DNA of 64,000 nt from NCBI GenBank assembly GCA_009869945.1, contig WIXG01000002.1, positions 186,001-250,000 on the forward strand. Reading direction: 5' to 3'. The position numbers were made by a program, and so were the translations under genes. Every line of letters starts with the position of its first letter. Position 1 is the first letter of the stretch. Below, piece after piece: positions 1 to 64,000 of this stretch. Source of the stretch: Mesaphorura yosii (lineage: Eukaryota; Arthropoda; Collembola; Poduromorpha; Tullbergiidae). A model generated the notes under the pieces. The model was given only the letters and a program-made list of their open reading frames with translations. It made no database searches and was not told the DNA's origin.

Positions 1-74
1 TTTGGCCAGGTAATAAATTTTCATTAGCTTCCTCCTCGACTCGGCCTTGGCACTTGGTTCTCAAACTCCAAGTT

Positions 75-3000
75 CTAAGCACCCGCTGTGCTCATGTGCA
101 CCACGTGCGTCGATCTCACCGACGCGTTCCTCGCGATTTTTAATGACCTATTAATTCTGCACGTGATCAGGTCCCAGAAAGATAGCCTAAATTTTTTGCT
201 GAGAAAGGCATACAAAATGGGATTGCTCGCATTATTCAGATATCTTATGAGGAACGTTATTGGCGTGAACAAGTTGCTGAAGAAGGAACCACCTGAATAG
301 CTCGAGCCCCAGTACTGCCACATTTTACGTGCGTGGAATGGCAAGTTGCAGACGGCAAAGACGAAGACGATGACGACGAGCATGCGAATCACTCGTCGCC
401 TGGACTTTAGTGCCCGAGTTCCGTAGGTGCAGCTTCGAACGACGCGCAGGCGACGGACTCGGCCGTTGGCGAGGTTGGTTTGTCGTGTTGAGCTCCGGCG
501 CACGGATGCGGACGTCGCCCGTTGCAGGCCGCCATTTCCCGTGGCTCCGCTGCTGCTGTCTCTACCTCCCAGCCCGTTCTGCTCGAGCAATCTATCACTC
601 CAGGCCACGCTATTAATTTGTCTCGCAGAGGCGATCGGGGACTCGTTGTCACACGATGACCGACCTTGAGCTCGTGCACTCTTCACCTCGTGTCCGTCCC
701 CAGCCAGCCCACTTTGCAACTGATTATCGGAATCGGACGCTTTCATGAGTATTGTGCAGTGAGCTCGAGTGTTTCTTCTGTGTCCGTTGCTCTGGCCGTT
801 CTTCTTACCACTCTTCTCCATCGAATCGAATTTCACAACGACAATTGGCTCGGTTGAGCTAATCCTCTGCTTCTCGTGCCCGTTACCATCTCCATTGCCA
901 TTACTGTGGGACGATGATGAGGAAGACGAGGAAGAACTGTTTAACAAGTGAGTGTTTGCACTGGGCTTGAGAATTCCGCAACTTGGTCTGTGCGCCCCTT
1001 CACTTGGCATGGGCATGGGCATCGCGCTTGTGTTGGTAGTCGGGTAGTAGTAATTTTCTGCCTGTGCCGCTGCGGAGTACGAGACCATCTTCATCTTCTG
1101 CGAGCCTTGACTAGGCAGGGACTTAGTCGACCCGAAAATGTTTGCGCAGTTGAGACAGCATTTGGAGGAGGTGTTGACCAGCGACCTGGTGCAGGTCCCG
1201 CAGCACAGAATTTCGGTGCACGAGACTTGTTGCTTTTTCATGTTTCCACCGTCCTGAATGTCGTTGCTGCTCGACGAGCTGCTCGGTTCGTTGCCTATCT
1301 CGTCGCCCGCCTTCAGAATTTCTCCACCCCCAACGTTGGTAGCACCGCCAGAGTTGGCATTTCCAGTGGTGGTGGTCGTCATGCCGTGGCTGCTCCTCCA
1401 CAGCACAATTCCGATCTTTGAGTAGAGCACCGTGATGATGCCCAGCGGGAGGACGAAGAGGAGTCCGAAATTGACGACGTCATACACTTTTGAGTCGTAC
1501 GTGGTACGGAGTGGAATGCAAATGATTTCCCCGATTCCATCAAATGTATGAGAAATGATATCCGAGAAGATTAGCTTTGGAGAGCTGTACAGGGCACTCA
1601 GAGTCCAGACTCCGACAATCGTCATCTGGGAATGTGCAAAGAGTCATAATGAAATGATTTTAGTATGAAGAAGTTTAATTTCCTGACGCGATGACGCGAA
1701 GACATAATTCGCGGTGGCACAAGTTCTTAGGCTCTTTTCTTCTCTTAGACATTTTTGAACCGTTTTCTATTACCATTCATTGCAAAGAAAAGTGCCCGAA
1801 ACGGAGAAACGATAAAGTTCTGCAAAAGTTCTGATAGATTGCCCTGCAGAATACCTGAGCAATTTATTTTCACACTTGCGCTAGGCTCTCTTTCTTGAAT
1901 CGTCTTGCCTCTCTCGGCTGTGGAGTAATTCGATATTAGAGTCTTTTCGAAAAGATTTTTCATTTGCCACTTGAAACAAAATCTTTACACTCGGGCCAGC
2001 GAAGTGGTTCTCAAGAGCCTAAAACAAGCCTCAAGAGCTTAATGCATTTCACATGAAATTACTCGGAGCTTTGCACATATTTTCCAGGCACACGAGTATT
2101 GACCCACTTCACGTTTGTGACAAAATCCTTAGCACTTAATGGAAACAATTCATAAATTGTTACAAGTCTTTTAAGGAATGTGTAAAAGTGTTACAATGAA
2201 AAGACGTTGACGTTGTAGATGGAAAGGATGCAAAATTGTTAACACACAGAATTCAGATTCGATACGGCGTATCTGGCGCCTACGACAGAAAAGTGTTGTC
2301 TGTTAGTTCAGTTTTCGTGAAAGCATTAAATTTTTTCCACTTTCTTTTCCAGAGCAAAATATGGAGGTCTGTTTCTATACGCTGTATGAGTGAAAAAATC
2401 TGAAATTAAATTCATGCATGTCAGTTATATTTTTGAGTATGACTGGTTCATATTTTCACATTGTATTCAAATTCGTGGATTCACGTTTGCTTCGCCGAGT
2501 CTTAAATACTATTACACAATAAACCACATTTTTGCAGGAATGATAAAAACAACGAAGACGCCTTATGTCCTTATGCGAGACCCGGAAAAGGAGTTCAGTG
2601 TTTCATTCTGCAATACGATAAATACGTGGATCAAGTGCTTAAAAATTGTATGTCTCCTCTGCCATTCTTTCTTCTTCCGCTCATGCGGCGATTTGGGAAA
2701 GAAATAACTAAGTAAATCCTATCAGAAAAATGGGCGGATTTGCAGAAAGCTAAGAACACCGCTAGAACTCGGGAGGGTCTTTACCCACGTCATTCATGAT
2801 CATGACTTTCATGTTCATAAGCCATAAGCCATAAATCTTGGTGCGCTGTAGTCTTGAGGAATTGGCATTTAATAATAACTCTTTGTGACTGAGACGTAAT
2901 GCATATATGAACGGCCGACCCCAACCCTGAGTCTCGTCTAGGCCTTCGTATTTAATTTCGTGACATTTCTCTTGTTCCATGCTGTGGTTGTAATCTAATC

Positions 3001-6000
3001 TTGACCTACGAATTCCGGGCATAGAAGAACAGGCAATTAATCGAGACCCAAATCGCCAATTCCCTTTCCAAATATAGAAAACCGTCGTGCAGTGCAGCAC
3101 GGTGCAAAACCGCACTCGCACTCGTAAATTAATGGCTAATAAAAAGCAAGATTAATTTCGGTCGCTTTTGCCATTCTTCTCGAAACACTAGCGTCGAGCG
3201 AGAAAGTCGCCGCCGCCACGTTGGCCGCCTGCTGTTTATGAACCGATTATACCATTAATTTAATTTATTGAAGTCACATGTCGCGTGCTCCGAAATTCTA
3301 AATTGGGGATTCCCGTCTTTCCCATGTATCCTTGCACATTGTACGCGTCGTGTCGTGTGCATTGCAGACAGTTAATAAAAATCCGCAATAAACGTCTCGC
3401 CCTACAAATTATCGTTTGATAAAATTACATTGCAAAATTACATTGTTTACTTATTAATGCGAATTGCGAATTACGTGAGTGCACGTGAACGTTGTCCTTG
3501 CAGCGCGCTGCAGTGTGTGGCTTGGTTATCGTTGTCTTGAATTCTTTTCACACCAAGACAGACAGAATCCAATTTACGAATTTACTCTACATATGTGCCC
3601 TGCAACGGCAGCATTGCTCAAGTGTGCTTTGGAGTTTTCAGAAATTGCTGATGCTGATTGACACCGACATGACACGACGAAACAGAATCAAATCAAAACG
3701 GATAACTTGAGTAAACAAATTCCAATTTCTTTCTACTTCACGTCACGTTTCAAAAAAATTGAAGCGAGACAGAATTTATTTTGGTATCTTTGAATAAATA
3801 ATTGAACTGTCTCGAAACTGGTGTTTTGAGCGAATCCAGTTAAACTGTCCGTCTCAAAAACTCATGCATGCTTGATTGGCGTCGGCGAGTCGGCACGTCT
3901 CTCAAAAAGCCTGGACAAACGTATACGCAATGCGCATAAACTGGTCCTTCTCGTTTATTCGTGCCCTGAACGCACAAACTGGAATAATCAATCATTTATT
4001 CATTTGGCTGACTAATTTTGACGCACGAACTCAAAGTCAAACCAACGCGGCAATGCCCGCATGCGTGTGCGTGTCACGCCCTGAAAATCCTTTTGTAACC
4101 TCCACAAATGAATGAATTTGCATATTGCGGTTCAACGAACCAAAAGACGGGTCCTGTCATCTTAATTTGATTAAAATCGCCAGAAATAGGCAGGAATCTA
4201 TTTTTGATCAAAATTGGATTATACTTCTCAAATTTTGAATTTTGTGGACAAAGCTAAACACTAACGGCTGAAAACAGACGTAAGGTCCAGAAAAGAGAAA
4301 TCCAGAGAAAATTGAATAAGCCAGAGATTTACCATAAGCTTAACAAAATTGAGTTCTTACATTCTCAGTCGAATTGCTAAGAAATGTCATTGTGTCATCA
4401 TCTGATCTCTAATCTCTACCAGCGAGGAGACTAAAAGTAGACTGGGCAGACGTCCTGCCACATCCATGCAATAAACTTACCCGCAGTCGACTGAGTGTGA
4501 GCCACTCTTTGCAGCGCATCGGATGAATGATTGCCAAGTACCGCTCGATGCAAATTACGACCAGGATGAGAATCGAGGCTGTGTGACTCAGCTCCGTGAT
4601 GAAAAAGTACATCTTGCAGAGAAAAGCACCAAACACCCAGCTGGAATAGAACAACAAAGAATGTGAACATTAAACATTGAATTGAGTCCAGGCCCAGGCT
4701 CCCATCGGATTTTTTTCTGCCGCCGCTGCCTGTTATGTTGCGGCTCAGTGGCTAGAGCTTCTTGGGAAAATGTAAATTATACTTCCCTTCACTTTTCAAT
4801 TGGGAATTCGCAACTAGAAACTCCCATTCAGCTTCTGGACGGGAATACGGCTGGATTTTTTGGATAAAAATTTGCCATTTGCAGCATGTAGTGTTTATAC
4901 AAGACTACGGCATGCCGGCATGAGAATCATTCACATTCTGATCTGACTCCACAATTTAGCGGCGCCATATGGTGCGTGATGCGGTGGTATGCTCCCGGGC
5001 ATCGACACCGCCGCACCCGCATGCATTGATTTACTACGAGCCACAGTTAAATTGAATAATGTATGGGCTTCATATTTTATGTTGTCAACCGAAATAACTC
5101 ATCCTTATCTCAGGAGACCTCCAGCAAAAGAACGATTATCTTGCTTGGAACAGGCGACAGTGACAGTTTGCTTGCGAATTCGAACTTGTACTACAGCGAC
5201 AAAATAAAAGACTGACTTTTACGCTGAAAATTCAAGGTCTAAATTCTTGGAGACTAGGCCCACTTTTTACGAAAGGTTTTACGTTGCACGTAGTATTTTT
5301 AATTTACAAAATTTTGCTGAGAAAGTCTTCTTTCCGTGAAGTGAGTAATAAATGAGAAAAACGGCCGTGCTTACCTTTTCATGATGTACATATAAAGATT
5401 TTGGTAGACGCAAAAAATTGCCACACAGAGATCGGCAAATGCGAGGTTCGCGAGACAGAAATTTGTGACAGATCGCATACGCCAGTGGAGTGTGACGACG
5501 AGAATCACCATCAGATTGCCTGCATATAAATAAGAAATTGTGGACCATCATTGCTTTGCTGAAGCGTGAAGAGCGCGTGACAAAGGTGAAAGTTGCACGA
5601 CTTGACTGTTTGAACAAATTGAACCACCGCGCTGTGTGACATTTGTATTGTCAACCACATCAAATTCGTAAAATTCGTACGTACTCAAAAGTATTTGATT
5701 GATTAAACCGCAAACGTAAATTGAGGGAACCATTCTGGAAGCGAGAGACCCGAGGGAGTCCTTAAAACTGAAGGGTGGATTTGTCTTGGCGATGGTGTTG
5801 GATTAAATGAAGTCGTGCCCGTGCCGTGCATCGGCACGGCATGTATTTGCTTATCTGCGCTTTGGACCGCCACCGCGGGCGTCTGAGCGTCCGTGTCAAT
5901 TGCCTGGCTTGACCTCATCTTCATGGAGTTTAGGACCTCAGTGCCCTGCCGTGCAGTTTCATTGGTTCAAAAGCGTAATTCCACACACCGCAGGCATGCA

Positions 6001-7104
6001 AAGATCAAAGTGAAAGTAAACAATTTTAATCTCTCCATCCGTCAGCCACTCATGGAGTATATTACAACTATGACATTCAGTATGGTGCTTGGGCAAAGTT
6101 TACCCGCTTACAGCTGAGCCGAGCATTGACTTTCACGGATCACGCGGAGGACATTCAGCGCAGCGAAGGTTAGAAAGACTTGGAAGACGTGTTCTAATAG
6201 ATGCTAAAGATAGCAACAGCAACAAAAGATAAGTCCATTAATCTTCTTCAGAAGCCGCGTCTGGTAATTCTTACTCCACTCGTATTAAGTAAGTGTGAGC
6301 AACAACGGCAGCAAGCAGTGGTTAATTTTATGCTTGCATACGTGACAGACAGTTGACGGACCAGCGCCCCATCAATCACTTGGAAAAGTGAAACAGTTTC
6401 CGTGTGTAGTGTAAAGAAAGTTAGAAAGTGTAAAGAAATTTCTCTTCTCCTTCTTCGTCGCCTTCACTGTCGCTGTCGCTTTGGGCTTGTGTGCGATCTG
6501 TCAGAAACTCGAGTCGGGCATTTCAGTGCGAAAGGCCACCGAGAAAAAACACACTTTCTTAATGCACTGCATTGTTGAAGTGCCAATCCAAACTTTTACT
6601 TGCGTACTACACGTCAGTGTAGATTAAAATCAACTTTTCTTGCTGCGTCCTCGTCACGGCCCAAGAATTTCCTTTCTCACCATAATCTTGGCATACTTAT
6701 TCTAAACTCTGAATATTGACAATTAACTTAATGAAGTCTGCGCATGAATGAATCAAAATACGCCAAATATTGGCTGTGGCTCTTGGATGACAGTACTTTA
6801 ACCATTTTAACCTTGTCAGCGACTGAATTGCACTTAATTACTGTGTCAAGTAACTCTCAACTCTTGTCTCCTCTGATGTCTGTGTTTGCTTACCGAAGAA
6901 ACACGAGATGAAAACCGCCGAGTACACACTCAGGAAAATGGCTTTCACGTCCCATCTCTCAAACGCGTACTCATTCGGATTATCTTCCCCACCATATTGC
7001 TGGTCGAATGAGGCGGCCGTCGCCGTGCTGGTGATCGCACTTCCGTTGTACACGGGAGCCAACATCGTCGTCAGGCTGCTTGTGCTGGTGGTTGAGCTCG
7101 TCAT
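75..7104 (-). CDS. TrissinR: Trissin receptor (class A neuropeptide GPCR)
   Basis: Four coding exons: 7104-6894, 5519-5375, 4640-4481 and 1625-75. All junctions are GT-AG and phases agree (688 aa). The protein is a seven-helix plasma-membrane receptor. TM1 is at about residues 53-80. TM2 holds NLAFADLC. TM3 ends in the G-protein motif ERY (151-153) followed by LAIIHP. TM5 is at about 222-246, TM6 carries CNLPFHARKMWQYW, and TM7 has the NPILY motif near 640. SWVFGAFLCKMYFF, ILVVICIERY and the TM6 block match insect trissin receptors from memory; trissin is a Cys-rich neuropeptide. Intracellular loop 3 is about 330 residues, Ser/Gly/Asn-rich and low in complexity. An acceptor at 7110-7112 just before the ATG means at least one 5' UTR exon lies further upstream. 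The N-terminus has no signal peptide and a Ser/Thr-rich ectodomain. Confidence 0.85.
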
Positions 7105-7112
7105 CGAATCTG

Positions 7113-10100
7113 CGAATTGAAATTGCATGCAGAAAAATGAGATTTGGAACAAATTTTGATTTGACTTGAGAGACGGACTTCCGACAAAGACAAATTGCCC
7201 CAATTTATTACCGGGATCGTTGACGAGTATGCTTGATTGAATTCCGGCCATTTCCGCGAAATGCGAACGCACACTTTGCACTTTTTAACTTGACAAACTT
7301 ACTTATTCATAACGATCTGTCCCACAATGCTCTGTATTATTAAAACCTGCGTAAGCAAACAAGCGTAGTGTCAAGTGCCGGCTTGGCTTTGACTTTGAGT
7401 TGACTGTTAACTCGAGTATTCATTTGTCACGTCCCACAAAAACAGAAATAGAATCTCTCTGAGTGGGTCGAGCTTTCTCGGAACTTTCCTTGATCTCTGG
7501 TGCCCGTTTCCCGCTACTGTAAAAAAACACTTTTTCGCGGCTGCTACTTCTGATTTGTTTCTCCTTTTTCACGAATTACTCGCTAAATGCTTACGACGCG
7601 AAATCTAATCCATTCAAAGTATCTACCCTTTCTCAATATCTGAGTCGCAAACCCCGGCACTTGTCACACTGAATTGCACATCACTTCATAAGAATGAACG
7701 AAGGGTGAAGAAAATTGCAAGATACACTGGAAACTTTGAACTTCTAATCAGTTATACAAACAAAAGCACTGGTACAAAGATAAACAAACACCCGGGAGCT
7801 ATTCTTACTTCTTGCTCCTCTCAAATTCCAGAACAATGAACATGCAAACTCACTTAAATGTTTTAACTTTCAAGAGAGACACGAAGATCCATCCGTAGTT
7901 GCACGAGGATTCGCCCTTTGTGAATTAATTGAGAGCAGAGCACCAGAACCGAATCACTTCAAGTCAGCCACCCGACCAACTCAAACACAATCTGAATCTA
8001 AGATGTTGGAAGATGTTGTCCACACCTTACAGAAACCCGAACAGCAGAATTCTGCTCTGAACGCCACGAGTACAAAAATGAGACTCCGTGCACGAAACTA
8101 CAAAACGCAAGACTTTAACGAACGAACCAGATTCGCAGTGCCAGGTCTGAAACCTAAAGCAGACTTTCTCCAGCGTGAAAATGGCTGAAACCAAACGCTG
8201 CAAATGTGTTGAAGGTGGCCGAAGCGTGGACGGGGAAAAAGAGACAAAACTCATTTTCAGGCAGGCTTTTCCATTGCCAGGGCAATTTCATCATCTCTGG
8301 ATTCTAAATTCTAGGCTCTCGATTCTCGATTCTTGAGTGTTTGCGCTTATTATCCGGGCGAAACTGATATCCACTTCAGGCGGCCCAGATCCTGGAAGTA
8401 AACGCGGATGTTATTACATCCTTAACATAACAATGTAATAGCAATAACAATGTGCATTACATTACGGCGTGTGGCGCATGTGGCGGTGGTGCGGGTTCTT
8501 CCGCTTTCCGCAAATGATTTCTTGGGAAGCGTTTTATGTCACAAGAGCCCGAGAAATTCAGACAAATGAGGACAGGCGCACGACGTGCACTTCACTAACT
8601 AACCGTCATCAAGCTGAATAAAATGCAATGCGAAATACAATCCGAAATTCGAAATCTCAACATATGCCTTGAAAGTCGACAAACCCCAAATACCTCATTT
8701 GTGTGCAGAATTGCGATCTATTTTTAGCACAACGTGGGTTGGAACGAAGCGCGTTCCAAGTTGTGGGCTTTCTCCAGCAACATTTTCTCCGATTGTAGCA
8801 ACGAGCCGCGTTCTTCGCCTCAATTCCTGTCCATGTTGAATTAAAACTGGAGTATATATTTAGCTTAGCGTCTTGATTTCTGTTCCCCGAATATAACTGA
8901 TTCAAAGCACGAGTAAAATGCGACTTTTTCCTCTCCTCGCTGACTGTTACTAATTTGACTTGCATCTTTCAAAGCATTTCTAAAAGTATTTCCAGCATGT
9001 GGACGTGAATTTGGAACAAATCAATTGGAAAGAAAGCTGAAAATAAAGTGCTGCTCGTAATTGCTTTCATTAAACGCTGCCGGCCTTGGCATGGAATAAT
9101 ACCGTTTTCAAAGGCAATGAATTCTCGTCTTAATTTCTACTTGATTGCTCGCTTTTATCTTTTCGCATGCCTTTGGCAAGGACCACGAATTCGCTGCGAT
9201 TTGAAGTTCAAGGCTGTCTGCTGTCCAAAGCCCGCGTCTGTGCATGAATTCGATTTTGTGGGAAAGGCCACTTTTCCAAGAGCTTCCTGGAAATCCAGTC
9301 TCAATTCATAACGAACGCTGCGCAGTCGTGGCCTGTGGCGCTGCGCTGTGCAGCCTGGCAGACAAAATGGGTGACGGCTACGATCGCGGGACAAAATACG
9401 AGTCAGTCAGGAAAAATTAACTTCTAAACCCCACATCACTGCGCGCAAATACACACGCCCATCACTCATAAACGAAGCTGAATTATCTTGAAGCTGAATC
9501 TTGGCGCGTCTCGTCAAAGCAGGAAAATGACAGGTAGCTTAACGGAGCTAAAGAGGCAGCCAAGACGGCAGGCAAAGTGAAAGAATATGGAAAGGCTTAG
9601 GCTTTACTTTGCGATGGCTTTCCTCATGAATTTCATGTTTGGGCGGATAAGCCTGTCAAAAATTTGTCCAAGTGGAAGACGAGATATTTGCATTACTGCA
9701 AATTCGGCTAGGCATTTGGGCCTGGCGCTTGATGCGTCTTTTCACGTCCATGTCCAATTTTATCAATCGAACGCGTACGCGTGTAAAGCGTGCTTGCTTT
9801 TGCTTCAGGTTGGGCGGATGTTTGGATTTGGGCTGTGTTGCTGTGAAGCGTCGTAGCGAAAGCGTGGCCGGAGCGTAAAGAAAAGCAAATAATGAAAAAC
9901 AGGCGAATGACAAACGCAGAGCTTATATTTACTTTCTTCTGGTTTGGGAGATACTCAAGAGCGGTTTACGTTATTCGCAATATTAAATATGAGCTCGCTC
10001 GTTCATCCATGTGAGGACCTTGAATCTGGAAAACCGAAAAATTATTCTATTTCCCAAATTTCTATGCTCTCTTGGGCACAAGCAAGAACGCACAATGCTA

Positions 10101-11921
10101 GGCTGTTCTGTAATGCATGGCACAAAGATTGGGCTATGATGACTCTCTTTATGTACAAAGTGCGATTGTACAAAAGTTAGATTTTCAATAAGGGACTCCT
10201 CTCAAAGTCCGAAATCCATGAAATCTCCCAATATCCAGTCGAACGTCGAAGAATTCATTCGAATTGAGACAGAGAAAAGCATTTCTTCGTCACCAGCGTC
10301 GCCCATCGTGTAGGCGCGTCCTACGCTACGCTGGTTTTCAGTCTTCCTTTGGAAATTCGAGGAGCACGAGCACGGAATTGGGACGGGACTTGTGAGACAA
10401 GAAAACAAAAGCGCAGTTTCTCCATCTCGAATCTTGACGATTGCAAGATGCTTTGTTCAGTGTTGGATATTAAAGCAGAAATGAAGCCAACGTAACGTGT
10501 GCGGCCTGGCGCGACGTGCATCATCCATCAGGAAGAAATCACATTCCGGATTTATATCCCACAGTCGTTGCCCGTAGCCCGTCGTTGTCTCGTTTAGATC
10601 GTAACTTCATCATCATCCATTCTTAGCATGCTTCTCAGCCAAGTTCAGTCGATTCCGAGTATTTCTGCCAATGCACATACTGCGATACTGGCTAGGTTGT
10701 GTTGACTGTTGACATATTTGTTATGATATTGTTTCATTTTGCACTCTGCATTACATTGCATTACATGACACATGTTCTGGCATTTCTTATTTCTTGGAAC
10801 GAATATTACAGCAGAAGAACAAAAGGATACAATGGTCCATGCTTTCCACGTATTTCTCCCACTCACGCATCACGAGTACGGCGTGTGTGGTTTTCCTCTG
10901 ATTTCCTACCACTGTCGTAAATATTTGCACTTCTTTCTGCGTCTCACAGGGCCACGTATTGTATCATTATCAGACTATTTGCAGAATAATTCTTCAATTT
11001 AGCGAACGAAGCTCACGCTCCCTTTTCGTAAATTACCCGGATTTGGTTCTTCTTCGTTAAAGCGTCAACAGACCTTGAAAGAATTCGACTGTTGCTGCTA
11101 TCTTTTGTCTTGGTGTGACCCAAATACAACTAATTTTAAGATTTTATTTTCTTCTGATCCCGGTTCAATGGCAAAGATGCACGTCGACGATTTACAGATT
11201 ACCAGCACCAGAGGACGAGAATTTGCATTATTAAGATTTGCTACTTGCTCGAAAATACTGTAAGCTGTGGCACATCTCTTCGCTCTCGCTGTCATTTTCT
11301 TCTATCGGGGTTAATATGATCGGATATGATTTCAAAGAGAAATCTAAAGTGGATTATTGCGATGCGAAGGCTGGAAGACAACAGGATTCATACTCCCGAC
11401 TTCCAAGTAGAAGAAGCAGAAGACTGATATCAATTGAAAGTTTTGTGACATCGATTTGGAATTTTTCATAACTTCGCAACCTCGCCTGAGATTTTTGTTC
11501 AATGTATTAATGCAATGCGATGCAAAGCGCACATTCTTTGTCTTTGTCACGACTCAAAGACTTCCATCAAAGTCAAAATTCTAGAACGACGACGACCTAC
11601 ATCAAAGAGAAGAATTCTAGAGTGTGTTTAGTTCAAAAGCAAGTTGCATTTTGCACAATGGAGAAAGTGTTTACGACAGTTTTATGACATTTCCATTTCG
11701 AGTGCCTATTATTATTAGTAAATGGTGCATGAATGAATGAACGCATGTGTTCAGGGCTACAAATAATTCCTTTCTCTGATTTCTCTGATCAGCAGTCTGT
11801 GAAATTTAGTGAAAACGATCCAAGATGCATCAAAAGCAGATATTAACTCACCCTTCACAAAGATGCATAGAGAAAGCTGATGCTGAAACATGCCGCTTTG
11901 TCTTATGAAGAAATTTCTTAA
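7113..11921. other. No gene recognised; 5' flank and probable first intron of the trissin receptor
   Basis: This stretch holds the upstream non-coding part of the receptor gene (the splice acceptor lies directly to its left). Short open frames of up to about 100 codons occur on both strands. None shows a domain, a believable splice pattern or protein-like composition. A low-complexity patch of repeated CTCGATTCT-like units lies near 8310-8335. I see no element ends or terminal repeats. Confidence 0.4.
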
Positions 11922-13959
11922 TCATTCGTCTGCAAAATCTGCCCGGAGTTCCACCTCGTCAAGCCGAACTGTCTCGGTCATGACGGCGCTGATGATGGCC
12001 GAGACGAGTACAAAGACAAGGAGAATGAATTTTCTGAGCGCGGCTCTCTGCAAATGAAGTTGTGCCATGACAGATCAAAGACGACTTGAAATGTTAAGTG
12101 TTTTGTTTACGCTCCAGCTACTTACGGGTGCTTGTTCGCTCGAGACCACGGGCATCGGGTAGCCGCACCAGGCTCTGCAGCCGCCGGTCTGCAGATGCCG
12201 GTCCGTCCAGTCAGTGTACAGTGTCATAATCAAGTACATTACGGCATGAAAACAGAGCCAAGTGATGGCTTTCTTGCTTATTGACTTGGGTGCCACGTTG
12301 TACGTGAACAACGGGGCGGCAATTATGTTTGTCACTAATTGAATGGAGATACCCTAATTATTACGCGTATACACTATTATTACACTACAAAGAATGTATC
12401 ATTATACTTACTTCCAAGGGCGTAAACAATGTGTCCCACTCCACAATGAAGCCTTGAGACGAATCCTCTCCAGTTGGGTTTGTCAGGCTGATACCAACCC
12501 AAAGCGCTCTGCAGTACGAGTAAAGACAAAGTGACGGCTCCGATGATCCCGTGCACTTGTTCCGTTGTATCGGAAGGAGGCAGATACTGAAGTCGATCGT
12601 AGCTAACTGTCAAATAGCCACACAGTGCCATGATCACTGCCAGCATCATGCATCCTGAATGAATCTGTCATTTCGCATAATAAAACGAGCAATTAATAAT
12701 GCGTATTGAGGCAAAGAAGACAATCAGTGCTTAGGCTTACAGAATGCCAGATTCTCCTGTTCAAAAAGTACATGTGAGCCCAAGTTTCCTTATAAAATCT
12801 GGCGAAAAACGTGCCCGTTGGGATCGCAGTTATCCAAATGAAGATCATGTAACACGCGTGCACTTGTTCGGGGTAGTACGAAGGACCAAGAGCCTGAAAC
12901 GCAATGAAAATGACAGCATGACAGGCAAGCCACACATGAATAGCGTGAGTGAACTCTTGGAATAACAAACGAAAAAGAGCAGTGAATGGGGCTCACAATA
13001 GACGGATTCCCTTTGTGAAAGTTGATCACAATGGAGGACATTCGTGCGCCGTGGTGCAGCAGTTTATCTGGCAATTAAGAGCAGATGCTTTTAAGTGAGT
13101 AATAAAATTCGTTGAAATGCCATTGTACGCCGTAGGCCTTAAGCCTTGGCTTGCATTACCGCCTCGTATTGGTCCACCAGCAACCAGAATATTGTGGACG
13201 TACTCGTACAGGAATTCGTCGCCGGAGAGTGTTTGTAGTTGTGTGTAGTTTAAAAATACGCTGCAGTACACGTGCGTGTCCCAGAGGGCCGTGGAAGCGA
13301 CGAATTCCGAAGTGTTGGCCTGCCTCAAGAATACAAGAGTTTGACGGATATTGCAGAATTGCAATTCTGTTACGCGATCAAGCATAAAATTTGAGTTTAC
13401 TCACAGTAGGCCAGTTTGTCCTTCCCGCATTGTACGATAAGCTTCCGTGGACTTCTGTTTCATTCCAGACACAGGCGACGACAACATCATCACCCTAAAA
13501 TACCCGACCAGATACACATATTCACCAGTTTGAAGTTATAAACTCTTATTAAGACACGAGGCGACCATTTACCATTTTACGATCCACGGACAGCGCACCA
13601 GCCACGTAGCCAGAGTCCTTGTCGTGACTTCTCACAGCATACAGCTGAAAATTAACTTCTTGCAGCCCGTGATCGCAGCCAAATGCGACGATGTAGTCAC
13701 AATTTCGGAAGCCTGGCTGAATGCATTCGTTGGAATGGGAATCGTTGCTTCGGTATGTAGACGCTGACAGCCTGACTCCGAGACAGCGACCGGTCTCGTC
13801 ACACATTTCGTAGAATCGCATCTTGAATGAGCTTGCATTCCGGTTGGCGGTTGGCACGTCATAATTCCTGTGACGTAGACGGGCGGAGGTGGCCAACAAT
13901 TTTGTGAGGAAAATTACACACATGATTAGCCAGTAACGGTGCAAAAGTTTAAAATTCAT
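11922..13959 (-). CDS. DOMON and cytochrome b561 transmembrane reductase (FRRS1-like)
   Basis: Eight exons: 13959-13573, 13494-13405, 13319-13160, 13067-12997, 12893-12741, 12664-12412, 12334-12126 and 12047-11922 (482 aa, phases all consistent). A signal peptide (about 1-26) is followed by an extracellular DOMON domain (about 40-190) and a multi-helix cytochrome b561 core (about 240-440). Four core histidines expected to bind two hemes are visible in the contexts EQVHACYM, WHSIHSGC, EQVHGIIG and GVGHIVYA. The family moves electrons across a membrane, for example to ferric iron; ferric-chelate reductase 1 is the closest named relative. The N-terminal reelin domain of vertebrate FRRS1 is absent, which is usual for shorter invertebrate members. 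The substrate here is inferred. The C-terminal exon adds one more hydrophobic helix and an acidic tail. Confidence 0.85.
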
Positions 13960-16740
13960 CGTTCATAAAAATCTGCCCGTCTAATCGTTTAATCAAAAGA
14001 TTCGACTTGAACTTGAACTATCAAACACCTCTCAAAGCTACCAGAATGTTGCAAATTAAAACGTAAACAGGCAAAGTCGTGCGTGGCAATGCATAGCGGT
14101 GACCTTCAGTCGGCGGGCGCTGTCAAGGCAAACGCCTGCCCGTGAGTTGTCCGGGGCAATACTGCTACCATACCCGTGGCCGTCGTGCCCGATACGAAGA
14201 TTTCTCTTCAGAATTTGCCACGCTGCTGCTGCTGATATGAATTCTTGGATTTGTTTACAGAATACTCTAGAATCGAGAATAACTTATTTCATCGTTCATC
14301 ATGTCATGCATCAGTGCATAATCTCCTCATCTTTTATCTCATCTCCTCTTTTAATCGGAATTGTCATCGCTTGAGTCGTTATCAGGCCTGGCTGCACTTC
14401 GCACGCTGGTTTCTCAGAAACAAAGTCCTCGAAAAGACCTTTGCTTTATAGCCAATGTATTAAACAGCACACAGCTCGCAGGCGAAGATTGCCGTCCAAT
14501 AACTGCGACTTAATTCTGGCTTACTGGAAGCCCTCATCATGAGTAATGAAAATCACGAGTACTCTTGACCTCCAGAATTCTTAGATTTCGCAGAATGACG
14601 ATAACAAACACAAAGTATTGTACAAAACAGAAGGACGTATTCATATTGTTTTCTTTAAGTTTGCTTGTATTTACTTTATTCACTGTTCATATTCCGACCC
14701 ACACATGTGAGATGCGCATACTTGTTGGAATACTCCGCGACGATCGACACAGCTCAAGAAATTCAAATCATGTCTTTCTCGCATTACTGCGGATGTGGAT
14801 AACAAATTCGTCCCATAAGATGCAAGATCTTCAGGACACGGCATGATCGTCTAGGCTCGTGATCCCACAGTGGATTCTCCATTCTTGCTTACGCTTCCTT
14901 CCGTGGAAATTTTTCCTTCTCTGCACTCTGCTCCCGTACCTCATTTGCCAGTTTCCAAAAATACTCTACTACACTTGCTGCTGTTTGGCATAAGTTCCAG
15001 GCCAAGGATTTTTACGATGTCACGTACTCCTGAATGAAATTCTTGATGAAACACCGCCGCATTGTTTCCCTGGCTCGGTGAGTTCATTTAAGTCGTAACG
15101 CAATGTAATATGACACGGACACGAACACTCCCGTATCGCGTTACAGGGAAAGTCCTGAATTGTGCAGCATTTTCTTCGCAGGTCGTTCTTGCACTTCTTT
15201 GCCAAATGCGTACATTCTCCGTTTTCGAGCACTGAAATACACTGAGACGGAAACTGAAACTGTAACAAAGCGACAACGACAAGAGCTCAAGAGCAATTCG
15301 GCTGTGTGTTGGATACAGGCAAGCTTTTTAAGTGACCGTCACGATCTCAGTTTTGGTAACGCTTACGAGGTGGCCATAATCGTGGTCCACTGTACCAAAT
15401 GATTATCCAGAACAATTGGACGTGACGTGTTCCACGTTTTCTCATTCTCCCACAGCATATTTTTCTCTCTGCTCTGCTTGGCTTGGTTTGTACGGTAAAT
15501 TGGTGGAACGTGACTGTGATGACAATTTCTATTTCACCATTTCCAAAATGTTGAGCGCATTTATGAGCTCCTCGACATGAAATGAATAATAAAGCACGGC
15601 CATGCCACGCCACGCCATAGCCTTTAATGCTTTGGTGCATCAGGCAGCCGTTAGTGCCGGTGTCCTGAAACAATGTCTGGAGAGAATCTCGGCCACGACT
15701 GTGCTGTGCTGAGGCCCATGAAAAGGTAATTACACGCATAATGAAAATACGTTAGACGTCATCCGTTAACCTGACTAATATCGTTAAGAAGCTGAGATTA
15801 AAGCCTCTCGAGACTCATTCGAGAATTCTGGTGAACAGCAGCGGAAGCTTTGACTACTGGGGCACCACACTATTTTTACATCATCAACGCCAAGCCCAAG
15901 TACGTCAATATTTCATCCACTTAACGCGAGAATAACAAATAGCGTCAGAAACCTAACGCGAGCTTCACGCTGTATGGTAAGTTGTGCTGTAGTACGAGAA
16001 TTTTGACACATTTACGAAGTAAATATTTAATCCGGGGCAGCCAAACAAGAACAAGAGCTTAGAATTAGAATCTACTTTCTCTGCCTACTAAAATCTGGCC
16101 AGATCGGCCTTGGAGCTGCTGGATTGACTGGATGCTAAACAAATACCAAAAGACTAACGACTTACGTTAGACAACGGCAACGACAAGAAGAGCCCAAACT
16201 CGTGTCGATCATCAAAAACAAGATCATCAGGCTTAAATATCACGGCGTGGTTGCACGGTACGATGCACGGTTGGATTGACACATCGATCAGCCGTCAACC
16301 AAGCACAGCAAGGCATGGTAGAGAGAAGAGCCGACCCTCCAGGAGGTCGCAGTTGCAGATTCTTCATCCGAGTCGCCTGCCAAACACCGTTCACAAAATG
16401 GATATTCTCACGCAAAAGTTTCGGACCAACTTTTACTTTCGAAAGTATTGTAGTATTGAAAAGTTTTGGAACATAAAATCTGATTTTAAATTAGTACACA
16501 TTGCAGTTTCGAGTTGCCCGTCCTTTATTCAGACACGAAAACTTTTTGATGACACTGCACTCCACTGCAGAATTGCCCTCCGGTACTTTTCCTCTTTCTA
16601 TGCTCGAGTAGGCTCTTGGTTCAGGTGTAGTCGCAGCACAGATACGCGTATACTAGTAGATTAGGCTGGTCGCTTGAACCACGCACGATGAGGAATAAAT
16701 TAATGCGATGTAATTAAATCACGGACATTAGGTTACTGTC
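13960..16740. other. No gene recognised between the b561 gene and the P450
   Basis: This is the 5' flank of the b561 gene and the 3' flank of the P450. Open frames of up to 137 codons (for example 16251-16664 plus) have irregular composition and no domain. I see no repeat structure or RNA gene. Confidence 0.35.
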
Positions 16741-16849
16741 TTTTATTCCTACAAGTAATAAAATCAAGATCACATTCTTGCCTTTCGCATCAAGGCCAAG
16801 TAAAGTAATAAAAGCATTCATTTCGTGCAGCGCCCACGACTCTACCAAA

Positions 16850-18499
16850 TTAATGCTTTTTGACTTTCACCATGATTGGTTTTGGTGCCAAAATATCAAA
16901 TGACGCTGGGATGAAATTCATCTGCAATGCAAATTAAGGTCATGTTGATCAAACGTTTCCACACGTGGGCGTAATAGAATAATTTTAGAATCAGCGTAAA
17001 GGTACCTTTGTCTCTGGCGTAGCCTCAAAGCGGTAGTCTTTAAGTATCTGGGTGAGCGCCAATTTGATTTCCATTAGCGCGAATCGCTGTGCGATGCAAA
17101 TTCGCGGGCCACCGCCAAACGGCAAGAACGCATAGGGGTTGTGGTTAACCGACTCGCCATCGATGAATCGCTGAGGGTCAAACACTTCTGGATTCGGGTA
17201 CTGGACGGGGTCGCGATGAACTACGTACACTGGAATGGAGACGATGGTGCCCGGTTCCACCTTAACGTTCCCGATGATCGTTGGCACGGCGCATTCTCTC
17301 TCGACTCGGATCACCGGCGGTAAGTGACGGAAGGATTCCTTGAGAAATGCGTCCAAGTACTTCAAGCCCATCACCGAATCGTGCGTGTGCTCTGTCAGAC
17401 TGAAGACTTCGTCGATCAGCTTGTCCTGAATCTCTGGATACTTCGCCAAGTGATAGGCACAGGCTCCCATGATAGTTGCGGTCGTCTCAAATCCAGCAAA
17501 CAAGAAAATGACGGCCTGCGCCATCATTTCTTCCTTAGAAATCGTCTTCTTGCTTTGACTTTCTGATTGTGACTTCGACTCCTTCATTGCTTCATGATTG
17601 GCCTCGATCATTGTCTGCAGAAAGTCGTTGTACTTATCCCCATTTCCGCTGGAATAAGATTTGCTACGCTCTTCAATTAAATTTTTCATCATTGTCACAA
17701 AAAACAGGGCTGGTCGCATCGCTCTGTCCTTTATTCCAGTCACCTTAGCCACTTTCGGGAAGAACATGCTGAAGAGAGTCTCCCACCTCGCAGAAAAGAC
17801 CTCCTCAAAATGCTTTTGGATTGGATGTTGTGGGTCGTTGAGCGAATCGATGTGAACTCCGTACGCACATCGTGCGATAGCGTCAAACGACAGTGAGCTA
17901 AAATACTTTTTAGCGTCGATCACCTCGCCAGACTTTGCCACATTATCCAAGTTCTTCATCAGGCTATGAACACAGCTGTTCACGAGTCCTTCCATGGAAC
18001 GCAGTTTTCCCGAAGTGAACGTTGGGCTGAGGAGAGAGCGAATTCTTTTCCAGTCGTCGTTGCCATCCAGCGAGAACATGTTCAGGTCAATGATTGGGTC
18101 GCCGATACGAAATGGTTTGTGGTTTGGCAGGGAGCTGAAGTCCTTCACCAGGATGTCCTTGATGACTTCCACGTCACTGATGATAAGGTTTGGCTTCAGG
18201 CCCTCCATCACTCCGTAGACCGGGCCGTACTTCTTGGTTAATTCCAGATCGTAAAGTGGAAGCTCCCGAGTGTAGTAGTACCATTGATACCAGAAACCGG
18301 GAGTTGGGACGCCTTTCCGTTGCCAGTATGTCAATTTGTGATGCACGTACCTTTTGGAAGAATTAGTTGAATTAGACAATCAGCTTTTCGATAACATTCA
18401 TCATGCTAAACACCAAACCAAGATCCCCATTTTCCTTAAACCATAGACTTACCACACAATTCCGAGTGCGGTACCGATAATGAATGCGAGTGTCAACAT
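16850..18499 (-). CDS. Cytochrome P450, CYP3 clan
   Basis: Three exons: 18499-18453, 18350-17006 and 16921-16850 (487 aa). Exon 1 encodes the N-terminal membrane anchor starting MLTLAFIIGTALGIVW. The large exon holds the oxygen-binding I-helix motif AGFETTA, the K-helix ExxR as ESFR, the PxRF block as DPQRF, and the heme loop FGGGPRICIA with the heme-binding Cys at about 434. The usual Gly after Cys-Ile is Ala. The last exon encodes the typical CYP3-clan ending (MNFIPAS...LAPKPIMVKV). The protein is probably an ER-bound monooxygenase acting on xenobiotics or endogenous lipids; the substrate cannot be read from sequence. A poly(A) signal on the minus strand lies at 16741-16746, about 105 bp after the stop. 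A TATA box lies about 200 bp before the ATG. Confidence 0.93.
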
Positions 18500-18697
18500 T
18501 TTATCTGAAGTACACGTCAGAAGTTTCAACAAAACAATCACTACACTGCCGGAAATTGAAATTGACAGCAGGAACTTCGTGCTAATGTCAATATGAAATG
18601 TCAAAATACACAAAGGAAGGTACTGTTTCTCAGCTGAGCGTCTCGGCTCAAGAACGACGTAATTAATAATGCTAACTTTATGTACTGGCAGCCTACT

Positions 18698-18705
18698 TAT
18701 TTATA
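18698..18705 (-). promoter_or_regulatory. TATA box of the P450 gene
   Basis: TATAAATA on the minus strand, about 200 bp upstream of the P450 ATG. It predicts a start site near 18670 and a 5' leader of about 170 nt. It is assigned by motif and position only. Confidence 0.5.
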
Positions 18706-20616
18706 CCCTCAAGATAACAGATTCAAGTCAAGCCTGCATTTTTTATGCCGTTGCGTTACGTAAGTAAACATTAAACACTAACAATCTACATTAAGTGATA
18801 GTGGTGCTGTGCTGTGGACTTCGGTATGTCGTGTGGGGGACGTGCAGCAGGACAAACAAACGCTAACGCTTGGGAAGCATGAAGCTTTTAACACTCTTAT
18901 TAATTATCAATCCAGCATTTAGCATTGCGTTGCGTTGCCCGCTCATTACATGAGTCGAGTCGAGCTTAATGATATTTGCATTGTACCTCTTGTGATCGTG
19001 ATTTTTAACGTGTGCAATGAAGAATTGACCTTGGCACCGGCGTGTGCGGTTGAAGGCTACGATTCTACGATGTCCAGGTGCTGTGTGCAATAAGATTGAA
19101 TGCATGGACGAACGGAACTGTACGTCAATTATGTTCATGATTAGCCTGATTACTTTGGATTCTAATTGAAAAATATATGCGTGAAACTATTTTATTTGAG
19201 TTCAAGATGAAAAGCGTTCATTTTCCTCAATGAAATGAGGCAGAACGTCCCTTCCATCTTCGTCATTACAAGTTTGCTTCGCCTAACGTACAAATATCCG
19301 GTAAACGACAATAAAGTAGGTCGTACATGGGTCCTTACGCATGATTACTTCGCATGTCCACCTTTTTGTATAATTCATAAGAAAAAGAAATAATTACAAA
19401 AAAGTCGCTTTATATTTCAAAATTTCAAAGGACTGTGCTCATATTGAACTTATTTATTCGAGTTTTGCAGACGAAGCAATTTCAAAATTACAATTTTGGA
19501 GAAAAGTCACGAAAAAGAGCAAAGCGACTGCCAGAGTCCGAAATCTGCGTTGTACTCTTTACAGGAAAAAGAAACAATGCTTGCTTCTACGAATGATCAA
19601 AGGGAGAGACGCGAGCCTGTGCGCAATTCGAATTCGGAATTTCGCGAATGTCGTCTCACAATAGCATCCGAACAATTCGGAGCGTTTTAAAATCGTAATG
19701 AAAAACACGTCTTCCTACGTGCGTGTCTGGTATTTGGGAATCTTAAAATCTTCTCAAGTGCTTTGGAACGGGTCTCCAATTGCCAATCTATGAAACTTGG
19801 TTACTTCGCGACTTATCAATAAATTACGTCTTGTCTGCGTGACCATGCAAAATGTGTTCCCGTGCCTGATGTTTGTGTTCTCTCGTCTAGATCAGATCGA
19901 TACGTCCTGAATTGAGATGGTTTCCTAATTGTCATGTGATAGCTTATAGCATGATTGATTAGTTCCACGCATTACTGCACCAAGTTCTTTCTTCTTGCTC
20001 ATGATTCTGTTCCCGTGTCCATTCCATGATATAATGCAATCAAGCTCATTCTGTCTTGCTTCTTTGTCTTTGATCGTCCCAAATTGCAAGGTACACAATT
20101 CATTCGTTGAGTTAATTCCCCACGGGAAGATTGTACAGCGATATCAAAGGTTAGTACGTAGTTTAATCCTCGTACGTACCTTGCTGGGTAGTGGTGGCAG
20201 TAAAGAACCTCGACAAATTAAATTATCAGCACTCGCAACTTGGAATTAGTCGCTTGGAGACAGCAGACCACTACAACAGGACTTGAAACGGGAGCACAGG
20301 TCCAGGTCAAATTGTACAGCAAATTGAATCAAGAATCTCGTCCTTTGTAGGCCCAGAAGAAAGAAAATGCGGATTTCGAAAAAAAAAGTCGGGTAAGAAG
20401 ATTACGAATTCGGCTCTGTTGCCAATTCTTAAGTCTTTTCTGTGTAATTCTTCTTGTAAGAAAGATCAGCTCAGGTGCTTAAGGGCGTTCTATTGCTGTT
20501 TCACAGCTCACGCTGCTCCGGAAGGAAGAACGGCGGAAAAATAAGAGGAATCTTGTCGACGTAAGTGTGAAGAAAGGTTACAGTGTGGGATTTTCTACTT
20601 TCGACTCTGAGAATCC
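18706..20616. other. Shared upstream region of the divergent P450 and CNG channel genes
   Basis: About 1.9 kb between two divergent genes. I see no exon I can support. An upstream non-coding exon of the channel gene could lie here. Open frames of 60-90 codons are scattered and unconvincing. Confidence 0.35.
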
Positions 20617-23600
20617 ATGACGATGGAATCGGATGCGCCACCACCACAAATTGTGGAACACCCTTCAACGGCGCCATCGATCCCAACATCGAATGAGGCA
20701 AGCCCACGCCACCATCATCATCATCACCATCATCGACACGATCATGAGCAACACCACGAACATGATCTCCAGAGGAATGCACTTCTTCTGGAACCTGAAC
20801 CCAGGCGGAATTCAGCGATATTCCGATCGATTCTAAGTTCCGGCTTCAGCCAAGAATCGAGGTAAGTGTCGCGAGTTCATCAAGTAGGAAGCAATTTAAT
20901 GTATTGTGTACGCGTAGGTTGGACGACGACAAAGCCGTGGAACTTGAAATAAGACTTCGGACTCTGGTGTCTGCCTTTTCAACGCGAACCAGGCAGACCA
21001 AGGCTGAAATTAAGAGACCACCCACACCATCGACTGAAGAGTCCGATTCAGGTGAAGATTTGCTTCCGGCCACTTTATGATATTAAGGCAATGCAATAGC
21101 TAAGATAGCTTTCCTGTCATGAATGTTCAGACACATCAACGATTCCTGACCAAGCCAGTGGCTTCAATCACATTCAAGCCCTGGCTGCAGATTCCCTGCA
21201 GACATCGCGAAAGACAAGTTTAGCAGACATGTCTTGTGCCCAGCGTTGCTGTCATCCTTTGAAGAAAATCTGTAACGTGCTTACATTTAATTACATTTTG
21301 GATCCGCAAGGTAGGAAACGTCAGCATAGCCATTTCGATCTTGACATGACGCTTGACGTTCGTTGCCAAGAAGCCCGGTAATGTAATAGCTTGCTGCCTT
21401 GCTGATTGCTTGTGGTTTCATTGCATTCATGCAGGTCGCGTGTACGTTACGTGGTTGGCCTTTGTGTCGGTCGTGTTCCTGTACAACGCGTGGAGTATTC
21501 CACTACGCTGCATTTTCCCGTATCAAACGCCAGAAAACGTTGACGTCTGGTTTCAGCTCGATTGTATCACCGACCTGATCTACTTGCTCGACGTGCTCCT
21601 GTTTAAGAGCCATTACAAATTCATCCGGGATGGATTCTGGGTGAAAACGCCGAAAGAGACGTGGGCCGCGTACATCCGCTCAAAGTTGTTTCTCGTGAGT
21701 CAAGCAATCAAACTGCCAATGTCCGTACTGCCAGCGTCAACGGGTTAACCACACGCCATGCAATGTTAATGCGCTGTGATGTGCAGGTTGACATGGCCGC
21801 TATGTTTCCGCTGGACATTATATTTGCCTACTACTACGTGAACATGCCGTGGCTGCGGCTTCCACGCCTTTTGAAGGTCAGTCAGGAAATTCACAATACC
21901 TTTGCTTTGGATCCTTTCCAGCTTGTGCCTGCCTGCCTGCCTCACGTGAAAGTGATAGACAAGAGACAAAGCGAGGCAGTGCAAGCAGCTGTGCCAAATT
22001 CCCAATTCCAGGAAGCCTGTCAAACTCACCTCGCCGATGCAATGCGCAATGTGCAATGCACCGCATGGACTTTACGTTGGCCTTGGCACAAATTGTGGCT
22101 GACCAGGCGTTCTTCTTCCCCGAATCGCTTCTGAACTGTTAAGTGCCATTATTTTTCCTAATTGGACCCAGAGAATTCTCAGAATTGCAAATTGCGAGCT
22201 GTGGTGTGCGAAATAATTAGATTTTGCTGGTCAGGCATTCGAAGCTAGTAGTGTGAAGGTTTGACGTTGAAATCTGAAATTTCATTACAAATCTGCCGAG
22301 TTGCGTCCTGCGGCTGGAAAATTGTTCTTGTGTCTTGTGGGAAATCACAACTTTTACTTTAGTTTATCAAGGTCTCTAGCGCACGCATACAGACGGACAG
22401 GTTCCAATGATTCGACTGTGCTATGACAATCCTTTAATTCGACAATCGTTTCATTGACAGATTTCCACGTTTTGGGAGTTCTTCCGCCGGCTGGACAACG
22501 TGCTGGCTTCACCGCACTTTGCGCGGATAACCCGCACGATTATTTACATGCTGTACATGATCCACTTGAATGGAGCCGCGTACTATGCGCTGTCTAAATG
22601 GGAAGGCATTAACGCGACAGACTGGACGTATGACGGCGAAGGAAATGCGTGAGTTGCGAGCACGTGCTTTCTACTTGTCCTTTTTTGAACTTCGGGATAA
22701 TGAACAATTTGGGCAAATAGACTTTGCTTAATTTTCACTTTTCACAATTAACAGGTATATCCGATGTTTTTATTTTGCAACAAAAACTGCGACGTCAATC
22801 GGAAAGAACCCGAAGCCCGGCAATGAGATTGAATACCTCTTCATGACTGTTGCGTGGCTGAGCGGAGTTTTTATTTTTGCAGTGCTAATTGGACAAGTAA
22901 GAGACATTCATTCATTACAAGTTTGCTCTTTAAAGTCAACAGCGTAGCTTCTTTTTGAGTTCACACGTGTTCCAAGCTAAAGTAAAGGTTACGCCGAAAT
23001 TACATGCAAAGTTAATTAATGACTGTCACAACTAACCAAGTCAAGAACCCAATCTTAGAATTCGATCGTCGTCGTCACTTAACCTCAAAGCCAAGCCAAG
23101 CTGTAGAGTGTCAACGTTCATTTACTTGGCTTACAGGTCCGTGACATTGTGGCGACTGCAACCAAGGCATTGACGGATTACCAGGTTGTGACTGGAGCCG
23201 CCATAAATTACCTACACAGATTTGACGTGCCGACCGCACTTCAAGACCGGGTCAAGCTGTGGCTGACGTACACGTGGGAGCAGCAAAAGACGCTCGGTAA
23301 GGCATTTGTTATGTGTGACAAGTATTCGTAGCTCTCAACGTATGATTTTGATTCGAAAGTCGTGTGTTGTGCCGGGATAAAAATCACAATTTGTACCTAA
23401 ATTCAATGTTTTCGCACGGAATTGATAAATTCAAAGATACTGACAGCTGAATTTAGACCAGCCCACGTTTGTCAAATTGTTGATGTCTGGTTTTCAAATT
23501 GGACTTCGCTTCCCAGAAGCGTAGGCATGTTTGACTTTGAACTACAGACAATTTATTTTATTTTCACAAACTTCTCGTCACAATCACGCATTACTTTTTT

Positions 23601-26600
23601 AATTTGGTCCACTGCATACATGTACTTAAATAATGACAAATTATTATTGAAAACTTTAAAGACTTTTCGTTTTACGAGCTTTGAAATTGGAACGTCTTTA
23701 CTCAAGCGTGTAAGCTTCCTCTTCTGCGTACGACGGGATTTCACGACGGAATTTTGGGAAAGGAATTATATTTCACTAATTTGTATATTGCTTAAATTGA
23801 CATAAATATTTTTCGCGTGAAAATTGGCAAAATTGGGAGTGTGAACTGTGAACTTGTTACACATGCTTGCTTTCACGGCGACACAGTAAAAGTAAAAGTC
23901 AGGATGCATGAAGCGTGAGAAAGTGTCTTGCTTAACGCGTCATGCGTCACGCCTCGCAACACATTACTGTTTTGCCACGCGCTTGGCAAGATTAAAATTG
24001 AAAATAATGACTATGACTTCAGATTAATACTCTTTTCACAAACAATCTAATCGAATCGTTATTCTAATTGCGGGTTTGAAGTTAAAAACAACAAGTCCAT
24101 TTATTTGCACAGGCCATGTTATAAGACACCACAAAACATATTTGAACAAATGGATTTTAATTATGCCAGGTTTCAAATGTTTACGTTTAACAATGCTCAA
24201 AGCCAGAACCGGCACCGTGAGCTGAAGCACAAATACCCAACAATACACTCACGCTTGCAAATGATGAACCCATGCTGTGGCTTTTGGCATTTGGCGTATA
24301 TGTGGTCCACGCTCCACATCTGGCATGGTAAAGGTTGTGTTGTCTCTGGTTTAATTATCTCCGATCTACGAGAGACAGCCGCATGGCTGGCAGAGTAAAA
24401 TTACAAAAGTCCTGTCCGGCCTGGGACAGCGTGGCTTGGCGGTGGCAGGCATTTAATCAAGAGCATTTGCAACCTAATTGTGTAAACAACGCTGGCATAA
24501 AATTAATTGGATTCCGGCTCGTGTTTCGCTGCTGCCCGCCTGCCTGCGGGTCCAGCGTCCGTGCCGTCTGCCTGACAAACATCGGGCGCGAGGAAAAAAG
24601 CTTGAAGAAAAATCTCGGCTATTGATTTCTGTGATTATGATTGTGGGTCCAAGTCACGGCACTACGCAGGCTACTCTTCCGAATTCGAATTTTTCGAATT
24701 CTAAGGATTCGCCGACTTTCTGAATACAAATTAATTGCGATTGATGCACCGCACTCCGAACAAATGGGATTCAATTAGTAACCCGGTACTTGCTTGCATT
24801 TCAGATGAGTCAAAGATCCTCGCGTACTTACCTCAGAAGATGCAGAGTGACATGGCTCTTCACGTGCACATCGAAACGCTGAGCAAAGTGAAGCTGTTCC
24901 ACAACTGCGAGCCGGCATTCTTCCGTGATTTGGTTGTTAAGCTGCGTTCCATTATCTTCCTCCCGGGCGAGTACGTCTGTCGTAAGGTACGTGGGCCAAT
25001 TGCTGAAATCCCCAATAAATTATGCCTTTTGACGTAAATTGAAACAGACTGAGTGAAGAGTCGCAGCGCAGTTCGGAGATAAATATCGCTGCTAGATTCT
25101 CTGGGAAAATGTTTGCTCCGAATACAAATCAATTTCCGTCCCATGCATGCTCAAAGCGCAGTGCCATATGTTAAACCAGCCGGGTGAAAAACAACGAACG
25201 AAGATATCTTCAAAGAGGAAGAATCTTCAAGCGAATCACAATCACAATCGAAGTACCGGACGGAAGGAAATGAGCGTCTGCGTTAGGAACATGCACTCTT
25301 GTGATTTTGATTAGACTTCTTGTTTTGATTTTTTACTCATGGTTAGATTCTTTTTTCTTTGGGAAAGAGTGAAACAGAAAAAGGCACATGGCACAGATTG
25401 TTCGTTCCGCGCCGGTTCTTGTTTTGTTTTACGAGATTCAAACACGAAAGTTTCCTTCAGTTGCTCTGTCGTGTTGACTCGATTTTGTAATTTGGTGCTA
25501 TTGTCTTGTTTTTGATGCATCTTACTGTTATTGCATTCCTCTGAATTTATAGCTTAAAGCTCGGAATTAAGATTTCTTGCTGCTTTGTATTCTTCAGTTT
25601 CATCGTGAATTTTTCGTTGTCGTTTGACATTTTTCGTAATTTTTACATTGATTTCTCAGTGACATTTTACAGTCAACTTTTATCACAGCAGAGAATATTT
25701 TTGGTTTCCTGAATCGTCCAGAATCCTTCATGCCCTCAAGATTTATGGAGGCACATGAATTATAACTATTTTTCCTGGGCTTTCCGCGTTCCGCGCTTTG
25801 AAATTCTTGAGGATTTCTTCATTTTACATGCACATTAGCTCATGCGCTTTCGCATGCGATTCTTATCAGATGACGGATAACTGACAAAGTGGCAGTTCGC
25901 TACTCACATTTTATCACTTGATTGTCTTCTTAATGCTCGCAAATGTCACTGCACTGCCAACAGCGTGTGTCCTTACTGTACTCCACTGCTGGAAGGATGA
26001 CACGATGTGGATGTGATGACAGCATGACTTTCAAAACGTGTCAAGGTCTTATTCATTCTTATTCTTATGAAGTGAGTAACAGTAAAGAGTAAAACGTACA
26101 CAACACGCCAAATGCTAACACTAAAGCCTGGCTGGCTTTCTCTTTTCGATTTGCCTGGTCCGTTTCATACTGTCGTACGTGTTTGTTTGTATTGCTTTAC
26201 TTTGCTTGTCTAAAGTGACGGTGACATTAAACGCGACGATGTGACTGTGACGGGAACGGCGACGCGTGCGTGTAACAATGCGAGGCTTGGTGACAGATGA
26301 AAGAAATCTGGAATTGTACTCTTGTGCTGCTGTGTTATGGGAACAATTGACAAATTCAAAGACTAGCAGCAGCAGCATCAACACATTGCAGCCTTCACCG
26401 AATTCGATTCCTTTAAGACCATTTTAATGCGACGAATTTGTAAGGAAAGCTGCATCTTCGATGCCGAGTTCACAATGAAAGACGTACGCGCGTGGAGAAT
26501 GTATGCTCCTTTAATAACTGCTGTTCTTTGTCCGTTGTCCGCAGGGGGAAGTCGGCAAGGAAATGTACATCGTCCGGAGTGGATTCGTGAACGTCGTGAA

Positions 26601-29524
26601 CGGGAGTCAAATCCTCGTAACCCTCAGAGCGGGAGCGGCGTTTGGCGAAATCGCGCTGCTCGCAATCGGTGGCATGACTAAACGAACTGCTGATGTCAGG
26701 TAACGCAAAAAACAAAGCAAACTCGTCTTTGGAGTGAAGGGATGAGATTTGCCATTTTGCAAGGAACTCAGACCTCAGGAACAGAAAAAGAAAGTTGCAA
26801 AAAGCAAAATTGCAATGTCCGCCAGTCATTCACTGCACTGCCTTTCTGCACGAGAACACGCAAATTTGGTCCGGCCATGGCATTCGGATTGGCGTAATTG
26901 AAATTAATGCTCTCGTATTTCTATTTCTTCTTTTGTTCCAACTTCCTTTGGCCGCCAAGGCGGAGACCAGGCCACCTCAGACACGAAACTAATTTAATTT
27001 CAGGAATTCCTGTCTTTACTTTGCTATGCCCACGCTGTCATCAATTTCGGCCAGCGTTTCGTGCTTTATGCCATTGCACCGTCGTGTATTGTTTACCGTG
27101 CCCTTGGTGCTATTTTACGACACTACACTGGCGCCGTGTATCGCGTTTTCACTTTCTTTCCTTTTCTGTGTCCAAGGTCGGCCGGATTCTCGAATCTGTT
27201 TGTGCTGAGCAAGGTGGACCTCAACCAGGCAATCAAAGACTATCCACTCGCACAAGCTATTCTCCGACGGAAGGCAAAGTAAGTCTCGCCCCGCGTCTTG
27301 TACGTTGCACGGGTAAATGCCTCGAGATCAGGCAAGGGCAATGGGAATTTTATGAATCTCGCACACGCAACGCAATCTTAATTGCCCTCGTGCCCAGACA
27401 GCCACAGACACTAATTTCGCAGTAATTTCTCCTTCATTCTCACGCAGAAAACTGATTAAAGCAAGAGTGAAGAAGGAGAAAGAGGAAAAGTTGAAGAACC
27501 GCAGCGAACTTTCGTCATTAAAAGGCACTGACTCACGTCAAAGCGACGACTTTGATGAGGATAAAATTATTATCAAAGACAAGAACAAGACACCGACGCC
27601 CAAACTGCTGTCGACAGTGCTGAAGGTTGGCCGTTGGCGCGTTGTTACTGTTACGTTTTGTTGTTCATTTATGTCTTGTGTCTGTCTCGTTAATTATTAC
27701 GACCAGGCTCCCAGCAGTGTTTTCCAAATCAGTCGATAAAGGCTAGATTTCACTCGAGCGTGTGCAGGCTCAGTCTAAGGCAAATAACGCCGAATTGAGT
27801 GCTAAAGTGCGTATTTTACCAGTAAACAAGCCTTCACCATCTCCCCTGGCTCGTCTTACATAATTTAAGGCTTGAGAGCAGCAGACACACGACTTGCATG
27901 GAAAATGAGCCCAGGGACATGGACGGACTGTCCAGCGGCTCGGCCTTTAGTACAGCTCTTCCTTAAGAATTACGAATTTATTCTTGGGAATTACGACCTG
28001 AGAATGTTAAGCATAACAGCAAGCAGGTCACAAAGCACAAAACAGCGGGCATTTGTTTTACGATCAGAGCAGCAGCAGACGAGCGGACAGGAAACAACAC
28101 TGCAAAGAATACTCGCCCGGCTGATGAGCGCTGCGCCAATTCGCCAGTGCAATGCTGGCTGACTCTAATCAGAATCTGCTGTGGATGAAAGAATCAAGGG
28201 CCGAAAGACGCTGCTTCATTGACCATCAAAATCTTCGTTCTCTGATGCTGTCATAATTTCGTCCCCGTCAACTTTTGTCTCTCCTTTAATTAGAGACCAG
28301 CACAAAATGCATGTAAATTCCCTTTAATGTGTCTACTTAAATAATTACACGAGTCGAGGATCACGGTCTCAGAAAGCTAAGAGAGCCGGTCTTTCTTTGA
28401 TCGCTGAAAGAACAGACTGAAAGGACTTGCACTATTGCATTGCATTGGCACACTGGCCAAGACCCAAATTGCTGCATGCACAATGTCATCAGGAATTTCA
28501 AAGAACTACTATAAGTACTACTGCCCGAATTCCTGAAACTTCCTTTTAAATCCTCGGAATTTTGTATCGTGTGCCCGTTCAGGCTTACCTTTGTGGTTTG
28601 GCACTTCAAAGGCACGTGCTTAAAACTCACTTTTACTGCAGCATTTAATTAATTACGACTGCTTGGCCCACAAAACTACAAAACGAAGGCAATGAAACTT
28701 TCCTCACAAATTATTACGACTTTTGTAACTCGGTGCAAATTGCAAAATAGACTTCAGAGCTTTGTTTGAGTGAGTTTTTTTTATTCATTGCACTAATTGC
28801 AATTTGACCGTGACAGGCGATTGGACCCGGATCCAAGGCGGCAAAGTACTTGAAGTACGGTTCGAAAGCTGATTCGATCAATCTCGACCTCGCTTCATCG
28901 ACGGACGCCAGGACCCGAATTACTTCGCCGCCTCCCTTCGGACGAGATATATCTGTCGACAATTTCAGCCGCACTGCCTCGCTCATGAGCGACTCTTCCG
29001 ACGGAGAATTCTACTCTTCCCTGCCCTACGAGCAAATGTCAGTCACAGAGGTTTGGCAAGATGACGGGTCAGATGACGTTTTCTTGCGGAGGAAGGAAAG
29101 CCTACCGGAGTACAACATGAACATCATGACAACATCTGTGCTAAAGGCTTGTGACGACCAAGTGAGGCGAATTGTGGCCATGCTGCCGCCTGAAAACGTG
29201 CCCGGGCAGCCAGGGTCGTCTGCCCCGACGTGCGTCGTGCGTCCCTCCACGCCAACGATAAACGAACCACCCGCAGAAAACTTGCTGGATATTGTCGTCC
29301 AGCAACCCCGAACGGAACAGACCGAGGCGGTTGCGGGGAGCAGCGGCACACACACACGCGTTCAACCAATCTCTGAACGTCATCTGCAGTTCAGGCGCCA
29401 GCTCAGCATCCGGGGAGACGACGTGGAATTCGATGACGACTACGACGTGCTGACACTCGCTCCGGATGAGAGGATGGAAGCGGATGAGGAGAGCATCTTC
29501 ATTGACGACAGCTCGAATATTTAA
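20617..29524 (+). CDS. Cyclic-nucleotide-gated cation channel, CNGB/Cngl type
   Basis: Thirteen exons: 20617-20861, 20918-21051, 21131-21310, 21435-21694, 21787-21876, 22461-22648, 22755-22896, 23137-23296, 24805-24986, 26545-26699, 27177-27278, 27448-27625 and 28817-29524 (907 aa, phases consistent). A His-rich N-terminus leads to S1 (about 188-208), S2, S3 and S4, then S5 (about 325-346). The pore is [20 protein letters not shown] (about 366-386), followed by S6 ending at GQ (413), a C-linker and a cyclic-nucleotide-binding domain (about 495-605). That domain holds the phosphate cassette FGEIALL and KRTADVR. The filter has no Glu (SIGKNP rather than the TIGETP of alpha subunits), which points to a modulatory or Cngl-type subunit. 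The exon 12 donor (AAG/GTTGGC) is weak; read-through would stop at 27739. Long introns follow exons 8, 9 and 12. Poly(A) signals are at 29621 and 29637. An in-frame stop just before 20617 supports the start. Confidence 0.92.
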
Positions 29525-29642
29525 CTGCTGTAGTTGCAGCAATTAACCTGTAGCAGGTGACTGTTGCCACCTGTAATGGATGCTCATACGAGCGTTGATC
29601 GTCGTTAGTCTGTACCCAGTAATAAATTAACCAGTAAATAAA

Positions 29643-30420
29643 GTGCAAATCAGTGAATATCAAAATTTTAATATTGCCAAAATTTGCTTCAAGTGATGCG
29701 TTAATTAAATGTGATGTTTTGAAGAATAGTCACCTTAGAATAAACAAACAAAAACTGAGTCATTTTGGGGAATGTCGAGTTATTAGTCTTATTAAAAAGA
29801 AAGTCGAAACACAGAACCCTAAAAAAAATTTAACGACTCCGTGAAGACTCTTCATCTTTAAAGTTACACAAGATAACATAATTGATAGAGATTGGAGGAG
29901 AATGAACGGGACTGCAGGCTGCTGCTGGAAAAAAGTTGGCTTCGAGTTTTGATAACACAAAGCACAGCAGCTACGGCTACAAGGCACACAAAGTGCACTA
30001 ATGAAGCAAAGAACATGAAAGGCAAGGCAGGCGAACGAACACGAAAGGAAAGTTTCCTAATTTAGGCCAAAGCTCGTGTCCTCCGTACAGTACAACTTAA
30101 ACAGTTATTATTTCAAGGTGAGTGCGAGCCTTAATTTATGTATTTATATTGGAGCAAGATGACAAAGCCAAATCTAATCAGAGGGCCCGAAAAGCACTCG
30201 CTATTAAGGCACTTTCGCTTCCTATTTCGAGATGAGCAACCCCTCGACCTTGGTTTTGGATTATTACTGCATGTGACGTGCGACTGACAACTGACAGCGA
30301 CGGGTTTCTTCAATTTCGCGTGGTTTACTGCTGGTACATCAAAATGTACCAAAATCGAACTACTCCAGCAGTAATGCGTGACTAATTGGGTAAGTCCTTC
30401 ACTGTCCTTCCACTCTTAAC
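29643..30420. other. Intergenic, nothing recognised
   Basis: AT-rich gap between the channel gene's poly(A) signals and the TATA box of the cuticle gene. Only short frames without protein character are present. Confidence 0.4.
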
Positions 30421-30428
30421 TATAAAAA
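30421..30428 (+). promoter_or_regulatory. TATA box of the cuticle protein gene
   Basis: TATAAAAA lies about 160 bp upstream of the cuticle protein ATG, predicting a start site near 30450. Strong TATA promoters are common in arthropod cuticle genes. Confidence 0.7.
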
Positions 30429-30579
30429 GGGTAGTTCAGCAATTTGTCAAGCGACCATTCAAGCACCAGGCACGAGCGCACAAAATCGGACCGTGATCTT
30501 TGTTAATCCAGTTCTCTTCGTCACAGTGAGTCCCTTGTCTTGTCCCCAGCACGATCATCGAGCATAATCCAGTCACACA

Positions 30580-31733
30580 ATGCATTTACAGGTTAGTAGT
30601 TCGCTCATTAATCCGCAAATTCCTTTCTTAGCCCTCGTCTTCTCTTGCCGTGTCTCCGTTCCAAGAAATTCTCGTGTCAACAAAAGAGTGTGATTAAGTC
30701 GATGGAGAAGAGATGAATATTTGAATATTCAAATGAGATCTCATTCATTCAAGCCAAACGGTCTAACCGCACGCAACTCATTATTATTCCAGACATCTTC
30801 TTTTGTTCTTCTCGTCGGAGTGATCGTGTTCGCCAGCGCAGCGCCCGGATACGGCGGCCAAAAGAACCGAGCTGCTCTAAGAGCAACTCCTTACGCCGCC
30901 GTGCAGAAAGTGCTCGAGGAGCCTCAAGACGAGTACGAAGTCGTGGATGAAGTCAGGGCCGTTCCCGTCCCGGTCCGCTCGTCGTACGTGAAGCAGACAA
31001 ACGATGACTACTCGAGATCATCTTCGTATGGACAGTCACCGCAATTCAAGATCGATAATGACCGCATTGCAGAAGAACAGGCGAAATCTGCAAAGTACGC
31101 TTTTGCTTCAGCGGTGGACGATGGCATCATGGACCAGGTAAGAATACAACTAGCAAATTTCATACAAATTATGCTTGAAAATTCGTAACAATGAAAAACG
31201 TATTCATAATGTTTACATTTCAGTCTCAAGTGAGGCAGGAGGTTCGTGATGGACTCAAGGTTGGTGCAGAGTTCTTAATTGTTGTTTGCCAATTACCAAT
31301 TAATTGGGTCGACGTAAAGCGTCAGAGATGAGTTTGATTGACATTCTCAACTGTATAATGAATGGATGAATTATGGCTTCTATTTTAGGTCAGTGGTTCA
31401 TACAGCTACAGCGACGGGTTCTTCAGACGAACTGTCAAGTACGAGGCTGATGAAGCTGGATACCGGGTTGTCGGGTAAGAACGTCAGCATAAACATGAGA
31501 AAAATCTTCAAATTCTGGGTACTCAATCATGCCGATGCTGAATTTGGCTGGCTTTTATCGTTTCCAGAGAGGAAGTAGAGCCCATCGGCGCTGGCCCACA
31601 AGTCGACTTGGTCAACGGAAAGGCTGACGTGCACACGCAGGTGGAAGGAGTCAACACTCAGTACTCAATCTCCGCAGACGAAATAAGACTGATGGGCGGA
31701 CGCGAGGCAACTCTCAAGAAAGCTGTCTATTAA
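30580..31733 (+). CDS. Cuticle protein with RR chitin-binding domain
   Basis: Five exons: 30580-30591, 30793-31137, 31224-31259, 31389-31474 and 31568-31733 (214 aa). The first coding exon holds only four residues (MHLQ) and splits the signal peptide, a layout typical of arthropod cuticle genes. The signal peptide ends near FASAAPG. The middle carries a Rebers-Riddiford consensus: YAFASAVDDG, then EVRDGLKVSGSYSYSDGFF and VKYEADEAGYRVV. This domain binds chitin, so the product is probably a secreted structural protein of exoskeleton or lining cuticle. The exon 3 donor is AAG/GTTGGT, the same unusual type as in the CNG gene, so such donors seem usable in this genome. A poly(A) signal is at 31757-31762. 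Confidence 0.93.
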
Positions 31734-31762
31734 TAACTTTATACCGAGCACAATTGAATAAA

Positions 31763-32403
31763 GACGTATTTTGTAATAAAATAAATCATAACAGTTATTT
31801 CTGACGTTCTTTGATGTCTTACAGCTCGACAAGCTGAATTCCTGAAATTGTGGACATGAAAGTGCAAAATTTAATTCAGAAATAAATCACATTTCACTCA
31901 CCGCACACGCGCGAAAACTGGTGGCTTCATTGATTCAGACGGCTGCTGTCCGATAAGTCTGATTGTTGTTAAATTAAGATTTATCCGTTCATTGTGAACT
32001 TCTCCACGTCACCGATTCTGTTATTTGTCATCTCATCTGCCGCATACATGCGTCTCCTTTATAGAGTTTACTTTTTTTTAAGTCATCGAGATTAGAATTC
32101 TCCTTGTCGGTGACCATTGCTGTTGTTTTCTTCATTCACATTGTTCCAGCAGTGTAGAAATCAAAAATACTGTTTTGCCATTTGTTGTTTGAGTGTCTAT
32201 GCCGAAAAAACTATTCACCCTTCACGCCGGCGCGACCTCAAAATAGAGATTCCACGTCCGCATTCTGATTTTTTAGCAAGCTCTTTATTTTATCCGATTC
32301 AAGTCTTCTCAATCACATTCTTTCGAGGGCAAATATTAAATTAAACATCACGTATAACAAAATCATCCGAATTTAAAGCTCAATGCCCCGAGCAAACTCA
32401 GAC
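31763..32403. other. Convergent intergenic gap
   Basis: Lies between the 3' ends of the cuticle gene and the protease gene. It contains a minus-strand AATAAA (TTTATT at 32284-32289) that fits the protease 3' end. No gene seen. Confidence 0.45.
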
Positions 32404-34392
<1,989 letters not shown>

Positions 34393-34527
34393 TGCACTGA
34401 TTGCTGACGGGCCGCAGTCCAAATTATTGCCAATTATTTTAATTGCCTTTTCTGACTCAGCACCTCTTCGCCTCGTGCCTTGAATTTGCAAAGCAGTTTT
34501 CATGCAAATTTTGCACGGACCATTCTC

Positions 34528-34535
34528 CTTTTATA
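34528..34535 (-). promoter_or_regulatory. TATA box of the serine protease gene
   Basis: TATAAAAG on the minus strand, about 140 bp upstream of the protease ATG. Assigned by motif and spacing. Confidence 0.6.
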
Positions 34536-35177
34536 GATTCCAATTTTTGCAAGCCTGAACTCTCATTCTCATTGTTCGAGCACAGTAGTACAACAATGCA
34601 GTTTTGCCATATTGCCATTGTATTCGTGAATTGGCGAATGCGAACTTTTCACCATTTCACCTTTTTGCACCTAATTTGCATTCATTGTTAGCAGGCAGGC
34701 ATCTATTGTTGAATTATATAACGAGCGTACCGAGTCCGGAGGGTTAACAATGAACTTGATGCGAACTCGAACTCGAATGTGCAGATTTTATCACGCAACG
34801 GCGAACGGCACAGGAAGGGAGACTCGCAAAGAGATTTTTGCATTTGTTTATTTATAGCAGCAGCATCACAAACAGCTACAGTGAAGAAGTTGTTGACTTT
34901 TGATATTCAACGTTCACCGTCGACCTTTTTTACAAATGTCAATAGCAAACGAATGCGAATTATGATTTGATGTATTTGCGGTTGCTGAAATTGAGATTCG
35001 CAGCAGGAGCAGGAACAAAGTCATGATCAAACCATGCCCAAGCCCACGTCGCGACCCGGCCACACGCGTGCAAGCCTGCATCTGCGTTGCTGTTACTTAC
35101 TTACAAGGATTGTCAATTATCGTAATCGTTATCGCTATCATCGCATGATTCGCGATTCACATTCGCGTTGTCACAGG
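34536..35177. other. Gap between protease promoter and acyl-CoA ligase 3' end
   Basis: No gene seen. A minus-strand AATAAA (TTTATT at 34847-34852) could end the ligase transcript, giving a 3' UTR of about 330 nt. Confidence 0.4.
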
Positions 35178-37670
35178 TCATTCACACAAAGCAGTTGCTG
35201 CCGCAGTCGCAGTCGTCGTCTCCACCGGCCATTCTTTCAACGCGTCTCGACACAGCTTGCCCGTCTTCCCGTACGGCAGTTTCGGAATGACAAACAGTCC
35301 GCCCTTCAGCTGCTTGTACGATGGCAGAAGGTCTGCAAAGCAAATACAAGACGAGAATTAGGCTTGCAATTCGTAAAAAATTTCACAAAGGCTTTGAGGG
35401 GAGCGACGAACTGTTTGTAAAGTCGCGTATTTTGTTCACAATTCTAACAAATTTATCTGCATCGACTTTGCTTCTTTCAGCTTCTAGTGGCAGCAGCGTC
35501 TTTGATTTAAGGACGACAAATGCCCGAGCAATCATGTCACCGCCGTGCGGGTCGGGAACTCCGATAACGCAGGCTTCAGCGACCGCTTCGTGACCCAGAA
35601 TGACCTGCTCGATTTCTGTGGGCGAAATCTGTAGTAAGAAATCGAAATATTCCAGCTACTAGAAAACACAAAATCAAAACCTTTTGTGTTACTTATTTAC
35701 TTACGTGATTATTGAAATATTTGAACGTCTCCTTAACTCGGCCCGTTACGTACACAAACCCGTGCTTGTCGTAATAGCCCAAGTCGCCCGTACGGATCCA
35801 CCCGGAGCGTGTCAGTGTTTCGGCGGTTTGCTCGGGCTTTTGGAGGTAGCCGATGAAGGCGATGGGGGACCTGAAATAGAGCTCGCCGAGTTGCCCAGGG
35901 CCAAGCGCAGCAGCAGATAGTTGCAGATCGTCATTATCTTTCTTTTCAGTGAGGTTGTCAGTTTCCTGGTCATTGTTGTTAAGCTCATGCCCCTCGTTTT
36001 CATTGCCTCCAGCAAGAGTGCGGACAATCAGACTTGTTCCTGGCACCAGCTTTCCGCAACTGAACGCTGGGAAATCTGGAACAGACACAAATTGTAACTG
36101 AGTCAAGTTTTACAAGGATAACAAAATTTAAAATTAATCCTGCGTGTCTAACCATAAATCGGTTTGGCCAATAGATTATTGCTGGTAGGGGCGCGGCTAG
36201 AAATCCATTCGACATTAGCCGTAAACAGTCCACATTCAGTCATTCCATAACACTGCAGACGCAAAGAAATTCGTCATGGCCATTGGAATTGAAGATCCTA
36301 CTGCACTCAAGTGTTGGCAGTAATTAAGAAGCCTACCATCATAAAGGCCTGCAGGTTCGGCAGTTTCTTCGCAGTTTCCACGAGCGCCGGTGTAACGACC
36401 ATGCCCGCCGTGCAGACGTAGTGCACACAGCTCAGATCGTACTCGAGCTTGTGTTCGAGTTGATCCTGCACGAGTTCCGTCAAGTACTTTGGGAACAGGA
36501 AGAGGCTCCTTGGCTGGTAACTGCGTACAGCCTGAATGATGGCCGGAGTGCTGACTTTGGTCAGCATTAGTAGACTGTGACCGGACGTGATTCTCGCCAG
36601 CGCGATCAGGCATCCGGAGACGTGCGTCTGCTTTCCCATAAAAAACGTCGCTATGCTCGTGCTCTTGCCTGTGGCCGGGTCATCGCTAAGCGGCAGTGTT
36701 TCGAGAAGCGCAAGCGTTTTGATGACGAGCTTGTGACTGTACACAGCGCCTTTGCTTCTGCCCGTCGTTCCGCTCGTCGGAAGTATCAGTGCGATGTCAT
36801 TCCCTGAGCGAGCACAAGCATGAAAAATGTGTTACGAGACTGGATTTCGGTGAGTTTTTCATCGAGACATCTCACCTTGAAAGCTGCTCTCATTATTCAT
36901 GTTTGTCGAGAGTTCATCGTTCGAGCCCCATTTCTCACTGGAGCTGGTGTCGGGTTCAAAGTCAAAGTGGACGGAGAAGAAATCTGGAGCCCAGAGAAAG
37001 TCGTCGTTGTCGTCACAGTCCCGCATCTCTCCGAATACAATAACGCCAACTTTCCATGGAATTTCTTGCCTGACGATTTGTAGGCAATCGAGTGCCTGTG
37101 CTTCATCGCAGAGAATGAACTTTGCATTCGATTCTTTAATCCTTTCCACGAGTTCTCCTCCTTCATTGTAATATTAATAAAATTTCATTAAGCATGATTA
37201 GTGTTTAGCGTTAATTGATTACTTTCTACAAAATTAAAGGCAAATCTCATCGGATCACGTTACCTTTTGTGTCTTCCGGGTATGAAGAGCGTACAACTCC
37301 GCCAGCTCGCCAAACACCAAGTAAAAATACATGCAAGTTTGCTCCATCGTGCGCGGAGTAAATCAACGTGTCTCCTCTGCGAAATCCGTGCTTGCACCTG
37401 AGTACGTCTGCGACGTTTGAGCTTAGGACGTCAAACTCGGCGTATTTGAGAGTCTCGCCCGTTGCTGGATTTGTCTGAAAATGTAGTTGCAATATGCAAT
37501 TTTATGCTCTAACTGGCGATGAATTACTGAGACAATCGCCATACAATTCCCGCCGAAGAATTTCCATGAGACGCATTTTCGCGAATTCTTCGCAAAATGT
37601 AATCCGCAACTGAAGTCTCTGGAGGCTCTGAAAGATCGTCGCACCTCGAAGTTAAAATTCGGGAGTCCAT
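35178..37670 (-). CDS. AMP-forming acyl-CoA ligase, 4CL/luciferase-like
   Basis: Eight exons: 37670-37545, 37474-37264, 37160-36876, 36803-36337, 36252-36153, 36075-35705, 35628-35412 and 35332-35178 (643 aa). Adenylate-forming signatures run in the expected order: the P-loop LPTSGTTGRSKG, then CYGMTECG, then GWIRTGDLGYYDKHG with FKYFNNHISPTEIE, and the C-terminal lysine in PYGKTGKL. The enzyme should activate a carboxylic acid with ATP and pass it to CoA; the acid cannot be predicted. There is no peroxisomal SKL-type ending (it ends ALCE). Two acidic insertions, before the P-loop and near residues 440-465, make it longer than typical 4CL-like proteins. The donor of exon 7 (A/GTTCGT) is weak and chosen by phase, so a few residues there are uncertain. 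Confidence 0.85.
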
Positions 37671-39038
37671 GTTGAATGCTGTCAAAAATATAACTGAAAG
37701 TTGCTGCAAGGGTCGAGGCTTCAATTCAAAAAGGCTTCACTTTCATTTCATGCCGTTCCTGACACCCTTAAAATTATTTTTGTACCCAAACCTTCCATCC
37801 AAAAATAGAATTTTTCTCGCCAAACTGTACTTTGTGCCTGTAAAGGGCTCATGGTCATCTTGATTAAAAATTAGGGTCTGTTCCTTCGAACATTGGTCTG
37901 CATGCGTTGTAGCCCTTTAATTTCTGATGTAATCTGTACGTGCTAATGTATTCTCATGATTTCATTGGAATGACCGGACTTAAAATTGAACTCCTGCAAA
38001 TTGGTGACACATTGTTTTTGTTTTTCGTGAACTTCAAACTGACGGAATTAAAACCAACAAACGCAATTAATATTAGATCATCGGCAGACGTAAATTATCA
38101 AGTAAAGTACGCACACAAAAGATTTATTGGGCTCGACATGCCCTCCATGGAATGTACAGCCCAAATTCAAGTAAACAAGCATCACTATCGGCTGAATCAG
38201 CATAATGACTTCATAATCCGCAGGGAATTCAGGAATTCAGGCGTGCAGACCTCGTCATAAGTCAATCATGAGCTAATCCTCTGAGATTACACGACTCATT
38301 AACAAGTTTATTAATGCCACGAATTAAGTAAACCAATTATGCTTTAAAAATGTTGCTTTGCAGGCCAGCGCAAGGCGGCTTACCGCTTTTCGAAGATGCG
38401 ACGCGACAAGCTGTGCCAGCTTGTTGGCTGTTGGCAAATTGAAGGTGAACTTGTACCGTCAACTTTTTGCATCATCCATCGTGATTTCGTGATATTAGTC
38501 GCCCAACACGAGCACGTCATTTTGATCGCAGTCAAGCAATTAATGGATTGTCGGGCTGGACAAGGCAAGGCATTTGGCAACTTGGCTAAAACTGGACGAA
38601 GGACCTTCGCTTACTTTTGCTATGCAAACTTGCTGCTTGATGCTTGAACTCGTCGTGTATGCAGGTTAATACAGGAAAAAGTGCGAATGTGCCATTGCCA
38701 TTATGCAACTCAGCACGAGCAAGAATTTCTTGGACCATCTTCCATTTCAAGTAGTCAATTAATTCTTAAGTGCGACACGAACCGAGACACATTCACAATC
38801 GTGTTCCTGCCATTGTTCTGGATCTCGAGTCATGACACGGACATTGTACTTACTTTAATCGTGGCGTGACAGTATTCCCGTTCCCCATACATTCAACTTA
38901 CGGTTGTTAAATTCCAGTTGGTTTAATTTCCGTGATCTCCTTCATTTTGGATCATGAACAATTTATTGAACTGGGAATAGTGTAGTTGAGTCTTGTGAAG
39001 CGCAGGGACAGAAGACTGGAGCGCAGGGCTCTTTCAAA
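37671..39038. other. Divergent upstream region of the ligase and chitin-laminin genes
   Basis: About 1.4 kb with no supported exon. Frames of up to 106 codons (for example 37940-38260 plus) lack domains and splice context. No TATA box was seen at usual spacing for either gene. Confidence 0.35.
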
Positions 39039-41290
39039 ATGAGTCTGATTGGTTTCAGGAGCCGCCAGTGGCTGATTAGGATCCTAATTGCTTTACTTCT
39101 ACAATTTATTACTGCACAAGTGAAAGGTAAAATCATCTAGTTCCAGTACTACAGTAAACTTTAGCTTTGACGGTTTTAACCTTTTTGTCGATTCTGTTAA
39201 CAGCGTCAAGCTTCAATCGTTACCCTCGACAAGATTCTCCGCCCGAGCAGGAGCACCAGCGTCATGAAGACTCCTTCTGTGACAGTCAAGGCGAGGGATT
39301 CCACTCGCACCCTTCGGATTGTGCCAAATTCGTCAGGTGCGTCGAGCAGGGGACGCGGGCTGACGAGACCCCCATCCTGACACGCTTCAATTTCTATTGC
39401 GCGCCCGGCACCGTGTTCGATCCTCAAATCTCCGTCTGCAACTTCCCGCACGCGGTCCGAGGAGGCGAGGGCTGCCATGCAAAGACTGCAGAGGAGATCG
39501 CGGCCGATTCGGACAACTCTCAGCAGAAGCAAGATGATGATGACATGGACAAATCGTGGACCACCACGACAATCGTCCCGATCACGGCGACCACAACCAC
39601 GACAGAGGCGGCAGGTTCGAAGATAGGTGATAAGTTTTATCTACAGATTGTTCATAACATATATGCGCATTTGCAGTAAGGGAGCCAAGCCCAGAGCCAG
39701 TTGCCAGCACAGAACATTCGGCGGACGGTGAGATCACGACCGAAACTGTGCCAACAACTACAACCATGTGCCAATGCCAGACTGCAGGCACAATCCGCAA
39801 CACGAATGTCTGCGATGTGGAGTCCGGCCAGTGCTTCTGCAAGAAAAACGTGCAAGGCCAAGAATGTGACCAGTGCTCCGAAGGTCACTTCAATCTGGAA
39901 GCGGGCAATGTGCTTGGCTGCACCGCGTGCTTCTGTTTTGGTCATTCTTCGACTTGCGAGTCAGCGTCAGGGTTTAACAAAGGTAAGCTTTAAGCTCAAT
40001 TCAAGCCGATAAGTTAACTTTAACTTACCTTAAACGTGGACCTCCAACTCCAGCTTACATCGAGAGCAAGTTCGAGCGCGGCACCGAACACTGGGGAGCC
40101 GTGAACGAGCATGGTGACCACATCTCTGTGTTATTCTCTCCGTTCACACAAGACATTGGCGTAGCAGCACCCGCCGGTGACGATGGACAAGTTTACTTTG
40201 TGGTCCCGGGTCGCTTCCTCGGAGATCAGCGGCGGAGCTTTGGCCGGACGCTGAATTTCACGCTTCGCATAACAGAAAACGATCCTTTGCAATCGTCTGC
40301 TGATGTAATTCTTGAGGGAGGGACGGGTAAGGTGACAATGGCCATATTTGGCGAACGGAATCCACTTCCGTCGACTCGCGTCCAGAAATACTCGCTGCGC
40401 CTGCATCCGGATCCAGAATTTGGGTGGAAGCCGCAGCTGTCAGAGCACGAATTCAATAAGCTGCTCGCAAACTTAACTGCCATTAAAATTCGTGGAACTT
40501 ACACATCAAAAGGTAGTGGCATTACAGTTATAAGAGCTGTAAAGCAAGGTTTTAAGGTGGTTTTTATGTAGGGACGGGGTATTTGGACAACGTGGTCCTC
40601 GAAACTGCCCGGCGTGACGCCGACGGTCCACCCGCCGCGTGGATTGAAAACTGCACCTGTCCCGAAGCATATGCAGGACAATTTTGCGATTATTGTGCGG
40701 CTGGCTACACTCGAGCTCCAGACTCAGGACAAGACGGTCATGGCTCGTTCGCCGAATGCATGCCGTGCAATTGCAATGGACGCTCGTCCAAGTGTGACCC
40801 CGAATTCGGAACCTGCGTAGAGTGCTCGGAAGGCAGCAAGGGCGCCCAATGTGAAGAGTGTGTCGATGGATTCTTCCTCAACTCAACCACGAACGGCTGT
40901 GAAAAATGTCCCTGCGCTGAACACGAGCCCGTCTGTCGACTGGAGAATGGAACCATGTACTGCTTCGCCTTCTTGAATGGTAGGCGAATTCACAAGACCC
41001 TCTTGCTGCCCCTCCGCTTAAAATTGCGTTTAGTTGCAGAAACCTCGACTGTGACAGCGACAGCGACAGCAACGACACCGACGGCGGAGGTGGCGACGAC
41101 TGTCATTCCGACGACTGAATCAGCGAAACAGCAAGAAACAGAAATTCCAACGACAACTGTGTCGCTTCCAACTACAACCATAAGCGCTCCATCGAGCCCA
41201 TCAGGCGACTCTTCCATGAATTCCACGTCTGTGGACGGCGATATCCGGCCAGACTACGATATTGACAGCCAGGGGCTGACACGATCGTAG
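39039..41290 (+). CDS. Secreted protein with CBM14, laminin-EGF and laminin IV domains
   Basis: Six exons: 39039-39126, 39204-39626, 39677-39982, 40054-40512, 40572-40979 and 41040-41290 (644 aa). A signal peptide (about 1-27) is followed by a peritrophin-A type chitin-binding domain (about 55-120, with SDCAKFVRC and FYCAPGTVFD). Next come a Thr-rich linker and a laminin EGF unit (about 205-260, CFCKKNVQGQECDQC). A laminin IV (LamB) domain follows (about 275-440, SVLFSPFTQD to GTGYLDNVVLE), then further laminin EGF units (about 445-545) and a Ser/Thr-rich tail without a membrane segment. It is probably extracellular and could bridge chitin to basement-membrane-like matrix; that role is inferred from domains alone. 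Intron 5 (40980-41039) is only 60 nt and open in frame. Poly(A) signal near 41515. Confidence 0.85.
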
Positions 41291-41584
41291 AACACTGCAA
41301 TATCGTATTTTATGAACGAGCTTTAATGATTTAATCGAGCGAGCTTTATAAGCAGATAGGATAATTGCATAGGAAGTTTATTGTTAGTAGAAAGATATTA
41401 AACATGGTGGGTACAAATGAAAAAGTCACATAATATTAAGGCAATAGGCAAGAATGTGAAAACGGATACAATAAGTTTCTATTTTCATTTGTAAATTCAT
41501 CAAAAATGGTTATTAAATAAAATCACAAGTGATTTGAATACATTACGGCACCATCGCTCATTGCTTCTCAAGATGGACGGGAAT

Positions 41585-42084
41585 TTACAACTCCGTGTCC
41601 CTCACCGACGTCAGCGCAATCGTCTCTTCCGGCACGGGCCGACCGCTGCCGCTGTCTGCTGGTCTATCATGCATAAAGCCTCTAAACGGGTCACTCGTAG
41701 GTGAGTTATCGTCCAGGAGCCCTCCGAAGCCCGTGTCACCCTCGTCACGTGGTGGGGCGGTCGGGTTGCCATTCCGCACGACGAACTGACAGTCTTCGCA
41801 CGTGCCCTGGAACTCTTCGTGGCACGAGCAGTGCTTTCCCAGCACTGGGATGACGCCGAGCACAGGAGCAGGGCTTGGGTCGAAGGAGCGGCCGCCGTCG
41901 CCAACAAAATGGCAGATGACTGAACAAATTCCTCTGCAAACACAAAGACAAAGTAAACTCGTTCACGAACAAGAAATAAAAAAGACACCACAATACATAA
42001 ATGCAGGTTTTGTCAAGCCGAAACTTACATGATGACAAAAACGACGACGATGATTATGATTACGATAGTGCTGGTCGCGACCAT
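41585..42084 (-). CDS. Small single-pass membrane protein with PDZ-type C-terminus
   Basis: Two exons: 42084-42029 and 41933-41585 (134 aa). The first in-frame Met follows an upstream in-frame stop. Residues about 5-28 form a strongly hydrophobic Ile/Val helix at the extreme N-terminus. After that comes a short Cys-rich stretch (HCSCHEEFQGTCEDCQF) and a Pro/Gly/Asp-rich tail ending DTEL, which fits a class I PDZ ligand (S/T-x-hydrophobic). I do not recognise the family. The helix is uncleaved or a signal anchor; the side facing the cytosol is inferred from the PDZ motif. It converges on the chitin-laminin gene, with stop codons under 300 bp apart. Confidence 0.7.
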
Positions 42085-43725
42085 CGTTACTCTTGCACGA
42101 CGAAATGCAAAGGAGACTCAAATGAAAGGCCGAAAAGTCAAAGGTGGCACTGACACTGCAAGCTGCATGTGAACCGGAAACTGCAAGTTGCACAGAGATC
42201 CTGGTTCTTTTTCCTTCCCAGTTCCTATTTACATTGCCATTGCACTATTGCACTTATTTACAGCGTGCGTCATTATGGGACTTAAGTGCAGCCCTGGCAA
42301 TTGAGCAGGAGCACGAATTAGACGAGAATTTGTAGCAACAACTCAACAATAAAATCCAACTAGCGAGTGTGCGTCGTGCGTGAATAATTCGAGTGATTCA
42401 AAGCGCACCGTGCACCCGTGCATGCGTGGATAGCAAGAAGTTAGGCTGGGCCACATCCCAAACTCGGCCACATTACATTATTAGCATACACATTACAAAG
42501 TAGCAGCGTATGCAGCATGAAGCGAGGGCTGACTGCCTGCAGACTTGACCTTGTAGACTATAAAAATGTAGTCTTGCATTAAAATCCAAGCCAAGTCAAA
42601 AAATAACAAAAGCCTTCGGCTTTTATTACACCTGTAAAATCTTCCATTATGCACACTAAGCACTGGCATTAGCATGATGGAGATGGAGGGAGACGCGATC
42701 CTGAAGAAGATGAGGCAGGATGATGTAATCTTTACAAAGGCATGAAGAAATGAAAGAATGAGCTTAGCACAAAGAAATGAGATGAGTAAAAGATTTACAG
42801 CCATGCCAGATGCCATAGAATAGACATAGACAGGCTTATGAGCCCAATTTGCTGTAATTTGCCATGGTCGGTTATTGAATGAAATAATTGACCGTCCACT
42901 GTCCTGGCCGAATTGTGTCTAGACCGTGTCCACGCGGCTCTCGACTGATCCTGGCGATGACAAATCATAGAATGCCCGAATTTGCATGGAATCGAAGCGC
43001 GTCTCGATTCTCGCAAAAATGCGAAGCAGTTCACAACAGTCACGACCCGACAGCGTGCTTAACAGCGGGTTGAGAACGAATGTCACGCCACGCAGCCAGA
43101 ATTTTTCAAGTCGTGTTTCGTATTCTTGGGCCACGTCAATATTTATAGTCATTTAATTCGGGCATATAAATATTTATATTTATACTTGAAATAGACTCAA
43201 CTTCAACTTTAGCTACACGTCGTGCCGATCGTGCGTGACATTCGCGCCTGGCGCGTGCGTCTGGCAGGTGCCGGATAGCCGATCGAATGTGTTAGGAGAA
43301 TCGGCTGACGCGGTGAAAGTTGGAAGAGCATGTAAGACAATGTCTTCTGATAACAACGCGGTCAATTCGTGTTTCACGCTCTACCTTCTGCCCAGAGAGA
43401 ATTGATGTTCCATGTATCATGTCGTCCTCAACCGTCCAACGCCCTTTACTACGTTCTCGGCCCGAACTTTGGCTCCTAAAAATGGTACCGTTTGCAACAG
43501 GAACATCTGTCTTACGGCCATGGGATCATTTGGCGTAAATTCCTAGTTCGATCCCAAACTTGACTCGGGCGACCAAATGTCAATGTGGAAATTGCGTAGT
43601 ATTCCGAGGTACAGGCAGTTGAAGGCCGTCAAAACGATGTCATACGATGGACGAATGTTGATTGCTCCCAAATTAGATTGCTCGCCTTGTGCCGCCCGGT
43701 GTCCAGTTTCAATGCGAAGGTCACG
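42085..43725. other. Upstream region of the gustatory receptor; 5' exons unresolved
   Basis: Contains a TATA-like TATAAATA at 43165-43172 in a very AT-rich patch. An open frame in the receptor's phase begins after a stop near 43598, with a possible acceptor at 43613-43614. A real upstream exon may exist between 43200 and 43610, but I could not define one. Confidence 0.35.
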
Positions 43726-45289
43726 ATGGTTGGAAGCAGCACACAGTTTCTCCGAGTCTATTTCAACTTTGGGTACTACATGTCACTGGTCCCATTTCGG
43801 TTCCATCGGAATCGGAGCAGTGACCGGACAATCATCAAGAACTCGTCGAGAATCAAAAAGGTGCTCTTCAAGCCTGGTAAATTCTTTTCTTATTCTCTGA
43901 TCTGTCGGGTCCTGATTTGCAGGGATGCTGCCTCCTTGTCCACGTCATGATCTGCGGCTGCTACAGCGTGTCCTCAATCAGAGAATTCCAGCAACAAGTC
44001 ACTCAGCACCTGGACTTTTACTTCTTCGTCTTGTGGAAACTTTTTAGCGTGCTTTACATGCTCGCGTACTTTGAAACAGTATGGCGGCACAGCATCCATT
44101 TCCTAAATATTTTGACTCAGCTAGACCACGAAGAAGAAATAATTTCAAGAGGCAAGCTACCATTTTATGACCCAGTTCCAGCTGAAGGTGGGCTGTCGAA
44201 GAAAAAAGTCGAGCTCACACCATCGGTAAGTCGTAAGTTGTCGCTCTACCTTTTCTAGAAAATGAGGTCACTACTGTTTTTGATTCACAGGCTAGAATTG
44301 TCGCAACCATCATTTGTGCAGCGTACACGATCCCATCCTTCGTTATCGTCTTCTCAGCTCAACTATTCTCGGATTCTCCGACCTGGGACGTGTACACCAA
44401 CATTTACCTGTACTGCACCAGGGCGAGGCAGCTGCTCTTCTTTCAGAATGTTGCCAAAGAAGAGTATCACACCGTGCCCGATGAATTAAGCGCAGGCGAC
44501 TACGCCCTCGGACTATTCTACGCCACTTTCCAGTTCTTCAATTACTTGCGGGACTACTACAGCGATCTCCTCCTCCTGTGTTGTGTGTTCACGATTAGGA
44601 GTCTGTCCAGAAGATTTGCCCGATTCCTGAACAATCACAGCCAGGCTAGTCCTGCAGAGATTTGTAGGAAATACAATCTCGTGCGAGATATCAACCACCA
44701 AATCAACGAGATTATGTGGATTTCTTTCGGATTGGTTCTCTTGCAAGCTCCGCGCCAATTTATGGATTCGGTGACCAAGGAACACCAAACTGCTCTCAGC
44801 TTTCTCTACGGAATACTGGCTACCATGACCTTCTTCGTCATCATGTACAACGCCGCGGCAGTCGTCGATGATGTGAGAGACGAGAGATAAGCAGATAACA
44901 GCTTCAACCTTGTTAAAGAAAGTATCAACTGTGTATATCTTCTTTTTTCAGATGAGAGAAATCAAAAATTGGCTTCGGAACGGGAATTCCACGAAGATGC
45001 ACGCGCCGGAGCTGCTTCTTGTGCTGGAGGAGGTGGAGCACGCACCGTTCGGGGTGAAGGGTATCGGAACCCCGGTCATTACGTTTGGTTTCGTAAGAAT
45101 TGTAAGTTTGTTCTGTGCTCCTTTGATCAACTCAGCGCTGTAACCCCGAACTGGTTAAATGAATTTTCCCATCTGTAGATTGTCATGATTATGGTGGCAT
45201 ACGGTATTCTAATGGTTCAACTCGCGCCGAGCGACTGTCACTGCACCTGTCAGATAACTTATCTGCCAGAAACTACGACTATTGGATAA
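43726..45289 (+). CDS. Gustatory receptor family protein
   Basis: Exons as read: 43726-43860 (5' end uncertain), 43923-44225, 44291-44872, 44952-45101 and 45179-45289, giving about 426 aa. Hydrophobic segments fit an arthropod seven-helix ligand-gated receptor with inverted topology. These include FNFGYYMSLVPFRF, YFFVLWKLFSVLYMLAYF, IVATIICAAYTIPSFVIVF and ILATMTFFVIMY. The last exons hold the family's most conserved part: HAPFGVKGIGTPVITF, then a final helix with AYGILMVQL, a variant of the TYxxxxxQF signature. It is probably a contact chemoreceptor; the ligand is unknown. The tail after the last helix has three Cys. Between exons 1 and 2 the good donor at 43877 gives the wrong phase. The in-phase donor (AAG/GTGCTC at 43861) is weak. 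The frame also stays open upstream of the chosen Met. Confidence 0.8.
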
Positions 45290-45619
45290 CGCGCCGTGGC
45301 GTGGATCGAAGCAGCCAGCGGTTGGCAAACAAACTAACCTGATGAGAGGCCAGGCGAGAGGCAAGGCAGATCGGGAACGGGAAATCCAACTTCGGTTGTA
45401 CGCAAGTTCAATTGCTTTAGTTTTGTAACGCTTGTCGTTTATTTCCACATCGGTGATATTGCAACAAGAAGCAAGACACGCCTTAATTTTGTTACAAGAA
45501 ATGATATAAATTACACATCAAGGACAAGACAGACTTTATTTAAAAGCAAGTGCTTAAGCATGTGAATTATGAAACAACAAATATACACAGAATATAAATA
45601 CAGAACAGGAAAAATCCTT
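45290..45619. other. Convergent gap between gustatory receptor and SF3B4
   Basis: Short 3' region shared by two genes. A minus-strand AATAAA (TTTATT near 45535-45540) fits SF3B4. No gene seen. Confidence 0.45.
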
Positions 45620-46755
45620 TTAATACGGTGGAGGTGGCGGCGCTGGTCTTGGCGGAGGCGGAAACCCAACAAACTGCTGGCCAGCTCCCGGTTGTCCCGC
45701 CCATGGCGGCCACTGCATCGGTGGCATGTTCATCGGAGGCATCATTCCCATCTGGCCCATTTGGGGGGGCAAATTCATCATCGGTGGTGGTGGTGGAGGC
45801 ATGACCGGCGGTCGAGTGCTTGGAGGTGGTGCGTCAGCAAATAACTGATTCGGACGATCTGTCTGTGTCAGTGGGTTCTGAGCAGCAAGCAACCTGAAAC
45901 AGATAGGTTGAAGTACGGAGTCTTTGAGCAATGAAGCTAACAAGTCGAAGTTGATTAGCGTACCTTTCAGCAGCAGATCCGTGCCTTTCGCCCTTGGAAT
46001 CCTTTTTGAACGCATAAGAAACAGAAATGGGCCTGTTGCACAAGTATTGGCCATTCATCGCTTCGATTGCAGCATCCGACGCCTCAAAACTGCCATAGTT
46101 GACGAACGCAAAACCCTTTGAGTTTCCACTTTCAGCGTCACGCATAATCTAAAGACAAACACATAGCAATGATAACAGCCTATTAATACAGAAAACTGAC
46201 AATTAAATTGAACAACTAACCTTCGGCGTTTGAAGGATCACTCCAAATGCTGAAAATGTATCGTACAAAAGTTTCTCGTCAACTTCAGGGTCCAAGTTCC
46301 CAATGAAAACATTTGCGCCGACATCCAAATTCTTTTGATGTGCTGAGGCCTTATTAACTCGTACGGGCTTCCCATACAGTTTGATCATGTTCATGATTCT
46401 GATGGCGTAGTCGGCATCTTCTTCCCCAATAAATTCGACGAACCCATATCCTTGATGGCTTAGGGAGACGCGATCCTTTGGCATATGAACGTTCACTGTA
46501 TCGATAAACCATAAGCGCGTCATAGGGTTTGGGCAGATATTTGACTGGATTGAAACACGCAAGACTAAACTTACCGACAGGTCCAGCCTGGACGAATAAT
46601 TCCCACAACAGACTTTCGGAGACTTTTTCATCCAGCCCTCCAACATAAACCGTAGCATCTACAAAATTATTATACATTTAATTTAATCTACGCAATCCAA
46701 TAAAGTTTCTACCCGGCTTACCCTGATTTCTTTCTGCAATGGGTCCAGCAGCCAT
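45620..46755 (-). CDS. SF3B4: Splicing factor 3B subunit 4 (SAP49)
   Basis: Five exons: 46755-46722, 46658-46575, 46495-46221, 46148-45964 and 45893-45620 (283 aa). The start [20 protein letters not shown] is the family N-terminus. RRM1 has RNP2 TVYVGGL and RNP1 GYGFVEF; RRM2 has RNP2 VFIGNL and RNP1 KGFAFVNY. A Pro/Met/Gly-rich tail ends APPPPPPY. The protein is a U2 snRNP component that contacts pre-mRNA upstream of the branch site and binds SF3B2. The tail is shorter than in vertebrates (about 424 aa in human). Many in-frame Pro codons give the GGTGG-rich look of 45630-45830 on the plus strand. Confidence 0.97.
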
Positions 46756-47236
46756 TATGACCTTTCGTCAATAAATGGACCAAGAATGTCACAGGTCACT
46801 GACTCACCAAACTATTAACTAAATTTTGGATTAATTAGTTCAAAACCAATTCAGCAAGAATTCTTGAAGTTAGAACAAACTACGGATGTCTATAAGTTGA
46901 GTCGACAAAAGATCGGTTATGCTATACAGTAAAGCGTAGTAGACGTGTGATTCAAAATCGACGCCAATGCAAGCTCAAGACCGAAGCTCATCTTACAAGA
47001 ATTCACTTTTTCAGTTGTGCCATCGCCAAAGCGTTTACACAACTTAAAAATGCGTTTTAGTAACAGATTAACTGTGTATGACCGCTGGATTTAGCGAAAC
47101 TATCGCATACCGTCAAACTGCAGCAAACGCAAATGTGTTTGTGCGTGTTTAACATGAAGGATTCAGTCAATTCTTAATTGTAACAATTTATTCAGACATT
47201 TTCGAATAAGAATTCAATTTATATCTTCATTGGGCA
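46756..47236. other. Gap between SF3B4 promoter and HBS1 3' end
   Basis: Upstream of SF3B4 and downstream of HBS1, both on the minus strand. A minus-strand AATAAA (TTTATT at 47187-47192) fits the HBS1 3' end. Nothing else seen. Confidence 0.45.
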
Positions 47237-50200
47237 TTAATAAACTTGAGTTATCACACCAGCTGCAATTGTTACTCCACCATTTCTTAGCGTGAACCTT
47301 CCCAGCTCCTTCACGTCCCTGAAATAAGTCGTAAGATTATAATTTGGCCCAGATTTGGAGAGGCGAGGCGTGAAAAACTCTATTTGTACCTGAATTCTTC
47401 AATGCAAACTGGCTTCAGCGTTTCAATCTCGATTACTCCGTTGGAATTCTTGCCCAGACACCGCGGCTTGAGCTTGACAACTTCACCTGTCCCCTTGCTC
47501 AGTTGGCTGACAAGTTTCTTCACAGTCATTTGCTCGGAAGTCGTGCCCAAATGGATGACACCAGTAAATCCTTTGATGAGTGGGATTGTCATCGTGTCAA
47601 ACGTGACAACCGTCGCCTGAAACCGTGAGCTGACTTTGGCAGGGAAGTTCGGGTCGCTGATAATATCACCGATTCCAATTATGGAGCCGTCAGCAAGATT
47701 TTGGAGCGTGACGAGGACCGGATCTCCAGCAAACGCAGCCGAGCCCATGTCTTCTTCTAAAGTAATGTCTATCCAAAAACGCATCATGTAATCTCATTGT
47801 AACCGTTCATTAAAGCTAATAAAGTAAAAGAATCTCTCATACTTTTGATGGTGGCGACTTCGTTCATGGGCTGAATCAGTACTTTGTCTCCAGCCTGCAA
47901 CATTCCAGTCTCAATTCTTCCTGCAACGCAAAATCCGCCCGGTCCCTTAAACATGTCGTTGACGGTCATCCGCAGGGGCTTGCCAACAGGCCTTTCAGGA
48001 GGTCTGAATGAATCTGCACCGAAACAAAACATTGCATCAAATTCTTCAGCTCGCAAAGGCGAATTTTACATTATTGGCTGCCCTTGCCCTTACCAATGGC
48101 TTCTACTAACGTTGGGCCAGTGTACCAACTCATCAGCGCTTGCTCATCCGATTTCTTCGTAAGGTTTTCTCCTACCAGTCCGCTGCACGGGACGAATGTC
48201 AGGTCACTTTCCCTGAAACCAGCATGCCGCACGAGGAAGCTGGTGAGTTTGGTCTTTATTTCCACAAATCTGTGCTGAGACCAATCGACGGTGTCCAGCT
48301 TGTTGACAGCGATGATCAACTGGTTTACGCCTAAGGACCTGACTAAGATGGCATGCTCTCTCGTCTGACCTCCAGACTCAAAGCCTGTTTCAAATTCTCC
48401 AGTCGTTGAATCGACGACGAGGATCGCAACGTCCGCTTGTGAGGCGCCGGTTATCATATTCGGAATAAAGTCTACAATCCAGACAACTCAGTTGCAGAGT
48501 GGCATATTGGGCTTGACGCTTCATGTCTGAATTTCTGTACCTTTATGCCCTGGTGCGTCAAGTAAAACGATTTGCTTCGTGTCAGTCTCAAATCTTGACT
48601 GCCCAACATCCATCGTAATACCTCGTGACCTGGCCAAGAATATTTAATTTCCATACATTTGAGACGACTACAGCTCGTTGACTACGATGATTTTGAAACT
48701 TTGTGTTACCTCTCTTCTCCTGTTTCGTCCAGAACCCAGGCGTAAACGAAGGATTGTTTTCCGATCTTTTTCGACTCCTGCTCAAATTTGTGCATTGTTT
48801 TCTTCGAAACTTGGCCCAACTGCCAGAGTAGATGCCCCATCACTGAAAAGGAGATTTCGTTAATGTAACGGCATCATTTCAATGATTTCAGCTGAGTAAC
48901 AAAACTTACAAGTGCTTTTTCCAGCATCGACATGGCCAATCACAAGTAAATTGAGCAAGTCCTTCCCCATCCCACGAATTTTGGCGTATTCGTTTAAAGC
49001 TGCGTCGGGTTTAAATTCTTTCGCAGGTTTGCTGTTTGTGAAAGGTTAAATTAGTCGAATTTGTTACATAATGCCTCCTACGTGTGAAAAACATATTGTA
49101 CCTTCGCTTTTCTTCCATCCTCTCTTCTGCCGGGGTAGGCGAAGGGGCTTTGCTGCTACTTTTCGACCCGCCCGGAGTTCCTTGAACTGCCAAAGTATCT
49201 TTATCCTTCTGAGATGGCAATTCGAATCCAATTGTGACGCTTCCCTTCGACGCAGGGACAACTTTGACATTGTCGGTCTTGGAAGCTGGAAAAGGAGACG
49301 CTGTAGTTTTGGAAGGCTTCGGCACGTCGGCAGCGACGACCTTTTGCTTCTGCGGTATCGGGCCAAGAACAATAGGACCTAAATCTCCTGTACAAAAGTA
49401 ACTTTGGCATTAATCAATCAATTTTATCAGTTGGAATTTCCAACAAACGTAGAAAGTTAAGAATTTCAAAATGGACATCCTTAAAGCTCGAAATGTTTAT
49501 TTAACATTTTACTTCTATAATATAAAATTCTATTCCATGAACTTCATAAAAGACAACAAAGTAAAATAATTTAAATAGAATGCGAAAGACGACGTTCGTA
49601 GAAGTATGTATGCAATTAGCATGCAAAGTATTAATCTGGACAGTTAAATAATTTTCGTATACAATTTCGCACAATTCATCCATTTTTGAGAATTTTGATA
49701 TCACCCATTGGCCGTATTGAGCACATGTGCTTCGACCGGTTTACCGGTGAAACGTCCATGGCGGGTGACGAGCTTAAGTGATCTGTTTCGATGATTTCGG
49801 GGTTTGCTGTTGCTGCTGGAGTGGCTGATACCCAACTGGTTTAGTGTCTAAACCTGCTGCGACTCGAGCATCGGGCGAAAGGGTGTCAAACTTGAACACT
49901 TTATCTCCGTATGTGTTTTGTAACTTCACCCAAATAAGACTCATGTGGGGGACGTGCTTAGATTTTTTGGAGTAGATATTCGACGAGATTTTCATTCTTG
50001 CTCCCAGAATGGACGGCGCTTTGCTAATTAGTCTCGCATCCATTCGCACGTTCTTTGGCTTACAAATCAGACTCATCTTTTCCTTGAGCTGGTAGCAGTT
50101 GTAGGGGGCGGTGGTATGAATGTCGTTCTTGTTCTTATCCAAGCGACTGCCGTTAGCAAGTTTCGGACTGTGGCTAACTTTTTCATCACATTGATCAGTT

Positions 50201-51834
50201 GGTACAGGCGCTGGTGTTGTGGAGTTCTGCTTCTTGATGCTTAACTGTCTCTGCTTGGCAAATAATGGATTCGCTTTGGCGGGAATTGGGGTTGAGACTG
50301 CCTCGGGTGCTGGTGTAGTAAATGTCGTACCATTTTGGCTGGTTTGGAGTAGCGTTTCTTCAGCTTGATTGGAATTGGAATATCTCTTCAAGCTCAACTG
50401 CTTTTGCGCAGCAAACAACGGGTTCAGGTTGGGCTTAGGGGAAAAACTGTTGGTGTTATCGATGGGCAGATTCTCCGGTAGTGGGTTTTGCGGTTGTGTC
50501 TCAGTTGCTGACGGTGGGTTCATTTTAATTAGTCCATTGAGCCTGTTATTTTGACTATTGCTGACTAGTCGCTTTTGTGCAGAAAACAGCGGACTGAAAC
50601 CAGGCGAAAATCCGTTCGCCACGTCCCTTTTATTCGGGGCTGGCTTAGATGCCAAATTTAACCGCTGAAGTTCATTTGTACATTCTGTCACTGTCACTGG
50701 ATGTTGACCGTTGGTGGTTTGATCAACCTTCTGAAAATGTTGTTGAGCGAGCTTCTCGAATTCTGACACCTTCCGTGGTTCAATCATTGGAGATTTTTCA
50801 GTTGAGATAACCGAGTTCAATGTTTCCGCTTTAACATTTAGGCTAATATCATTCTCAAATTCTACACTATTGTTACAATTGGTACTAGGAGATTCCGAGA
50901 TTAAAGAGAAAATTCCTGAGTCATCTTACCTTATGAAATTGTAAAAGTAGAAGTTTATGACAAACATAGGATTAATAATGGTAAAGAGCATCCAATTGAA
51001 CACCAGGATCAGAGTTGAGAGGCACCAAGAAAGAAAACAGAATGATCATTAGTTAAAGTATTTGACTACAATTTGTTATACACCAAGAACTCTCGTTTAC
51101 CTTTTGCTGGAGTCTTCTTACTAGGGCCGTCCCGCCGCACTGGTAGAGTGACTTCTGCGATGAGGACAAAATTTTATTAAGACTAACTTGCCTTGAAAAT
51201 TCCAGAATATATAACTTCGTTTAATGGATACCTTCTGGTGGGTGATTAGCGACTCCAGCTCTTAAGCAAGCGTCCAAAGCTCTTTCTACGTTGAACTTGT
51301 GCTTCAAGATTTGACCTATGATGATGGGGTCCGGGACTGAGTCGCCAATAACATTATGAATTTCATCCAGGCACGATTTGAGGAGGATTTCTTCTTCTGG
51401 AACCAAATCTACCAGTGCGTTTTCTAGTGTTATTGACTCTAGTCCTTGTCGTGTCGATTCAATAGACGGATCTTTGGTTTCATCTTCTGGACCTTCTTCA
51501 ACAATTGCAGCTTCATCAGAGGAGAAGAACGAGGAAATCTGGTTTGGCTTATTGCGGTCGTACAGATACTGAGAAGCTGTAATTGCATAAATTCAATTAG
51601 GAAATAGCACATTGATTGAAATATTGATGAAAATGAAGACTCACCACCGGGACTGACGCAATAATCGTCATCGAGCGAATGTCCGTAAACATCGTTGTAT
51701 CCTTCGTAATCTATTATGCAAGCAAACATAGGTGTGAGACCTGAGTTCCTTCTCCTACGACTCAAACAAATCATAATTACAAATTCCTTACCTTCATCGT
51801 AGTTGGCCGTTCTAATATTCCGGTGTCTTGCCAT
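47237..51834 (-). CDS. HBS1L: HBS1 ribosome-rescue translational GTPase
   Basis: Twelve exons: 51834-51792, 51710-51645, 51576-51232, 51154-51101, 49387-49102, 49031-48910, 48842-48710, 48629-48541, 48471-48094, 48013-47843, 47768-47390 and 47318-47237 (715 aa; human about 684). The N-terminus [15 protein letters not shown] and [13 protein letters not shown] are the HBS1 signature, followed by a UBA-like region. The eEF1A-type G domain shows GHVDAGKST, the switch [19 protein letters not shown] and a CSG motif, then two beta-barrel domains ending GVITQVY. HBS1 works with Pelota to split ribosomes stalled on broken mRNA. The 1.7 kb gap between exons 4 and 5 contains an alternative terminal exon, described separately. 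ACOT13 starts divergently on the other strand. Confidence 0.96.
49774..50924 (-). CDS. Alternative terminal exon of HBS1: SKI7-like exosome adaptor isoform
   Basis: A 1151-nt exon lying between HBS1 exons 4 and 5. If joined to exon 4 (ends 51101, phase 1) through the acceptor at 50925-50926, the frame stays open and gives a 552-aa protein: 169 HBS1 residues plus 383 unique ones. The unique part is disordered, rich in Asn, Ser, Pro and Lys, and has no GTPase domain. It contains three copies of a PLF-x-x-Q-[KR]-x-L motif and ends with a more ordered region including [15 protein letters not shown]. Human HBS1L makes a comparable short isoform (HBS1LV3) that links the cytoplasmic exosome to the SKI complex, so the same role is inferred here. 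A minus-strand AATAAA near 49496-49501 could end this transcript. The acceptor has only a modest pyrimidine tract. Confidence 0.75.
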
Positions 51835-52703
51835 ATTTATGACTGATCCAGGACAATCTTCTACAAAATACAAATAATAATGTGAATGAGCGTTATAAAT
51901 TCTACGGATCACTGGCCATTTAAACAATGCGAGCACTTAGCAGTTCAAAAGATATGAAGATTTTACAGACAGGATATATAAAACCACTTGCCTAATTTTG
52001 ACTGCTGAGATCCAATCAATAGTCTTTGAATGTAATTTAATCTTATAAATGAAAAATTAACTCACTGCATATAATTCAAGTTGATTTCGTATGCTTTGGA
52101 ATAAATTGCAGATTTCCACGATCCAAAATAACTTTCTTTTCCATTATAAAACAAAAATATGTAATCTTCGTTTCTGTGCTCGTAATTGAATGACGTGCTC
52201 ATGCTGTGCTGTGTTGTATGTGGGTCCTCTTGAGATTATGAGAATTTGAGGTACAGTTTACATATGCACATTCAGATTTGACACGTTTAAACATGTAATG
52301 TGTCATAGAAAACGATTGGGCTGTGCAACTAATCGTAATTTTCTCAAGGTCATGCTAAATTCTAATGAGTCAAGATTTAGACCGTGGTAATGGCAGGTTA
52401 ATTTGTCCTCTGAAAGGCCTGACCATTGTACCCGAGGTAAGTTACAGAGAAATTGCAAGGAAATAAAGCAGCACTGTGCACTGCTGTGATCTGATTTCGA
52501 AAGTTGATTTGAGAGGAAGACATAACTAAACACATGATGAAATCTTACGCGGTTCTTGTGCTTGTATTTATTATTTGTATCTGAATCTGAAATGTGCTCC
52601 GTTTGTGCTGTGTGACTCCAATTAATTGTACATCAGTCGGTTGAAAAGTATTATTTTGGAGAGCAATAGCAGTAAAATCTTTTCACTACCAACTTGACCA
52701 GAA
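51835..52703. promoter_or_regulatory. Shared 5' region of divergent HBS1 and ACOT13
   Basis: The two start codons are 869 bp apart on opposite strands with no gene between, so the interval must hold both promoters. No TATA box stands out. Its function as one bidirectional promoter is inferred from layout only. Confidence 0.4.
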
Positions 52704-53321
52704 ATGGCGGCTGGTGGAAAGAGCAAGGGCATGGAAGCCATGAAAATGTTTCTGGAATTCATCGTCAAGGGTGGAGGCTTTGACAAACACCTGAGCAGGG
52801 TAAAATAGATATGGTCCCAAAGGTTTGCTGTGATCGATTCCGATATCAAGTGTATTTTCAGGTCGAACTCCTTGCCGGCGGAAATGGGTCCCTCACCGCT
52901 GCCATGAAAGTGGAGCAGGGCGATTGCAACGCAGGTAACACACTTCATGGAGCATTCTCTGCGCTCTTGGTGGACTCCTTGTCATCTGTCGGCCTATTCA
53001 CTCATCCTAGCCCGTACATAGGAACCACCGGAGTCAGCGTGCAAATTAATATGACGTACGTGTCTAACATAATTGACTTGTAGAGAATTTTGGATTAAGT
53101 CTGACCTCATTGACAACTTGTCTGCTTGTGCTTGCTTGCGCAGGTACCTGAAGGCTGTGCCTGTTGGTGAAGAAATTCTAATCGAGTCTAAAACTGACCG
53201 AGTTGGGAAGAATCTGGCATTCATGACTGTGGATATCCTGAATCGCAAGAATGGGGAAGTGATAGCGAGAGGCACTCATACTAAGTACATCGGTGGACAA
53301 AAATTGACATCGAATTTATAG
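52704..53321 (+). CDS. ACOT13: Acyl-CoA thioesterase 13 (THEM2)
   Basis: Three exons: 52704-52799, 52862-53055 and 53144-53321 (155 aa, close to the 140 aa of human ACOT13). It is a single hotdog-fold domain of the PaaI/ACOT13 type. The active-site residues expected from human THEM2 are visible: Asn55 in GDCNAGNT, His61-Gly62 in LHG, and Asp70 in LLVDSL. The product hydrolyses medium- and long-chain fatty acyl-CoA and is usually mitochondrial-associated. The C-terminus GTHTKYIGG matches the family. A poly(A) signal lies near 53525. It is divergent from HBS1 and convergent with the mitochondrial carrier gene. Confidence 0.95.
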
Positions 53322-53711
53322 AACTGTGTCTACTTTAGTGGTAATATGTCAATCAAAGAAACTAGTCTTCCAAAGCCGAATTGAATTCCTGTAGAAAACA
53401 AAACGTATTCATATCAGAATAGTTCAATAGTTTTATTAATGCCGTTGCTGTTACGAGTGTAAGACGTGACTAGATTTAGATAAAAATATTTTAGGTACAA
53501 ATATACTCGCCGTTTGCTTAGTGCTAATAAATTCTGGCCTTCCGAATATTTCGAATGTTGTACTGGAACTTTTCCTGCTCAATTAATTTTGGTAGTAAAA
53601 ATACGGACTAAAATACACAAAGTGTTTAGAAAGCAGCCCACTTTGTTATTTATCAAGGCCGAGATTAGAGATTGGAGAGAATTGCTTCGGCAATGGGTTA
53701 TTTTTATATAT
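53322..53711. other. Convergent 3' gap of ACOT13 and the carrier gene
   Basis: 390 bp holding 3' UTR sequence of the two flanking genes. Only the ACOT13 poly(A) signal near 53525 is clear. Confidence 0.45.
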
Positions 53712-54801
53712 TTAGTCTTTCAGTTCATACTGGGAATTTAATCGCTTCGCCTCTACAGCGCGCGAAAGGGCGTAATAATGTTTCAGTCGGTCCCAGAATA
53801 CTAAAGTCAGGAGCGTGTGCGGCCCAATTCGGAAGTAATTCGCTGTCCATCCTTTGTAAAATCCGAGGAAGCCTTCCTTCTTGTAAATCTTCCTACCACA
53901 GTCAAAGATCGAACCGTAGACCAAGCCTGTATGTGCAAATAGAACTTTAAAATCAGCTCGCAACGACGGCCCTTAAAGCTGAACTCACCTTTTCCTCTCG
54001 TGTCCACTCCTTGGTTATAAAATCTGGTTGAGATTAGATCAAAAGGCGCCATTGCAATTGCGACGAAGAAACCCGCAATTAAGGATCCGGCGAACGGATT
54101 CATCCAGCTGCCTTGCTCAAAAATGCGTTTCGACTTGATAAACTCCGCAGATTTCTCAAATGTGGATAACTGCACGGCGGAGGCGACCATGACTCTTGGT
54201 AGCGTCGAAGATACTCCTCGACAAAGCCCCCTCACCCCATGCTCGTTGTAAATAGTCGAAAACGCCTTGAGCATGCCGGGGTGGCCGTGCTGGTGACCGA
54301 CGGCAATTGACTTCTCGTTTGCTTTCGACTGGAGATGGGTCTTCACGAGGAACAGCGGCGTGCCAATGGAACCACCGACGCAACCGGATAAAGATGCGAC
54401 GACCGCACTTCGCAGTGGATCTACGCGTCCTTGCCGATTCCGCGTGAGCCCGTGTTTGTCGCCCCAATGGTACAGGCCCAGTCTGGTCCCATTCATTACA
54501 AACTGGTAGCCGATGGCAGGCACCAAACCCTTCTGAAGTGCGAGCAGCCCGTCCTTTCTTGCGATTGTGAATGCGGCATGGAACACGTTTCTAAGAAGAA
54601 ATTGAGATAATGCGTTACTGGTCCAAATTAATAGGTAAAATCACGGAAGCTTCTCCTCCAAGCTAATTACCTGTAATGAACTGCGTAGTGCCCCTTGGCC
54701 TGAAGCTCGCCTTGAAGCTGCATGCGAATTTTAACTACTTCTAGTGGGTTAGTGAAAAAACCTGCCGCCACGGCTGCAATGCCGCCGAAGAACAGGTCCA
54801 T
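53712..54801 (-). CDS. SLC25A35: Mitochondrial carrier SLC25A34/35 (OAC1-like)
   Basis: Three exons: 54801-54671, 54590-53989 and 53926-53712 (315 aa). The three carrier repeats are visible. Their signatures are [22 protein letters not shown] and [12 protein letters not shown], each near the end of an odd-numbered helix, with matching halves such as [20 protein letters not shown]. This pattern and [14 protein letters not shown] are those of SLC25A34/35, the animal relatives of yeast OAC1 (oxaloacetate/sulfate). The inner-membrane location is expected; the substrate is not proven for animal members. The C-terminal tail (about 20 residues after DRLKHYY) is slightly extended. Paralogues 34 and 35 cannot be separated here. 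Confidence 0.93.
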
Positions 54802-56558
54802 GCTGATGCTGATCTGGATCACTCGACGGAGACCATGATCATGATTATCATTATGAGACGACTAGAGACGCTATTATACGTACTTAGAAGAAAAGCACCG
54901 ACAGAACATTGTATTTGTCCTGGCTCAGTTGGCTAATGAATAATACTGTACGATAATACGCTGGCTATTGACATAATTTAGAACATTAATGCATTAAGGG
55001 AGTACTTGCTGCGCATTATCTTGGGTCAACATTCTCAGCGTTGCATTGCATACACAATTCACTTCAGACAATAAGCTCGAAAACTAAACGCATTCGTTGA
55101 TCTTCAACGGTCAAGATACAATGAAAGAGATATAAAAATTACTATGGGAAATGTACTAGAGGACATTACAAGTTAACTGGACTCATTCCTTTGTACTTTG
55201 ACAGTTATCTTGACGGCTTATCCCAAACCAAACGCAGCAGATCGCTTGAGCGACTGAGCCGTGCTCGAATCTTAAGTTCTTGCCTTCTGTGACCTGCCTG
55301 GTTGAAGCTGAATCAGGCGATGACCGATGCCGTTGAGGTAATTGAAGTTATGAAGTAGAATGTGAACGATTTCAGAAGTTGATCGAAGGGTTTGCAATTT
55401 AGAATTCAGATTGTATTGGCTAGCGCTTCACTGAATAGTGCCTATCACCTACTTTGGCTGCACCTTAGCCGCAATTGAAATTACAATCTCTATCAAGAAA
55501 TTGCTGACTAGATATTCGCAAATCGCAGGGAAGCCCGCAGTTACGAAAGTCACATTTTCACATTGCACACACGCAAAAAGAGATTTTATTACCGCAAAAA
55601 ATTCAGATCATGAAGATTTCGCTTCTGCGAGCCAGCCGGTGAGTTCTTCGTAGAGATCGATTATGAGCTCACACGATTTAGTTCGGCATCTCCGTGATCA
55701 TGCACACTCTTCGTGTCCGGCGTTCATTCTAATTCTCATATTCCCGCCTAGTCCGTGAATTTTATCTGGAACAGTTGGCGTTGGCATCTAATTATGCATT
55801 ACGCATAATTTGTTTACCCAAGCATTGATGGGCAAAATGTTGGACCACATGCACATTTCGATCATGCACACACTTCGTGATTAAATAAATTACAGTCAAA
55901 TTAACATTGTAGTTCATGCATCATGAAAGAGTGAGGCTCTGCGGAAAGTGCAATTTCAACTATTTCAATTTGTGCAGGTGTTCGAAAATAACTACACAGA
56001 TCTTTGAAGGATTTGAACCAACGGTATCTCAATTTCGGTGGTAGACTGAAGGACTTTGTCGAATCTCAGGTCGAAAAAGCTGAAAATGCGTTCAGAAAGC
56101 AATGACTTAACTTGTTTGATCCATACCGGTCGAAAATGTTGGTACGTTTGCCGCTTGCCGTTTGCTCTCTATGCTGTGCCATGCCGGTTGAATTTTCGCC
56201 TTGGCCTGGCTTACCTTCTTGCCGTAAATTCCATCACATCAGAATGCATCTTGGCGAGACAACGCAATCCGAATCTCAATTTTGTATCTGTTTCGGTGAC
56301 GCGACATGAAGGAGCAAGAATATGCTGTTTAATCAATAACAAAAGGCCACTGTAAAGGAATTTAGAGAAGACAATCATTACATTGTAAAATTGCTCATTG
56401 TCTGTACTTTGTACGTGTTTTATATTAAGGAACTGTAACAGTTAGGTTAACGGACAACGAACTCAGTGTCTGCGTTTGTAAATCAAATCCGCACTGACTT
56501 TAACTGTGGCTGGAAATCCTAGATCACGTTCCTCTGGATAATTTCAAATTAATCTGAG
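54802..56558. other. No gene recognised upstream of the carrier gene
   Basis: The frames at 55438-55653 and 56056-56355 (plus) lack protein-like composition or splice context. Upstream sequence of both the carrier gene (minus) and the CFAP97D-like gene (plus). Confidence 0.35.
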
Positions 56559-57295
56559 ATGCCCACATCGACAGAGACGCAGTCTGGATTTTCCGTTGGG
56601 AAATGGGAATTGTATTACCTGAGAGGCAGATACAAGTCACACCGAAACAAGGTATTGAATTCAGGCAGTCTGACTGAGATTAACCCAATTTGTCTGTTCA
56701 ATTTCAATAATTTCATTCAATCAGTGAATTATGCGGTTGTGGTCAATATTTTAATAAGTGTCTGGTCGGAATTTGAATTGCATACTACATTTGGTTTAAG
56801 GTTGCCGCAGCGCAGCCTGCAATCGACTCCAAGCCACCTGCTCCACGTCCACACGTCCGTTACAAGAGAAAGAAGGGCCTGGACGAAAAACAGCGACAGA
56901 CGTGCATCATGATTGAGAATCTCAGAATCCTTAACAAAACATGTGAAATTATGAACGACTCGGATTACAATTACTTCCATCGACCACCACCATCGCGACC
57001 GAGTGAAGAGAAAAACGAACGGCAGGAGCAGAACACGAGCGTGGGCAAGAAAAGGGTTCTAAAACCTTCAAATTCTAAAATCATATCTGCAACTGCAACT
57101 GGGCAGCATCAGCACCGTAAATCTGGAGCGAGAGCGACCGTGCCCGGAATGGGCGACTTCCACGAAGAGCAGCTTTATCAACGCCAGTCACAGCCGATCA
57201 CACTTATCATGAAAAAGAACACGCATGTCATTCTCCGGTGGTTTCTGAGAAGATTCGGGGAATATGTGCCCTGGTGGGCCGAATTAACGTACTGA
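56559..57295 (+). CDS. CFAP97D1/hemingway-like cilia-associated protein
   Basis: Two exons: 56559-56651 and 56801-57295, joined in phase 0 through AAG/GTATTG and TTTAAG/GTTGCC (195 aa). The exon junction joins YKSHRNKV to AAAQPAIDSKPPAP. The block continues with HVRYKRKKGLDEKQRQ and then IENLRILNKTCEIM. This order (SHKNR, then PxxDxKPP, then a long amphipathic helix with EN and LLxKI-type spacing) matches the CFAP97 domain of CFAP97D1 and Drosophila hemingway, proteins of the sperm flagellum or cilium. The second helix motif of the family (RNREL...EN..IL) is not visible. After a Ser/Lys-rich linker the C-terminus is Trp-rich (LRWFLRRFGEYVPWWAELTY). The start Met is the first usable one. Poly(A) signal at 57397-57402. 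Confidence 0.65.
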
Positions 57296-57402
57296 TTTGA
57301 TTTTTAATTTTGGTATTATTTAATAGTTAGACCGACCATTTCCCGTGCTATGCTTGAGTTTCTTTGACGACTTTTGAAGTCTCGCATTGCAAACCAGAAA
57401 TA

Positions 57403-57761
57403 AAAGCGGTGATAAAAAGATGCAGCCTTCCTGGGCTTTCACTTGCCTAACGTGGTAAGTCGACAAAATCTAGTCGTTATTGTAGTGTACTTGTACTTAC
57501 AAACTGCGGGTGACTTGAAAGACTTTAAGTCCATGTGCAGTAGCAGTAGCACTGAGCAGCATGACCCGTGTGGGCGTTTTATGTATAAAGCCATAAGCCT
57601 CATGCCTTGCTCTCTGCTCATGCGTCATGATTCATTTGAATTGGGGAGCGAGAATAAAATATTGCATAAATAGCATTTAAAACATAACAGTTATTGTCAA
57701 TCCAAATTTTTGCCACAATTTCCAGTCGACTGTCCCTCCAGCGTTATCCAAATTGGCCGCA
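57403..57761. other. Short gap before the MTCH2-like gene
   Basis: A possible 5' UTR acceptor (CAG) lies near 57724 before the MTCH2-like ATG. No other feature seen. Confidence 0.35.
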
Positions 57762-59143
57762 ATGAGCTTCCCGTGCGACGTTGATTACGCGTACTTTAAG
57801 TCTTCTTCGTACTGTGGCATCTTTCAAGATTTGGGACGGATCGCCTTCCAAACGCTTACGCATCCACTCGATTACGTAGCGAGCCTGATTGACGTGAGTT
57901 CCGGCTTGTTGCTGGTGCTGATGCTGTGCTGGCTCAGATTGTTGATTTGATCGTATTGCCTTCCAGTTGGGTTATGAGCCCTTCACACCGATCGGAGTCT
58001 TCACCGAAGTCAAATGGGTCGAGGATCTCCAGATTGAGACACACACTGCCGTTCATGTTTGGCTACCGTAAGCATGTGTATGACCGTTTCCTTTGTGCTA
58101 ATCGTCACTTTGGAACAATGAACTCAATGAATTGATTATCCGTAGTGAAATACGTTTACTCCGTCGACGGATTCTGGGGACTGTATCGAGGCCTCGTTCC
58201 ACGACTCTGCTGCACCTCGATCATGTTTCTCGCCGCCAACTTGTACTACAAGAGGTACATGCCTGGAGTACGTTGCTTCGTCGATTTTTGCCGTCTGAAG
58301 CAGCGCATATTTCAAATTATTGGCTATTTGGCCGATGATGAGGTGCAGCTGGAGGTAATCGGCGACAGCGTCCCCATGAACACCCATGCAAACGCCACCT
58401 GGATCTTTATCGTCCGGTCATTACTGCAGTGGGCGTCAGTGGGGTTTGGTGTCATCTTGTCGCATCCCTTGCACGTCATCACAATACGGAGTTACGCTCA
58501 ATTTGTGGGTCGAGAAACTAAATACAGGTTCGCCTATCAAAACCAAACGCGCATCGGTTCTGAAATAAGTCTGAAATGCTAAATTGTCGCAAAATCTTAA
58601 TTTCACAGTTCAATTTTTGGTACCATCGCCGCAATTTACAAAGAAGGACTCGCTGGTAATATTTGTGTCACAGAAAACAGAAAATTATGTCTGATGATTG
58701 CTGAACCAGGATTAAATTCAACAGGATTCCTCGCCGGTCTCCACGAACGCATGTACGCTCACGGTCAATACTTTGTCTACGTCACCGCGTTCCTCTTCGT
58801 CGTCCGCAAAGTCTGCAGACCTTTGAGGAATCCTAGGGTCTTGCTGACGATTGGCTTGTTGGAAAAATTTCTCGGGTACTACGGAGCCGGCTTCGGCTTT
58901 CAATTTGCCGGATACTACGGAGCCGGCTCTCACATGGACTTTGCTAATTCCCTGATTCTCAGAGGCACCGGGCTGAAACTTGCATCTTCTCCGTATTTGG
59001 ATGTCAACAGTTTCTTTCGGGCGCGCACCCACTTCAATTTCCAACAACGCCTGTACGCTGGTCCTTACAAGCTCGTGGAAGGTCGTCTCCGGCCGAGCTT
59101 TACATTTGGCCCTCTTCACCCAAAAGGATTAGGGTTACAGTAG
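57762..59143 (+). CDS. MTCH2: Mitochondrial carrier homolog 2-like protein (MTCH2)
   Basis: Five exons as read: 57762-57893, 57967-58067, 58146-58527, 58609-58655 and 58725-59143. The opening LTHPLDYVASLIDLGYEPFTP, the middle GLYRGLVPRLC, and especially HPLHVITIRSYAQFVGRETK followed by SIFGTIAAIYKEG match MTCH2. MTCH2 is a degenerate carrier of the outer mitochondrial membrane that inserts tail-anchored proteins. The third part is diverged and carries a duplicated GYYGAG unit. Exon lengths sum to 1081 nt: exon 2 ends in phase 2 (CTA CC/GTAAGC) while exon 3 must start in phase 1 (TG AAA TAC). So one junction is mis-spliced in this model, or the sequence has an indel, or the gene is damaged. 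Strong conservation on both sides argues against an old pseudogene. Poly(A) signal at 59192-59197. Confidence 0.8.
58877..58928 (+). repeat. Exact 16-bp direct repeat inside the MTCH2-like last exon
   Basis: The same 16 bases occur at 58877-58892 and 58913-58928, 36 bp apart. They keep frame and encode YYGAG twice, 12 residues apart. It looks like a small in-frame duplication within the coding exon. Confidence 0.8.
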
Positions 59144-59197
59144 CCAGCCAGCCAGCCTTTGCTCACATTGGCATTAGGAAACGTACCTTTGAATAAA

Positions 59198-62100
59198 TTC
59201 GACTTAATTGTCCGCCTGCCAATACTCAAAACAAAATGCATGCAAAGTTTAAGGTAAAGGTGAAGTCGAAGCACGCGCACGAGTTAATTGCAGTGCTAAA
59301 TGCTAATGCTTTCAAGAAGCAGAGCTGCTGTGTCACCTTGCCTTGATGTGTTTGCCAGAAGGAGATGAAGAACGAGTGTGAGTCTAAAAGTCAATGTCAT
59401 TGAATCATGAATGAATGACGCACACACGCAGGCACTGAAAGTGAAATTGGTACATGATTCTCACATCACAGCCGTGAGGCGACGCGGCCGTGAGCTCAAG
59501 TCTTCAATTTCGCTTTCAAGAGGAAGGACGAATGGAGGCACGAGGAAGAGCCATAAATACGTACCGCCGTCGGAACCCTGTGGCCCAATTACCCAACGCA
59601 TGGCACTGGTCGCTGGCTAAATTTTGTCCATCAACTTTATTTTCGTTGTCAGTTACGTTAAACAGCGTATGGCCGAGAAGCCGAAGCACAGAGGCACAGA
59701 ATACGGAAGAGACTTTGACCTAAATCTTGCTGTACGAGTACGCGAACTCAGGGCAAAAAATTTCAATAAAATTGTTTCAAGTTTGAACCTCTCCACGTGC
59801 CTGTCCCAATTCTCCATTATTGTGCTGAATTTGGTTGCTGAGTCGCTGCACTGTACTCTGGTTCCGTGTACGAATGCGTATGCGTGTGTTGTGCGTGGGA
59901 AGCCAAATAAGTTAGCGCAAGCAAAGGAAAACCGCTTTGTCTGAAGCCCAAATTAATAATCAGGCCGGCTTGTTTCTCGTTTCGCATTCACAATTGCGAA
60001 TTTGTTCTGCCGAGCCGAGATTAACAATATTCGCAATCGCAATAGAAATTCTCAATATCCACAATTTCTGGTGCGGCATTGCAAAATTAGTCCTGTTTTC
60101 AATAATGCTGCTGGCTGCCTCGGATTTGAATATCGGCAATTCGCAATTCTGTACAGCTCGAAGTCAAGAATCAAGAATGAGTTCTCGCGTTACACAATAC
60201 AGCGCAGTACGATCATTATTAGTCATGGATATTTAACGAGTAACGACCCTGCTTAGCATTGCGTTTGATCTGGACTTCTCGCTCAGCACGGCATGGCCTC
60301 GATTTCCATATCAAGAATTTTCCACAATGGCAATCATTGTGATACAAACATCAGCATTCAGCATTGAGCTGACCCTGGCACGTGGAACTGAAAAGTGAAA
60401 CTGGGACCAGCACCGCGTCATCGCACCGTCTTGAAGAGTAAATATTGCGTTGCGTTGAGTATTTTTGTACGCTGTCCCACTTTCAGTTTCTGTTTCAGGT
60501 TCTCCGAGGGCTAGCTCGTTCCTCTAGGGAGATTGAATGGATGAACTAGATTCCGAACCCGCGCGTGGCAATGCGTCGCCATTGCGTGAGTGCCCTCAAC
60601 TTGGCGCGTGTTGGACTTGGAACTTGGAACCCAGCGCCCAGTGCCCAGCAATTTGTCCATACTTCGCAATCACAGTTTTTCAAGCGTTTCCACCAATGTC
60701 CTTTACTTTACATCATCGAAAAATGGAAACGAAAATCAGCGACTTAAAAATTAAAGATTGGAATTGAAACGATGCGATGAATATTAATAGCGACAATTTA
60801 TTTGATCGTTCCTGCATTTTCCCTTTTTCGTCAGTCACTTACGCTCTGAGCAGCGAGTTGATCCCGGAGAACTCGTACCGGTGTTGAGTTGGCACCGACA
60901 CGCGCCACGCGCTGACCTAAAATTGGACTGGCCTAGTCTGGAACGCATTACGCGTGTGATGCGTCCCAGTTCCAGAATCTTTCTTTTCTAGGTCAACGCA
61001 TACAAACACGTAAGGAATCGGTTGAATTGAACAGAATTGAATCCTGGAACATAAATCGATATATTCTTTTAACGTAAGTGGGACGCGGGTCATTTAATCG
61101 GATTTCTCGCATCTTCTTCAGGATCATATTTCTCATTTGATGTTTCCCCACCCGCTTTGAAGTTGGTCGCAAATTTGGCAGGTGCGTGAAGGCAAAGGCA
61201 AAGGCAATGACCGGTCGGAATCCTTTGGCATCAGTTAGCACGTATCAGCATTTTCAACGGCGAAAGACCTTGGCCTCCATAATTGAGATGGTGGCAAATA
61301 CGAGAATGCGAGCTGTGAATTAATCAACACGTACGCCTAAACAAGTCGATGTAATTTGCGAATCAAATATAAACCATATTTGATTCCAAGATTTATTCCA
61401 CTTTAGCAAGGATAATTGATAGTTGACAATAATCAGTACATAAAATTGTAATAAGTCAAAAGAATCTTAGACTGGCTAATAATTGCATATTTAAGTAATT
61501 AACAACGAAAATACACGCTATTCGTCGGCCCACTTGTGTGCTGGGTTATAATTTATAATTAATGAACACATGATAACAGACTATGTCGACTCAAAGTTTC
61601 GCATTTCGCTTTCGCCTCGCTCAACTGATTCTAGTGTCTAGCCCGTATTCTTAGCTTAATGTTAAGACCCATCGTAATTACGATTACATGACACTTTATG
61701 CAAAATATACATCGTAGTATCCTCTTACGCAGCAGAAAATAGAACGTCAATTTTGCCTGCCAAAAATATCCACGACAAAAATATCCACGTTCTTGCCTTC
61801 GCTTTAATTTACGCACACAATTCAATTTTCGAATTCAATCCACGAATTACGATTATGTAAATGAATTTGATTCTTATTCTTTATTCTTTGATTAGTGAAC
61901 ACATTCGGATAAAATCTCAATTCAGCACAGAAATACAGTAAAACAATAAAACAATTTCGCCCCAAAATTATAAAACGACTGGAAACTTTAAAGCACGGAT
62001 TTTAAAAGAGCGTTTTCACAAAATTGACGATGAAATTGAACACATTCGGTGCTTAGTGCTTAGCTCACTCGCAATTTCAAGTATTTGGTTGAGGAATTGG

Positions 62101-63613
62101 CTTTGGCTTGATGCGTGAGATTCTTTTACAGCGTAAGCTAAAATTTTTACCATTCTACTTTATACAATTTTCACTAAAAATCTTTCCAGTTTCCATTTTT
62201 GGTATAGATTACATGTTTTAAAGCTTCGTGTCCCAAACCGGCCTTCGGTGGCCTCCGCTGCTTTCCCGTTACAATTACAATTACGATTTTGTACACAAAC
62301 CTTAGCTTGCTACCATGCATTATTAAAGCCACGTCACGCTTTAACCAACTCTTAAAGCAATTCTCTACACAATGTACAAAAGATGTAAATGTAAAGTAAC
62401 CAACTTAGCAAAACCAAGCCAAAAATTAACGTACTCGTAATAAAATCTGAATTTCTCAAACACGTCGTTTAGCAAACGTTAAATATCCAATTCTTTAAAC
62501 TTTGTACAGCACCCTCCAAATCAGCTGAACCAAAACGGTTTTCGTCGTACAGTATCGTAAATATTTTGTCATAAGTCTAATTCGTTAATTACATTATTAA
62601 GAATTATCCTGACAAAATACTCGAATCGAGAGCAAATGCAATGCAATGCAAAATGCAAAGAAACGCTAAACTAAAGAGAATTAAACTGAATTGAGGCGAC
62701 TATGCTACGAATGCGTTAAAGAAGAGAGAAAGACAGCCAGCATGCGCTAATTATGCTACATTTTGTACCGACGTTTAATCTATGTAAAACTACTCAATTG
62801 CTAGTCAATTGTGAATGATTTTTTGGTACATTTTCAATTTAAAGCCTTTTAGCAAATATCCGAATTCGAGAATTCACAGATTTTATTGCTTAATGGAATT
62901 CGACTGACGAATTTTCCCAACCTTAGCCTTTAAATAGTAATTCTGTACACATTTACAACGATTGACTTTACGCTTTAAGCTTGACGCTTTAAGATTTTTG
63001 GTGTGGTACAGGAAATTTAAAGCCTACGGTTACGCTCTTATTAAAGTTTAGACAACTAGTCTTTTAGTAAAACAAGAATTACGTTTAAAGCTCACAATTT
63101 AATTCAAGTCCAACACGAATCCAAACTCACCAGCTTAATTGTACTCTTTCTGTGCTGCTGCAAGTAAAATTTGGGCTTTGCCAGAAACTGCGCGACCTTC
63201 AGTGTTTAGTCCATTCATTAATTGGCCGCCTTTTCAACCAGTCTTAAGCCATACGATGCCACCATGTGAAAAGATAGCGTTATCTGGTTGAAAGTGATCG
63301 TTAAAGAGCGGAGCCCTGCGATAGCCCAAAAATAAAGAAGTCGAGCTGATAGCAGAAAGATAGACGACAGTTTCCGTTATGAAAATAGACGCATCTTCGA
63401 CGTTATTCCAAGAATAAATATTTTGTCTGCATATTTCGAGTGTTTGCTTGTTCGAGGTACAACATGCAAGGCCTTTACACGTGAATTCAGGCAACAATAA
63501 AGTAGTGTAGTGAATTAGCAGTAGGTAATAAGTAGTTCATAAATATTGAACACATTCGTTTCGACCGACATGAACACCAACAAGATCAGGAATCAGGACA
63601 GGAGTTTATCAGT
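59198..63613. other. Long region without a recognised gene; partly probable 3' UTR
   Basis: From about 60.8 kb rightward the sequence becomes more AT-rich, with scattered minus-strand AATAAA signals (for example near 61390, 61880 and 62880). It lies directly downstream of the partial minus-strand gene at the window edge. Part of it may be that gene's long 3' UTR. Frames of up to 106 codons show no protein character. No repeats or RNA genes were identified. Confidence 0.35.
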
Positions 63614-64000
63614 TTATGTGCACTTCTCTGCGTACTGAATGACTGACGAGAGTCGGAGCCTCTGCGAGAGGATCGACTCGGATTTCTCCGATTCCGAGTC
63701 GTCCGCTGCACGCGTTAATGGCGCAGCTGGAACGCTTTCCTGGGCGTACTTCTCAAGAATGAGGCTCGACCTCTTCCTCGGGCCGCCTAGTGAAGGTCGG
63801 CTTCGCATCGGGCGCCCGCCGTCCTGGCACTCGTCGGACAGCTCCTCGCACGACCCGTCGCTCATGCCGCTCGGGCTCGATTGCCGTGGCGGTGGGGAGG
63901 GTGAGAGCGAGACGGACTCAGAGTGCGAGAGTGGGCGCCGTGAGAAATCAATGCATAGCTCCTGCGGACTGTCTGACCTTGGCGAAGAGGAAAAGGAGTG
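63614..64000 (-). CDS. C-terminal part of an unrecognised Ser-rich protein (partial)
   Basis: An open frame runs from the window edge to a TAA at 63614-63616, giving at least 128 codons. It is Ser/Pro-rich with acidic patches (GMSDGSCEELSDECQDGG) and basic stretches (RPSLGGPRKRSSLILEKY), and ends RLRLSSVIQYAEKCT. Composition and steady codon structure look coding. RSxS-type sequences suggest phosphorylation sites, which is inference. I do not recognise the family. The 5' part and any upstream exons lie outside the window. Confidence 0.6.
   Translation of the reverse strand, partial: HSFSSSPRSDSPQELCIDFSRRPLSHSESVSLSPSPPPRQSSPSGMSDGSCEELSDECQDGGRPMRSRPSLGGPRKRSSLILEKYAQESVPAAPLTRAADDSESEKSESILSQRLRLSSVIQYAEKCT

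Follow-up and report, generated by a model that had tools for sequence, protein, structure and literature searches.

The analysis covered a window of 64,000 nt, the whole stretch of Mesaphorura yosii DNA considered here (assembly GCA_009869945.1, contig WIXG01000002.1, positions 186,001-250,000 of the forward strand), and all coordinates refer to it unless another contig is named. The minus strand of the window carries an HBS1 gene, whose 12 exons join in one frame from 51834 to the stop codon at 47239-47237 and encode a protein of 715 aa (Table 1). Both the HBS1_N domain and the elongation-factor GTPase domains were detected in the exon frames with Pfam, and HBS1_N has a single match across the 93-Mb genome. 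Exons 1-4, which encode the shared N-terminus of 169 aa, match the HBS1-like protein chain of PDB 5lzw with 76.1 bits (E 3.1e-20). The fourth intron, from 51100 to 49388, contains an alternative open frame, which is the subject of this analysis. Elsewhere in the window, a stretch on the plus strand at 31386-31484 resembles the cuticle domain chitin_bind_4 (E 2.8e-5, with two stops in the matched frame), and its surroundings have the look of an exon between two introns. Such a stretch is ordinary for an arthropod. It is one of at least 66 matches of chitin_bind_4 over the curated cut-off in this genome, a number that points to an arthropod source.

Table 1. Features of the HBS1 locus of M. yosii, in transcriptional order.
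Feature	Position	Strand	Basis
Shared exon 1 (HBS1 and predicted SKI7-type form), ATG at 51834	51792-51834	-	N-terminus aligns with HBS1-like protein 5lzw
Shared exon 2	51645-51710	-	Joined HBS1 model
Shared exon 3 with HBS1_N (UBA-like) domain	51232-51576	-	PF08938, 33 bits, E 8.1e-8
Shared exon 4, phase 1 end	51101-51154	-	Joined HBS1 model
Predicted SKI7-type alternative terminal exon, coding part	49774-50924 (or start 50915, same phase)	-	Open frame, phase with exon 4
Stretch with three PLFxxQ[KR]xL repeats	50233-50595	-	Repeats at 50595-50557, 50424-50386, 50271-50233
Candidate SKI7-like motif, 10 residues	49993-50022	-	Matrix score, not above shuffles
FKFDTLSPD, Patch 4-like core and predicted contact to CSL4	49870-49896	-	Matrix scan and DNA pattern; consensus from PMC6143672
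Predicted poly(A) signal AATAAA for the SKI7-type mRNA	49496-49501	-	Hexamer scan
HBS1 exon 5, first HBS1-only exon	49102-49387	-	Continues exon 4 phase 1
HBS1 exons 6-12, translational GTPase	47237-49031	-	Pfam and joined model
HBS1 exons 6-9	49031-48910, 48842-48710, 48629-48541, 48471-48094	-	
HBS1 exons 10-12	48013-47843, 47768-47390, 47318-47237 (stop 47239-47237)	-	

The alternative frame comprises 383 codons between HBS1 exons 4 and 5, running from 50925 to a stop codon at 49776-49774. The sequence-only reading had placed here an exon of 1151 nt, in phase with exon 4 and equipped with its own stop and a nearby AATAAA, whose product would have the HBS1 N-terminus and no GTPase. All of these features are borne out by the genomic layout. 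The interval 50924-49774 measures 1151 nt, exon 4 ends in phase 1 at 51101, and the frame continues that phase from 50924 or 50915. HBS1_N is encoded in exon 3. The layout read from the genome is that of an exon placed after exon 4 with its own stop, its own predicted 3' end and no GTPase. A TAA stands in frame immediately upstream of 50925, and the frame therefore needs either splicing or an internal start. With the base composition of intron 4, the chance of 383 open codons is about 5e-11. When codon usage was compared with that of HBS1, the real frame was the best of the six at 0.013 bits per codon, the next being at -0.071, which lends weak support to coding. The alternative frame matches only itself in the 93-Mb genome, with no second copy at E up to 1, and Pfam returned no family for the alternative exon. 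An AlphaFold model of the exon, run without relatives, has a mean pLDDT of 40.4 and a pTM of 0.16. These low scores likely fit a disordered chain and speak neither for nor against a SKI7 identity.

The donor of exon 4, AAAG/GTAAAC (the slash marks the cut), could be used by both isoforms. At the other end of the predicted intron there are two candidate acceptors. In addition to that at 50924, a CAG lies 9 nt downstream and would set the exon start at 50915 with the phase unchanged; because both are in phase, the predicted product is 552 or 549 aa long. On a matrix built from HBS1's own 11 introns, the acceptors at 50924 and 50915 score 1.6 and -1.6, respectively, as against -2.8 to 10.8 for the real HBS1 acceptors left out singly. 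The acceptor at 50924 has an A at position -3, which occurs in 0 of the 11 real HBS1 acceptors. An exon start at 50929, which would use the acceptor region's first AG, was rejected, being out of frame, yielding 178 aa and scoring -6.3. The alternative acceptor region is also overlapped by a donor-like site, TAAG/GTAAGA (50933-50924, minus strand, last base before the cut 50930), which scores 9.8 where HBS1's own donors score 2.2-10.4. It may be speculated that U1 at this site damps the alternative exon or its poly(A) site, possibly in a regulatory role. Between the alternative stop and exon 5, the AATAAA at 49501-49496 is the sole AATAAA or ATTAAA, and two further hexamers lie within the coding part of the alternative exon (50634 and 50529).

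Patch 4 is the exosome-binding signature of SKI7. Near the C-terminus of the alternative exon is the sequence FKFDTLSPD, which agrees at 9 of 9 positions with the metazoan and plant consensuses of PMC6143672 taken together. With a matrix of the human (PDB 9g8m_E), zebrafish, plant and yeast motifs, from which FKFDTLSPD was left out, it ranks 1st among the 75,843 stop-free six-frame positions of the window, scoring 30.2 while the next position scores 21.2. In the PDB, chain 9g8m_E carries the label HBS1-like protein, isoform 2. The core was also turned into a degenerate DNA pattern, designed after the site had already been seen. The one place in the 93-Mb genome that this pattern matches is the FKFDTLSPD site, and its backwards control matches nowhere; the chance expectation of F.F...SPD in a frame of the same composition is 1.6e-4. 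The second half of the consensus, DIV+A after SPD, is represented by ARVAA, in which only the V and the last A agree, so the Patch 4-like motif is partial as a whole. For the SKI7-like motif A+PShFAahL, which makes the RRP43/MTR3 contact, the best scores in the exon are 21, 20 and 18, and a fraction of 0.43 of 2000 shuffles reach 21. The candidate for this motif, whose score is not above shuffles, is located 40 residues before Patch 4. Searches of the PDB with phmmer found no SKI7 at E up to 10 for the whole alternative exon, though human 9g8m_E is in the library, and nothing at E up to 10 for its last 130 residues. Matches of the exon to a formate dehydrogenase (E 1.1) and a cutinase (E 1.5) were taken as chance.

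The alternative exon also encodes three PLFxxQ[KR]xL repeats, at residues 112, 169 and 220. This motif, which was derived from the repeats themselves, does not recur anywhere else in the window's six frames. Aligned over 13 codons, the three pairs of repeats share 22 identical residues (7, 5 and 10 per pair), of which 13 are encoded by different codons (3, 4 and 6). By these simple counts, which are no formal selection test, the repeats look like a protein sequence that was preserved as its silent sites diverged. When the PDB was searched with a profile of the repeats, no SKI7 chain appeared at E up to 10, and a match to one ribosomal protein at E 2.3 was taken as chance. The repeats precede Patch 4 by 113-233 residues, a distance that overlaps the interval of the SKI-binding region of human SKI7, and they are possibly a distinctive feature of the M. 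yosii exon.

Production of Hbs1 and Ski7 from one gene, mentioned in the sequence-only reading for humans and some fungi, is indeed established through splicing in vertebrates, fungi and plants (PMC6143672, PMC7924785, PMC3597508). Human SKI7 derives from alternative exon 5 of the HBS1 gene (PMC6143672), and zebrafish ski7 is a splice variant of hbs1l with a specific exon 5 (PMC7924785). The zebrafish exon encodes the Patch 4-like motif PFSFNTPSPDDIVK, and a peptide of it pulls down the exosome; zebrafish ski7 mRNA is most abundant in eggs (PMC7924785). Both proteins arise from one gene by alternative splicing in fungi (PMC3597508) and in plants (PMC6143672). SKI7 has additionally been recorded in six named invertebrate groups (PMC6143672), and SKI7 sequences have been found in Drosophila melanogaster and related insects (PMC7924785). 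Like human HBS1L isoform 3/SKI7 (HBS1LV3), the predicted M. yosii form comes from the HBS1 gene, has the common N-terminus and no GTPase, and carries a Patch 4-like motif near the C-terminus. Zebrafish ski7 is alike in its specific alternative fifth exon with a Patch 4-like motif, although the letters of the motif differ. The fungal and plant systems are alike in having one gene, two proteins and a Patch 4-like motif, but the GTPase region is kept in their SKI7 form, in plants through a cassette exon, and lost in the predicted M. yosii form and in human.

In the human SKI7 structure, the tail contacts RRP43/MTR3, CSL4 and SKI2, while an upstream helix binds SKI3 (PMC11540850). The helix corresponding to the SKI7-like motif spans residues 555-572 and the CSL4 patch residues 602-616 (PMC11540850); the SKI3-binding helix spans residues 451-464. 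The tail is 380-383 aa long in M. yosii as compared with about 488 in human, if the human protein ends at 632. After SPD, the human chain continues with DIVKANQ (9g8m_E), whereas M. yosii has ARVAAGL, and the SKI7-like motif is weak in M. yosii, unlike that of human HBS1LV3. A weak SKI7-like motif is also described for Drosophila SKI7 (PMC7924785).

Genes for two of these partners were located in the genome. A SKI2 gene lies on the same contig as HBS1, about 374 kb away (contig 2, 605500-612500). The helicase core of this candidate has human SKI2W as its best PDB match (158.7 bits), ahead of the FRQ-interacting helicase (97.2) and MTR4 chains (90.6). For its C-terminal exon, SKI2 and MTR4 were not separated by PDB matches, and one upstream frame gave no match. 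The gene appears to contain a short in-frame intron between AGRAG and GRRGL. The other DSHCT locus we take to resemble MTR4. A CSL4 exon was found on contig 31 (E 1.3e-5) at a locus reached via the ECR1_N profile; the genome search with the CSL4 profile PF10447 had no match. TPR_22, searched for SKI3, had no match in the genome nor in any of 14 controls and is hence uninformative on SKI3.

Overall, the locus is very probably an HBS1/SKI7 gene whose alternative exon yields a SKI7-type protein, with splicing, polyadenylation site and binding as predicted steps. That the exon is a SKI7-type terminal exon of HBS1 finds support, at the level of sequence, in the Patch 4-like core, in an exon position as in human and zebrafish SKI7, and in repeats that are alike in protein and not at silent sites. 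The same evidence upholds the earlier proposal of a SKI7-like isoform at this locus, for which we infer the splice and the function. Joining of exon 4 to exon 5 at 49387 would produce HBS1, the GTPase partner of Pelota. Joining of exon 4 to the terminal exon (50924 or 50915), with cleavage after the AATAAA at 49501, would instead produce a SKI7-type protein of 549-552 aa. This form would start with the HBS1 N-terminus, including the UBA-like domain, would lack a GTPase, and would finish in a probably disordered tail that bears the Patch 4 core close to the C-terminus. Homology predicts that this tail docks both on the exosome subunit CSL4 and on the SKI complex, which would couple the exosome to SKI, and the SKI7-type form would bring the RNA-degrading exosome to stalled ribosomes. 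A rather doubtful extension is that the repeats form a multivalent array on which the SKI complex, or some other decay factor, docks, offsetting the weakening of the SKI7-like motif and the loss of the DIVKANQ stretch.

Other readings of the frame have been considered. Were it a separate gene nested in HBS1 intron 4 and driven by its own promoter, its phase and position would be coincidental. The in-frame ATGs of the alternative frame, the first at residue 47, and the intronic poly(A) signal would suit such a gene. However, the frame agrees in phase with exon 4, the TAA right before 50925 requires splicing or an internal start, and Patch 4 marks SKI7, whose vertebrate source is the same exon position, so that a nested gene is highly improbable. 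It is likewise very unlikely that the exon is a relic, formerly functional and now decaying with little or no use. Its 383 codons remain open against the odds of chance, its repeats are the same in protein while their codons differ, its poly(A) signal is retained, and genes for SKI2 and CSL4 are present in the genome. In favour of a relic are the degenerate second half of Patch 4, the failure of the SKI7-like motif to rise above shuffles and the acceptors of only middling score.

The isoform might also exist with another job, for instance only competing with HBS1 for stalled ribosomes, its bridging activity having been lost. In human, the N-terminal fragment common to both proteins binds the 40S subunit (PMC11540850), and in mouse the UBA-like domain binds ubiquitin (PMC13232801); the exosome motifs of M. 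yosii are, moreover, partial. Nevertheless, the Patch 4 core F.F...SPD is kept and the gene for CSL4, the partner of Patch 4, is present, which makes this explanation quite unlikely. The preferred reading remains an HBS1/SKI7 gene with a SKI7-type terminal exon.

In the open literature, as covered by titles and the openings of abstracts, no paper had an arthropod SKI7 isoform as its subject; Marshall et al. 2018, reportedly the main transcriptome survey, was outside this scope. The M. yosii layout is a further case of the already described HBS1/SKI7 arrangement, because vertebrate, fungal and plant HBS1/SKI7 splicing and insect SKI7 have been reported. The surprise that the sequence-only reading attached to finding this layout in an arthropod was thus overstated, as Drosophila and insect SKI7 sequences were already on record (PMC7924785). 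The value of the locus lies in giving an arthropod SKI7 a clear gene model. Annotation easily overlooks SKI7, since conservation is limited to short motifs and its exon is intronic with its own 3' end. The model also bears on how widely the human-type layout, with a terminal exon and loss of the GTPase, is spread among animals, a question left open in PMC6143672. If the docking-array reading of the repeats is true, they would characterise an arthropod version of the exosome bridge. If the isoform is used, a single choice of splicing and polyadenylation would set ribosome rescue by HBS1 against mRNA destruction through SKI7.
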